Assembly (NCBI GenBank): GCA_007693835.1
Contig: RECW01000130.1
Span: 1 to 56,817, forward strand
DNA length: 56,817 bases
Direction of reading: 5' to 3'
DNA from: Paracoccaceae bacterium
GTDB taxonomy: Bacteria; Pseudomonadota; Alphaproteobacteria; Rhodobacterales; Rhodobacteraceae
The notes below the pieces were generated by a model. The model saw only the letters and a list, made by a program, of their open reading frames with translations. It was not told the DNA's origin and ran no database searches. Made by a program: the position numbers and the translations under genes. Of the stretch, positions 1 to 56,817 are shown in pieces (the stretch's first letter is position 1; each line of letters opens with the position of its first letter).

Positions 1-292
1 GCCCGCGTAGCGCTCGACGGATTGAAGCCGGCTCATGCGCCCGCCCCCGCCGCACGAGGCGTCGTCTCGTCAAGCGGGATGGGCGATGACGCGCGCGGAG
101 CTGCGCGGCGCGTATCTTGAGCGCCGTCGGCTGTTTGCGCAGCGGCGGCGCTTTCGTTTTCGGGGCTTCGCGACTCGGAACAGACGTGAACGGTCTCCCC
201 GCGTTTTCCCCCGCTAAGGAGCTTCTGCTTGGGGGCCGTTCCGTTTCGGTTCGCTTCTATGCGTCGGGACGCCGCGGCGGTGGCGGTCGAAT

Positions 293-313
293 AACGCTTT
301 TCCGTCAGGCGTT
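293..313 (-). terminator. Possible weak hairpin just downstream of tRNA-Thr
   Basis: AACGC/GCGTT inverted repeat with an 11-nt loop, right after the tRNA 3' end on the minus strand. Confidence 0.3.
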
Positions 314-316
314 TGC

Positions 317-391
<75 letters not shown>

Positions 392-635
392 GTCGCGCGA
401 GGCGGATACGGCCTCGGTCGCGCCGTTGCAACCCCCCATCGCTGGACGCGGCGCGGCGTCGCCGCTAGAGGGACCGGATGACACGCCGCCCGCCCGAGGA
501 CGACGATCGCCGGCAGCGACTCGCCGAGGCGTTGCGCGCGAACCTGCGACGGCGAAAGGCGCAGAGCCGCGCCCGCGCCGATGGGGAGGCGCCCGAAGGT
601 CCCCAAGCAGTCGACGCCGAAGAGCCGGAGACCCA

Positions 636-3000
<2,365 letters not shown>

Positions 3001-3006
3001 TGCTGG

Positions 3007-3030
3007 GCCGCCGCCTGTTCGGGCGGCGGC
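3007..3030 (+). terminator. GC-rich hairpin after ilvC
   Basis: GCCGCCGCC-TGTTCG-GGCGGCGGC, 9-bp perfect stem, 6-nt loop; no clear U tract. Confidence 0.4.
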
Positions 3031-3053
3031 GCTTCGACCCTGGGGAGAGACCG

Positions 3054-3341
3054 GTGAAGATCGTCACGTCGCTAGCGATCTCCTTCTTCGTGTTCGCCGT
3101 GATGAACGGCGTGCGCGTCGCCACGGGCCTCGGCTCGCCGGAGGCCGGGCCGCTGCTCGCCTCGGTGATCGGGTGGATGATGTTCTGCATCTCCGTCGCG
3201 CTCTGCGGCGTCGGTTTGCTCTACATCTTCGACATCACCGAAAAGGGCCGGCTGAAGGAAGGCTTCGCCCGCTACAACCTCTATGCGACCGGCGTCTTCG
3301 CGCTCTGGATCGCCGTGTCGCTGATCCCCGAAGCCGCCTGA
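3054..3341 (+). CDS. Small membrane protein, unknown function
   Basis: GTG at 3054 preceded by a GGGGAGAG Shine-Dalgarno; product MKIVTSLAISFFVFAVMNGVRVATGLG... with predicted hydrophobic segments. An in-frame ATG at 3000 is an alternative start. Confidence 0.6.
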   Translation: MKIVTSLAISFFVFAVMNGVRVATGLGSPEAGPLLASVIGWMMFCISVALCGVGLLYIFDITEKGRLKEGFARYNLYATGVFALWIAVSLIPEAA

Positions 3342-3366
3342 GCGCGCCCGCCGCCACGGAGACGCC

Positions 3367-3873
3367 ATGGCCCCGCTTCCCATCTCCCAGCCGGTCGCCG
3401 ATCTCTGCGACGCGCACGCCGACCGCGTGCGGGTTCTCTCCGCCGGTCCCCGCTTCTTCACCAGCGCCGTGCGCTTCGCGGGGCCGGCGCGGCTGATCGC
3501 GCTGCATGCCGCCGACCGGTCGCTCGCGGACAGCCTCAAGCGGCCGTGCCCCGGCGCGGTGGCCGTGGTCTCCGTGTCCGCGCGGGACGTCGCGGTGTTC
3601 GGCGACGGCATGGCGCGCGACGCCGAGGCGAACGGCTGGGCGGGGGTGGTGATCGACGGCTGCGTGCGCGACGTGGCGCTGATCCGCCCGCGCTCGATCG
3701 GCGTCGTCGCCGCCGGCGTCGCGCCGCGGATCGCGCGCGACGGCCCGCCGGGGGGCGAAGTCTCGGCGATGCGCGCCTTCGACGCGTGGGTTCAAGCCGG
3801 CGACTGGATCGTCGCCGACGAGGACGGCGTGATCGCGCTGGATGCCGCGCTGGCGGCGAGCCTCTGCGGGTGA
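3367..3873 (+). CDS. RraA-like / HMG aldolase family protein
   Basis: LPISQPVADLCDAHADRVRVL...GWAGVVIDGCVRDVALIRP...GDWIVADEDGVIAL; RraA-family pattern (GxVIDGxxRD, DxDGV). Confidence 0.8.
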   Translation: MAPLPISQPVADLCDAHADRVRVLSAGPRFFTSAVRFAGPARLIALHAADRSLADSLKRPCPGAVAVVSVSARDVAVFGDGMARDAEANGWAGVVIDGCVRDVALIRPRSIGVVAAGVAPRIARDGPPGGEVSAMRAFDAWVQAGDWIVADEDGVIALDAALAASLCG

Positions 3874-4424
3874 GCCTCGCGCTCGGCGCGCGGGTCGGTC
3901 TGCCCGACGATCTGCTGTTCCTGCTGGCCGCCCACCCGCGCGAGACGTGGGAGGGCGGCCTCGGCGACGTCGGCCGCTTCTGGCTTTCGCGCCACGGGAT
4001 GTTCCGTCAGGCGCAGGCGATGCTGCTCTCCGAGGCGCGGGGTTTCGTCGCGACGCCCGACGTCGCGCGCTTCCGCCCGCGGTTCGCGCGCCTCGCCGGC
4101 TTCCTGCTCGGCGAGCTGGAGACCCACCACACCGTCGAGGACCACCACTATTTCCCGCGCCTCGCGCTGCTGGAGCCGCGGCTGCAGCGCGGCTTCGACC
4201 TGCTCGACGCCGACCACCACGCTTTGCACGACACGCTGGCGGCGACGGCTGACACGGCGAACGCGGTGTTGCGCGCGGATGGCGAACGCGACGCGCGCGA
4301 GGCGGCGCTGCGGGCCGAGGCGGCGATCGATCGGCTCGGCGGCCTGCTCGACCGGCATCTGGCGGACGAGGAGGACATCGTCGCGCCGCTGCTCATCGCC
4401 CGCGGCGAGGAGACGCTGCGCTAG
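3870..4424 (+). CDS. Hemerythrin HHE domain protein
   Basis: GTG start overlaps rraA-like stop (GTGA); contains ETHHTVEDHHYFPRL...DADHHALHD...DRHLADEEDIVAPL, HHE-type metal ligands. Confidence 0.75.
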   Translation: MSLALGARVGLPDDLLFLLAAHPRETWEGGLGDVGRFWLSRHGMFRQAQAMLLSEARGFVATPDVARFRPRFARLAGFLLGELETHHTVEDHHYFPRLALLEPRLQRGFDLLDADHHALHDTLAATADTANAVLRADGERDAREAALRAEAAIDRLGGLLDRHLADEEDIVAPLLIARGEETLR

Positions 4425-4547
4425 CGGCTGCGCATCGACCGTCCGCCTGGCCTCACCTCCACCGCTCCGCGACCGGCTTCCGCAGCGCGCCGCCGCGCCC
4501 CTTGCCGTCAGGCGCAGGCCGCCCCGGCACGGGCGACCGCGGGCCGC

Positions 4548-6020
4548 TCAGCGTTCGTAATCGCGCACCAGCCTGTCGAGCGCGCGCACGCCCCAGCCGG
4601 TCGCCCCGCCGGGGGCGAGGTCCGAGCCTTCCTTCATCAGGGCGACGCCGGCGATGTCGATGTGGATCCAGGGCGTGCCGTCCTTGACGAAGCGCTTCAG
4701 GAACTGCGCCGCCGTGATCGAGCCCGCCGGCCGGCCGCCGGTGTTCTTCATGTCGGCGAGACGCGACTTCAGCGCCTTGTCGTACTCGGGGCCGAGCGGC
4801 AGGCGCCACGCGGCTTCGCCCGCGTCCTTGCACGCCTTCTCGAACTGCGCGGCGAAGCCGTCGTCGGTGGCGAAGTAGCCGGCGGTGTGATGGCCGAGCG
4901 CGATGATCATGGCGCCGGTCAGCGTCGCGAGGTCGACCATGGCGGCGGGCTTGAACGTCTCCTGCACGTACCAGAGCACGTCGGCGAGCACGAGGCGGCC
5001 TTCGGCGTCGGTGTTGATCACCTCCACCGTGTCGCCCTTCATCGACTTCACGATGTCGCCGGGGCGCTGGGCGCGGTCCGACGGCATGTTCTCGACCAGG
5101 CCGACGACGCCGACGACGTTGGCCTGCGCCTTGCGCAGCGCCAGCGTGCGCATCACGCCCGCCACGACGCCGGCGCCGCCCATGTCCATGGTCATCTCCT
5201 CCATGCCCGCCGCGGGCTTGATGGAGATGCCGCCGGTGTCGAACACCACGCCCTTGCCGATGAGCGCCAGCGGCGCGTCGCCGGGCCGCCCGCCCATCCA
5301 CTTCATGACGACGACCTTGGATTCGGACGCCGAGCCCTGGCCGACCGCGAGCAGGCACCGCATGCCGAGCTTCGCCAGCTCGTCCTCGCCGAGGATCTCC
5401 ACGTCGAGCCCGAGTTCGCCCATGGCGCCGAGGCGGGCGGCGAAGTCGTCGGTGGTCAGCACGTTGGCGGGCTCGTTGACGAGATCGCGGGTGAAGAACA
5501 CGCCCTCGGCGAGCGCGGCGTGCGGCTTCGAGAGCTTGGCCACGGCCTCTGGCGTCTCGGTGGCGAAGCGCAGGCGACGCGGCTTGTCGTCGGCGGTCTC
5601 CTCGTCGCGCTTCTTGTAGGCGTCGAAGTCGTAGAGGCGCAGCGCCGCGCCGAAGGCGATCTCGGCCTGGATCTCGGCGGCGCCGTCGCCGTAGACGGTG
5701 GCGACCGCCGAGGCGAGCTTGCCCGCCGCCGCGCCGCCCGCGCGCCGCGCGTCCGCCGCCGTCTCGCCGAGCGCCGCCACGACGAGACGGTCGGCCTTCA
5801 GACCCGATGGGAACGCCAGCACCGCCGCGTCGCCGGGCTTGTTGCGGAAGCCCTTGGAGGCGACGAGCCGCGACACCGCGCCGCCCGTCGCCTCGTCCGC
5901 CGCGCTCGCCGCCGGCCCGAGCGACCCGTCAGGGCGCACGAACACCACCGCGGCGCCTTCGGCGGCGTCGAGCGGCGCTTCGTCGAGCGCGAGGCAGGCG
6001 ATCTCTACGGGGCTGGTCAT
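4548..6020 (-). CDS. pepA: Leucyl aminopeptidase (M17)
   Basis: ...GKGVVFDTGGISIKPAAGMEEMTMDMGGAG...NTDAEGRLVLADVL... M17 signature; start at MTSPVEIACL. Confidence 0.93.
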   Translation of the reverse strand: MTSPVEIACLALDEAPLDAAEGAAVVFVRPDGSLGPAASAADEATGGAVSRLVASKGFRNKPGDAAVLAFPSGLKADRLVVAALGETAADARRAGGAAAGKLASAVATVYGDGAAEIQAEIAFGAALRLYDFDAYKKRDEETADDKPRRLRFATETPEAVAKLSKPHAALAEGVFFTRDLVNEPANVLTTDDFAARLGAMGELGLDVEILGEDELAKLGMRCLLAVGQGSASESKVVVMKWMGGRPGDAPLALIGKGVVFDTGGISIKPAAGMEEMTMDMGGAGVVAGVMRTLALRKAQANVVGVVGLVENMPSDRAQRPGDIVKSMKGDTVEVINTDAEGRLVLADVLWYVQETFKPAAMVDLATLTGAMIIALGHHTAGYFATDDGFAAQFEKACKDAGEAAWRLPLGPEYDKALKSRLADMKNTGGRPAGSITAAQFLKRFVKDGTPWIHIDIAGVALMKEGSDLAPGGATGWGVRALDRLVRDYER

Positions 6021-6099
6021 GGACGTCTCCGGGTGCGAATGTTCCTCGCAAGCCCTAGCCCCTCCGGCGTCGCGCGCCAAGAAGGAGAGACTGTCCGGC

Positions 6100-7314
6100 A
6101 TGGACGACCGGTCGGCCCGCCCACACGATCAGAAGCCGTCCAACCCGGCCGAAGACCTGCCGCACGGCGGCGACGTGAGGGCGGATGCGCGGCCCGGCCG
6201 CTCGCCGCGGATCACCCGGTATGTGCTCCGCGAGCTTTTCCGGCCGTTCGTCTTCTTCATCGTCGTGCTGACCGGCGTGATCTGGCTGGCCCAGTCGCTG
6301 CGCGTCGTCGACACGGTCGTCGCCAGCGGCCAGGCGGCGGTGGTGTTTCTCGAGTTCTCCGTTCTGCTGATGCCGCGCGTGATGGGGCTGGTGCTGCCGC
6401 TCGCGGCGTTCGGCGCGGCGCTCTACACGATCAACCGGCTGTTCGCCGAAAGCGAGATCGTCGCGATGATCGCCGCGGGGATGAGCGGCTTGGCGCTCGC
6501 GCGGCCCATCGCGCTGTTCGGCGGAACGGTCGCCGCCATCGCGGCGGTGTCGTCCCTTTGGCTTGAGCCGAACGCGTCGACGGCCTTCCGAGACCGGCTC
6601 TCGGACATCCGCAACGACATCGCCGGCGCGCTGATCGTCGAAGGGCGGTTCCTGCACCCCGCCGAAGGGCTGACGATCTTCGTGCGCCGCAACCTCGGCG
6701 ACGACGGCATGCGCGGCGTCTTCGTGCATGACCGCCGGGACGGCGACGGCGTGACCTACACGGCGCGCGAGGCGGTGCTGACGGCGGGCGAGGACGGGCC
6801 GCGGCTGGTGATGCTCGATGGCGCGGCGCAGCGCGTCGAGCCGGGCGGCGGCCTGTCGCTGCTGCGTTTCCAGTCGCTCGTCTACGATCTCGGTCGGTTC
6901 ATCGACACGGCGCGGGACCGCCGCCGCGCGCCGTCGGAACGCTACTTCTTCGAACTCGTCGCGCCGACCGATGAACAGCTTGAAGGGTTCGCCCGCGGCC
7001 GCTTCGTCGCCGAGGGGCACGAGCAGCTCAGCGCGCCCCTCTACGCCCTGACGCTGCCGCTGGTCGCGACCGCGGGCATTCTCGGCGCCGGGTTCAGCCG
7101 GCGCGGCTACGGCCCGCGCATCGCGGCGGCGCTGGCGGCGGGGGCGGGGCTGCGGCTGCTGGGGTTCCTGTTGAAGTCGGCGACCACCGCGAACCCCGCG
7201 CTCTGGCCGCTGATGTACGCGCCGCCGGTGCTCGGCGCGCTCGCCGCCCTCTGGGTGCTCGACCGCGGCGCGCTGCTGCGCCGCCGGCGTCCCCCGAAGA
7301 TCGCGGAGGTCTGA
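6100..7314 (+). CDS. lptF: LPS export ABC transporter permease LptF
   Basis: RYVLRELFRPFVFFIVVLTGVIWLAQSLRVVD...; YjgP/YjgQ family, followed by lptG. Confidence 0.9.
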   Translation: MDDRSARPHDQKPSNPAEDLPHGGDVRADARPGRSPRITRYVLRELFRPFVFFIVVLTGVIWLAQSLRVVDTVVASGQAAVVFLEFSVLLMPRVMGLVLPLAAFGAALYTINRLFAESEIVAMIAAGMSGLALARPIALFGGTVAAIAAVSSLWLEPNASTAFRDRLSDIRNDIAGALIVEGRFLHPAEGLTIFVRRNLGDDGMRGVFVHDRRDGDGVTYTAREAVLTAGEDGPRLVMLDGAAQRVEPGGGLSLLRFQSLVYDLGRFIDTARDRRRAPSERYFFELVAPTDEQLEGFARGRFVAEGHEQLSAPLYALTLPLVATAGILGAGFSRRGYGPRIAAALAAGAGLRLLGFLLKSATTANPALWPLMYAPPVLGALAALWVLDRGALLRRRRPPKIAEV

Positions 7315-7318
7315 GGGC

Positions 7319-8422
7319 GTGGGTTGGACGTTGTGGCGCTATGTGGCGAGGCGCTTCTTCGGCGCCGTGCTCGGCGTGGCCGCCATCGTGGCGACCATGG
7401 CGGCCCTCGGCGCGCTCGCCGAGCTTCTGCGACGCAGCGGCGGCGGCGAACCGGGCGTGCTTGTGCTGCTCGGCATGTCGCTGCTCGCCGCGCCCCAGAT
7501 CGCAATGACGGCGCTGCCCTTCATCGTGCTGCTGGCCGCGCTCGCCGCCTTCGCGCGCCTCTCCCGCGGGTCCGAGATCGTGGTGACGCGGGCGGCGGGC
7601 GTTTCGGTCTGGGCGCTCACCGCGCCCGGCGCGGCTGTCGCGGCGGCGGTGGGCGTGGCCGGCTTCGCGGCGCTCAACCCGCTCGTCGCCGCCTCGACGC
7701 TGCGCTACGAGACGCTCGAAGCCCGCCACCTTTCGGGACGCGCGAGCCTGCTGTCGGTATCCCGCGAGGGGTTGTGGCTGCGCCAGCCGGAAACCGAGGG
7801 CGGACAGACGGTCATCCGCGCCCGCGCCGCCAGCGCGGACGCGAGCGAACTGCGCGGCGTCACCTTCTTCGTCTCCGACCGCGCCGACGAGACGACAGGC
7901 CGGATAGACGCCGCTTCGGCCATGTTGCGCCCGGGCGCATGGGTTCTGTTCGACGCGATCGAGCGGCGGTTCGCCGACGAGGCGGCGACGGTCGACACGA
8001 GGCGCCACGCCCGCCTCGAACTGCCCACCGCGCTGACGAGCGCGCAGATCCTCGACAGCTTCGCCCCGCCCGAGACCATGTCGTTCTGGAGCCTTCCCGG
8101 TTTCATCGCGGCGCTCGAGGCGGCCGGGTTCTCGTCGGCGCGCCACCGCACCCATTGGCACGGGCAACTGGCGCAGCCGGTGCTGTTCGCGGCGATGGCG
8201 CTGATCGGCGCGGCCTTCGCCATGCGGCATCACCGTTTCGGCGGGCTCGGCGCGATGGCCTTCGGCGCGGTGCTGACCGGCTTCGGCTTCTACGTGATCG
8301 CCGATGTCGCCAAGGCGCTCGGGGCCTCCGGCGCGGCGCCGGCGCCGCTGGCGGCATGGGCCCCGCCGCTCGCCGCGCTCTGCGTCGCCGCCGGCCTGCT
8401 GCTTCAGCGTGAGGAGAACTAG
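7319..8422 (+). CDS. lptG: LPS export ABC transporter permease LptG
   Basis: GTG start, WTLWRYVARRFFGAVLGVAAIVATMAALGALAELLRR...; YjgP/YjgQ family. Confidence 0.9.
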   Translation: MGWTLWRYVARRFFGAVLGVAAIVATMAALGALAELLRRSGGGEPGVLVLLGMSLLAAPQIAMTALPFIVLLAALAAFARLSRGSEIVVTRAAGVSVWALTAPGAAVAAAVGVAGFAALNPLVAASTLRYETLEARHLSGRASLLSVSREGLWLRQPETEGGQTVIRARAASADASELRGVTFFVSDRADETTGRIDAASAMLRPGAWVLFDAIERRFADEAATVDTRRHARLELPTALTSAQILDSFAPPETMSFWSLPGFIAALEAAGFSSARHRTHWHGQLAQPVLFAAMALIGAAFAMRHHRFGGLGAMAFGAVLTGFGFYVIADVAKALGASGAAPAPLAAWAPPLAALCVAAGLLLQREEN

Positions 8423-8463
8423 GCGATGGCGCTTCACGTTTCGCGACGCGTTCATGGGCTTCC

Positions 8464-10707
8464 GTGCTGACTCCGACTGCGATCCGCCCACCGCGCGGCC
8501 GACCGATCGCGCGCGGCGCGCCGTGGCGCGGCGTGCTCGCGGCCTGCCTCATGCTGCTGACGGCCTACGCCGCCGCGGCGCAGGACCGCGCAGGGCCGTT
8601 CGCCCTGCCCGAAGACACGCCCGTGGCTCTGGTCGCCGATCGCGTCTCGTTCGACGAGCGGGCCGGGACGGTCACCGCGAGCGGCTCGGTCGTCGTGCAC
8701 TACGGGCCCCGCAGCCTGACGGCGACGGAGATCGTCTACGACAGCGTCACGGGGCGGATCACCGCCGTCGGGCCGCTGACGCTGCGCTCGGAGGAGGGGA
8801 GCGTGATCGTCGCCGACGCGGCCGAACTCGACGCCGACCTGACGCAGGCGGTGGCTACGGGCGCGCGAGCCCTGATCGCCGACGGGGCGGGACGGCTGGC
8901 CGCGGTCGAGGGACGGCGCATCGACGGGCGCTACACCGTGCTGTCGAAGGCGGTCTATTCGTCCTGCGAGGTCTGCCCGGCCGCCCCGACGCCGCTCTGG
9001 GCCGTGCGCGCGAGGCGGGTTATCCACGACGAGGTCGAGCGGGTCGTGCACTACGAAAACGCCGTCTTCGAAGTCCTGGGAGCGCCGGTCGCATGGCTGC
9101 CGTTCTTCTCCCACCCCGACCCTACGGTGCGGCGGCGCACGGGGCTCCTGCCGCCGACTTTCCGAAACGCCTCCACCTACGGCTTCGCCGTTCAGATCCC
9201 CTATTTCATCGTGATCGACGACAGCCGCGACGCGACGCTGACGCCGTTCGTCACCTCGGACGACGGGCCTATTCTGATCGGCGAGTACCGGCAGGCCTTC
9301 AGGAGCGGCGATCTCAATTTTCTCGGCTCCGGCGGCTGGCTCGACACAGCGTCGGACGGGGGCGGCGAATGGCGTGGGTCTCTGGCCGGCGAGGGCCGCT
9401 TCGCCGTCTCGGGGGTCGGCGGCATCTCGTTCCTGCCCGGCACGGTCGCGGGGTTCGAAGGGGCGGCGGCGAGCGACAAGGGCTATCTGCGCCGCTACGG
9501 CTTCGACGACGACGACCGGCTCGAGAACCGCGCCTTCGTCGAGCGCTGGGGCGAACGGGGCTTCGAGAGCCTGTCCGCCTTCTATGTCCAGACCTTGCGC
9601 GAGGACGAGGCGCAGGGGACGATCCCCGTGGCGCTGCCCGAGTTCGCCTTGCGCCGCGAGGTTGCGGACGAGGCTTTCGGCGCCGTCGGCTTCGAGACGA
9701 ACGCGGTCTATCTGGCGCGCTCGGACGGGCGCGACGTCGGGCGGTTCTCGGCGCAGATCGACTGGGAGAACACCGTGATCCTCGACGAGGGCCTGCTCCT
9801 GCGCGGGTTCGGCCTTGCCCGCGCGGACGTCTACGACGTGGCCGACGACCCGGCGTTCACCGACAACCAGCCGACCCGCCTGTTCCCCATCGGCGGCGCC
9901 GAAGCCCGCTATCCGCTCGTCGCCGCCGGCCCGGGCTGGGATAGCGGCGCGCGCCACGTGATCGAACCGGCCGCGCAGGTGGTGTTCGCGTCGACCGGGA
10001 TCAATTCCGCCGACATTCCCAACGAGGACAGCGGGATCGTCGAATTCGACGAGACCAACCTGCTCGACATCAACCGTTTTCCGGGTTTCGACCGCGTGGA
10101 GAGCGGCTCGCGCGTCAACCTCGCCCTGCGCTACGAACGGATGGCCGACGACCCGCTGCGTCTCGACGCCATCGTGGGTCGGGTCTTCCGGCTGTCCGAC
10201 GAAGGCGCCTTCTCGGGCCGCTCCGGCCTCGCGGAAAGGCGATCCGACTACGTGTCCGCGCTGACGGTCGGCTTCGCCCCCTGGGTCGAGGCCTCCCATC
10301 GGCTGCGGCTCTCCGAAGATTTCGGCTTGAACCGCAACGAGGTCGGCGCGACGGTCGATCTCGGGCGCGCCCGCATGAACGGGCGGTACGTGTTCCTCCG
10401 CGAGGACGCGACAGCCGGGGCGCTCCGCGACCGCGAGGAGGTCGCGCTGACGGCCGAGGTCGACCTGATCCGCAACTGGACTTTCGGGGCGGCGGCGCGG
10501 CGCGACCTCGCGGAGGACGAGTGGGTGCGCGTCGGCGCGAGCCTTGGCTACGCCGACGAATGCGCCGAACTCGAATTCGGTCTCGGCCGCGACTTCACCG
10601 GGACGGCGGACGCGCCGGCGTCGACCAGCGTGAGCCTCAGGGTGCGGCTGTTCGGCGTTGCGGATGGCGGACGCCGGGGATCGGGCGTATGTGCGACCCG
10701 ACGCTGA
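8464..10707 (+). CDS. lptD: LPS-assembly protein LptD
   Basis: OstA-like N-terminus (LVADRVSFDERAGTVTASGSVVVHYGPRSLTATEIVYD), 'PLWAVRARRVIHDEVERVVHYENAVFEVLGAPVAWLPFFSHPDPTVRRRTGLLPP'. Confidence 0.92.
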   Translation: MLTPTAIRPPRGRPIARGAPWRGVLAACLMLLTAYAAAAQDRAGPFALPEDTPVALVADRVSFDERAGTVTASGSVVVHYGPRSLTATEIVYDSVTGRITAVGPLTLRSEEGSVIVADAAELDADLTQAVATGARALIADGAGRLAAVEGRRIDGRYTVLSKAVYSSCEVCPAAPTPLWAVRARRVIHDEVERVVHYENAVFEVLGAPVAWLPFFSHPDPTVRRRTGLLPPTFRNASTYGFAVQIPYFIVIDDSRDATLTPFVTSDDGPILIGEYRQAFRSGDLNFLGSGGWLDTASDGGGEWRGSLAGEGRFAVSGVGGISFLPGTVAGFEGAAASDKGYLRRYGFDDDDRLENRAFVERWGERGFESLSAFYVQTLREDEAQGTIPVALPEFALRREVADEAFGAVGFETNAVYLARSDGRDVGRFSAQIDWENTVILDEGLLLRGFGLARADVYDVADDPAFTDNQPTRLFPIGGAEARYPLVAAGPGWDSGARHVIEPAAQVVFASTGINSADIPNEDSGIVEFDETNLLDINRFPGFDRVESGSRVNLALRYERMADDPLRLDAIVGRVFRLSDEGAFSGRSGLAERRSDYVSALTVGFAPWVEASHRLRLSEDFGLNRNEVGATVDLGRARMNGRYVFLREDATAGALRDREEVALTAEVDLIRNWTFGAAARRDLAEDEWVRVGASLGYADECAELEFGLGRDFTGTADAPASTSVSLRVRLFGVADGGRRGSGVCATRR

Positions 10708-10729
10708 GGCGCGACGAAAGGAGACGCCC

Positions 10730-11635
10730 ATGAACCGCTTCGCTCTCGCGCTGTGCGCGACGATCGCCTTCGCGGCCGTCGCCCCGTCGGCCGCGCAGGA
10801 ACCTTTCCAGGCGGCGATCGTCGTCAACGATCAGGTCGTGACCTTCTTCGACCTCGACCAGCGCATGCGCCTGCTCGCCATGACCGGCGCGCCGCAGGAC
10901 GCGCAGCTGCGCGCCTTGGCGGAGGAGCAGTTGATCGAGGACCGCCTGCGCCGAAGCGCGGCCCATGCGGCCGGGCAGCGCGCGGGCCCCGGCGACATCG
11001 AGGCCGGTATCGAGGACTTTCTGGCGCAGCGCGGCATGTCGGAGGCCGCGCTGAACCAGGAGCTGGCGCGCTTCGGCGTGGCCCGCGGCGCGCTCGAGGA
11101 GGCCCTCGCCGCGGAGATCGAGTGGCGCAGCGTTGTCCGCCGCCGGTTCGGCTCGCGCGCCGAGCCGAGCGAGGCCGACATCGACCAGGAGATCGCGCTC
11201 GGCCGCGCGCCGCAGGAAGTGCGGATCGCCGAGATCGCCCTGCCCAACGCGGTCCGCGGCGAAGCCGAGACCCGCCGCTTCGCCGAGACGCTCGCGGCGC
11301 GCATGGCCGACGGCGGCGACTTCGCCGACGCCGCGCGCCGCTACAGCGCCTCGCCGAGCGCCGCCGGCGGCGGCGACGTCGGCTGGGTGCCCGAGGGCGC
11401 GCTGCCGCCCGAAGCGGCGCAGGTGTTGGGCGCGCTGCCCGTGGGCGGCGTAACCCCGCCCATCGACTACGGCCCGGGCGTGCTGATCCTCAAGCTGGTG
11501 GATCGGCGCGCCGTCGAGACCGGGCCTGCGGATCGCGACGAGGTCCGCGCCCGTCTGCGCAGCCAGCGCCTGTCGCGCTTCGCGGCGACGTGGCTGCAGG
11601 AGCTGCGCGCGGAAGCGGTGATCGACCGGCGATGA
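10730..11635 (+). CDS. surA: SurA-like periplasmic peptidyl-prolyl isomerase/chaperone
   Basis: Signal peptide, [23 protein letters not shown], parvulin domain; between lptD and pdxA. Confidence 0.85.
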
Positions 11636-12609
11636 CGGCGCCGCTCGCCCTCACCATGGGCGACCCCGCCGGCGTGGGCGGGGAGATCGCGGTCGCCGCG
11701 TGGCGGGCGCTGCGCGCGAGCGGGCCGGCCTTCGTGTGCGTCGACGATCCCGACCGGCTGTCGGCGCTGGGCGCGCCCGTCGCGGCCGTCGACGACCCCG
11801 CCGAGGCGGCGACGGTCTTCGCCGAGCGCCTGCCGGTGTTTCCCGAGCCGCTGGCCGCGCCGGCGCCGCCGGGCCGACCCGATCCCGCCAACGCGCCGGC
11901 CGTCGTGCGCGCCATCGAGCGCGCCGTCGCCTTGGCGCAGGCGGGCCTTGCGGCGGCGGTCGTCACCAATCCGATCAACAAGAAGGCGCTGAAGGACGGC
12001 GCGGGCTTCGCCTTTCCGGGCCACACCGAGTTTCTGGCCGCGCTCGGCGGCGCGCGGCGGGCGGTGATGATGATCGCCTCGCCCCTGCTGCGCGTCGTGC
12101 CGGCGACCATCCACGCCGGGCTGGTCGAGGCCGCGCGGGGGCTGTCGGCCGAGGTCATCGAGGACACGGCGCTGATCCTCGACGCGGCGCTGCGCCGCGA
12201 CTTCGCCATCGCCGCGCCGCGCATCGCGGTGGCGGGCCTCAACCCCCATGCCGGGGAGGGCGGGACGATGGGGCTCGAGGAGCAGGCGATCATCGCGCCG
12301 GCGCTGGCGCGGCTGCGGGCGCAGGGCCTCGACGTGCGCGGGCCGCTGCCGGCCGACACGATGTTCCATCCGCGGGCGCGGGCGACCTACGACGCCGCGC
12401 TCTGCATGTATCACGATCAGGCGCTGATCCCCGCCAAGACGCTCGCCTTCGACGAGGGGGTGAACGTGACGCTCGGTCTGCCGTTCATCCGCACCTCTCC
12501 GGACCACGGCACCGCCTACGACATCGCAGGGCAGGGCGTCGCGCGGCCCGACAGCCTGATCGCGGCGCTGCGGCTGGCGCGGGCGATGGCCGACGCCCGC
12601 GCGGCATGA
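11632..12609 (+). CDS. pdxA: 4-hydroxythreonine-4-phosphate dehydrogenase
   Basis: [16 protein letters not shown]...[24 protein letters not shown]...[46 protein letters not shown] overlap with surA. Confidence 0.95.
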
Positions 12610-13460
12610 CGGTCGCCATGACGGGGCCCGACGGCCTGCCGCCGCTCCGCGACGTCATCGCCCGCCACGGCATCGCGGCGCGCAAGGCGCTCGGCCAGAA
12701 CTTCCTGCTGGACCTGAACCTCACCGCCCGCATCGCCCGCGCAGCCGGCGACCTGAGCGGGACCGACGTGCTCGAAGTCGGCCCTGGCCCCGGCGGCCTG
12801 ACGCGCGCGTTGCTCGCGGCGGGCGCGCGCCGGGTGGTGGCGGTCGAGCGCGACCCGCGGTGTCTCGGCGCGCTGGCGGAGGTGGCGGCGCGCTGGCCGG
12901 GGCGGCTCGAGGTGGTGGAGGGCGATGCTTTGGCGGTCGACGCCGCGGCGCTGCTCGGCCGGCCGGCGGCGGTGGTGGCGAACCTGCCGTACAATGTCGG
13001 GACCGAATTGCTGGTCCGCTGGCTGCGCGTCGACTGGCCGCCGTGGTGGTCGGGGCTGACGCTGATGTTCCAGCGCGAGGTGGCCGAGCGCGTCGTCGCG
13101 GCGCCGGGTTCCGGGGCCTACGGGCGGCTCGGGGTGCTGGCGGGCTGGCGGACGACGGCGCGCATCCTGTTCGACGTGCCGCCGCAGGCCTTCGCCCCGC
13201 CGCCCAAGGTGACCTCTTCGGTCGTCTCGCTGACGCCTCGGCCCGAGCCGCTTGCCCCGGCGCCGCTGGAGGCGCTGGAGCGGGTGACGGCCGCCGCCTT
13301 CGGCCAGCGCCGCAAGATGCTGCGGCAGGCGCTGAAGCCGCTCGGCGTCGATCCGCTCGCGCTGCTGGAGGCGGCAGGGATCGACCCCACGCGCCGCGCG
13401 GAGACGCTCGACGTCGCCGCCTTCTGCGCGCTCGCGCGGGCCTACGCCGCCCGCGCGTGA
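12606..13460 (+). CDS. rsmA: 16S rRNA (A1518/A1519) dimethyltransferase
   Basis: [44 protein letters not shown]...[21 protein letters not shown] overlap with pdxA. Confidence 0.95.
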
Positions 13461-14933
13461 TCAGCGCAGCTTCACGCCGCGGGCGAGGCGGGCGGCCTGC
13501 CGCGCGAGCCCCGGCACGCTGAGCGCCGCGTCGCGCGCCCGCGCCGCCCAACCTGCGGGGCCGAGGGCGCGCTCCAGCTTGCGCCGCTCGGCGTCCGGCG
13601 CTGCGGCCGCCAGCGCCGCGCGGAGCGCGTCGAGGTTCCACGCCGCCTCGGGGCTCGACACCGAGACGGGGATCGCCGGCGCCGCGCCGAGCGCGGCCTC
13701 CGCCGCCGCCGCCGCCGCGCGCATCGCCTGCTCCTTCGGCCGCTCGCCCGCGGGGTCGTAGGGCGGCGCCCATTCGGCCGGCGGGTCGAGCCGGTCGGCG
13801 CAGGTCAGCGCGACCACCACCGGCGGGCGGCGGCGGGCGGGGTCGGCCGCCCACCGCTCCCGCAGCGCGTCGAGCGCGGCGCGGTCGGGGCCGCGGGCGG
13901 GATCGTGGGCGCGCACCGCCCACAGCACCAGATCGGCCGACGCCGCTTCGTCCAGCCACGCGCGCGAGGGTTTCCCGTCGACGCCCGGCGCTTCGAGCAG
14001 CACGGTCTCCGCCCCGTCGGCGGCCAGCGGCCACGCCTCGAACCGCTCGACGGGCGCGACCAGCCCCTCCGGCGCGCGCAGCCGGCCCGAGAGCGCGTTG
14101 ATCAGCGCCGACTTGCCCGCGCCGCGCCGCCCGGCGACCAGGATCGTCGTCGGCCCCGGCGCGCGGTCGGCGACCGGGGCGGGGGGCGCGAGGTCGTCGG
14201 CCGCGCGGGCGAAGTCGCCGGCGTAGAGGCTGATGGCCGCCTCGCCGGCCTCGCGGACGAGGATCGCCGCCGCCTGCGCCTTCCCGGCTGCGGTCAGCCG
14301 CGTCACGGCGGCGTTGACGATGGCCGCCCGCGCCTCCTGGAGCAGCGCCGACACCGGATCGGCGAAGCGCAGCACCCGCCAGGCGTCCCACAGCGTCCGC
14401 CCGCGCCGGCCCATGGCGAGGCCCTGAGGGATCAGCGTCAGTTCGAGATGGGCGAGGATCGGCAGCTCCGCCGACAGGCTGCGCCGGATGCGCCCGGCGA
14501 AGCTCTCGGTCATCAGCAGGAGTTCGGGCAGCGTCACGCGGAGCGGCGCGTGGGGGTCGTCGGGGTGGTAGGCGTTGGCGACGGCGCGCACGGCCCGTTC
14601 GAGCAGCAGGCGCGCGGCCGCGGCGTCGGCGACGTCCTCGGCCGAGACGCCGGCCGCGATCTCTGCGAGCGCCGCGCGGGCCGCCTTCTCCGCCGCCGCG
14701 GCGCTTTCCGGCGCGGCGGGCAGCGCGGGCGGCGCGTTTGCGCGCCGGGGCAGGAGGCGCAACCCCGCCGCGAGGGCCGACAGCGCCAGCAGACCGCCGA
14801 GCCACCAGAGCGCGAGCCCCTGCTCCAGCAGCCAGAGGAACCCGAGGACCGGCAGCGCCGCGAGCGGCAGGACCACGGCGACGAGGGTCGCGATCTCCGG
14901 CCAGTAGAGCTTCAGCCACCCCCAGCGCGTCAT
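13461..14933 (-). CDS. Membrane-anchored GTPase-like protein
   Basis: N-terminal TM hairpin (IATLVAVVLPLAALPVLGFLWLLEQGLALWWLGGLLALSALAAGL), P-loop GRRGAGKSALINALSG, G3-like EAPG, G4-like TCAD. Start at 14933 gives an ATGA overlap with the upstream gene (alternative 14945). Confidence 0.75.
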   Translation of the reverse strand: MTRWGWLKLYWPEIATLVAVVLPLAALPVLGFLWLLEQGLALWWLGGLLALSALAAGLRLLPRRANAPPALPAAPESAAAAEKAARAALAEIAAGVSAEDVADAAAARLLLERAVRAVANAYHPDDPHAPLRVTLPELLLMTESFAGRIRRSLSAELPILAHLELTLIPQGLAMGRRGRTLWDAWRVLRFADPVSALLQEARAAIVNAAVTRLTAAGKAQAAAILVREAGEAAISLYAGDFARAADDLAPPAPVADRAPGPTTILVAGRRGAGKSALINALSGRLRAPEGLVAPVERFEAWPLAADGAETVLLEAPGVDGKPSRAWLDEAASADLVLWAVRAHDPARGPDRAALDALRERWAADPARRRPPVVVALTCADRLDPPAEWAPPYDPAGERPKEQAMRAAAAAAEAALGAAPAIPVSVSSPEAAWNLDALRAALAAAAPDAERRKLERALGPAGWAARARDAALSVPGLARQAARLARGVKLR

Positions 14934-16027
14934 CGTCGCCGCCATGCGTCGCGCGCTTGGGCGACGCCGGTCGCATAGGCCGCCGACAGGGCGGCGGGGT
15001 CGGCGTCGCCGCCGGCGGCGCGGGCGCGCACGAAGGCGAGGGCCGCTTCGCCGAGGCCCCAGGTGGTGGTGAAGCTCCACGCCGCCGCCGCCGCGCTTCC
15101 CAGCACCGGGGCGAGCTTGGCGGCCTGCCGGGCGGCGAAGCGGCCGGCGTAGCGCAGCGCGAAGCCCGCCCCCATCGCCGCGGCGAACTCCGCCCAGAGG
15201 CGCGGGCCGGCGTCGAGCCCGTAGCGCCGCGCGATGGCGCGCAGCATCGCCGCCTGAAGGCTGGTCGCGCCGAGGCCGCCGAGCACCGGGACCGGCGTGG
15301 CTTCGGCCGCGGCCGCGGCGACGGCGAAGGGAAAGATGATCTTCTCGCGCAGGCCGCGGGCGGGGTCGGGCGCGAGCGAGGCCGCCATGGCGGGGGCGGC
15401 GTCGGCGAGCGCGCGCCACAGCGCCTCGGCGCCGTAATCGGCGGGCGGCAGGCCTTGCGAGGGCTGCGTGAAGTCGAGGGGGACGAAACGCGGCGGCGCG
15501 CCCTTCAGCCCGGCGAAGAGCCGCCGCTGCGCGAGCAGCCCGCGCCCGAGCGCCGGCGGCGCGCCGGGCCGGTCGAGATCGCCGGAGGCGCCGTCGAACG
15601 GGTAGGGGTCGAGATGGCGCGCGCCCGGCGGATAGAGGTCGTGCAGCCGCGTCTGCGCCACGATCACCGGCAGGTCGGGCCGGCGCGCGCGGGCCGCGCG
15701 CAAGGGCGTCAGCACCGCGCCGAGGGCGAGGTCGTCGGCGCGCACGACCGCGAGGATCAGCGCCGCGCGCCGCTCGGCGTAGGCGATCTCGCCCGCGTCG
15801 TCGCCGGCGGGGTCGTCGAGGCCGCGGGTGTCGAGAAAGCCGAGCGTCGGCGCGTCCGGCGGAAAGGCGTAGAGGCGCGCCTTGCGGGTGGCGGGCGCGT
15901 AGCCCTCGCCCACATCGTCGCGCGCGGCCCCCGTCAGCGCGGCGACGACGCTCGTCTTGCCTGCGCCGGTCTTGCCGAGCAGCCAGGCGACGGGGAGGAC
16001 GCCGGCGCTGTCGACAAGGGGGCCCAT
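14930..16027 (-). CDS. P-loop GTPase with hydrophobic C-terminal domain (YcjF/DUF697-like arrangement suspected)
   Basis: LLGKTGAGKTSVVAALTG Walker A, FLDTRGLDD G3, hydrophobic C-terminal half (KIIFPFAVAAAAAEATPVPVLGGLGATSLQAAML). Confidence 0.75.
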   Translation of the reverse strand: MGPLVDSAGVLPVAWLLGKTGAGKTSVVAALTGAARDDVGEGYAPATRKARLYAFPPDAPTLGFLDTRGLDDPAGDDAGEIAYAERRAALILAVVRADDLALGAVLTPLRAARARRPDLPVIVAQTRLHDLYPPGARHLDPYPFDGASGDLDRPGAPPALGRGLLAQRRLFAGLKGAPPRFVPLDFTQPSQGLPPADYGAEALWRALADAAPAMAASLAPDPARGLREKIIFPFAVAAAAAEATPVPVLGGLGATSLQAAMLRAIARRYGLDAGPRLWAEFAAAMGAGFALRYAGRFAARQAAKLAPVLGSAAAAAWSFTTTWGLGEAALAFVRARAAGGDADPAALSAAYATGVAQARDAWRRR

Positions 16028-16031
16028 GGCG

Positions 16032-17330
16032 TCACAGCACGTAGCGCGAGACGTCGGCCGAGCGGGCGAGGTCGGCGAGACGGCTCTCGACGTAAGGACG
16101 GTCGATCTCCACCGTCTCGCCGCCCTTGTCGGGCGCGGCGAAGGACAGCTCCTCGAAGACGCGCTCCAGCACGGTGTGGAGGCGGCGGGCGCCGATGTTC
16201 TCGACCGTGCGGTTCACCTCCGCGGCGATCTCGGCCAGCGCCTTCACGCCTTCCTCGGTGAAGCCGACCTCGACGTTCTCGGTGCCCATCAGGGCGGTGT
16301 ACTGTTTCGTCAGCGCGTTGTCGGGTTCGGTGAGGATGCGCACGAAATCGGCCTCCGACAGCGCCTTGAGCTCGACGCGGATCGGCAGGCGGCCCTGAAG
16401 CTCGGGCAGCAGATCCGACGGCTTGGCGATGTGGAAGGCGCCCGAGGCGATGAACAGGATGTGGTCGGTCTTCACGGGGCCGTGCTTGGTGGCGACCGTG
16501 GTGCCCTCGATCAGCGGCAGCAGGTCGCGCTGCACGCCCTCGCGGCTGACGTCGGCGCCGCGGGTCTCGGCGCGGGCGCAGACCTTGTCGATCTCGTCGA
16601 GGAACACGATCCCGTCGCTCTCGACCGAGGCCACCGCGTCGCGCGTGATCGCCTCCTGGTCGATCAGCTTGTCGGCCTCCTCGGCGATCAGCACCTCGTA
16701 GCTGTCGACCACCCGCATCTTGCGCCGCCGCGTGCGCCCGGAGAACGCCTTGCCGAAGATGTCGGCGATGTTGACCATGCCGCCCTGCTGACCGGGAAGG
16801 TCGAGGGCGGCGAGGGGGTTGGAGGCGTCGGCGACGTCGATCTCGATCTCCTTGTCGTCGAGCAGCCCGTCGCGGAGCTTCTTGCGGAAGCTCGACCGCG
16901 TCGCCTCCGACGCGCCGGGGCCGACGAGCGCCGTCACCACGCGATCCTCCGCCGCCTGATGCGCCTGCGGCTTCACCGCCTCGCGCATCTTCGCGCGCTG
17001 CATGACGATGGCGCTCTCGACCAGATCGCGCACGATCTGCTCGACGTCGCGGCCGACATAGCCGACTTCGGTGAACTTCGTGGCCTCGACCTTGAGGAAC
17101 GGCGCGTTGGCGAGCTTGGCGAGGCGGCGGCTGATCTCGGTCTTGCCGACGCCGGTCGGGCCGATCATCAGGATGTTCTTCGGATAGACCTCCTCGCGGA
17201 TGCCGTCGGGCAGCTGCCGCCGCCGCCAGCGGTTCCTCAGCGCCACGGCGACGGCGCGCTTGGCCTCGGCCTGGCCGATGATGAAGCGGTCGAGTTCGGA
17301 GACGATCTCGCGCGGGGTCAGCTCGCTCAT
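16032..17330 (-). CDS. hslU: ATP-dependent protease ATPase subunit HslU
   Basis: [94 protein letters not shown]. Confidence 0.97.
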
Positions 17331-17887
17331 CCGGCGTCTCCGATCAGTTCCACGGATATGTTCTCGTTGGTGTAGACGCAGATCTCCGCGGCGATCTTCA
17401 TCGCCTTCCGCGCGATCGCCTCCGCGTCCATGTCGGAGTCATAGAGCGCCCGCGCCGCGGCCAGCGCGAAGGAGCCGCCCGAGCCGATGGCCGCCACGCC
17501 CCCTTCGGGCTCCAGCACGTCGCCGGCGCCGGTGATCACCAGCAGGTCGTCGCCGTCGGTGACGATCAGCATGGCCTCCAGATTGCGCAGATACTTGTCG
17601 GTGCGCCAGTCCTTCGCGAGTTCGACCGACGCGCGGCGCAGCTGGCCGGGCGCCGCCTCCAGCTTCTTCTCCAGCCGCTCGAACAGGGTGAAGGCGTCGG
17701 CGGTGGAGCCGGCGAAACCCGCCACCACGTCGCGCCCGCCGGGGCTGAGGCGGCGGACCTTCCGCGCCGTGCCCTTGATCACCGTCTGCCCGAGGCTCAC
17801 CTGCCCGTCGCCCGCGACGCAGACGCGCCCGCCCTTGGCGACGCCGATGATGGTGGTGCCCCGCCAGCCGGGGAAGTTCTCGGCCAT
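17327..17887 (-). CDS. hslV: ATP-dependent protease peptidase subunit HslV
   Basis: [40 protein letters not shown]..., HslV family; ATGA overlap with hslU. Confidence 0.97.
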
Positions 17888-17999
17888 GGTCCGCCCTCCC
17901 GCACTTCGCCGTCGACATAAGCGCGGGCGCCGCGGAACGCCAGCCGCGCTTGGCGCCGCGGCCCCGCCCGCCTAGAAGGGCCGCCGGAGGACGAGCCCG

Positions 18000-18587
18000 A
18001 TGCGCAAGGCCGAGATCGCCCGCGACACCAACGAGACGAAGATCGCCGTCGCCCTCGATCTCGACGGCGCCGGCGCGCACGAGATCGCGACCGGCGTCGG
18101 CTTCTTCGACCACATGCTGGCGCAGCTTTCGCGGCATTCGCTGATCGACATGCGGGTGAAGGCCGAAGGCGACCTCTGGATCGACGACCACCACACGGTC
18201 GAGGACGTCGGCATCGCCCTCGGCCGCGCGCTTCGCGAGGCGCTGGGCGACAAGGCGGGGATCCGCCGCTACGGCGCCTGCCTGCTGCCGATGGACGAGG
18301 CGCTGACGCGCGCCGCGCTCGACCTCTCGGGCCGCCCCTTCCTCGTCTGGAACGTCGCCTTCCCGGCGGCGAAGATCGGCGCCTTCGACACCGAGCTCGT
18401 GCGCGAGTTCTTCACCGCCTTCGCGATGAACGCGGCGATGACGCTGCATGTCGACCTGCTCGCCGGCGCCAACGCCCACCACATCGCCGAAAGCGCCTTC
18501 AAGGCGGTCGCCCGCGCGTTGCGCGAAGCGGTGGAGCCCGACCCGCGTGCGGGCGGCGCCGTGCCCTCCACGAAGGGGACGCTCTGA
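18000..18587 (+). CDS. hisB: Imidazoleglycerol-phosphate dehydratase
   Basis: [18 protein letters not shown]...[45 protein letters not shown]. Confidence 0.97.
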
Positions 18588-18590
18588 GCC

Positions 18591-18977
18591 ATGGAGGAGC
18601 GGCTGCACAGCTTTCACCTCAAGCCGGGGCGCGACCCGGCGGAGACGGTGGTGATCGCCGACCGCTGGCGCTGGGGGGCGTTCGTCGCGCCGGTTCTCTG
18701 GTCGCTGTGGAACCGGCACTGGCTGGCGGCGCTCGCCTTGATCGCGGTGGCGGCGGCGACCGGCGCTGTGGCGGCCACCGGATGGACGACGCTGGCGGCG
18801 GCCATCGACCTCGCCGTCCGCCTCGGCATGGGGTGGGAGGCCGCGAGCCTCGCGCGGCTCGACCGGCGGTTGCGCGGGTGGCGCGACCTCGGCGCCGTCA
18901 GCGCGGTCGACGAGGAGTCCGCCGAGATCGCCTGGTTCTCGCGCCAGGCCGACGGCCCCTGGGGAGCGACGGCGTGA
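18591..18977 (+). CDS. DUF2628-like small membrane protein
   Basis: [48 protein letters not shown]; located between hisB and hisH. Confidence 0.7.
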
Positions 18978-19609
18978 CGACGGTCATTCTCGACTACGGC
19001 TCGGGCAACCTGCGCTCCGCCGAGAAGGCGTTCCAGCGCATGGCCGCCGAGACCGGGCGCGGCGGGCCGATCATCGTCACCGCCGACCCCGAGACCGTTC
19101 TCGCCGCCGAGCGCGTCGTGCTGCCCGGCGTCGGCGCCTTCGCCGACTGCGCCCGCGGGGTCGAGGCGGCGGGGCTGCGCGAGGCGCTGGAGGAGAAGGC
19201 GATCCGCCGCGGCGCGCCCTTCCTCGGCATCTGCGTCGGCATGCAGCTGATGGCGACGGTGGGGCGCGAGCACGGCGACTGGCCGGGCTTCGGCTGGATC
19301 CCCGGCGAAGTGCGCCGCCTGACCCCCGCCGACCCGAGCCTCAAGGTGCCGCACATGGGCTGGAACGCCATCGAGCCGGTCGATCATCCGGTCTTCGCGG
19401 GCGTCGCCCCCGGCTCGGACGTCTATTTCGTGCACTCCTATCATCTCGTTCCCGAGAATCCGGCGCACATGCTGGCGACCGCCGACCACGGCGGCCCCTT
19501 CGCGGCGGCGGTGGGGCGCAACGCGATGGTCGGGACGCAGTTCCACCCCGAGAAGAGCCAGGCGGCGGGGCTGCGCGTGATCGCGAATTTCCTCGGGTGG
19601 CGGCCGTGA
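18974..19609 (+). CDS. hisH: Imidazole glycerol phosphate synthase glutaminase subunit
   Basis: GTG start; [17 protein letters not shown]...[12 protein letters not shown]...[10 protein letters not shown]...[10 protein letters not shown]. Confidence 0.95.
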
Positions 19610-20334
19610 TCCTCTATCCCGCCATCGACCTGAAGGGCGGCCAGTGCGTGCGCCTGCTGCGCGGCGACATGGAGGCCGCGACCGTGTTCGGCGACGACCC
19701 CGCGGCGCAGGCCGCGGCCTTCGTCGCGGCGGGTTGCCGCTGGCTGCATGTGGTCGATCTCGACGGCGCCTTCGCCGGACGCAGCGCCAACGCCGAGGCG
19801 GTGGCGGCGATCCTGTCGCGCGTCGCCGTCCCGGTGCAGCTCGGCGGCGGCGTGCGCGACATGGCCGCCGTCGAGCGCTGGCTCGGCGCCGGGGTCGCGC
19901 GGGTGATCCTCGGCACGGCGGCGGTGCGCGACCCGGATTTCGTGCGCGAGGCCGCGCGCGCCTTTCCGGGCCGCGTCGCCGTCGGCGTCGACGCCCGCGG
20001 CGGGCGCGTCGCCGTCGAAGGCTGGGCGGAGACCACCGATCTCTCCGCGCTCGACATAGGCCGACGGTTCGAGGACGCCGGCGTCGCCGCGCTGATCTAC
20101 ACCGACATCGACCGCGACGGCGCCATGCAGGGCCCGAACGTGGCGGCGACCGCGGCGCTGGCGGAGGCCGTCGCGATCCCGGTGATCGCCTCGGGCGGCG
20201 TCTCCTCGCTCGACGACCTGCGCGCGCTCAAGGCCTGCGGCGCGCCGCTCGACGGCGCGATCTCGGGCCGCGCGCTCTACGACGGCCGGATCGACCTCGC
20301 CGAGGCGATCGCGGCGCTGGAGGGCGCATGCTGA
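19597..20334 (+). CDS. hisA: Phosphoribosylformimino-5-aminoimidazole carboxamide ribotide isomerase
   Basis: [32 protein letters not shown]...; start may be GTG 19606. Confidence 0.95.
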
Positions 20335-21089
20335 AAGTCCGCGTCATCCCCTGCCTCGACGTCAAGGACGGGCGCGTGGTGAAGGGCGTCAACTTCGTCG
20401 ACCTGCGCGACGCGGGCGACCCCGTCGAGCAGGCCGCGCTCTACGACCGCGAGGGCGCGGACGAGCTCTGCTTCCTCGACATCACCGCCTCCCACGAGAA
20501 CCGCGGCACCATCCTCGACATCGCCCGCCGCACCGCCGAGCGCTGCTTCATGCCGCTGACCATCGGCGGCGGCGTGCGCACGCTCGACGACATCCGGGCG
20601 CTGCTGCTGGCCGGCGCCGACAAGGTGTCGATCAACACCGCCGCCGTGCGCGACCCCGACTTCGTGCGCCGCGCCGCCGAGAAGTTCGGCGAGCAGTGCA
20701 TCGTCGTCGCCATCGACGCCAAGCAGGCAGGCGAGGGGCGGTGGGAGATCTTCACCCACGGCGGCCGCACGCCGACCGGGATCGACGCGGTGGCCTTCGC
20801 GCGCAGTGTCGCCGACCTCGGCGCCGGCGAAATCCTGCTCACCTCGATGGACCGCGACGGCGCCCGCACCGGCTACGACCTCGCGCTGACGCGGGCGGTG
20901 GTCGACGCCGTGCCGATCCCGGTGATCGCCTCGGGCGGGGTGGGGACGCTGGATCATCTCGTGGAGGGCGTCACCGTGGGCGGCGCGAGCGCGGTGCTCG
21001 CCGCGTCGATCTTCCACTTCGGCGAGCACCCCGTCGCCGCCGCCAAGGCGCGGCTCGCGGCGGCGGGCGTGCCGGTGCGCGCGGCATGA
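20328..21089 (+). CDS. hisF: Imidazole glycerol phosphate synthase cyclase subunit
   Basis: [40 protein letters not shown]...; ATGCTGA overlap with hisA. Confidence 0.97.
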
Positions 21090-21421
21090 GCGCGGGCGAC
21101 CCGGCGGTGCTCACCCGCCTCGCGCTGACCATCGCGGCGCGGCGCGGGGCCGATCCCGCGACCTCGCACACCGCGCGCCTGCTCGCCGAAGGCCCGGCGC
21201 GCTGCGCGCAGAAGTTCGGCGAGGAGGCGTTCGAGACTGCGATCGCCGCCGCCACAGGCGACCGCGAGGGGCTGACGGCGGAGGCGGCGGACGCGCTCTA
21301 TCACCTGCTCGTCACGCTGGAGGCCGCGGGCGTCTCGTTCGACGCGGTGCTTGCGGAGCTCGCGCGGCGCGAGGGCGTTTCGGGCGTCGCCGAGAAGGCG
21401 TCGCGCGCGAAAGGCGCCTGA
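21086..21421 (+). CDS. hisE: Phosphoribosyl-ATP pyrophosphatase
   Basis: [57 protein letters not shown] overlap with hisF. Confidence 0.95.
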
Positions 21422-21508
21422 CCGCGCGCCGACGCCGCGGCTTTCGCCGTTGACCGTCGTCCCGTCGCCGCGCACGGTGCGCGCGTCGAAGGCCAGACCG
21501 GGGACCGG

Positions 21509-23023
21509 GTGAGCAGTCGAGACGGCTTTCTGCTGGGCGCGCGACCGTCCTTCGCGCGGCGCGCGACCGGCGACGGGCGAATCGCCGTGATCGACGTGGG
21601 GTCGAACTCCGTCCGTCTGGTGGTGTTCGACCGCGCGGCGCGGACGCCCGCCTACTTCTTCAACGAAAAGGCCAGTTGCGGGCTCGGCGCGAAGATCGCC
21701 GAAACCGGCCTGCTCGACCCCGCCGGCGTCGAGCAGGCGCTGGCGACGCTGCGCCGCTTCGTGGCGCTCGCCGACCGGATGCACGTCTCGGCGCTCGATG
21801 CGGTGGCCACGGCGGCGGTGCGCGAAGCCCGGGACGGCGCGGCCTTCGTCGCCCTCGTCGAGCGCGAGACCGGCCTGCGCCTGCGCGTGATCGACGGCGA
21901 CGAGGAGGCGCGGCTGTCGGCGCTCGGCGTGCTGCTCGGCCTGCCGGACGCCGAGGGTGTCGCGGTCGACATGGGCGGCGCCTCGATGGAGATGGCGCAG
22001 ATCGCCCGCGGCGCGGTGGGGCGGCGGATCACCCTCGCGCTCGGGCCGCAGCGGCTGTCGGGGCTGGCGGGCGCGGGCTTGCGCAAGCGCATCGACGCCG
22101 AGATCGCGCGGGGGATGGCGGTGGTCTCCGGAGAGGGGCTGCCGCTCTATCTCGTCGGCGGCTCGTGGCGCGCCTTCACGAAAATCCACATGGCGCGCGC
22201 CAGGCACCCGCTGCGCGTCATCCACGCCTACCGCATCGCGGCCGACGAGGCGGCCGCCTTCGCCGAGTGGGTCGCCGGACAGACGCCGGAGGCGCTCAAG
22301 GCGGCGTCCGACATCTCGGGCGGTCGGGCGGCGACGGCGCCCCTTGCGGCCGCCGTGCTCGCCCGGGTGATCGCGGCGCATCGGCCGTCGGCGGTCGTCT
22401 CCTCCGCCTTCGGCCTGCGCGAGGGGGTGTATTTCGAGCGTCTGCCGCGCGACCTGCGGCTGCGCGATCCGCTGATCGAGGCGGCGCGCGCGCTGGAGGC
22501 GACGCAGGCCCGGTTCCCCGGCTTCGGCGAGGAGCTCGCCGCCTTCGTCGCGCCGGTGACGGCGACGTGGGACGCGGCGGAGCGGCGGCTCGCCCATGCC
22601 GCCTGTCTGCTCAACGATGTGAACTGGCGCGCGCACCCCGACTACCGCCCGGTCAGCTGCTTCGAGACGGTGACGCGGGCGAACCTCGCCGGGCTCGACC
22701 ATCCCGGCCGCGTCTTCATCGGCTTCGCGCTGCTGAACCGCTACGGCGGCGGCAAGCGCAGCGCCGACGTCGCCGAGGCGCTGGCGTTGCTGGCGTCGGG
22801 GCCGCGGGAGCGCGCGAAGGCGCTGGGTCTCGCGCTGCGGCTCGGGGCGATGCTCTCCGCCTCCGCGCCCGGCGCCTTGTCCGACGCGCGGCTGACGATC
22901 CTCGACGGCGCGCTCGACCTCACGCTCGGCGCGGATTTGGCGGATCTCGGCGGCGGCGTGGTCGAGAAGCGGTTGAAGGCGCTGGCGTCGGCGCTCGGTC
23001 TCGCCCCGCGCCTGTCGTCCTGA
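21509..23023 (+). CDS. ppx: Ppx/GppA family exopolyphosphatase
   Basis: IAVIDVGSNSVRLVVFDRAARTPAYFFNEKASCGLGAKIAETGLLDPAG...VDMGGASMEMAQI; GTG start. Confidence 0.88.
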   Translation: MSSRDGFLLGARPSFARRATGDGRIAVIDVGSNSVRLVVFDRAARTPAYFFNEKASCGLGAKIAETGLLDPAGVEQALATLRRFVALADRMHVSALDAVATAAVREARDGAAFVALVERETGLRLRVIDGDEEARLSALGVLLGLPDAEGVAVDMGGASMEMAQIARGAVGRRITLALGPQRLSGLAGAGLRKRIDAEIARGMAVVSGEGLPLYLVGGSWRAFTKIHMARARHPLRVIHAYRIAADEAAAFAEWVAGQTPEALKAASDISGGRAATAPLAAAVLARVIAAHRPSAVVSSAFGLREGVYFERLPRDLRLRDPLIEAARALEATQARFPGFGEELAAFVAPVTATWDAAERRLAHAACLLNDVNWRAHPDYRPVSCFETVTRANLAGLDHPGRVFIGFALLNRYGGGKRSADVAEALALLASGPRERAKALGLALRLGAMLSASAPGALSDARLTILDGALDLTLGADLADLGGGVVEKRLKALASALGLAPRLSS

Positions 23024-23068
23024 AAGGCTTCTGCGCCGTCGCCCTGCCGGCGCGCGGCCGCCAAAGAA

Positions 23069-23096
23069 GAAACGGCCCGCCGCAGCGAGCCGTTTC
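23069..23096 (+). terminator. Rho-independent-like hairpin after ppx
   Basis: GAAACGGC-CCGCCGCAGCGA-GCCGTTTC, 8-bp stem, followed by CCTCCCC. Confidence 0.6.
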
Positions 23097-23364
23097 CCTC
23101 CCCAGACTTGGACCGTCTCCGAGCGTCTCTCCCGCGTCGGGTGTGCCCCCGACTTTCGTCTAAGGTGACTGTTAACGCATGTCGGCCTTGCGAGTCGAGG
23201 GGTTGAATTTCCGGAATGTCCCTTTTTTGACCAAAGGCAGTGTTGGTTCGATGGTCGGGCGGGCGCCGCATGTTCCGCCGCGGCCCGCGTTGCGCGGCGG
23301 GGCGTCCTCGCCTAAACCCTCGCGCCATGGGCGCGGCCAGCGCCGGCGAAGGGAGCCCCGCGCG

Positions 23365-24702
23365 ATGCGCTACACCCGCTATTTCCTGCCCGTGCTGAAG
23401 GAGACGCCCGCCGAGGCGCAGATCGTCTCGCACCGGCTGATGCTGCGGGCGGGGATGGTCCGGCAGGCGACGTCGGGCATCTACTCGTGGCTGCCGCTCG
23501 GCCTGAAGGTCCTGCGGCGCATCGAGCAGATCGTCCACGAGGAGCAGCAGGCGATGGGGGCCGTGCCGCTGCTCATGCCCACCATCCAGTCGGCGGATCT
23601 CTGGCGCGAAAGCGGGCGCTACGACGACTACGGGCAGGAGATGCTGCGCATCAAGGACCGCCACGACCGCGACATGCTCTACGGGCCGACCAACGAGGAG
23701 CTGATCACCGACATCTTCCGCGCCAGCGCGTCGAGCTACCGCGACGTGCCGCGCATCCTCTACCACATCCAGTGGAAGTTCCGCGACGAGATGCGCCCCC
23801 GCTTCGGCGTGATGCGCGGGCGCGAGTTCCTGATGAAGGACGGCTACTCCTTCGACATCGACAAGGCGGGCGCGATCCACGCCTACAACAAGCACATGGT
23901 CGCCTACATCCGCACCTTCGAGCGGATGGGGCTGAAGGCGGTGCCGATGAAGGCCGACACCGGCCCCATCGGCGGCGACCACTCCCACGAGTTCCTGATC
24001 CTCGCCGACACGGGCGAGTCGGAGGTGTTTCTCGACCGCGCCGTGGTCGACCTCTCCCTCGGCGACCGGCGCATCGACTGGGACGACCGCGCCGCGGTGC
24101 AGGCGCTCGTCGACCAGTGGACAGGACCGTACGCCCGCACCGACGAGACCCACGACCCCGCGGCGTTCGAAGCGGCCGTGCCGGAGGGACGGCGCGAGAG
24201 TCGGCGCGGCATCGAGATCGGACACATCTTCTATTTCGGAACCAAGTACTCCGAGCCGATGGGGGCGACCGTCAGCGGGCCGGACGGCAAACCCGCGACG
24301 CTTCACATGGGCTCCTACGGCATCGGCGTGAGCCGGCTCGTCGGCGCGCTGATCGAGGCGAACCACGACGAGCAGGGCGTGATCTGGCCCGAGAGCGTCA
24401 CGCCTTTCCACGCCGGGATCGTCAACCTGAAGCAGGGCGATCCGGAGGCCGACGCCGCCTGCGAGACGCTCTACGAGACGCTGACGGCGGCGGGGCTCGA
24501 ACCGTTCTACGACGACCGCGACGAGCGCGCGGGCGCCAAGTTCGCCACCATGGACCTGATCGGTCTGCCGTGGCGGGTCACGGTCGGCCCGCGCGGGTTG
24601 AAGAACGGCGTGGTCGAACTCACGTCGCGGCGCACGGGCGAGAGCGAGGAGCTGTCGCCGGAGGCCGCCGCCGCGAAGCTGCGCGCGATCTACGGGCGCT
24701 GA
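23365..24702 (+). CDS. proS: Prolyl-tRNA synthetase (short bacterial type)
   Basis: [61 protein letters not shown]. Confidence 0.96.
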
Positions 24703-24744
24703 GGCGGCGGCGCGACACCGGAACCCGCAGGCGGAGCGGCAGGC

Positions 24745-26007
24745 ATGGCGAACGCGGCGACCGCGCCTTTCGCGCGGTTCGAATGGGTGATCGCAGGGCG
24801 CTACCTGCGCGCGCGCCGGCGCGAGCGGGCGATCTCGGCGATCACCGGGTTCTCGCTCGTCGGCATCATGCTCGGCGTCGCCACCCTGATCGTCGTGATG
24901 AGCGTGATGAACGGGTTCCGCGACACGCTGGTCTCGCGGATTCTCGGGGCCAACGCCCATGTGATGGTCCTGCCCGTCGCCGGCGGGTTTCAGGACCCGG
25001 ACGGGATCGCGGCGCGGGTCGCCGCGCTGCCGGGCGTCGCGCGCGCCGCGCCGATCATGGAGGGGCAGGCGCTGGCGAGCGGCCCGCGCGGGTCGGGCGG
25101 GGTGCTGATCCGCGCCTACGCGCCGGAGCATCTCATGTCCCTGCCGGCGCTCGCGAACCCGGAGGAGGCCTTCGGGTCGCTCGACGCGGTGACGGAGGGC
25201 GTCGCCGTCGGCGCCGAGCTGGCGCGCGAACTGGGCCTGCGCGTCGGCGACGCGATCACGCTGATCTCGCCGCGGGGGCTCTCGACGCCGTTCGGGCGGT
25301 CGATCCGGTCGCGCAGCTATACGGTCGAATATGTTTTCCGCATCGGCATGCACGACTACGACCGGGTGTTCGTCTACATGCCGATGGCGATCGCCGACCT
25401 CTTCCTCGACAAGGGCGGCGCGCCCGACGGGGTGGAGGTGATGGTCGACCGCCCCGACGCCCTCGACCCCATGCTCGGCCCCATCCGCGAGGCGGCGGGC
25501 GAACCCGTGCGGCTCTGGGACTGGCGGCAGGCGCACGGCGGGTTCCTCGACGCGCTGCGGATCGAGCGCAACGTGATGTTCCTGATCCTGACGCTGATCA
25601 TCCTCGTCGCGGCGCTCAACATCATCTCGGGCCTCATCATGCTGGTGAAGGACAAGGGGCGCGACATCGGCATCCTGCGCACCATGGGGCTGACGCGCGG
25701 CGCGATCCTGCGGGTGTTCTTCCTGTGCGGCGCGACCATCGGCGTCGCCGGCACGCTGCTCGGCGTCGCGCTCGGCGTCGTGTTCACGCTGAACATCGAG
25801 ATCATTCAGGGCTGGGTCGAGGCGCTGTCGGGGGGCTCGGTGTGGGATCCGTCGGTGCGCGTGCTCTCCACCCTGCCGGCGGAGCTGCGCGCCCGCGACA
25901 TCCTCGTCACCGCGGGGCTGGCGCTCGGGCTCTCGTTCCTCGCGACGCTCTATCCTGCCTGGCGCGCGGCGCGGCTCGATCCGGTCGAGGCGCTGCGCCA
26001 TGAGTGA
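24745..26007 (+). CDS. lolC: Lipoprotein-releasing ABC transporter permease (LolC/LolE family)
   Basis: [51 protein letters not shown]. Confidence 0.92.
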
Positions 26008-26674
26008 GCCGGCGCTCGCGCTCTCCGGCGTGAAGAAGGGCTACGGCGCGGGAGCGCAGCGGATCGAGGTGCTGCGCGGGGTCACGCTCGCGGTCGCGGC
26101 GGGAGAGATCGTCGCGCTGGTGGCGCCGTCGGGGGCGGGGAAGTCGACCCTGCTCCAGATCGCCGGGCTGCTCGACCGGGCTGACGCGGGCGGCGTCGCC
26201 ATCGGCGGGCGCGACGCGGCAGGGCTGGATGAGGCGGGAAGGACGGCGCTGCGGCGCTCCGGGATCGGCTTCGTCTACCAGTTCCATCACCTGCTGCCCG
26301 AGTTCTCGGCCGTCGAGAACGTCGCCATGCCGCAGTGGGCCGCCGGAACCGCGCGGCCTGCGGCCGAGGCGCGGGCGCGGGCGCTGCTCGAATCCGTGGG
26401 CCTCGGCCACCGCGTCGGGCACCGCCCGGCCGAGCTTTCGGGCGGCGAGCAGCAGCGGGTGGCGGTCGCCCGCGCGCTGGCCAACCGCCCGGCGCTGATC
26501 CTCGCCGACGAGCCGACCGGCAACCTCGACCCCGAGACGGCGGAGCGCGTGTTCGCGGTGCTCCTCGGCGTGGTGCGGGAGGAAGGCGCCGGCGCGCTGA
26601 TCGCCACCCACAACCCCGATCTCGCCGCCCGCATGGATCGCGTCGTCCGGTTGCGCGACGGCCTCGCCCTGTGA
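26000..26674 (+). CDS. lolD: Lipoprotein-releasing ABC transporter ATPase
   Basis: [21 protein letters not shown]...[22 protein letters not shown]...[32 protein letters not shown]. Confidence 0.95.
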
Positions 26675-26714
26675 GGCGCCGGCCGCTTGCGGGTCGGGTC
26701 GCCGGGGCGCGCGG

Positions 26715-27899
26715 ATGACGCCCGCCGCGCGGCTTCAGGCGGCGATCGACGTCCTCGCCGCAATCGATGCGGGTGCGTCGACGGCGGAGCGCGCGCTGGC
26801 GGCGTGGGGCCGCGCCAGCCGGTACGCAGGCGCCAGGGACCGCGCCGCTGTATCCGACCTTGTGTATCAGGCGCTTCGGCGGTGGCGCTCGCAGGCGTGG
26901 CGGGCCGGCGGGGAGGGGCCGCGCGCGGCGATCCTCGGCGGCGCGGCGGAGGCCGGCGAGGACGTCGCGACGCTGTTCGCCGGGTTGAGGCATGGGCCGT
27001 CGCCGCTGACCGACGCGGAACGCACGGCGCTGACGGCGGCGCGCCCGGCTCCCGCTCCTGTGCGTCTCGACTATCCGGACTGGCTCGACGCTCCGCTGCG
27101 CGAGAGCCTCGGCCCATGCTTCGAGGCGTCGATGGCCGCGCTGCGCGACCGCGCGCCGGTCGATCTGCGCGTCAACGCGCTGAAGGCGACCGTGGCGGAG
27201 GCGCGCGCCGCCCTCGCCGCCGAGGGCGTCGAGACGACGCCCGTCGACGTCGCGCCTGGCGCCCTCCGTGCGGCGCCGGGCGCGCCCGTGGCGCGGACCC
27301 GCGCCTTCGCCGAGGGGTTGGTCGAGCTTCAGGACGCGGCGAGCCAGGCGGCGGCGGCGCTCGCGGACGCGCGCGCTGGAGAGACGGTGCTCGACTTCTG
27401 CGCAGGGGCGGGCGGCAAGGCGCTGGCGCTGGCCGCGGCCATGGGCGGGCGGGGCCGCGTGTTCGCCCACGACGCCGAGCCGCGACGGATGCGCGATCTT
27501 CCCGGCCGCGCCGCGCGGGCCGGGGCGCGCGTCGAAACGCTCGACGCCGCCGGCCTCGAGGCGTTGCGCGGCGCCTGCGACCTCGTCTTCGTCGACGCGC
27601 CCTGTTCGGGGTCGGGCTCGTGGCGGCGCGACCCTCTCGGAAAGTGGCGCCTGACGCCGTCGCGCCTCGCCGCGCTTGCGGCGCTGCAGGCGGAGATCCT
27701 TCGCTCGGCGGCGCAGCGCCTCAGACCCGGCGGCCGCCTCGCCTACGCCACCTGCTCGGTGCTGACCGAAGAGACGGACGCGCCCGTGGCGGCGGCGTTC
27801 GGCGACGCCGCCCGCACCGTCGCCAGCCTGACGCTCACCCCGGCGGACGGCGCCGACGGCTTCTCCTGTCGCATCTTGCAGGTCGCGCCGTCCCCTTAA
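26715..27899 (+). CDS. RsmB/NOP family RNA (cytosine-5) methyltransferase
   Basis: VLDFCAGAGGKALALAAAMGGRGRVFAHDAEPRRMRDL...LVFVDAPCSGSGSWRRDP...YATCSVLTEET. Confidence 0.88.
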   Translation: MTPAARLQAAIDVLAAIDAGASTAERALAAWGRASRYAGARDRAAVSDLVYQALRRWRSQAWRAGGEGPRAAILGGAAEAGEDVATLFAGLRHGPSPLTDAERTALTAARPAPAPVRLDYPDWLDAPLRESLGPCFEASMAALRDRAPVDLRVNALKATVAEARAALAAEGVETTPVDVAPGALRAAPGAPVARTRAFAEGLVELQDAASQAAAALADARAGETVLDFCAGAGGKALALAAAMGGRGRVFAHDAEPRRMRDLPGRAARAGARVETLDAAGLEALRGACDLVFVDAPCSGSGSWRRDPLGKWRLTPSRLAALAALQAEILRSAAQRLRPGGRLAYATCSVLTEETDAPVAAAFGDAARTVASLTLTPADGADGFSCRILQVAPSP

Positions 27900-27972
27900 T
27901 TTGCGAGTTGCAAACCAAACGGTCTCGCCGCACCGTCTCCCGCAGGAGGTGTGCGCAGGGAAGGCGAAGACC

Positions 27973-30021
27973 ATGGCGAATGCGCGGATCTCGGCGCGGG
28001 GGCGGCGACGGCTGGCGCTGCTCCTCGCAACGGCGGCGGCCTGCGGCGGCGGCGTCGCGGCGGCGGCGGCGGGAATCGCGCCCGATGCGCCGGGGCCGAC
28101 GGTCTGGGCGAGTTCGGGCGGTCTGGCCGTGCTCGCCGCCACCGTCTTTCTGCGGAAGGGGCGGCAGTCCGGCGTTTCCGCCGACGCGGCGGCGTTCGAA
28201 ACCCTTTTCGGCGACTCGGCGCAGGCCTGCGCGCTCAGCGACGCGCACGGCGCGGTGCGCGCGGTGAACGCGGCGCTCGCGGTCGCATCCGCCTCGACAG
28301 GCGAACCGGCGCCGCGCTCGATCGCCGAGGCGCTGGCCCTCTGGAGCGATGCGCCCGAAGCCCTCGCCTACCGTTTGATCCGCGCCGCCGTCTCGCGCGG
28401 CGTGGCGGTTGAGGAGCTGCCCGGCGCGGGGACGGCCCCCGGTTACAGGATAAGCGCGCGGCGGGCCGGGCGAGACGCGTTGTTGTGGACCGTCCACCTC
28501 TGCGACGCGACGGTCTCGCACGCCCGCAACGACGCCAACGCATTGATCGAGAGGTTGCCTGTGGCTCTCGCCCGTCTGGCGCCCGACGGCACGATCCTGT
28601 TCGCGAACGCGGCCGCCCGCGCCCTGCTGGGCCCGGAAGCCGCGCCGGGGGCCGTCATCGGCCGCCTGGTCGAGGGTTTGGGGCGATCGATGGAGACCCG
28701 CATCGCCGAAGCGATGCGCGGCGACGCCAGCGGCCGTCCGGAGATCGCCCGCGCCGAGACAGGCGGTCGAGAGGTGTTCCTGCAAGTGTCGCTCACGCGG
28801 CTCACCATCGACGGAAAGGACTCGCTCGTCGCCGTCTTCGCCGACGCGACCGAACTCAAGACGCTCGAGGCCCAGTTCGTCCAGAGCCAGAAAATGCAGG
28901 CCGTCGGCCAGCTCGCCGGCGGGGTCGCCCACGACTTCAACAATCTTCTGACGGCCATCTCGGGCCATTGCGACTTGCTGCTCCAGCGTCACGAACAGGG
29001 CGACGCCGACTACGCGGACCTCATCCAGATCAACCAGAACGCCAACCGCGCCGCCGCGCTGGTGCGCCAGTTGCTCGCCTTCGGCCGCAAGCAGACCCTG
29101 AAGCCGAAGGTCGTGAACCTGGTCGACGCCCTCGCCGAGATCAGCCACCTGCTCAACCGCCTGCTCGGCGAGCGCGTGTCGCTGCGCATCGTTCACGCCG
29201 ACGATCTGCACCTCGTGAAAGTCGACGAGCGCCAGTTCGAGCAGGTCATCATGAACCTCGTCGTCAACGCCCGCGACGCGATGGCGGGCGAGGGCGAGGT
29301 GACGATCCGCGCCGCCAACATCCGCGTCGCCGCCGAGACGCGCCGCGGCCGCGCCGTGATGCCGCGCGGAGACTATGTGCGTCTTGACGTCATCGACCAG
29401 GGTTCGGGGATACCCGCCGAAAAGATCGACCAGATTTTCGAGCCTTTCTTCACCACGAAGAAGCAGGGGGAAGGCACGGGTCTGGGGCTGTCGACGGTCT
29501 ACGGCATCATCAAGCAGACCGGCGGCTTCATCTTCGTCGAGAGCGAACCCGGCAAGGGCGCCACCTTCTCCATCTATCTTCCGCGCTGCGAACGCGAAGT
29601 TCAACCCGTCGCGGAACCGCGCCGTGTCGCGCCCCCGGAGACCGATCTCACCGGGCGCGGCGTCGTGCTCCTGATCGAGGACGAGGCGCCGGTGCGCGCC
29701 TTCGCCGCCCGGGCGCTCAAGCTCCGCGGCTACGAGGTGCTCGAGGCCGCGAACGCGGAGGAGGCGCTCGACCTGCTCGAAGATCCGTCGCTGCGCGTCG
29801 ACGTTCTCGTCTCCGACGTGGTGATGCCGGGCATGGACGGCCCCTCCTGCGTGCGCGAGGCGCGCCGCGCCCGGCCGGACGTCAAGGTGGTGTTCGTGTC
29901 CGGTTACGCCGAGGATTCGCTCAAGCGCAGCATGGACGGGCTGGACAACTGTCATTTCCTGCCCAAGCCGTTCTCGCTCAACGAGCTGACCGCCAAGGTG
30001 AAGGAGTGCGTCGCGTCCTGA
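27973..30021 (+). CDS. cckA: Hybrid sensor histidine kinase CckA
   Basis: [71 protein letters not shown]..., HATPase and C-terminal REC domain ([16 protein letters not shown]...[13 protein letters not shown]). Confidence 0.93.
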
Positions 30022-30061
30022 GACGCGGATTTTCGTTCCCTTTCCGTTTCCGTTTTGCTAG

Positions 30062-30076
30062 GAACGTCCAGCGAAC
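30062..30076. promoter_or_regulatory. LexA (SOS) box upstream of recA
   Basis: GAAC-GTCCAGC-GAAC, exact match to the alphaproteobacterial LexA site GTTC-N7-GTTC read on the minus strand; 46 nt before the recA ATG. Confidence 0.85.
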
Positions 30077-30121
30077 GCTCCGGCCCATGGTGGGCCGTTG
30101 ATCCGGACGGGGAAATCCGCG

Positions 30122-31189
30122 ATGACGCAACCAGTGCTCACCCTCGTCGAAAGGCGCGAGATGGACAAGCAGAAGGCCCTCGACAGCGCGCTCGCCCAGA
30201 TCGAGCGGGCCTTCGGCAAGGGCTCCATCATGAAGCTCGGCGCCCGCGACGCCGCGATGGACATCGAGGCGATCTCCACCGGCTCCATCGGCCTCGACGT
30301 GGCGCTCGGCATCGGGGGATTGCCCAAGGGCCGGATCATCGAGATTTACGGCCCCGAGAGCTCGGGCAAAACGACGCTCGCGCTGCATGTCGTCGCCGAG
30401 GAGCAGAAGAAGGGCGGCGTCTGCGCCTTCGTCGACGCCGAGCACGCGCTCGACCCGGCCTACGCCCGCAAGCTCGGCGTCGACATCGACGAGTTGCTGA
30501 TCTCCCAGCCAGACGCCGGCGAACAGGCGCTGGAGATCACCGATACGCTGGTGCGCTCGGGCGCGGTCTCCGTTGTGGTGGTCGATTCGGTCGCCGCGCT
30601 CACGCCGCGGGCCGAACTCGAGGGCGACATGGGAGACGCGCAGGTCGGCGCCCAGGCGCGGCTGATGAGCCAGGCGATGCGGAAGCTCACCGGCAGCATC
30701 TCGCGCTCGCGCTGCATGGTGATCTTCATCAACCAGATCCGCCAGAAGATCGGCGTGATGTTCGGCAGCCCCGAAACGACCACCGGCGGCAACGCGCTGA
30801 AGTTCTACGCCTCCGTGCGGCTCGACATTCGCCGGATCGGCGCGATCAAGGATCGCGACGAGGTGGTGGGCAACACCACGCGGGTGAAGGTCGTCAAGAA
30901 CAAGGTGGCGCCGCCGTTCCGGCAGGTCGAGTTCGACATCATGTACGGCGAGGGCATCTCCAAGACCGGCGAGTTGATCGACCTCGGCGTGAAAGCCGGC
31001 GTGGTCGAGAAGTCGGGATCGTGGTTCTCGTTCGCCGATCAGCGGATCGGCCAGGGACGTGAGAACGCGAAGGGTTTTCTGCGCAACAACCCCGACGTCG
31101 CCATGGTGATCGAGGACAAGATCCGCGCGGCGCACGGGCTCGATTTCGCCCTCGCGGAAGACGATGGCGCGGTGACGGAGGACGACTGA
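30122..31189 (+). CDS. recA: Recombinase A
   Basis: [27 protein letters not shown]...[30 protein letters not shown]. Confidence 0.98.
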
Positions 31190-31316
31190 CCGACGCGCGC
31201 AGATGGACAGAGGCCCACCGCGTCGATACATGGCGGAGCCGCGCAGGTCGGGCCGAAGCCCGGCCGGCCCTGGAGTTCACCGCCGCGCCGAGCGCGGCGC
31301 CTGACGGAGCGCGGCG

Positions 31317-33980
31317 ATGACGTCCCTGAACGACATCCGGTCCACTTTTCTCGACTACTTCGCGCGCCATGGGCACGCGGTCGTCGAAAGCTCGCCGCTG
31401 GTGCCGCGCAACGACCCGACGCTGCTCTTCACCAACGCCGGCATGGTGCAGTTCAAGAACGTCTTCACCGGCGTGGAGAAGCGGGATTATGTGCGGGCCG
31501 TCACCTCGCAGAAATGCGTCCGCGCCGGCGGCAAGCATAACGACCTCGATAATGTCGGCTACACGGCCCGGCACCACACCTTCTTTGAAATGCTGGGTAA
31601 TTTCTCCTTCGGCGATTACTTCAAGGAAATGGCCATTCCGCTGGCGTGGGACTTGATCACCAAGGAGTTCGGTCTGCCGAAGGACCGTCTGCTCGTGACC
31701 ATCTACCACGACGACGACGAGGCCGCCGAGATCTGGCGCAAGCACGCCGGGCTTTCAGACGACCGCATCATCCGCATCGCGACGTCCGACAATTTCTGGT
31801 CGATGGGCGCGACCGGCCCCTGCGGTCCGTGCTCCGAAATCTTCTACGATCACGGCGACCACATCCCCGGAGGCCCGCCGGGGAGCCCCGACGAGGACGG
31901 CGACAGGTTCATCGAAATCTGGAACCTCGTCTTCATGCAGTTCGAACAGATCGATGAGAACCGTCGCGAGAACCTGCCGCGTCCGTCGATCGACACCGGC
32001 ATGGGGCTCGAGCGCATCGGCGCGGTGCTCCAGGGCAAGCACGACAACTACGACACCGACCTGCTCCGCGCGCTGATCGAGGCGTCGGCCCAGGCGACCG
32101 GCGCCGACCCCGACGGCCCAGGCCGCATCCACCATCGCGTCATCGCGGACCACCTGCGCTCATCGGCCTTCCTCCTCGCCGACGGTGTGACGCCGTCCAA
32201 CGAGGGGCGCGGCTACGTGCTGCGCCGGATCATGCGCCGGGCCATGCGCCACGCCCATCTGCTCGGCGCGACCGATCCCGTGATGCACAAGCTGGTGCGG
32301 ACGCTGGTGGCGCGCATGGGGCAGGCGTTTCCGGAACTCGGCCGCGCGCGGGCGCTGATCGAGGAGACGCTGCGGCTCGAGGAGGCGCGGTTCCGTACCA
32401 CGCTCGATCGCGGGCTGCGTCTTCTCGAGGACGAGTTGGCGACGCTCGCCGACGGCGCGCCGTTGCCGGGCGAGGCGGCGTTCCGGCTTTACGACACCTA
32501 TGGTTTCCCCCTCGACCTCACTCAGGACGCCTTGCGTGAGCGGGGCCGCGCCGTCGATCTTGCAGGTTTCGAACAGGCGATGGCGGCGCAGAAGGCGCGC
32601 GCCCGCGCGGCTTGGGCGGGTTCGGGCGAGGCGAGCGACGAGGAGATCTGGTTCGACCTGCGCGAGGAGATCGGGGCGACCGAATTTCTCGGCTACACCG
32701 CCGAGACCGCTGAGGGGGTCGTGCGCGCGTTGGTGGCGGATGGCGACCGCGTCGGCTCGGCGCAGGCGGGCGGATCGGTGCGTCTCGTCGCGAATCAGAC
32801 GCCGTTCTACGCGGAGTCCGGCGGTCAGGTCGGCGATCAGGGCGAGATCCGCACGGCGACGGGCCGCGCGCGGGTGACGGATGTGCGCAAGCGCGCGGGC
32901 GATCTCTTCGTCCATGACGCCGAGGTCGTCGAAGGCGAGATCGTGCAGGGCGAGAGCGCGATCTTCGTCGTCGACCCGACGCGGCGGTCGGCGATCCGGG
33001 CGAATCACTCGGCGACGCACCTTCTGCACGAGGCGCTCCGCGCCGCGCTCGGCGAGCATGTCGCGCAGCGGGGGTCTCTGGTCGCGCCGGACCGGCTGCG
33101 GTTCGACTTCGCCCACGGCAAGGCGATGGCGGCGGCGGAGCTCGCGGCGGTCGAAGCGGCGGTCAACGCCTACATCCGGCAGAACGCGCCGGTGTCGACG
33201 CGCATCATGACGCCGGACGAAGCGCAGGCGCTCGGCGCGCGCGCGTTGTTCGGCGAGAAATACGGCGACGAGGTGCGCGTCGTCGCCATGGGCGAGCGTC
33301 CCGCGGGTGAGACGGGCCCCGCGGGACGGACGTACTCCCTCGAGTTGTGCGGCGGCACCCATGTGGCGCGCACGGGCGACATCGGCTTGTTCAAGGTGGT
33401 CGCCGAGAGCGCTTCCTCCGCCGGCGTCCGACGTGTCGAGGCGCTGACGGGCGCGTCGGCCCTCGCCTTCGTCGACGCGCAGGAGGCGCGGTTGCGTGAA
33501 GCGGCGCAGCATCTGAAGTCGGCGGTGGAGGATGTGCCGGAACGGGTCGCCGCCCTTCTCGACGAGCGGCGCAAGCTGGCCGCCGAGGTTTCGGACCTGC
33601 GCCGGAAGCTCGCGCTTTCGGGCGGCGGCGCGGAGCCTGAGGCGCGGCCTGTCGGCGGCGTGCCGTTCCTCGCTCAGGTTCTGAAGGGCGTGTCGGGCAA
33701 GGATCTCCGCGCCTTGATCGACGCGCACAAGGCGCGGCTCGGATCGGGCGCGGTGCTGCTGATCGCCGACAGCGACGGCAAGGCGTCGGTCGCGGTCGGC
33801 GTGACGCCTGATCTCACGGCGCGTGTCTCGGCCGTCGAGCTGGCGCGCGTCGCGGCTGAGGCGCTTGGCGGCAAGGGCGGCGGAGGTCGGCCGGACATGG
33901 CGCAGGCCGGTGGGGCGGACGCCGCGAAGGCGCCTGCGGCGATCGCTGCGGCCGAGGCGCTGCTGGCCAGCGCCGTCTGA
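31317..33980 (+). CDS. alaS: Alanyl-tRNA synthetase
   Basis: [56 protein letters not shown]..., 887 aa. Confidence 0.98.
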
Positions 33981-33989
33981 GCAAGGCGC

Positions 33990-34007
33990 GCCGCCCTGAG
34001 GCGGCGG
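33990..34007 (+). terminator. Hairpin downstream of alaS
   Basis: CGCCGCC-CTGA-GGCGGCG, 7-bp stem and tetraloop 9 nt after the alaS stop. Confidence 0.45.
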
Positions 34008-34285
34008 TCGGGGCCGCGCCTGATCCGCCGAAGCAGCCCGCCCGGGGCCGTCGCCCGTCGGAGGGTCGGCAGGCGGGATGGCGCGGGCGACCGCCGCTTT
34101 TCGCGCCGTGTTCGACGAACCGCGCGCCGTTATCGCATCCATGGCGCGCTGTCGTCGATTTGGCGCGACGGTTGCGTCCCTTCAGGCGCTTTGGCGCGGC
34201 GCGCGCCGGCGTCGAGACGGCGTCGCGTCGGCCGCCCTTTCGTCAGAGCCGGAGAGGGTTCATGGAGCGGGCCTGCCGACCTGGC

Positions 34286-34561
34286 TCAAGGGTCGCGACG
34301 GTCGAGGGCCGCGACGGCGACTTCGATGCGCGCCAGATGCTCGGAGAGCTTTTTCTCCACGATCCAGATCGTCCGGTTCGTGTGTTCGGCTTCCTCGCGC
34401 AGAATGGGCGCGAGGTCCGGCTTGGCGCTGTCCTCGTCGGCTGCGGCGCGGCGCAGCCGTAGTGGTTCGGGCTTGCGCAATTCCGCGATCACCGCGACGA
34501 CGCCGCCGAAGAGAGCGCCGAGGAAGACCGAAAACGCGGTCACCATCTCTGCGTTGATCAT
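34286..34561 (-). CDS. Small protein: N-terminal TM plus charged/helical tail, unknown
   Basis: MINAEMVTAFSVFLGALFGGVVAVIAELRKPEPLRLRR...; 4 nt after the preceding ORF on the same strand. Confidence 0.65.
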   Translation of the reverse strand: MINAEMVTAFSVFLGALFGGVVAVIAELRKPEPLRLRRAAADEDSAKPDLAPILREEAEHTNRTIWIVEKKLSEHLARIEVAVAALDRRDP

Positions 34562-34565
34562 CGCC

Positions 34566-34982
34566 TCACAAACCGTATGTGCCGAGCTTCATCTTGGCGA
34601 CGTCCTGGCCCGCCGCGACGGCGCACCACGCGAAGCCGAGCGCGAAATAGCCGTAGGTCATCGCCGCCGGGCCGACATCGGGGGAATAAAACAGGATCGC
34701 CGCGATCCACGCGAAAAAGCCCGCGTTGGCCGACGTCGTGACGAGGCGCAGGATGGGCGTCCACCAGGCGGTCCCGTTGACCAGCAGAGCGATCATGTGG
34801 ACCGCGCCGAGCGCCATCGAAATGGCGGCCCACTGCACGGTCGTGAGCCGATCGAGCATCTGCAGATAGGGAGCGAGGCTGAACAGCCCCGAGGTGAACA
34901 GCGCCGAGCCGCCCCACACGGCGCTGAACCCGGCGAGGAACCACTCCAGCGGCCGATCCGCCCGTCGATGCGTCGTCATCAT
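34566..34982 (-). CDS. Predicted ~4-TM membrane protein, unknown
   Basis: Hydrophobic segments WFLAGFSAVWGGSALFTSGLF, WAAISMALGAVHMIALLV, ANAGFFAWIAAILFY, MTYGYFALGFAWCAVAAG. Confidence 0.7.
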   Translation of the reverse strand: MMTTHRRADRPLEWFLAGFSAVWGGSALFTSGLFSLAPYLQMLDRLTTVQWAAISMALGAVHMIALLVNGTAWWTPILRLVTTSANAGFFAWIAAILFYSPDVGPAAMTYGYFALGFAWCAVAAGQDVAKMKLGTYGL

Positions 34983-34992
34983 GGTCCGCGCC

Positions 34993-35394
34993 TCAGGCGA
35001 CCGCAGGAAGACGGCGCAGCTCGTTCATCAGGAACAGCAGCCAGTTCGCCGTGGTCGCCGCGTCGTGGGTTGCGTCGGTCAGCAAGCCCCATGGGCCGCG
35101 GGGAGAGAGACGCCGGCTCGCCATCGACCACTCGGAAAACAGGCGCTGGTCGATGCGCCAACGCGAAAGAAGACGCAAGTTGCTGTGGCGAGGATCGGTC
35201 TGGAGGCGGGCGTAAAGAATGTCGAGAGCGTTCGACGGGCCTTCGAGCATCTGGGCGAAGGTCATGTCCGACCAGAGGAGCATGCCGGTCAGGTCGAGCG
35301 CCGGGTTGTTGCGGTGCGATGCGTCGAGGATGCGGTCGATCATGCGCTGATTGGGCAGTTCGGTCGCCGTCGACACATAAATCAGGGCTTCCAT
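34993..35394 (-). CDS. BLUF domain blue-light photoreceptor (single domain)
   Basis: MEALIYVSTA...ILDASHRNNPALDLTGMLLWSDMTFAQMLEGPSNALDILYARLQTDPRHSNLRLL...FSEWSM: flavin-site Tyr6, Asn30, Gln48, Trp89, Met91 all present. Strong SD (AGGAAGGAGC) before the ATG at 35394. Confidence 0.85.
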   Translation of the reverse strand: MEALIYVSTATELPNQRMIDRILDASHRNNPALDLTGMLLWSDMTFAQMLEGPSNALDILYARLQTDPRHSNLRLLSRWRIDQRLFSEWSMASRRLSPRGPWGLLTDATHDAATTANWLLFLMNELRRLPAVA

Positions 35395-35572
35395 CAATGT
35401 GCTCCTTCCTCGAATTGATGTGGATATAGACAATCGAGCTTAATTTTGCGTGATCGTGAGGCGCTGTCCGCCCAGGCGACCGGCGCCGCGCCCGGCGCGC
35501 GCACGCGGGGGTTTCGATACCGCGCGTGGGCGCTCTATCTTCCGCAAAGACTCAGCAGCGGAGAATGCCCCC

Positions 35573-37873
35573 ATGGCCAAGTTCGGCGTCAGCCAGCCCG
35601 TCAAGCGCGTCGAGGATGCGCGCTTCCTGAGAGGCAAGGGCGCGTATGTCGAGGACATGGCCTTGCCCGGCGAGGCCCGCGCGGTGTTCGTGCGCGCCAC
35701 CGTCGCCCATGGCGAGATCGTGGCGATCGACACGGCCGCGGCGGTCGAAGCCGAAGGGGTGCTCGCGGTCTACACCGGCGCCGATCTCGACGGCGCGATC
35801 GACAACAGCCTCGACACCGCGCCGATCAAGAACCGCGACGGCTCGACCTGCGCCCTGCCGCGCCGCCCGCTGCTCGCCACAGGACGGGTGCGCCATGTCG
35901 GCGAGCCTGTCGCCGTCGTCATCGCCGAAACGCTGGCCGCGGCCAAGGATGCGGCGGAGATGATCGTGGTCGACTACGCCGATCTCCCGGTCGTGACCGA
36001 CACGGCCGAAGCGCTCCATGCCGGCGCGCCGGAGCTCCATCCGGAAGCGCCGGGCAACCTCTGCTTCGACTGGGGGATGGGCGACGAGGCGCAGGTCGAG
36101 GCCGCGTTCGCCAAGGCCGCTCGCGTCGTCTCGCTCGATCTCGTCAACAACCGCGTCGTCGCCAACCCGATGGAGACGCGCGGCGTGATCGCGAACTGGG
36201 ACGGCGCGCGGTTGCATGTCTTCGCCAACGGGCAGGGGCCGTGGGATCTGAAGGGGGAGTTGTCGCGCAAGCTCGGGCTCGACGAGGCGAAGGTGCGGGT
36301 CACCCACCCCGACGTCGGCGGCGGCTTCGGCATGAAGGCGGTGAACTATCCCGAGCAATTGGTCTGCGCCTACGCCTCGATCCAGATCGGCCGGCCGGTG
36401 AAGTGGATCTCCGAGCGCGCGGAAGGCATCGCCTCCGACAGCATGGGGCGCGACCACGTCACCCGCGCGCAGGCCGCCTTCGACGCGGACATGAAGCTGA
36501 CGGCGGTGCGCGTCGACTGCGTCGCGGCCATGGGCGCCTACCTTTCGCCCTTCGCCGTCTACATCCCCTCCGTGCTGGCGTCTAAGGTGCTGACCGGCGT
36601 CTACGACGTGCAGACCTACTTCTTCGGCGTGAAGGGCGTCTTCTCCAACACCACGCCGACCGACGCCTACCGCGGCGCCGGCCGGCCCGAGGCGATCTAC
36701 GTCATCGAGCGCCTGATGGACTACGCCGCCCGCGAGATGGGCGTCGACCCCGTCGATCTGCGCCGCAGGAACTTCATCCGGGAATTCCCTTACGTCTCCG
36801 CCACCGGCGAGACCTACGACGTCGGCGACTTCGACCGTGTGCTCGACCGCGCCATGGTCGAGGCGGACGTGGCGGGGTTCGCCGCACGCAAGGCCGAGAG
36901 CGCGAAGGCGGGCAAGCTGCGCGGCCTCGGCCTCTGCTACTACATCGAGTCGATCCTCGGCGATCAGAACGAGACCACCGAGATCAAGTTCCTCGAGGAC
37001 GGGGCGATCGAGCTCTACGTCGGCACCCAGTCGAACGGGCAGGGGCACGAGACGGTTTTCGCGCAGTTCCTCAGCGGCCGTCTCGGCGTGCCGTTCGAGA
37101 ACATCCGGCTGGTGCAGGGCGACACCGACCTGATCGCCCACGGCGGCGGCACCGGCGGGTCGCGGTCCGTCACCATGCAGGGCTCCTCGATCTGGGGCGC
37201 GGCCGACGCCTGGGTCGAGAAGGTGAAGCCCTTCGCGGGCGAGGAGCTGGAGGTGTCGGCGGCGGACGTCGAGTTCGTCGAGGGCGCGTTCCGGGTGGCG
37301 GGCACCGACCGCGCGCTCGACGTGATGGAGGTCGTCGCCCGCGCCCGGGCCAAGGGTCACGGCGAACTGCTCGGCGAACGGCGCGAGACGGTGACGCCAG
37401 GCCGCTCCTACCCCAACGGCGCGCACTTCTGCGAAGTGGAGATAGACCCCGACACCGGCGTCACGCAGGTGGTCAAGTACACCGTCGTCGACGACTTCGG
37501 CGTGCTGATGAACCCGATCCTCGCCGAGGGCCAGGTGCACGGCGGCGTGGTGCAGGGGCTCGGTCAGGCGCTCTGCGAGCATGTCGTCTACGACGAGGAC
37601 GGCCAGCTCGTCTCGGCGACGTTCATGGACTACGCGATGCCGCGCGCCGGCGACGCGCCGATGATCCCGTTCCACCACGAGGGCGTGCCGTCGACCGCCA
37701 ACGTGATCGGCATGAAGGGCTGCGGCGAGGCGGGCACGGTCGGCGCCTGCGCGGCGGTGGTCAACGCGGCGCTCGACGCGGTGTGGGAGGCCGGCGTGCG
37801 CCACGTCGACATGCCGATGACGCCGCTGCGCATGTGGGGCTGGCTGAACGCGGTGCGGCGCGAGGCGGCCTGA
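35573..37873 (+). CDS. Xanthine dehydrogenase/CO dehydrogenase family molybdopterin-binding large subunit (form II-like)
   Basis: GVSQPVKRVEDARFLRGKGAYVEDM...THPDVGGGFGMKAVNYPE...TTPTDAYRGAGRPEAIYVIERLMD...GCGEAGTVGACAAVVNA; AYRGAGR active-site motif. Confidence 0.9.
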   Translation: MAKFGVSQPVKRVEDARFLRGKGAYVEDMALPGEARAVFVRATVAHGEIVAIDTAAAVEAEGVLAVYTGADLDGAIDNSLDTAPIKNRDGSTCALPRRPLLATGRVRHVGEPVAVVIAETLAAAKDAAEMIVVDYADLPVVTDTAEALHAGAPELHPEAPGNLCFDWGMGDEAQVEAAFAKAARVVSLDLVNNRVVANPMETRGVIANWDGARLHVFANGQGPWDLKGELSRKLGLDEAKVRVTHPDVGGGFGMKAVNYPEQLVCAYASIQIGRPVKWISERAEGIASDSMGRDHVTRAQAAFDADMKLTAVRVDCVAAMGAYLSPFAVYIPSVLASKVLTGVYDVQTYFFGVKGVFSNTTPTDAYRGAGRPEAIYVIERLMDYAAREMGVDPVDLRRRNFIREFPYVSATGETYDVGDFDRVLDRAMVEADVAGFAARKAESAKAGKLRGLGLCYYIESILGDQNETTEIKFLEDGAIELYVGTQSNGQGHETVFAQFLSGRLGVPFENIRLVQGDTDLIAHGGGTGGSRSVTMQGSSIWGAADAWVEKVKPFAGEELEVSAADVEFVEGAFRVAGTDRALDVMEVVARARAKGHGELLGERRETVTPGRSYPNGAHFCEVEIDPDTGVTQVVKYTVVDDFGVLMNPILAEGQVHGGVVQGLGQALCEHVVYDEDGQLVSATFMDYAMPRAGDAPMIPFHHEGVPSTANVIGMKGCGEAGTVGACAAVVNAALDAVWEAGVRHVDMPMTPLRMWGWLNAVRREAA

Positions 37874-37874
37874 G

Positions 37875-38453
37875 ATGGCGATGGGGGTCGAACGGCTCGG
37901 CCCCCGTCTCTGGCGCGTCGTGAGCCGTTCGGGCCGGGTGTTCCACATGCGCCCGATCCGACCGGAGGACGCCCCGGCCTTGCAGCGGGCCTTCGTGGCG
38001 CAGAAACCTGAGGACCGCAAGCTCCGGCTGCTCTCGGCCATCCCGCGCCTGCCGGACCGCATGGCGCTGCGGTTCTGCACGGTCGACGGCGTGCGCGACG
38101 CGGCGCTGGTGCTGGTCGACGACGCGGCGCCGGGCGAGCTTTTCGGCGGCGCGCGGCTGATGCGCGACGGCGAACCCGGAACGCAGGCGGGCGAGCGGGC
38201 GGAGTTCGCGGTCTCCGTCGCGTCCGGCCTTCAGGGCGAGGGTCTCGGCCGCATGGCGCTTGAGACCGTGTTCGCACTCGGCGCTGAGATGGGGATACGC
38301 CGCGTCTGGGGTTCGGTCTCGCGCGGCAACGAGGGGATGCGCGCGCTGGCGCGCCGCCTCGGCATGACCGAACGCGCCGACCCCGACGACCGGACGCTGG
38401 TGATCTGCGAGAAGACCCTCGCACCCGATGGCGGCGCGGCGACGGCGGGTTAG
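37875..38453 (+). CDS. GNAT family N-acetyltransferase
   Basis: FHMRPIRPEDAPALQRAF...EFAVSVASGLQGEGLGRMALETVFALGAEMGIRRVWGSVSRGNEGMRALARRLGM. Confidence 0.82.
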   Translation: MAMGVERLGPRLWRVVSRSGRVFHMRPIRPEDAPALQRAFVAQKPEDRKLRLLSAIPRLPDRMALRFCTVDGVRDAALVLVDDAAPGELFGGARLMRDGEPGTQAGERAEFAVSVASGLQGEGLGRMALETVFALGAEMGIRRVWGSVSRGNEGMRALARRLGMTERADPDDRTLVICEKTLAPDGGAATAG

Positions 38454-38466
38454 CGCGCGCCGCGCC

Positions 38467-39960
38467 TCACAGGCGGTCGAGCAGCACGCCGTCGCGACGC
38501 TCGACATGGATGCGCGGCGCGCCGGCCTCCTCGAAGGGCGCGGCCCGCCGCGCGGCCAACGCCGCGGCCGTCTCGGCCAGCGCGGCGATGTCGACCACCG
38601 GCAAGCCTGCGGCGGCCAGATCGGCCCTGAGGTCCGGTCGGCGGTCGGAGACGGCGACGCCCCGCTCGGTGACCACCAGATCGACCGAGGCGCCTTCGGT
38701 CGCCACCGTCCTGACCTTCGGCACGATCTTGGCGTAGCCGCCGCCGGTCAGCGTCGTCGTCACGATGCTGAGGCGCGCGCCCTGCGCCGCGTCCGGATGG
38801 CCGCCCGGTCCGCCCAGCACGCGCCCGTCTGCGCCCGAGACGACGTTGACGTCGAACGCAAGATCGACCTCGGCCGCCCCGAGCAGCATCGCCGACAGCC
38901 CGTTCACCACGGCGTCGGGGTTCAGCGGGCTGGCGTAGTCGCTCGCGCTCATCATCCGGTGGGCCGGGTTGCGCATCGAGGAGGAGACGGCCCGCAGGTC
39001 GAAGCACTGCACGTCGAAGGCGCGCTCGAAGAGCCCGGCCTCCAGCAGATCGACGTGCGCGCCGGCGATCCCGCCGGACAGGAAGCCCCCGCGTACGCCC
39101 CTCTCCGCCATGCGGCGTCCGATGACGGGCGCCGCCGCGAGGGAGTAGCCGCCGGCGCCCGTCTGCAGGGAGAAGCCGTCCCGCAACAACCCGGCGGCCT
39201 CGATGCAGGCCGCCGTCAGATCCGCGATGGCCCGGGCCTCGGGCGACGACGACGGCAGCGTCGTGCCCGACTGGATGCCCGAGACGTCGCCGGGGTTCGG
39301 GAACGGCGCGACGCGGTCGACGAAGCGGGCCTCGATGTCGACGTGGGGCAGGGGCTCGGCGATGACCTCATGCGCCGCGACGACGGTGCGGCGGGCGTGG
39401 CGGCAGTCGACCGCCGCATAGCCGAGCGGCCCGCAGGCGAGCGCGCCGCCGCGCCCGGTCGCCGCCCCGTCCGGCCGGGCGAGCGCGGCGCCGATGAAGG
39501 CTGCGTCGATCCGCAACTGGCCAGCCGAAATCGCCCGCGCCCGCCCGCCGTGGGACTGGAGGAGCGCCACCCCGTCGAGCGCGCCGCCGGCGATCGCGTC
39601 GGCGACCGGCCCGCGCATGTAGTCGGTGACGACATGCGCCACGGTCCCGTCGCGGATGGCGTCGACGAGAGGCGCATGGACCGGGAAGACGGAACTCGGG
39701 CAGAGGACGAGGCGCTTCAGCCCGCGCGCCCGCGCCAGCGCCACGACCGCGTTCATCAGCCGGTCGCCGTTGCGGTAGTGGTGATGGAACGACAGCGCCG
39801 CGCCATGGTCGAGGTCGAGCGCGTCGAAGGCCGCCGCGAGGCTCGGCGCCAGCTTGTCGCCCGAGGGCGCGTCGGAGCGTGGAGGTTTGAGGTCGAGGGC
39901 CGGCGGCGGCGCGCCGCGCCACCGGAGCAGGCCGAGGGGCGTCGCGACGGCCTCAGCCAT
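38467..39960 (-). CDS. Citrate lyase alpha subunit (CitF)-like CoA-transferase
   Basis: LSFHHHYRNGDRLMN...FIGAALARPDGAATGRGG...GISGIQSGTT-like, FSLQTGAGGYSLAAAPVIGRRM...FLSGGIAGAHVDLLEAGLFE. Confidence 0.85.
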   Translation of the reverse strand: MAEAVATPLGLLRWRGAPPPALDLKPPRSDAPSGDKLAPSLAAAFDALDLDHGAALSFHHHYRNGDRLMNAVVALARARGLKRLVLCPSSVFPVHAPLVDAIRDGTVAHVVTDYMRGPVADAIAGGALDGVALLQSHGGRARAISAGQLRIDAAFIGAALARPDGAATGRGGALACGPLGYAAVDCRHARRTVVAAHEVIAEPLPHVDIEARFVDRVAPFPNPGDVSGIQSGTTLPSSSPEARAIADLTAACIEAAGLLRDGFSLQTGAGGYSLAAAPVIGRRMAERGVRGGFLSGGIAGAHVDLLEAGLFERAFDVQCFDLRAVSSSMRNPAHRMMSASDYASPLNPDAVVNGLSAMLLGAAEVDLAFDVNVVSGADGRVLGGPGGHPDAAQGARLSIVTTTLTGGGYAKIVPKVRTVATEGASVDLVVTERGVAVSDRRPDLRADLAAAGLPVVDIAALAETAAALAARRAAPFEEAGAPRIHVERRDGVLLDRL

Positions 39961-41476
39961 GGGGCGCCGCGGCCCGATGACGGCCGCGCCACGCGGCGGG
40001 GCCGGCGGCGTGGACGGACTCGCCGTCGGCGCTCACCGCCACCGTCACCGGCATGTCCTCGACCACGAATTCGCGGATCGCCTCCATGCCGAGGTCCTCG
40101 AAGGCGACCACCCGCGCCGCGCGGATCGCCTTCGCCACGAGCACCGCCGCGCCGCCGACCGCGATCAGATAGGTCGCCCCGCGCGCGGCGATGGCGTGCG
40201 CCGTCTCGGGGCTGCGCTCGGCCTTGCCGATCATCGACAGCACGCCCTGATCGAGCAGCGCCGGGGTGAACGGGTCCATCCGCGTCGCCGTCGTCGGGCC
40301 GGCGGGGCCGACGACCTCGTCTCCCACCGGATCGACGGGACCGACGTAGTAGATCACCCGCCCGTCGAGCGGGACGGGCGGCGGCGCGCCGCGCGCGAGC
40401 CCCTCGACGATGCGCCGGTGCGCAGCGTCCCGGGCGGTGAGGATGCGGCCCGACAGCAGCAGCGTCTCGCCGACGCGCCAGTCGGCCATCTCGGCGCGGG
40501 TCAGCGCGTCGACGTTCACCCGTCGCGGCGCCAGGCGGGGCGGCGCCGCCTCGATCTCGGGCCACGCCGACAGGGGCGGCGGATCGAGATAGGCGGGCCC
40601 CGACCCGTCGAGCGTCACCCTGGCGTGGCGGTTGGCGGCGCATTGCGGGACCAAGGCGACGGGCAGGGAGGCCGCGTGCGTCGGCCGCGTCGCGATCTTC
40701 ACGTCCACCACCGTCGTCATGCCGCCGAGCCCCTGCGCGCCGACGCCGAGGCTGTTGATCCGGTCGTAGAGCCTGAGGCGCATCGCCTCCTCGGGCGTCG
40801 CCGGGCCGCGCGCGATCAGCTCGCCCATGTCGATCGGGTCGAGCACCGCGCGCTTGGCGAGCAGCATCGCCGTCTCCGCCCCGCCGCCGACCCCGACGCC
40901 GATCACCCCCGGCGGGCACCAGCCGGCGCCGAGGGTCTCGACCGTCCGCACCACCCAGTCCTCGACCGAGTCGGCGGGGTTCAGCATCGCGGCGCGGGCC
41001 TTGTTCTCCGACCCGCCGCCCTTGGCCGCGATCACCATCTCCAGCGCCCCGCCGAGGCCGAGCGAGACGTGGGTGACCGCAGGCGTGTTGTCGCCGGTGT
41101 TGCGCCGCGAGCCGAGCGGGTCGGCGACGATGGAGGCCCGGAGCGGGTTGCCCGCCTCGGCCCACGCGAGGCGGACGCCTTCGTCGACGAGTTCGGGCAG
41201 CGTCCGGTCGCCGGCGATCACCGCCGACTGGCCGAGGGTGGCGAACACCGTCACGAGGCCGGTGTCCTGGCAGATCGGCCGACGGCCGAGCGCGGCGAGA
41301 CGGCTGCTCTCAAGGATTTGCCCCATCGCCGCCTTGGCCGCCGGGCTCTCCTCCCGCCGCCAGGCCGCGACGAGGTGCGCGAGATAATCGGGCGCATGAT
41401 GGACCGCGATGTGCTGGAGGGCGGCGCGGACCGTCTCTATGATGTCGTCGGCCTTCAGAACGATGATGTCGGGCAT
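39953..41476 (-). CDS. Class I (Fe-S) fumarate hydratase family protein
   Basis: RRPICQDTGLVTVFATLG...GWCPPGVIGVGVGGGAETAMLLAKRA...VPQCAANRHARV: three cluster Cys; C-terminal beta domain present (GEVVGPAGPTTATRMDPFTPALLDQG). Confidence 0.9.
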   Translation of the reverse strand: MPDIIVLKADDIIETVRAALQHIAVHHAPDYLAHLVAAWRREESPAAKAAMGQILESSRLAALGRRPICQDTGLVTVFATLGQSAVIAGDRTLPELVDEGVRLAWAEAGNPLRASIVADPLGSRRNTGDNTPAVTHVSLGLGGALEMVIAAKGGGSENKARAAMLNPADSVEDWVVRTVETLGAGWCPPGVIGVGVGGGAETAMLLAKRAVLDPIDMGELIARGPATPEEAMRLRLYDRINSLGVGAQGLGGMTTVVDVKIATRPTHAASLPVALVPQCAANRHARVTLDGSGPAYLDPPPLSAWPEIEAAPPRLAPRRVNVDALTRAEMADWRVGETLLLSGRILTARDAAHRRIVEGLARGAPPPVPLDGRVIYYVGPVDPVGDEVVGPAGPTTATRMDPFTPALLDQGVLSMIGKAERSPETAHAIAARGATYLIAVGGAAVLVAKAIRAARVVAFEDLGMEAIREFVVEDMPVTVAVSADGESVHAAGPAAWRGRHRAAAPHG

Positions 41477-41721
41477 CGCCTTCTTCCGTCCCCGCATTCA
41501 TGGCGCCTCGTGGCGCGCGGTTCTGTCGGCGGGTGGGCGAGGGCGTCAACCCTGCGCGTCGTCGGCCGCGCGCCTTGACACCCTGCGCCGCGCGCCGTAG
41601 CACCCGCCATCCGTCCGTTGGGGCGGGGTTTTCGACGCGCGCGGGCGCCGCAAGGCGAAGCCTGTCGCCCCCTCGGGGGAGAAGGAGCGCGTCTCGCACA
41701 GGTTGAAGAAGGAGACGGCCG

Positions 41722-42342
41722 GTGACCAAGCGCACCTCCGCCAAGTACAAGATCGACCGCCGCATGGGCGAGAACATCTGGGGGCGGCCGAAGTCCCCGG
41801 TGAACCGCCGCGAGTACGGCCCCGGCCAGCACGGCCAGCGGCGCAAGGGCAAGATGTCGGACTTCGGCACCCAGCTCCGCGCCAAGCAGAAGCTGAAGGG
41901 CTACTACGGCGACCTGACCGAGAAGCAGTTCCGCCGCATCTTCGCCGAGGCCGAGCGCCGCAAGGGCGACACCGGCGAGAACCTGATCTCGCTGCTCGAG
42001 CGCAGGCTCGACGCCGTCGTCTACCGCGCGAAGTTCGTGCCGACGGTCTTCGCCGCCCGCCAGTTCGTGAACCACGGCCACGTGACGGTGAACGGCCGCC
42101 GCGTCGACATCCCGTCCTATCAGGTCTCCGAAGGCGACGTGATCGAGGTTCGGGAGAAGTCGAAGCAGCTCGCCCTCGTGCTCGAAGCCGCCCAGTCCCC
42201 CGAGCGCGACACGCCCGACTATCTCGAAGTCGACCACCACAAGATGTCGGCCACCTACCTGCGCGCCCCGTCGCTCGCCGACGTGCCCTATCCGGTGCAG
42301 ATGGAGCCGAACCTCGTCGTCGAGTTCTACGCGCAGAACTGA
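41722..42342 (+). CDS. rpsD: 30S ribosomal protein S4
   Basis: [73 protein letters not shown]. Confidence 0.97.
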
Positions 42343-42453
42343 CGCGCGGTCTTCGCTGAACGCCGCGGCGCGATCTTAACGAACGCGGCGCGGCGTGGCG
42401 CTATGCTCCCGCCGCCCGCGCGCCGCCGGGCCGACCGACACGGAGACGCGCCG

Positions 42454-43338
42454 ATGGACCCGACCCCGTCCCCCGCCACCATCCTGCTCGGCCTGCTGGT
42501 CCTGTTCGTCGTGCTGGTCGTTGTGCGCGGCGTGCGGGTGGTGCCGCAGGCGAACGAATGGGTCGTCACGCGGCTCGGCGCGTACAACCGCACGCTGCGC
42601 GCCGGCGTGAACCTGATCATTCCCTTCGTCGAGAACGTCGATTCCAAGGTCTCCATCGCCGATCAGGTGGTGAGCGACGTCGCACTCGACGTCGTGTCGA
42701 AGGACAACGTGGTGTTCACCATCGAGCTTCTGGTGGTGTTCCGCATCGTGAAGCCCGAGCTCGCCGTGTTCCGCGTCAACGACGTGCGCGAACTGGTCAT
42801 CGGCCTTGTGAAAAGCCTCGTCCGCTCCGAGATCGGCAAGGTGGAGCTCGACGCCGTGCAACAGGACCGCGAAAGCCTCAACGTCGCCATCCGCGTGGCG
42901 CTCACCGAAGCCGGCGACGACTACGGCCTCGTCATCTCGCGCTCCGAGATCACCGACGTGCGCCTGACCGAGAGCACCCAGCGCGCCATGGCCGAAGTGC
43001 TGGAGGCCGAGCGGCAGCGCCGCGCCGCCATCACCCGCGCCGAAGGCGAGAAGCGCGCCGTGGAGCTCGCCGCCGACGCCGACCTCTACCGCCAGCAGCG
43101 CGAGGCCGAGGCGGTGCGCGTCGCCGCCGACGCCACGGCCTACGCCAACGGCGTGATCGCCGAGGCCATCGCCAAGCACGGCGAGGCGGCGGCGAAGTTC
43201 CAGATCGCCGAGCGCCAGATCGAGGCCGTGCGCGCCCTGTCGGCCAGCCCCAACGCCAAGCTGGTGCTGGTGCCGGGCGACGTCTCGGACGGCTTCACCC
43301 GCGCCGCCGCGATCCTCGCCGACACGCGCGCGCCATGA
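42454..43338 (+). CDS. SPFH/band 7 (stomatin/QmcA-like) protein
   Basis: RGVRVVPQANEWVVTRLGAYNRTLRAGVNLIIPFVENVDSKVSIADQVV...; N-terminal TM. Confidence 0.9.
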   Translation: MDPTPSPATILLGLLVLFVVLVVVRGVRVVPQANEWVVTRLGAYNRTLRAGVNLIIPFVENVDSKVSIADQVVSDVALDVVSKDNVVFTIELLVVFRIVKPELAVFRVNDVRELVIGLVKSLVRSEIGKVELDAVQQDRESLNVAIRVALTEAGDDYGLVISRSEITDVRLTESTQRAMAEVLEAERQRRAAITRAEGEKRAVELAADADLYRQQREAEAVRVAADATAYANGVIAEAIAKHGEAAAKFQIAERQIEAVRALSASPNAKLVLVPGDVSDGFTRAAAILADTRAP

Positions 43339-43631
43339 TCGAGCAATGGATTTACGACCCTTGGGCGTGGCTCGCGGTCGGCGTGGCGATGATGCTGGGC
43401 GAACTGCTGCTGCCCGGCTTCCTGCTCCTCGGCTTCGGTCTGGCGGCCGTGGTGATCGCGGGCGTGGCCCTCTTCCTCCCGGTCGAGGCGAGCGTCAACG
43501 GCGCGCTGCTGCTGGTGGTGTGCTACGCGGTGCTCGCCCTTGGCGCGTGGTGGGCCCTCGCGCGGCGCTACGGCCGCACGGCGCGCAGGCCCGAGGACGG
43601 GCGCGACATCAACGACTTCACCAACCGCTGA
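43335..43631 (+). CDS. NfeD-like membrane protein
   Basis: WAWLAVGVAMMLGELLLPGFLLLGFGLAAVVIAGVALFL; ATGA overlap with SPFH gene. Confidence 0.8.
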   Translation: MIEQWIYDPWAWLAVGVAMMLGELLLPGFLLLGFGLAAVVIAGVALFLPVEASVNGALLLVVCYAVLALGAWWALARRYGRTARRPEDGRDINDFTNR

Positions 43632-43637
43632 GACGCT

Positions 43638-44849
43638 TCACGCCAACGTCTTGAAGTCGCTCGCCGGATCCGCGAGCCGGTCCGGGTCGGGCGAGACGCC
43701 CGCCTCCAGCCACCTTTTGCCGGTCATGTAGGCGCGCGGGTCGTTCATCGCGTCGACGGCGATCAGCCGGCCCTCCGCGAAATACCACACCGATCGGGTC
43801 CCCTCCCGCGCGCCGGGCCGGACCACCGTGCGGTCGAACCCGGCGTTGAGCCCTGCGATCTGGAGCTTCACGTCGTACTGGTCCGACCAGAACCACGGCG
43901 TCGGGTCGTAGGGCGCGCCGCGGCCGAGCATCGCCGCAGCGACCGCCTTCGCCTGGTCGATGGCGTTCTGCACCGACTCGAGCCGGATGCGCCGGCCACG
44001 CCACGGAAAGCTCGCGCAGTCGCCGGCGGCGAAGATCGCCGGGTCGTCGGTGGCGCCGAAGGCGTCGACGGCGATCCCGTTCTCGACGCTCAGGCCGGCG
44101 GCTTCGGCCAATTCCGCGTTCGGCGTCACGCCGATGCCGACGAGCGCGAAGTCCGCAGCGACGCGCGCGCCGTCGCTCAGCGTCGCGCCGGTCGCGCGTC
44201 CTTCGCCTTCCAGCCGCTCAAGGCCGACGCCCTCTCGGATCTCGACGCCATGACTCGCGTGGAGCGCGCGGAAGAAATCCGCCGTCTCCGCCGCCGCAAC
44301 CCGCTGCAGGATGCGCGGCGCCGCCTCGATCAGCGTGACGCGAAGCCCCCTCGCCGCCGCCACCGCCGCCGCCTCGAGCCCGATGTAGCCCCCGCCCACG
44401 ATCAGCGCGCGTCGCCCCGCCGCGAACTCGGGCGCCATGGCGTCGACGTCGGCGAGCGTGCGGACGGGATAGACGCCGGCCAGATCGCCGCCCATCGCCG
44501 GCGGCAACAGGCGCGGGCGCGCGCCGGTCGTCAGCGCGAGCTTGTCGTAGGCCACGGCCCGCCCGTCGGCGAGGCGCACGGCGCGCGCGTCGCGGTCGAT
44601 CGCGGCGACTGGCGCGCCGGTGATCAACTCGATGTCATGCTCGGTCCAGAAGGCGTCCGGCTTCAGCCACAGCCGTTCGGCGTCCATTTCGCCGAGGAGG
44701 TATTTCTTCGAGAGGGGCGGGCGCTGGTAGGGCGGCGCCGCCTCCTCGCCGATCAGGGCGATCGGGCCGTCGTGCCCGCCTGTCCGCAGCGCCTCGGCCA
44801 GCGACGCGCCGGCCTGGCCCGCGCCCACGATCACGATCCGCTCCGCCAT
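43638..44849 (-). CDS. FAD-dependent ferredoxin/rubredoxin reductase-like NAD(P) oxidoreductase
   Basis: IVIVGAGQAGASLAEALRTGGHDGPIALIGEEAAPPYQRPPLSKKYLLGEMDAERL...VDAFGATDDPAIFAAGDCA. Confidence 0.88.
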   Translation of the reverse strand: MAERIVIVGAGQAGASLAEALRTGGHDGPIALIGEEAAPPYQRPPLSKKYLLGEMDAERLWLKPDAFWTEHDIELITGAPVAAIDRDARAVRLADGRAVAYDKLALTTGARPRLLPPAMGGDLAGVYPVRTLADVDAMAPEFAAGRRALIVGGGYIGLEAAAVAAARGLRVTLIEAAPRILQRVAAAETADFFRALHASHGVEIREGVGLERLEGEGRATGATLSDGARVAADFALVGIGVTPNAELAEAAGLSVENGIAVDAFGATDDPAIFAAGDCASFPWRGRRIRLESVQNAIDQAKAVAAAMLGRGAPYDPTPWFWSDQYDVKLQIAGLNAGFDRTVVRPGAREGTRSVWYFAEGRLIAVDAMNDPRAYMTGKRWLEAGVSPDPDRLADPASDFKTLA

Positions 44850-44929
44850 CCGCGCCTCCTCCGTTCCCGCCTTGCTTAGTCGCGCGCGGGCGGCGTTAAA
44901 AGGGGCGGCAACGACGGGAGGGGGACCCC

Positions 44930-45697
44930 ATGAAGATCGGAGCGCAGACGCCGGCGGTGGTGACCGGCGCGGCGAGCGGGCTCGGCGAGGCCACGGCGCG
45001 GATGCTGGCGGCGGCGGGGGCGAAGGTCGCCGTGCTCGACCGCGACGCCGCCCGCGGCCCAGGCGTAGCCGCGGAGATCGGCGGCCTGTTCCACGAGACC
45101 GACGTCACCGACGACGCGAGCGTCCGCGCCGCCCTCGCCGCGGCGGCCGAGGCGCACGGACCCGCCCGCATCGCCGTGAACTGCGCCGGGATCGCGCCGG
45201 CGGCGCGCACGGTGGGCCGTGACGGCGCGCACCCGATGGCGGTGTTCGAGAAAGTGATCGCCGTGAACCTCGTCGGCACCATGCGCGTCATGGCCGAGGC
45301 CGCCGCCGCCATGGCGACGCTCGACCCGCTCGACGGCGACGGGCTCCGCGGCGTCGTGGTGAACACGGCCTCGGTGGCGGCCTTCGAAGGGCAGATCGGG
45401 CAGGCGGCCTATGCGGCGTCGAAGGGCGGCGTGGCGGCGCTCACGCTGCCGGCGGCGCGGGATCTCGCGCGCCACGGCGTGCGCGTCTGCGCCATCGCGC
45501 CCGGCCTCTTCGGCACGCCGATGCTGCGCGGCCTTCCGGAGGACGTGCAGGAAAGTCTGGCGAAGCAGGTGCCGTTCCCCGCGCGTCTCGGCGATCCGGC
45601 CGAGTACGCCGCGCTGGTGCGGTTCATCGTCGAGACCGACTACATGAACGGCGAGGTGATCCGGCTCGACGGCGCGATCCGCATGGGACCGCAGTAG
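44930..45697 (+). CDS. SDR, 3-hydroxyacyl-CoA dehydrogenase type II-like
   Basis: AVVTGAASGLGEATARMLAAAGAKVAVLD...NCAGIAPA...YAASKGGVAALTLPAARDLARHGVRVCAIAPG. Confidence 0.88.
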   Translation: MKIGAQTPAVVTGAASGLGEATARMLAAAGAKVAVLDRDAARGPGVAAEIGGLFHETDVTDDASVRAALAAAAEAHGPARIAVNCAGIAPAARTVGRDGAHPMAVFEKVIAVNLVGTMRVMAEAAAAMATLDPLDGDGLRGVVVNTASVAAFEGQIGQAAYAASKGGVAALTLPAARDLARHGVRVCAIAPGLFGTPMLRGLPEDVQESLAKQVPFPARLGDPAEYAALVRFIVETDYMNGEVIRLDGAIRMGPQ

Positions 45698-45700
45698 AGC

Positions 45701-45722
45701 GGGAGGGGCCGCGGCCCCTCCC
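45701..45722. terminator. Perfect palindrome between convergent genes (bidirectional terminator candidate)
   Basis: GGGAGGGGCCGCGGCCCCTCCC, 11+11 perfect inverted repeat. Confidence 0.55.
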
Positions 45723-45730
45723 GAACGGCG

Positions 45731-46213
45731 TCACTCGGGCAGGATGACGGCGTCGATCACGTGGATCACGCCGTTCGACGCCACGATGTCGGCGGCGACC
45801 ACGTTGGCCCCGTCCACGGTGACGCCATCGGTCGCGTCGATGTCGACGGTGGAACCCTGCACGGTCTCGGGGCTCAGCGTCTGGCCGGCGATGTCGGCGG
45901 ACATCACGGCGCCGGGCAGCACGTGGTAGGTCAGCACGGCGACGAGCTGGTCGCGGTTCTCCGGCAGCAGCAGCGTCTCGACCGTGCCCTCGGGCAGGGC
46001 GGCGAAGGCCTCGTCGGTCGGCGCGAACACGGTGAACGGGCCGTCGCCGCGCAGCGTCTCGACCAGACCGGCGGCCTCGACGGCGGCGACCAGCGTGGTG
46101 AAGTTTCCGGCCCCGATGGCGGTGTCGACGATGTCGAGCTCGGCGGCCGAGGCGGAGAAGGCGGCGGCGGACATGGCCGCGCCGACGGCGGCGGAAGCGA
46201 AGGTGCGAAGCAT
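45731..46213 (-). CDS. Secreted fasciclin (FAS1) domain protein, copy 1
   Basis: Signal peptide [52 protein letters not shown]...[13 protein letters not shown]...[11 protein letters not shown]. Confidence 0.9.
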
Positions 46214-46267
46214 CGCGGGCGTCCTCTCTGTTTGCGATCCAGTGCCGGATCGATGCTGCGACATTTA

Positions 46268-46299
46268 GCACGGCACGGCGGCGCGCCACCGTGCCGTGC
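46268..46299. repeat. 32-bp near-perfect palindrome upstream of fasciclin copy 1
   Basis: GCACGGCACGG-C-GGCGCGCC-A-CCGTGCCGTGC; 11-bp perfect arms with an inner GGCGCGCC palindrome. Confidence 0.85.
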
Positions 46300-46403
46300 C
46301 CAAAAGATTGTGTCTGTCCAAAGGGTTGACCCGAGGGTGCGGCGGCTTAGGCCATGCTTTCGCCATGTTTGCGCCGCGGCCTGAGGGTCAATCCCCCAGC
46401 ACT

Positions 46404-46889
46404 TCAGGAGGCGTCGAGCAGCACGCTGTCGATGACGTGGATCACGCCGTTCTCCGCCTCGATGTCGGCCGCGACCACCTGCGCCGAGCCGACGCGGACC
46501 GCGGCGCGGTCCTCGTTGTCGATCACGATGGTCTCGCCCGAGAGCGCGCCGGCGCCGAAGGCGAGCCCCTCGATCTCGGCCGAGGGCAGCGCGCCGCGCA
46601 CCACGTGCCGCCCGACCAGCGCACGCAGCTCGTCGCGGTTGGCGGGGTCGAGCAGCGACTCCACCGTCCCTTCGGGCAGGGCGGCGAAGGCCTCGTCGGT
46701 CGGCGCGAACACGGTGAAGGGACCGTCGCCGCGGAGCGTCTCGGCGAAGCCGGCGGCCTCGGCGGCGGACAGCAGCGTCTGGAAGGTTCCGGCCGCCTCG
46801 GCGGTCTCCAGGATGTCGCCGCGGGCGGCCATGGCCGCTCCGGCCGAAAGAACGCTCACGCTCAGCGCGGCGAGCAGGGTCTTCTTCAT
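46404..46889 (-). CDS. Secreted fasciclin (FAS1) domain protein, copy 2
   Basis: MKKTLLAALSVSVLSAGAAMA signal; [29 protein letters not shown]...VIHVIDSVLL. Confidence 0.9.
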   Translation of the reverse strand: MKKTLLAALSVSVLSAGAAMAARGDILETAEAAGTFQTLLSAAEAAGFAETLRGDGPFTVFAPTDEAFAALPEGTVESLLDPANRDELRALVGRHVVRGALPSAEIEGLAFGAGALSGETIVIDNEDRAAVRVGSAQVVAADIEAENGVIHVIDSVLLDAS

Positions 46890-47189
46890 GGTCAACCTCC
46901 TCATGGTGGCGATCCGCGAGTCCGTCGCGGTCGTCGCCCATGTGGCGGTCGGCGCGGACGGACCAAGACCGCCGGGGCCGCACGCTCGTAACGAGAGCGT
47001 GAAGTCATTGAAGTAAATGGATAAACTGTGGCGCACACAGGGTGCTTGGGGCGATTTCGCGACAGGCGCCGGAAAATCGCCGCGGCGTCGTCGCGATCGG
47101 TGCAGAAAACTATTTCCGACAGGAATGGTCGCGCTAAAACCACGCAGCGCGACGGTCGTCGCGCGACTCTCGAAGAAGGATCGACGCCC

Positions 47190-47675
47190 ATGCCCATCGC
47201 CGTCGGCGACACGCTTCCCGCCGCCACCTTTCGCCTGAAAACCGACGCCGGCCTCGGCGAGATGACGTCGGCCGACGCCTTCGCCGGCAAGGTCGCCGTC
47301 TTCGCCGTGCCCGGGGCCTTCACGCCGACGTGCCACAACGCCCACGTGCCGAGCTTCGTGCGCAACGTCGCCGCCCTTCAGGCCAAGGGCGTGGAGCGGA
47401 TCGTCTGCATTTCGGTCAACGATCCGTTCGTGATGGCCGCCTGGGGCGACGCGACCGGCGCCAGCGCCGCCGGTGTGATGATGCTCGCCGACGCCGACGC
47501 ATCCTTCGTCGCGGCTGTCGGGCTGGAGTTCGACGGCTCGGGCGCCGGCCTCGGCATGCGGTCCAAGCGGTGGTCGATGCTCGTCGAGAACGGCGTGGTC
47601 AAGGTGCTGAACGTAGAGGAGAGCCCGGGTCAGGCGACCTGCTCGACCGGCGACGCCCTGCTCGACCAGATCTGA
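47190..47675 (+). CDS. Peroxiredoxin (Prx5-type)
   Basis: VGDTLPAATFRLKT...VFAVPGAFTPTCHNAHVPSFVRN...IVCISVNDPFVMAAWG. Confidence 0.93.
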   Translation: MPIAVGDTLPAATFRLKTDAGLGEMTSADAFAGKVAVFAVPGAFTPTCHNAHVPSFVRNVAALQAKGVERIVCISVNDPFVMAAWGDATGASAAGVMMLADADASFVAAVGLEFDGSGAGLGMRSKRWSMLVENGVVKVLNVEESPGQATCSTGDALLDQI

Positions 47676-47679
47676 CCGA

Positions 47680-49779
47680 TCAGACCGGCGCGCGCGCGCG
47701 CTTTGCGAGGGCGATGCTGAGCGCCAGCATCGCGAGAACGCCGGCCGCGCCCGCACCGTTCGCGACGGGCGCGGCGGGCCACAGCGCCGCCGCGCCGGCG
47801 GCCCCGGCCGCGACGCGCAGGGGCCAGGCCAGCCGCGACTCCATCCACCCCTCCATCGAAGCCGCCAGACCGTAGACGCCGACGGCGGCGAAGGCGGTGA
47901 TGCGCAGCGCCTCGGCCCAGTCGCCCGAAAGGATCGGCGTGAAGGCGAAGAGCAGCGGCACGATGTAGAGGCCCTTCGCCAGCTTCCAGCTGGTGAAGCC
48001 CGTCGCCATCGCCGGCGCGCGCGCGATGGCCGCCGCGGTGAACGCCGCGAGGCAGACCGGCGGGGTGACGTTCGAATCCTGGCTCAACCAGAAGATGATC
48101 ATGTGCGCCGACAGGAGCGCGGCCATCGCCGTCTCCCGCGCGATGGCGGCGTCGCGGAGCGGCCGCAGCGCCTCGATCGGCAGCGACCCGATCAGCGCCC
48201 GCGCCTCCGCCGTCGGGATCGGCCCGGCCATCGCCGCGGCGGCCGCCTCGGGCGAGGCCAGCATCAGGATCGGCGCGGCGGTCTGCGGCAGGGTTCCCGT
48301 CGCGAGCATCGTCACCAGCGTCGCGTCGGAGATCATGCCTGCGAGCGCGGGGGCGGAAAGCGTCGCAAGCACGATGTAGGCCGCGGTGACCGGCAGCCCC
48401 ATGCCGAGCACCAGCGAGGCGACGGCGATCAGCGCGATGGCGACCAGCACGTTCCCGCCCGCCCACTGCGCGATCATCAGCGAGAACACGTTGCCGACGC
48501 CCGCCGTCGAGATCACGTTGACGACGACGCCGACCGCCACCAGCAGCACCGCCGTCATGATCATGTTGCGCGCGCCGAGCGCCAGCGCCTCGACCACCGC
48601 CCGCGGCCCCATCCGCCGTGCGCCGAGCCAGCTCGCCGCCACGGTCGCGCCGATGCCGATCACGGCGGCGTAGGAGGGGGTGTAGCCCGAGAGCAGCGCC
48701 CAGATCACGGCGCCGATGGGCAGGAAGAACGCGGCGCCGCCCGCCTTCATCGCGTCCCACAGCGACACCGCGACCCCCGGCATGGCGCCGAGGCCCTGCC
48801 GCTTGGCCTCGATTCGCACGAAGAAGGCCACCGACAGGAAGTAGAGCAGCGCCGGCAGCGCCGCGACGGCGACGATCCGGTCGTAGGGAATCCGCGTGTA
48901 GCTCGCCATCACGAAGGCGCCGGCCCCCATGATCGGCGGCATCACCTGACCGCCGGTGGAGGCTGCGGCCTCGACCGCGCCGGCGAACTTCGGCGGGAAG
49001 CCCGCCCGCTTCATCAGGGGGATGGTGATGACGCCGGTCGAGGCGGTGTTGGCGACCGCCGAACCCGAAATCGTGCCGGTCAGCCCCGAGGCGATCACCG
49101 CGACGAGCCCCGGCCCGCCGATCATCCGCCCCGCCACCGCCCGCGCCAGCGCGATCACGAAGTCGCCCGCGCCCGAGCGCAGCAGGAAGGCGCCGAAGAT
49201 GATGAACGGAAAGACCGTCGCGGCCGAGATGCGCGCGATCGAGCCGAACATGGCGTCGTCGCCGTAGAGGCTGCGGAACAGCACGGTCTCGGGGCTGAGT
49301 CCGGGGAAGTTGAACACGCCCCCGACGAAGCGTCCCCACCACGCCACATAGCCGAGGGCGAGGATCATCAGGACCGGAATCACCGGCCCCGCCGCGCGCC
49401 GGGCGAACTCCAGCGCGCCGACCAGCACGACGCAGCCGGCGACCCAGTCGAGCGTCGAGAGCCGCACGCCGCGGGCGTAGATCGCGCTCTCCGCCCGCGC
49501 CACGTAGAGCGCCGCGGCGGCGACCGCGAGGCCGAGCGCCAGGTCGACCCACAGCCATCCGCGCCCGCGCATTCGCCGCGAGGCGGGCGTCCAGAGCGCG
49601 CAGAGCAGCGCGAAGCCGCCGAAGTGGATGACGTTGCGCTCTATGTCGCTGACCAGCGGGGTCAGCGCCGCCGCGAGATGGAAAACCGAGAGCGCGACGG
49701 CGAGCCCCGTCGCGCCCCAGAGCCACGGCCCCGCCAGCTGGCGCTGGGCGTCGCCGCCGATCTCGTCCTCGGGCGTCAT
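47680..49779 (-). CDS. TRAP transporter permease, fused 4TM/12TM (TAXI-type)
   Basis: ~700-aa polytopic protein; PGLSPETVLFRSLYGDDAMFGSIARISAATVFPFIIFGAFLLRSGAGDFVI...GQVMPPIMGAGAFVMASYT. Confidence 0.92.
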   Translation of the reverse strand: MTPEDEIGGDAQRQLAGPWLWGATGLAVALSVFHLAAALTPLVSDIERNVIHFGGFALLCALWTPASRRMRGRGWLWVDLALGLAVAAAALYVARAESAIYARGVRLSTLDWVAGCVVLVGALEFARRAAGPVIPVLMILALGYVAWWGRFVGGVFNFPGLSPETVLFRSLYGDDAMFGSIARISAATVFPFIIFGAFLLRSGAGDFVIALARAVAGRMIGGPGLVAVIASGLTGTISGSAVANTASTGVITIPLMKRAGFPPKFAGAVEAAASTGGQVMPPIMGAGAFVMASYTRIPYDRIVAVAALPALLYFLSVAFFVRIEAKRQGLGAMPGVAVSLWDAMKAGGAAFFLPIGAVIWALLSGYTPSYAAVIGIGATVAASWLGARRMGPRAVVEALALGARNMIMTAVLLVAVGVVVNVISTAGVGNVFSLMIAQWAGGNVLVAIALIAVASLVLGMGLPVTAAYIVLATLSAPALAGMISDATLVTMLATGTLPQTAAPILMLASPEAAAAAMAGPIPTAEARALIGSLPIEALRPLRDAAIARETAMAALLSAHMIIFWLSQDSNVTPPVCLAAFTAAAIARAPAMATGFTSWKLAKGLYIVPLLFAFTPILSGDWAEALRITAFAAVGVYGLAASMEGWMESRLAWPLRVAAGAAGAAALWPAAPVANGAGAAGVLAMLALSIALAKRARAPV

Positions 49780-49798
49780 GCCGCCCGCGTCGCGCCCG

Positions 49799-50812
49799 TC
49801 ACTCCGCGATCAGGCGCGCCGGCACGTCGACGCCGATCTCCTGAAAATACCGCAGCGCGCCGGGATGGAGCGGCAGCGGCAGCCCGTTCAGCGCCGTCTC
49901 CAGCGTGAATTCTTCGGTGGCCGGGTGGATGGCGCGGAGGAAGGCGAGGTTCTCGAACATCGTCCGGGTGATCTGGTAGACGTGCTCCTCCGGCACGTCG
50001 GCGTTCACCGCGAGGAAGTTCGGCTGCGCGATGGTCACGACATCGTAGTCCTGCCCCGGATAGGTCCCGGCCGGGATGTCGTAGGCCGTCCAGAGATTGA
50101 AGCCGCCGTCGGCCTCCTCGACCTGCTCGGGCGAGAAGGTCAGCAGGCGCACCCGGTCGGACGCGGCGGCGAACAGCTGCGTCAGCGCGCCCACCGGCAC
50201 GCCGGCCGGCGTGGAGATCCCCGCGACCTGGCCGTTCTGCAGCGCCTCCGCCGCCGGCCCGTAGCCGCCGTAGACCAGCGTGAAGTCCTCGTCGATGTTC
50301 ACGCCGAGATTGCCGAGGATGATGCGGTTCGAGCCGATGGTGCCCGAGTTCTGCGCGCCGAGCGCCGCGCTGCGGCCCTTGATGCCGACGAAATCCGCGA
50401 TGGTGCCGGTCTCGGCGTGGTCGGCGCCGACGACGAAATGCTCGACGTTCGGCCAGAGCCCCGCCACCGAGCGCAGGTTCTCCTGCGGTCCGTCCGCCTC
50501 GACTGGCCCGACGCCCTCGGCGGCGAAATAGCCGAACAGGCCCTGCAGGATCGAGAACTGCGCCTCGCCCTCGCGCATCAGCCGGATGTTCTCGCCCGAT
50601 CCGGCGGACGAGATCGCCGACATGCCGATGCCTTCCGAGGGCTCGAGCCGCACCTTGGTCAGCGTCGCGATGGCGACGCCGACAGGGTAGTAGGTGCCGC
50701 CGGTGGAGGCGGTGGCGAGGATGTAGTTCGCGCTCTGCGCGCCTGCGCCCGATGCCGAGACGACGGCGGCGAGAGCGGCGCCGGCGATGGCGGCGCGACG
50801 TGTCATGGACAT
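49799..50812 (-). CDS. TAXI family TRAP transporter solute-binding subunit
   Basis: Signal peptide; YILATASTGGTYYPVGVAIATLTKV...MSAISSAGSGENIRLMREGEAQFSILQG. Confidence 0.92.
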   Translation of the reverse strand: MSMTRRAAIAGAALAAVVSASGAGAQSANYILATASTGGTYYPVGVAIATLTKVRLEPSEGIGMSAISSAGSGENIRLMREGEAQFSILQGLFGYFAAEGVGPVEADGPQENLRSVAGLWPNVEHFVVGADHAETGTIADFVGIKGRSAALGAQNSGTIGSNRIILGNLGVNIDEDFTLVYGGYGPAAEALQNGQVAGISTPAGVPVGALTQLFAAASDRVRLLTFSPEQVEEADGGFNLWTAYDIPAGTYPGQDYDVVTIAQPNFLAVNADVPEEHVYQITRTMFENLAFLRAIHPATEEFTLETALNGLPLPLHPGALRYFQEIGVDVPARLIAE

Positions 50813-50907
50813 GGTTCCCCCCCTTGGGAAGCTGCGCTTTCCGCGCGTTGCGGCGTCAGCCTAGGAGAGCGCGCGGCGGAGGGCCAGCCCCCGCCGCGAA
50901 GCCGATG

Positions 50908-51270
50908 TCAGGCTTCCTCGGACTTGCCAGGATACAGCAGGCCGAGCGCCACGTAGGAGATCACCACCGCGCCGCCGGCGCCGAGCACGAAGACGCCTGC
51001 CAGCACCAGCCAGTCGATGGGCCCGCCGAACGCCGAGGTCGGCGTCGAGCTGGTGAAGTACTTGGTGAAGGCGACCGCCGCGACGCCGCCGAGCGGGGCC
51101 AGCAGCTCCGCCTTGACGAAGCGGCTGGTGCGCAGGCCCCGGTCGCGGATCAGCACGACGAGGAACGCCGCCGCGCCGACAACCGACACGATCACGATCG
51201 CCCACCACCAGAACAGGCCGAACATCTCCTGAAACACCGCGACCAGCATCCCGAGCGTGAGATCTTTCAT
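50908..51270 (-). CDS. Small multi-TM protein downstream of SQR (family not verified)
   Basis: MKDLTLGMLVAVFQEMFGLFWWWAIVIVSVVGAAAFLVVLIRD...WLVLAGVFVLGAGGAVVISYVALGLLYPG; 12 nt after SQR. Confidence 0.7.
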   Translation of the reverse strand: MKDLTLGMLVAVFQEMFGLFWWWAIVIVSVVGAAAFLVVLIRDRGLRTSRFVKAELLAPLGGVAAVAFTKYFTSSTPTSAFGGPIDWLVLAGVFVLGAGGAVVISYVALGLLYPGKSEEA

Positions 51271-51282
51271 GGCGTCGTCTCC

Positions 51283-52659
51283 TCAGGCCTGACCGCGGAT
51301 CATGGCGAAGTAGGTCGGCTTCAGCGCCACCTTCTTCATCAGCCACGAGATCCAGAGCTCCTCCAGCGGCGCCACGACGCCGGGGAAGGAGGGAACGAGG
51401 TTGTCGTCGTAGTCGAACTCGATCAGCATCGCCCGGCCGATCCGCGTGATCAGCGGGCAGGAGGTGTAGCCGTTGTAGCTTTCGAGCGACTCGCGCCCGG
51501 CGATGTCGGCCACCAGATGATCGACCGCCACGGGCACCTGCCACTTGACGCTGGCCGCGGTCTTGCCCTTCGGCACGCCGGCCACGTCGCCGACCGCGAA
51601 GACCTCCGGATAGCGCAGGTGGCGCATGGTGTGGCGGTCGACCTCGACCCAGCCGTCGTTGGCCCAAGGCCCCTCCCGCCACGGCAGCGGGCTGTTGCGC
51701 ACGGGCTCCGGCGCGCGCATCGGCGGGATGACGTTGATGAAATCGTAGTCGCATTCCGCCGTGCCGTCGGGCGTGGTGAAGAAGGCGAGCTTCTTCACCG
51801 GATCGATGCCTTTCAGCACGTGGCTGCGGTGCACCTCGACGCCCTTGCGGTCGAACAGCATCCGCAGCTTCTCGTTGACGATCGGCACGCTGAACAGCGC
51901 GTTCGCATGGGCGAAATACTTGATCTCCGACTGCTCCCGCGTGCCGTTGGTGCGCAGGATGTCGTCGACGATCATGGTGTATTTCAGCGGCGCGCCGGCG
52001 CACTTCATCTCGGTGGCTGGTCGGCCGAACACGCCGACGCCGCCGCGCTCGGCGAAGCGCATCATCTCGGCGGCGGTGGCCGCCGCCTCCTCGGGGCCGG
52101 CGTAGACCGCGCCGACGCCGTCGCGGCCGATCAGGCGGCGCTCGAAGCCCTCGACCGCGTCGAAGTCGAGGGTCAGGCCCGCGGCCACGATGAGGAAGTC
52201 GTAAGGCACGCTTCTGCCGGAGGCGGTGACGACCTTGCGCCCGTCAGGGTCGATCTCGGCCGCGGCCTCCTCGATCCACGCGACGCCGTCGGGGACCCAC
52301 TCGGCGGTCGACGACAGCACGTAGTCGGCCGGCTGCAACCCGGCGGCGACCAGCGTGAAGCCCGGCTGGTAGTAGTGGCGCTTGCGCGGATCGATCAGCG
52401 TGATCTCGGCGCCGACGACCTCGCGCTTCAGCCGCGCCGCGCAGGAGAGGCCGGCGGCGCCGGCGCCGACGATCACGATGCGCGCCCGCGACGCGACCGG
52501 AGACACCGCCCGCGCCGCCGGCGGAGCGGCGAGGAAAAGGCTCAGCGCCGCGGCGCCCGCAAGCATGTCGCGGCGGGTGAGGCCGCGGCTTTCCAGCATC
52601 CGAATCACCGCGGAGTCGGCGGCGAACGGGGAGAACGTCCGTCCCGTCATGCGTTTCAT
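51283..52659 (-). CDS. Sulfide:quinone oxidoreductase-like flavoprotein (type II/SQOR-like) with Tat-like signal
   Basis: RGLTRRDMLAGAAALSLFLAAPPAARA signal; IVIVGAGAAGLSCAARL; MKCAGAPLKYTMI and YNGYTSCPLITRIGRAMLIEFDYD motifs. Confidence 0.85.
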   Translation of the reverse strand: MKRMTGRTFSPFAADSAVIRMLESRGLTRRDMLAGAAALSLFLAAPPAARAVSPVASRARIVIVGAGAAGLSCAARLKREVVGAEITLIDPRKRHYYQPGFTLVAAGLQPADYVLSSTAEWVPDGVAWIEEAAAEIDPDGRKVVTASGRSVPYDFLIVAAGLTLDFDAVEGFERRLIGRDGVGAVYAGPEEAAATAAEMMRFAERGGVGVFGRPATEMKCAGAPLKYTMIVDDILRTNGTREQSEIKYFAHANALFSVPIVNEKLRMLFDRKGVEVHRSHVLKGIDPVKKLAFFTTPDGTAECDYDFINVIPPMRAPEPVRNSPLPWREGPWANDGWVEVDRHTMRHLRYPEVFAVGDVAGVPKGKTAASVKWQVPVAVDHLVADIAGRESLESYNGYTSCPLITRIGRAMLIEFDYDDNLVPSFPGVVAPLEELWISWLMKKVALKPTYFAMIRGQA

Positions 52660-52680
52660 CCCTTGGTCTGCAATTTGTTT

Positions 52681-53157
52681 CTACTGATACTCACTGTATA
52701 ATAATTCCGTCGCGTCACCCTGCGACCCAAGGCCCAACAAACTGCGCAAATCGTCGCTGTCCGTCGTCAGGTCGGCAAGCGAATGCCGGTCAAGTTCGGC
52801 GAAGAACGCCTCCAGCGCGGCGACGAACGCGCGGCGCAGGCGGCACGCCGGGGCGAGGACGCAGGTGTTGGGCTCCGGCCCGAGGCATTCGGTAAGGCCG
52901 ACTCCCGTCTCCATGGCGCGCAGCACAGCGCCCACCGTGATCGCCTCCGGCGGCTGCGCGAGCCGAACGCCGCCCCGCCGTCCCCGCGTCGTTTCGATGA
53001 AGCCGGCCGCGGCGAGGGCATGCGCGATCTTCGCAAGATGCGTTTCGGACATCCCGCAGGTTTCGGCGATGTGGGCCACCGTCACGAGACGCTCCGGGTG
53101 GAGCGCGCAGAACATGAGCAGCCGCATCGCGTGATCGGAACGGACCGTGAGGTGCAT
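52681..53157 (-). CDS. Rrf2 family transcriptional regulator
   Basis: MHLTVRSDHAMRLLMFCALHPERLVTVAHIAETCGMSETHLAKIAHALAAAGFIETTRGRRGGVRLAQPPEAITVG; Cys triad CLGPEPNTCVLAPAC. Confidence 0.9.
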   Translation of the reverse strand: MHLTVRSDHAMRLLMFCALHPERLVTVAHIAETCGMSETHLAKIAHALAAAGFIETTRGRRGGVRLAQPPEAITVGAVLRAMETGVGLTECLGPEPNTCVLAPACRLRRAFVAALEAFFAELDRHSLADLTTDSDDLRSLLGLGSQGDATELLYSEYQ

Positions 53158-53367
53158 GGCGAGCCTCCCGCATTAGCGCCCTCGACAAGTCGAATTTTAG
53201 TCCTTTTGCGAAACTGTGACTTGACGCCGATCATGTCAGCCGGAATATTCCCCATCGGAAAAACGTGAAATTGTCGCAGGATGAGATCGAGGGCGCACCT
53301 TTCGCCGCACCCGCCTGAAGCAGGCGCCTTCTCTCGCCGCCCCGGCCGACCCAAGCAGGAGACATCC

Positions 53368-53799
53368 ATGCGCATGCTGATCGCCGCCCTCGCCGTCACG
53401 CTTCCGTTCGCCGCCGCCGCGGAGGAGGCGCCGTCGGAGAAGCTCGTGACCGTCGTCGCCACGGCCGAGCCCCAGACGCAGCTGATGGCGATGGTGCTGA
53501 CCATGGCTGCGGTTCAGCAGGGGGCCGAGGCGCACATCCTGCTGTGCGGCCCCGGCGCCGACATCGCCCTGATCGACGCCCCCGACAGCGCGACCGCGCC
53601 GCAGGCGCCCCGCGGGATGAGCCCGCAAAGCCTGATGATGGCGATCATGGAGACCGGCGTTCCGGTCGAGGTCTGCGCCATCTATCTGCCCAACCTCGGC
53701 GCCGGGCCGGAGGTGCTGATCGACGGAGTCGCCGTCGCCCAACCGCCGGCGATGGCCGCGAAGATCATGGCCGAAGGCGTCCGCGTCCTCAGCTTCTGA
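53368..53799 (+). CDS. Secreted DsrE-like protein
   Basis: Signal MRMLIAALAVTLPFAAAAEE; TQLMAMVLTMAAVQQGAEAHILLCGPGADIAL; DsrE/DsrF-like fold pattern. Confidence 0.65.
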   Translation: MRMLIAALAVTLPFAAAAEEAPSEKLVTVVATAEPQTQLMAMVLTMAAVQQGAEAHILLCGPGADIALIDAPDSATAPQAPRGMSPQSLMMAIMETGVPVEVCAIYLPNLGAGPEVLIDGVAVAQPPAMAAKIMAEGVRVLSF

Positions 53800-53822
53800 C
53801 GGACGGCGGCGGCAGAACAGGC

Positions 53823-53866
53823 CGGCGCACCGACCGTCGCCCCCGGGGGCGTCGCCCGGTGCGCCG
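53823..53866. terminator. Nested palindrome between convergent genes
   Basis: CGGCGCACCG...CGGTGCGCCG enclosing CGCCCCCGGGGGCG. Confidence 0.5.
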
Positions 53867-53877
53867 CAGTCCCGCCG

Positions 53878-54885
53878 TCAGCCCCTCTGCCGCTCCCGCG
53901 CCAGCACGCGCGCGGCGTCCGGCGCGAAATAGGTCAGCACGCCGTCGCAGCCGGCGCGCTTGAAGGCGGCGAGGCTCTCCATCATCGCGCGCTCGCCGTC
54001 GAGCCAGCCGGCCTGCGCCGCCGCCTTGATCATCGAGTATTCGCCCGAGACATTGTAAGCGAAGACAGGCGCGTCGAAGGCTTCCTTGATGCGCCGTATC
54101 ACGTCGAGATAGGGCAGGCCGGGCTTCACCATCAGCATGTCGGCCCCCTCCGCGATGTCCATCGCCGTCTCGCGCAGCGACTCCGACCCGTTGCCGGGGT
54201 CCATCTGGTAGGTCTTCTTGTCGCCCTTCAGCGCGCCGCCCGAGCCCACCGCGTCGCGGAACGGCGAGAAGAAGCACGAGGCGTACTTCGCCGCGTAGGT
54301 CATGATCAGCACGTCGCAGTGGCCCTCGCGCTCCAGCGCGGCCCGCATGGCGCCGACGCGCCCGTCCATCATGTCGGAGGGGCCGAGGATGTCGGCGCCC
54401 GCCTCGGCCTGCACCAGCGTCTGGCGCACCAGCGCGTCGAGGCTGCGGTCGTTGTGGATCACCCCGTCGCAGACGATGCCGTCATGCCCGTCGGCGTTGT
54501 AGGGGTCGAGCGCCACGTCGAGCATGACGCCGATCTCGGGCACCGCCTGCTTGATCGCCCGCGTCGCGCGGCAGACGAGGTTCTCGGGGTTCCACGCCTC
54601 GCGGCAGTCGCAGGTCTTCAGGGCGGGGTCGGTGTTGGGGAAGAGCTCGATGCAGGGAATGCCGAGCGCCGCCGCCTCCTCCGCCGCGCGCACGGCGCGG
54701 TCGATGGTCAGACGCTCGACGCCGGGCATCGAGGGGACGGGCTCGGCGCGGTTCGTCCCCTCGATCACGAAGATCGGCCAGATCAGGTCGTCGACGGTGA
54801 GATTGGTCTCGCGCACGAGGCGGCGCACCCAGGGCGTGCGGCGCAGGCGGCGGGGGCGGGCGGCGGGGTAGGCGGGCGTGATCAT
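53878..54885 (-). CDS. hemB: Porphobilinogen synthase
   Basis: [29 protein letters not shown]...[19 protein letters not shown]...[18 protein letters not shown]...[17 protein letters not shown]. Confidence 0.96.
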
Positions 54886-55044
54886 CGTGCGGTCTCCTCC
54901 ACGGCGGCATTTGAGCGCGCGGGCGCGGGCCTGTCGATGCGACCCCCTGCGGCGGCTTTGCGCGCAGGCCCCGCCGCGTGCACAGTGTGGACCGGAAGCG
55001 GCGGGACCGATAATCTAACAGCCGTTCAATTCGGGGGAGACGTC

Positions 55045-56190
55045 ATGGATTTCGGGCTGACCGGGGAGCAGACGCAGATCCGCGAGATGGTCGACGCCTT
55101 CGCGGCCGAGAAACTCGCGCCCCACACCGCCGCCTGGGACCGGGACGCGCATTTTCCCCTCGACGTGATGCGCGAGGCGGCGGGGCTCGGTCTCGCCGGC
55201 GTCTTCGTCGATCCCGAATACGGCGGCTCGGGGCTCGGGCGGCTCGACGGGGCGCTGATCTTCGAAGGGCTCGCCAAGGGCTGCGTCTCGACCTCGGCCT
55301 TCATGACCATCCACAACATGGTCGCATGGATGATCGACCGTTTCGGCGACGCGGAGCAGAAGGCGCGCTTCCTGCCGTCGCTCTGCGCCATGGAGACGGT
55401 CGCCTCCTACTGTCTCACCGAGCCGGGCTCGGGCTCGGACGCCGCGGCGCTGCGGACCACCGCGCGGGCGGACGGGAACAGCCATTACGTGCTGAACGGC
55501 TCGAAGGCGTTCATCTCCGGCGCCGGTTCCTCCGACCTCTACGCCGTGATGTGCCGCACGGGCGAGGCCGGCCCCGCCGGCATCTCCTGCATCCTCGTGG
55601 AGAAGGGGACGCCCGGCCTCTCCTTCGGCAAGCTCGAAGCCAAGATGGGCTGGAACAGCCAGCCGACCGCCGTGGTCACCTTCGAGGACTGTCGCGTGCC
55701 CGCAGAGAACCGCCTCGGGCCGGAAGGCGACGGGTTCCGCTACGCCATGAAGGGCCTCGACGGCGGGCGGATCAACATCGCCGCCTGCTCGCTCGGCGGC
55801 GCGGCGTGGGCGCTGGACACGGCGCTGGCGCACGTCCGCGAGCGCATCGCCTTCGGCAAGCCGCTCGCGGCGCTTCAGGCGGTGCAGTTCAAGCTCGCCG
55901 ACATGGCGACGAAGCTGGAGGCGTCGCGGCTGATGACGTGGCGCGCGGCCGCCGCCCTCGACGCCGGCGCGCCGGACGCCACGATGCGCTCGGCCATGGC
56001 CAAGCAGTTCGTCACCGACGCCTGCTTCGAGGTGGTGGACGAGGCGCTGCAACTGCATGGCGGCTACGGCTACATCAAGGACTACGGGCTGGAGCAGCGG
56101 CTGCGCGACCTGCGCGTGCACCGCATCCTCGAAGGCGCCAACGAGATCATGCGCGTCATCGTGAGCCGGAAACTGCTGGACGCGGTTTGA
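55045..56190 (+). CDS. Acyl-CoA dehydrogenase (isobutyryl-CoA dehydrogenase-like)
   Basis: [74 protein letters not shown]...[34 protein letters not shown]. Confidence 0.9.
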
Positions 56191-56193
56191 GCT

Positions 56194-56679
56194 GTGCAGG
56201 GCTGGACGTACGTCGGATCGGGGCCGCCCTTCTGGTACTGGGTGGCTGCGGCCGTTTTCTGGTGGCGCGCCTGCGCGACGACGCTCGACGTGCCGAACGC
56301 GCTGCTGCTCGCGGCGGGGCGCTCGGCGGAGGACGCGGCGCTGTTCGACGCCCTCGCCCGCCGGCAGGCGGCGCGCGCGGCGGCGGGGTGGCGGCGGCGC
56401 GGGGCCACGCTCGTCGCGGTCGGCGCCTTCGCCATCGCCTTCGCGGTGGTCGCCGCGCTGACGCGCCGCGACGGGGTCGCCGCTGCGGCGGTCTGCCTGT
56501 TCGGGCCGGCCGCCCTCCATGCGGCCTGGGCGCGACGGACTGCGGAGGCCGTCGTCGCCGATCCGCCGGACGCCGAAGGGCTGCGCGTTCGGTTCCTGCG
56601 GCTGCGCGCAGGGGCCTTTCTCGCCGCGATGGTCAACGCCGCCGCGGCGACGCTGCTCGGACGCTTCGGGCTGCCATGA
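56194..56679 (+). CDS. Hypothetical membrane protein
   Basis: ORF between the acyl-CoA dehydrogenase and the enoyl-CoA hydratase with hydrophobic segments (WVAAAVFWWRACATTL; LVAVGAFAIAFAVVAALT). Confidence 0.5.
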   Translation: MQGWTYVGSGPPFWYWVAAAVFWWRACATTLDVPNALLLAAGRSAEDAALFDALARRQAARAAAGWRRRGATLVAVGAFAIAFAVVAALTRRDGVAAAAVCLFGPAALHAAWARRTAEAVVADPPDAEGLRVRFLRLRAGAFLAAMVNAAAATLLGRFGLP

Positions 56680-56689
56680 GGGAAGGGCG

Positions 56690-56817
56690 ATGAGCGAGGA
56701 CGACATCCTGTTCGAGCGCCGCGGCCGGCTTGGCCTCGTGACGCTCAACCGGCCGAAGGCGCTGAACGCGCTGACGCACCCGATGGCGCTCGCGCTCGAG
56801 GCGCAGCTTCTCGCGTG
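56690..56817 (+). CDS. Enoyl-CoA hydratase/3-hydroxyisobutyryl-CoA hydrolase family, truncated at window end
   Basis: MSEDDILFERRGRLGLVTLNRPKALNALTHPMALALEAQLLA; crotonase N-terminus. Confidence 0.8.
   Translation, partial: MSEDDILFERRGRLGLVTLNRPKALNALTHPMALALEAQLLA

Follow-up and report, generated by a model that had tools for sequence, protein, structure and literature searches.

A gene for a short BLUF photoreceptor lies directly ahead of two genes for small membrane proteins in a 56,817-nt stretch of Paracoccaceae DNA (contig RECW01000130.1), hereafter called the window. This arrangement raises the question of whether the membrane proteins are the output of the light sensor or stand behind it for another reason. 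The original prediction favored the former and regarded phage lysis genes as a weaker alternative source of the membrane pair. The features concerned are the following.

34993..35394, minus strand: ORF1, a short single-domain BLUF photoreceptor of 133 aa, assigned from the Pfam BLUF match, PDB relatives, and key residues
34566..34982, minus strand: ORF2, a protein of 138 aa with four transmembrane segments (4-TM), assigned from a phage-only profile, invariant residues, and an AF2 model
34286..34561, minus strand: ORF3, a protein of 91 aa with one N-terminal TM and a highly charged tail, assigned from position and architecture
35395..35566, no strand: intergenic region between the BLUF gene and a divergent xdhA-like gene, the presumed start of a three-gene transcript, described from sequence and a promoter scan

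All three ORFs were intact and were separated by gaps of 10 and 4 nt on the minus strand, as originally described. The BLUF gene is preceded by an AAGGAG-type ribosome site, and GAGG was found upstream of both ORF2 and ORF3, in the latter case just 2 nt before the ATG. The GC content at the third codon position (GC3) ranged from 0.81 to 0.89 in the three ORFs; thus, all of them resemble coding sequence rather than frames left open by chance. The promoter scan of 35395..35566 revealed no sigma-70 consensus. Most likely, the three genes are co-transcribed from the BLUF side.

The first protein was assigned to the BLUF family with 93.5 bits (E 8.6e-27) against PF04940, for which the cut-off is 25 bits. 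The domain covers residues 2–92 and is followed by a C-terminal tail of 41 residues and no output domain. Direct counting located all of the flavin-site residues, namely, Tyr6, Asn30, Gln48, Trp89, and Met91, so that the earlier description of a complete BLUF site without an output domain was confirmed by both the Pfam match and the residue count. Judged from these residues, the protein is probably a working blue-light sensor. Its best PDB relative was PixD/Slr1694, and the other near solved structures were also BLUF domains. The protein resembles PixD/Slr1694, Tll0078, and BlsA in size, domain limits, flavin-site residues, and the absence of an output domain. Such proteins use partners: the single-domain protein PixD signals through PixE (PMC5899715), and the short BLUF protein BlsA acts through Fur (PMC5955987). 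Both partners are soluble regulators, whereas the BLUF gene of the window precedes a membrane gene pair.

Of the 395 genomes sampled from the order, 88 contained BLUF genes, which are thus common there, and the best relative found among them was 46% identical over the domain. A search of genome contigs with exact peptide patterns gave no close relative. The genome itself contains four BLUF genes; the three outside the block lie on contigs C254, C148, and C95 and have different neighbors.

An HMM search of both membrane ORFs had been suggested as a check, and it yielded nothing above thresholds in Pfam, NCBIfam, or PHROGs. Weak holin matches of ORF2 (PF04971, E 0.1; phrog_9876, E 0.018) were not used as evidence. 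In tblastn against phage records, ORF2 was 26% identical to a protein of Erythrobacter phage R16L over 90% of its length; Brevundimonas and Paracoccus phages gave partial matches. A phage-only profile was then built from 12 phage homologues with the window protein left out. Among 625 frames of the window, this profile found ORF2 at 3.6e-17, while the next frame reached 0.11. ORF2 scored 55.7 bits with this profile, compared with 8.1 bits for the best of 1000 ORF2 shuffles. The family was widened by scans of viral contigs to an alignment of 33 members, in which eight residues are invariant (R10, E13, W14, L66, N69, G70, P76, and R79), and ORF2 retains all eight.

The family includes Erythrobacter R16L ORF_30, Brevundimonas Delta_36, Paracoccus KLEP18-1 gp27, proteins of Sphingomonas phages Carli and Eidolon, and Agrobacterium JP1_045. 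ORF2 shares with these viral proteins its length and the motifs R, E-W, L-x-x-N-G, and P-x-x-R, whereas the identity to them is only 16–28%. The model phrog_8980, to which no function is assigned, matched 16 of the 33 aligned members, and ORF2 itself gave no match to it. The AF2 model of ORF2 computed from the alignment consisted of four helices (residues 11–29, 48–68, 75–99, and 105–137; pLDDT 88.6, pTM 0.81), in agreement with the predicted number of approximately four TMs. Searching the PDB with this model gave no fold match better than E 0.18. In a viral library, the best matches were unnamed proteins (E 2.4e-3) and a mycobacteriophage membrane protein (1.0e-2), which is suggestive only. 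No ORF2 relatives were found on plasmids, and exact peptide patterns detected no close relatives in the genome contigs searched. Altogether, the sequence comparisons strongly support ORF2 as a member of an unnamed 4-TM family of phage lysis modules, which partly corresponds to phrog_8980.

The 4-TM gene of sequenced phages has a small gene immediately downstream, often overlapping it, as in R16L ORF_29, Delta_37, KLEP18-1 gp28, and others; prophage-like loci of the order of the window show the same succession. In IMG/VR loci, a crude test of hydropathy, by which some true cases (for example, L009) are overlooked, placed a 1-TM ORF directly after 70 of 94 family-matching ORFs. In the nonredundant set, the neighbors of known function were mostly endolysins, lysozymes, amidases, and peptidoglycan-binding domains; therefore, the pair looks like a component of the lysis module. 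In several of these phages, a 2-TM holin candidate or spanin candidates are encoded separately from the pair, so that any exact role of the pair there is tentative. Thus, of the holin/spanin-like label given in the original prediction, the lysis-module context was supported and the identity as holin or spanin was not proven. No demonstrated holin role for the 4-TM family was found in the literature searched.

A comparable arrangement is provided by LysF1a/LysF1b of the F1 mycobacteriophages Girr and NormanBulbieJr, both proteins being needed for efficient lysis (PMC13056207). LysF1b consists of a single N-terminal TM followed by a helical tail that is highly charged, and the two systems are alike in that adjacent multi-TM and single-TM charged-tail proteins are encoded in a lysis cassette (PMC13056207). 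This is a comparison of how the proteins may work and not of family membership; LysF1a has two TMs in contrast to four in ORF2, and the host is mycobacterial (PMC13056207).

The third protein of the block shows the layout of the phage second gene, with one N-terminal TM, a charged tail, and a start 4 nt after ORF2. Its tail contains 26 K/R/D/E among 64 residues (41%), which bears out the single TM and charged tail described earlier. A profile made from the second genes of the phage pairs (38 sequences, ORF3 left out) gave it E 3.3, no better than chance frames; an earlier second-gene profile that included ORF3 is not independent evidence. Divergence among the phage second genes is very high, and KLEP18-1 gp28 and other short ones likewise lack the motif that the rest share. 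This divergence might account for the missing similarity of ORF3, which is an argument and not a proof. ORF3 would accordingly be the positional and architectural equivalent of the phage second gene, with sequence kinship unproven.

If the membrane pair were the output of the sensor, BLUF would bind the charged cytoplasmic tail of ORF3 (or the loops of ORF2), and blue light would switch a domesticated holin-like pair. The shared strand and the narrow gaps are consistent with such a module, as are the partner dependence of single-domain BLUF proteins and the preservation of ORF2 as an intact gene with its invariant residues. However, no second instance was found. The suggested conserved-neighborhood search of BLUF homologues was performed at 59 distinct loci other than that of the window (29 from a sample of relatives, 25 from the order sample, the three paralogues in this genome, and two extra), and neither an ORF2-like nor an ORF3-like gene was detected beside any of them. 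The flanks checked were mostly approximately 1.5 kb on each side, some being 3 kb or more and some cut by contig ends, and for ORF3 the profile used would miss divergent members. Conversely, no BLUF gene was found near the phage, prophage, or viral pairs tested. The ORF2 family occurred in 8 of the 395 genomes of the order, the window being among the eight, and in most of the other seven loci the match was surrounded by tail and lysis genes when translations were read by eye. In samples of 148, 289, and 385 genomes, at least the window copy and two weak matches in one genome were present, these counts being lower bounds because the number of candidates scored per genome was limited. Among the samples searched, the linkage of BLUF with the pair was found in this genome only. 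Furthermore, no close relatives of BLUF or ORF2 in which conservation of the block could appear were found in the genome contigs by exact peptide patterns. The proposed role of the membrane proteins as the output of BLUF therefore gained no comparative support. A light gate at the protein level is possible, adjacency being its one support, and the module as a whole is considered unlikely. Its most far-reaching form, in which a domesticated two-protein holin-like lysis device under a short BLUF protein constitutes a natural light-gated module for membrane permeabilization (or dormancy or self-lysis), is considered very unlikely.

The reading given somewhat better than even chances is that a captured phage lysis-module pair was placed behind the short BLUF gene in one lineage, where it is probably co-transcribed with no evolved coupling at the protein level. 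The phage origin of the pair, formerly the weaker alternative, was thus supported; for ORF2 the support comes from sequence, for ORF3 from position and architecture only. According to this proposal, a phage pair of 4-TM and 1-TM charged-tail proteins would have landed 10 nt behind the BLUF gene and would then have been carried on the BLUF transcript by proximity. By analogy with two-protein holin-like systems, the pair most likely would still act in a holin-like manner on the inner membrane, either permeabilizing it or setting the timing of lysis.

Several observations speak against capture. ORF2 is intact with all of its invariant residues, and the three genes are closely spaced in one direction, an orderliness not expected of a decaying remnant. 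ORF3 has no sequence link to phage second genes. No attachment repeats were found around the block, no tRNA was found next to it, and no further phage gene was recognized beside it among neighbors identified by reading translations rather than by profile search, so that these features do not reveal how the pair was captured. On the chromosome, the block stands alone between alaS on one side and the xdhA-like gene on the other. No endolysin, tail gene, or other lysis gene adjoins ORF2, whose neighbors are BLUF, ORF3, alaS, and the xdhA-like gene; the phage 4-TM loci usually differ in this respect, and those tested also in lacking a BLUF gene ahead of the 4-TM gene.

The chromosomal junction was compared with that in a single genome of the same genus. 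The order from alaS to xdhA (31317–37873 in the window) was absent from that genome, in which the two genes were approximately 155 kb apart on one contig without the block genes between them. A different gene followed alaS, and a divergent thiolase-type gene stood upstream of xdhA. The junction at which the block sits was thus absent there. As the genome of the window is in 280 contigs, the alaS–xdhA junction deserves confirmation. The fragmentation of the assembly and the separation of alaS and xdhA in the compared genome would also fit an explanation in which the junction is an assembly error or ORF2 and ORF3 encode bacterial membrane proteins with an unrelated function. So would the GC3 of BLUF (0.813) and ORF3 (0.815), both somewhat lower than in the flanks (0.88 and 0.943). 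However, the GC3 of the block genes was near the values of the host genes in the window, and the family membership of ORF2 is strong. This explanation is considered highly improbable, the least probable of those weighed.

Another explanation starts from the same junction and assumes that the three genes arrived together on a single phage or mobile element with BLUF as cargo, through which light could have set the time of lysis. In favor of this reading, the alaS–xdhA junction occupied by the block was missing from the same-genus genome, and all host homologues found for its BLUF protein are distant. This protein also matched the BLUF-like phage family phrog_19899 of PHROGs at 5.5e-17. However, among phage records, a detectable BLUF relative was encoded only in those of Acinetobacter phages, where it is annotated as ycgF, and a scan of viral contigs with the block BLUF found none. 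The frequency of BLUF genes in the order also speaks against this origin. Arrival of the block as one unit is thus regarded as distinctly unlikely, and separate capture of the pair remains the preferred reading.

If the coupling were true, the block would represent a natural optogenetic switch of lysis or permeability. It would also be, to our knowledge, the first known BLUF output acting at the membrane through phage-derived proteins. Whether coupled or not, the analysis outlines an unnamed phage family with a conserved 4-TM and 1-TM pair. Nothing on the role of this pair in phages was found in the literature searched, and this role is directly testable in a lysis assay. The pair is widespread in lysis modules, mainly those of alphaproteobacterial phages. 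Phages recorded with cyanobacterial hosts, namely, Nostoc phage Nsp-JY10 and Microcystis phage Mwe-JY07, also carry the 4-TM family. The copy in Nsp-JY10 was 58% identical to that in a viral contig (L013), and its recorded host may deserve checking.
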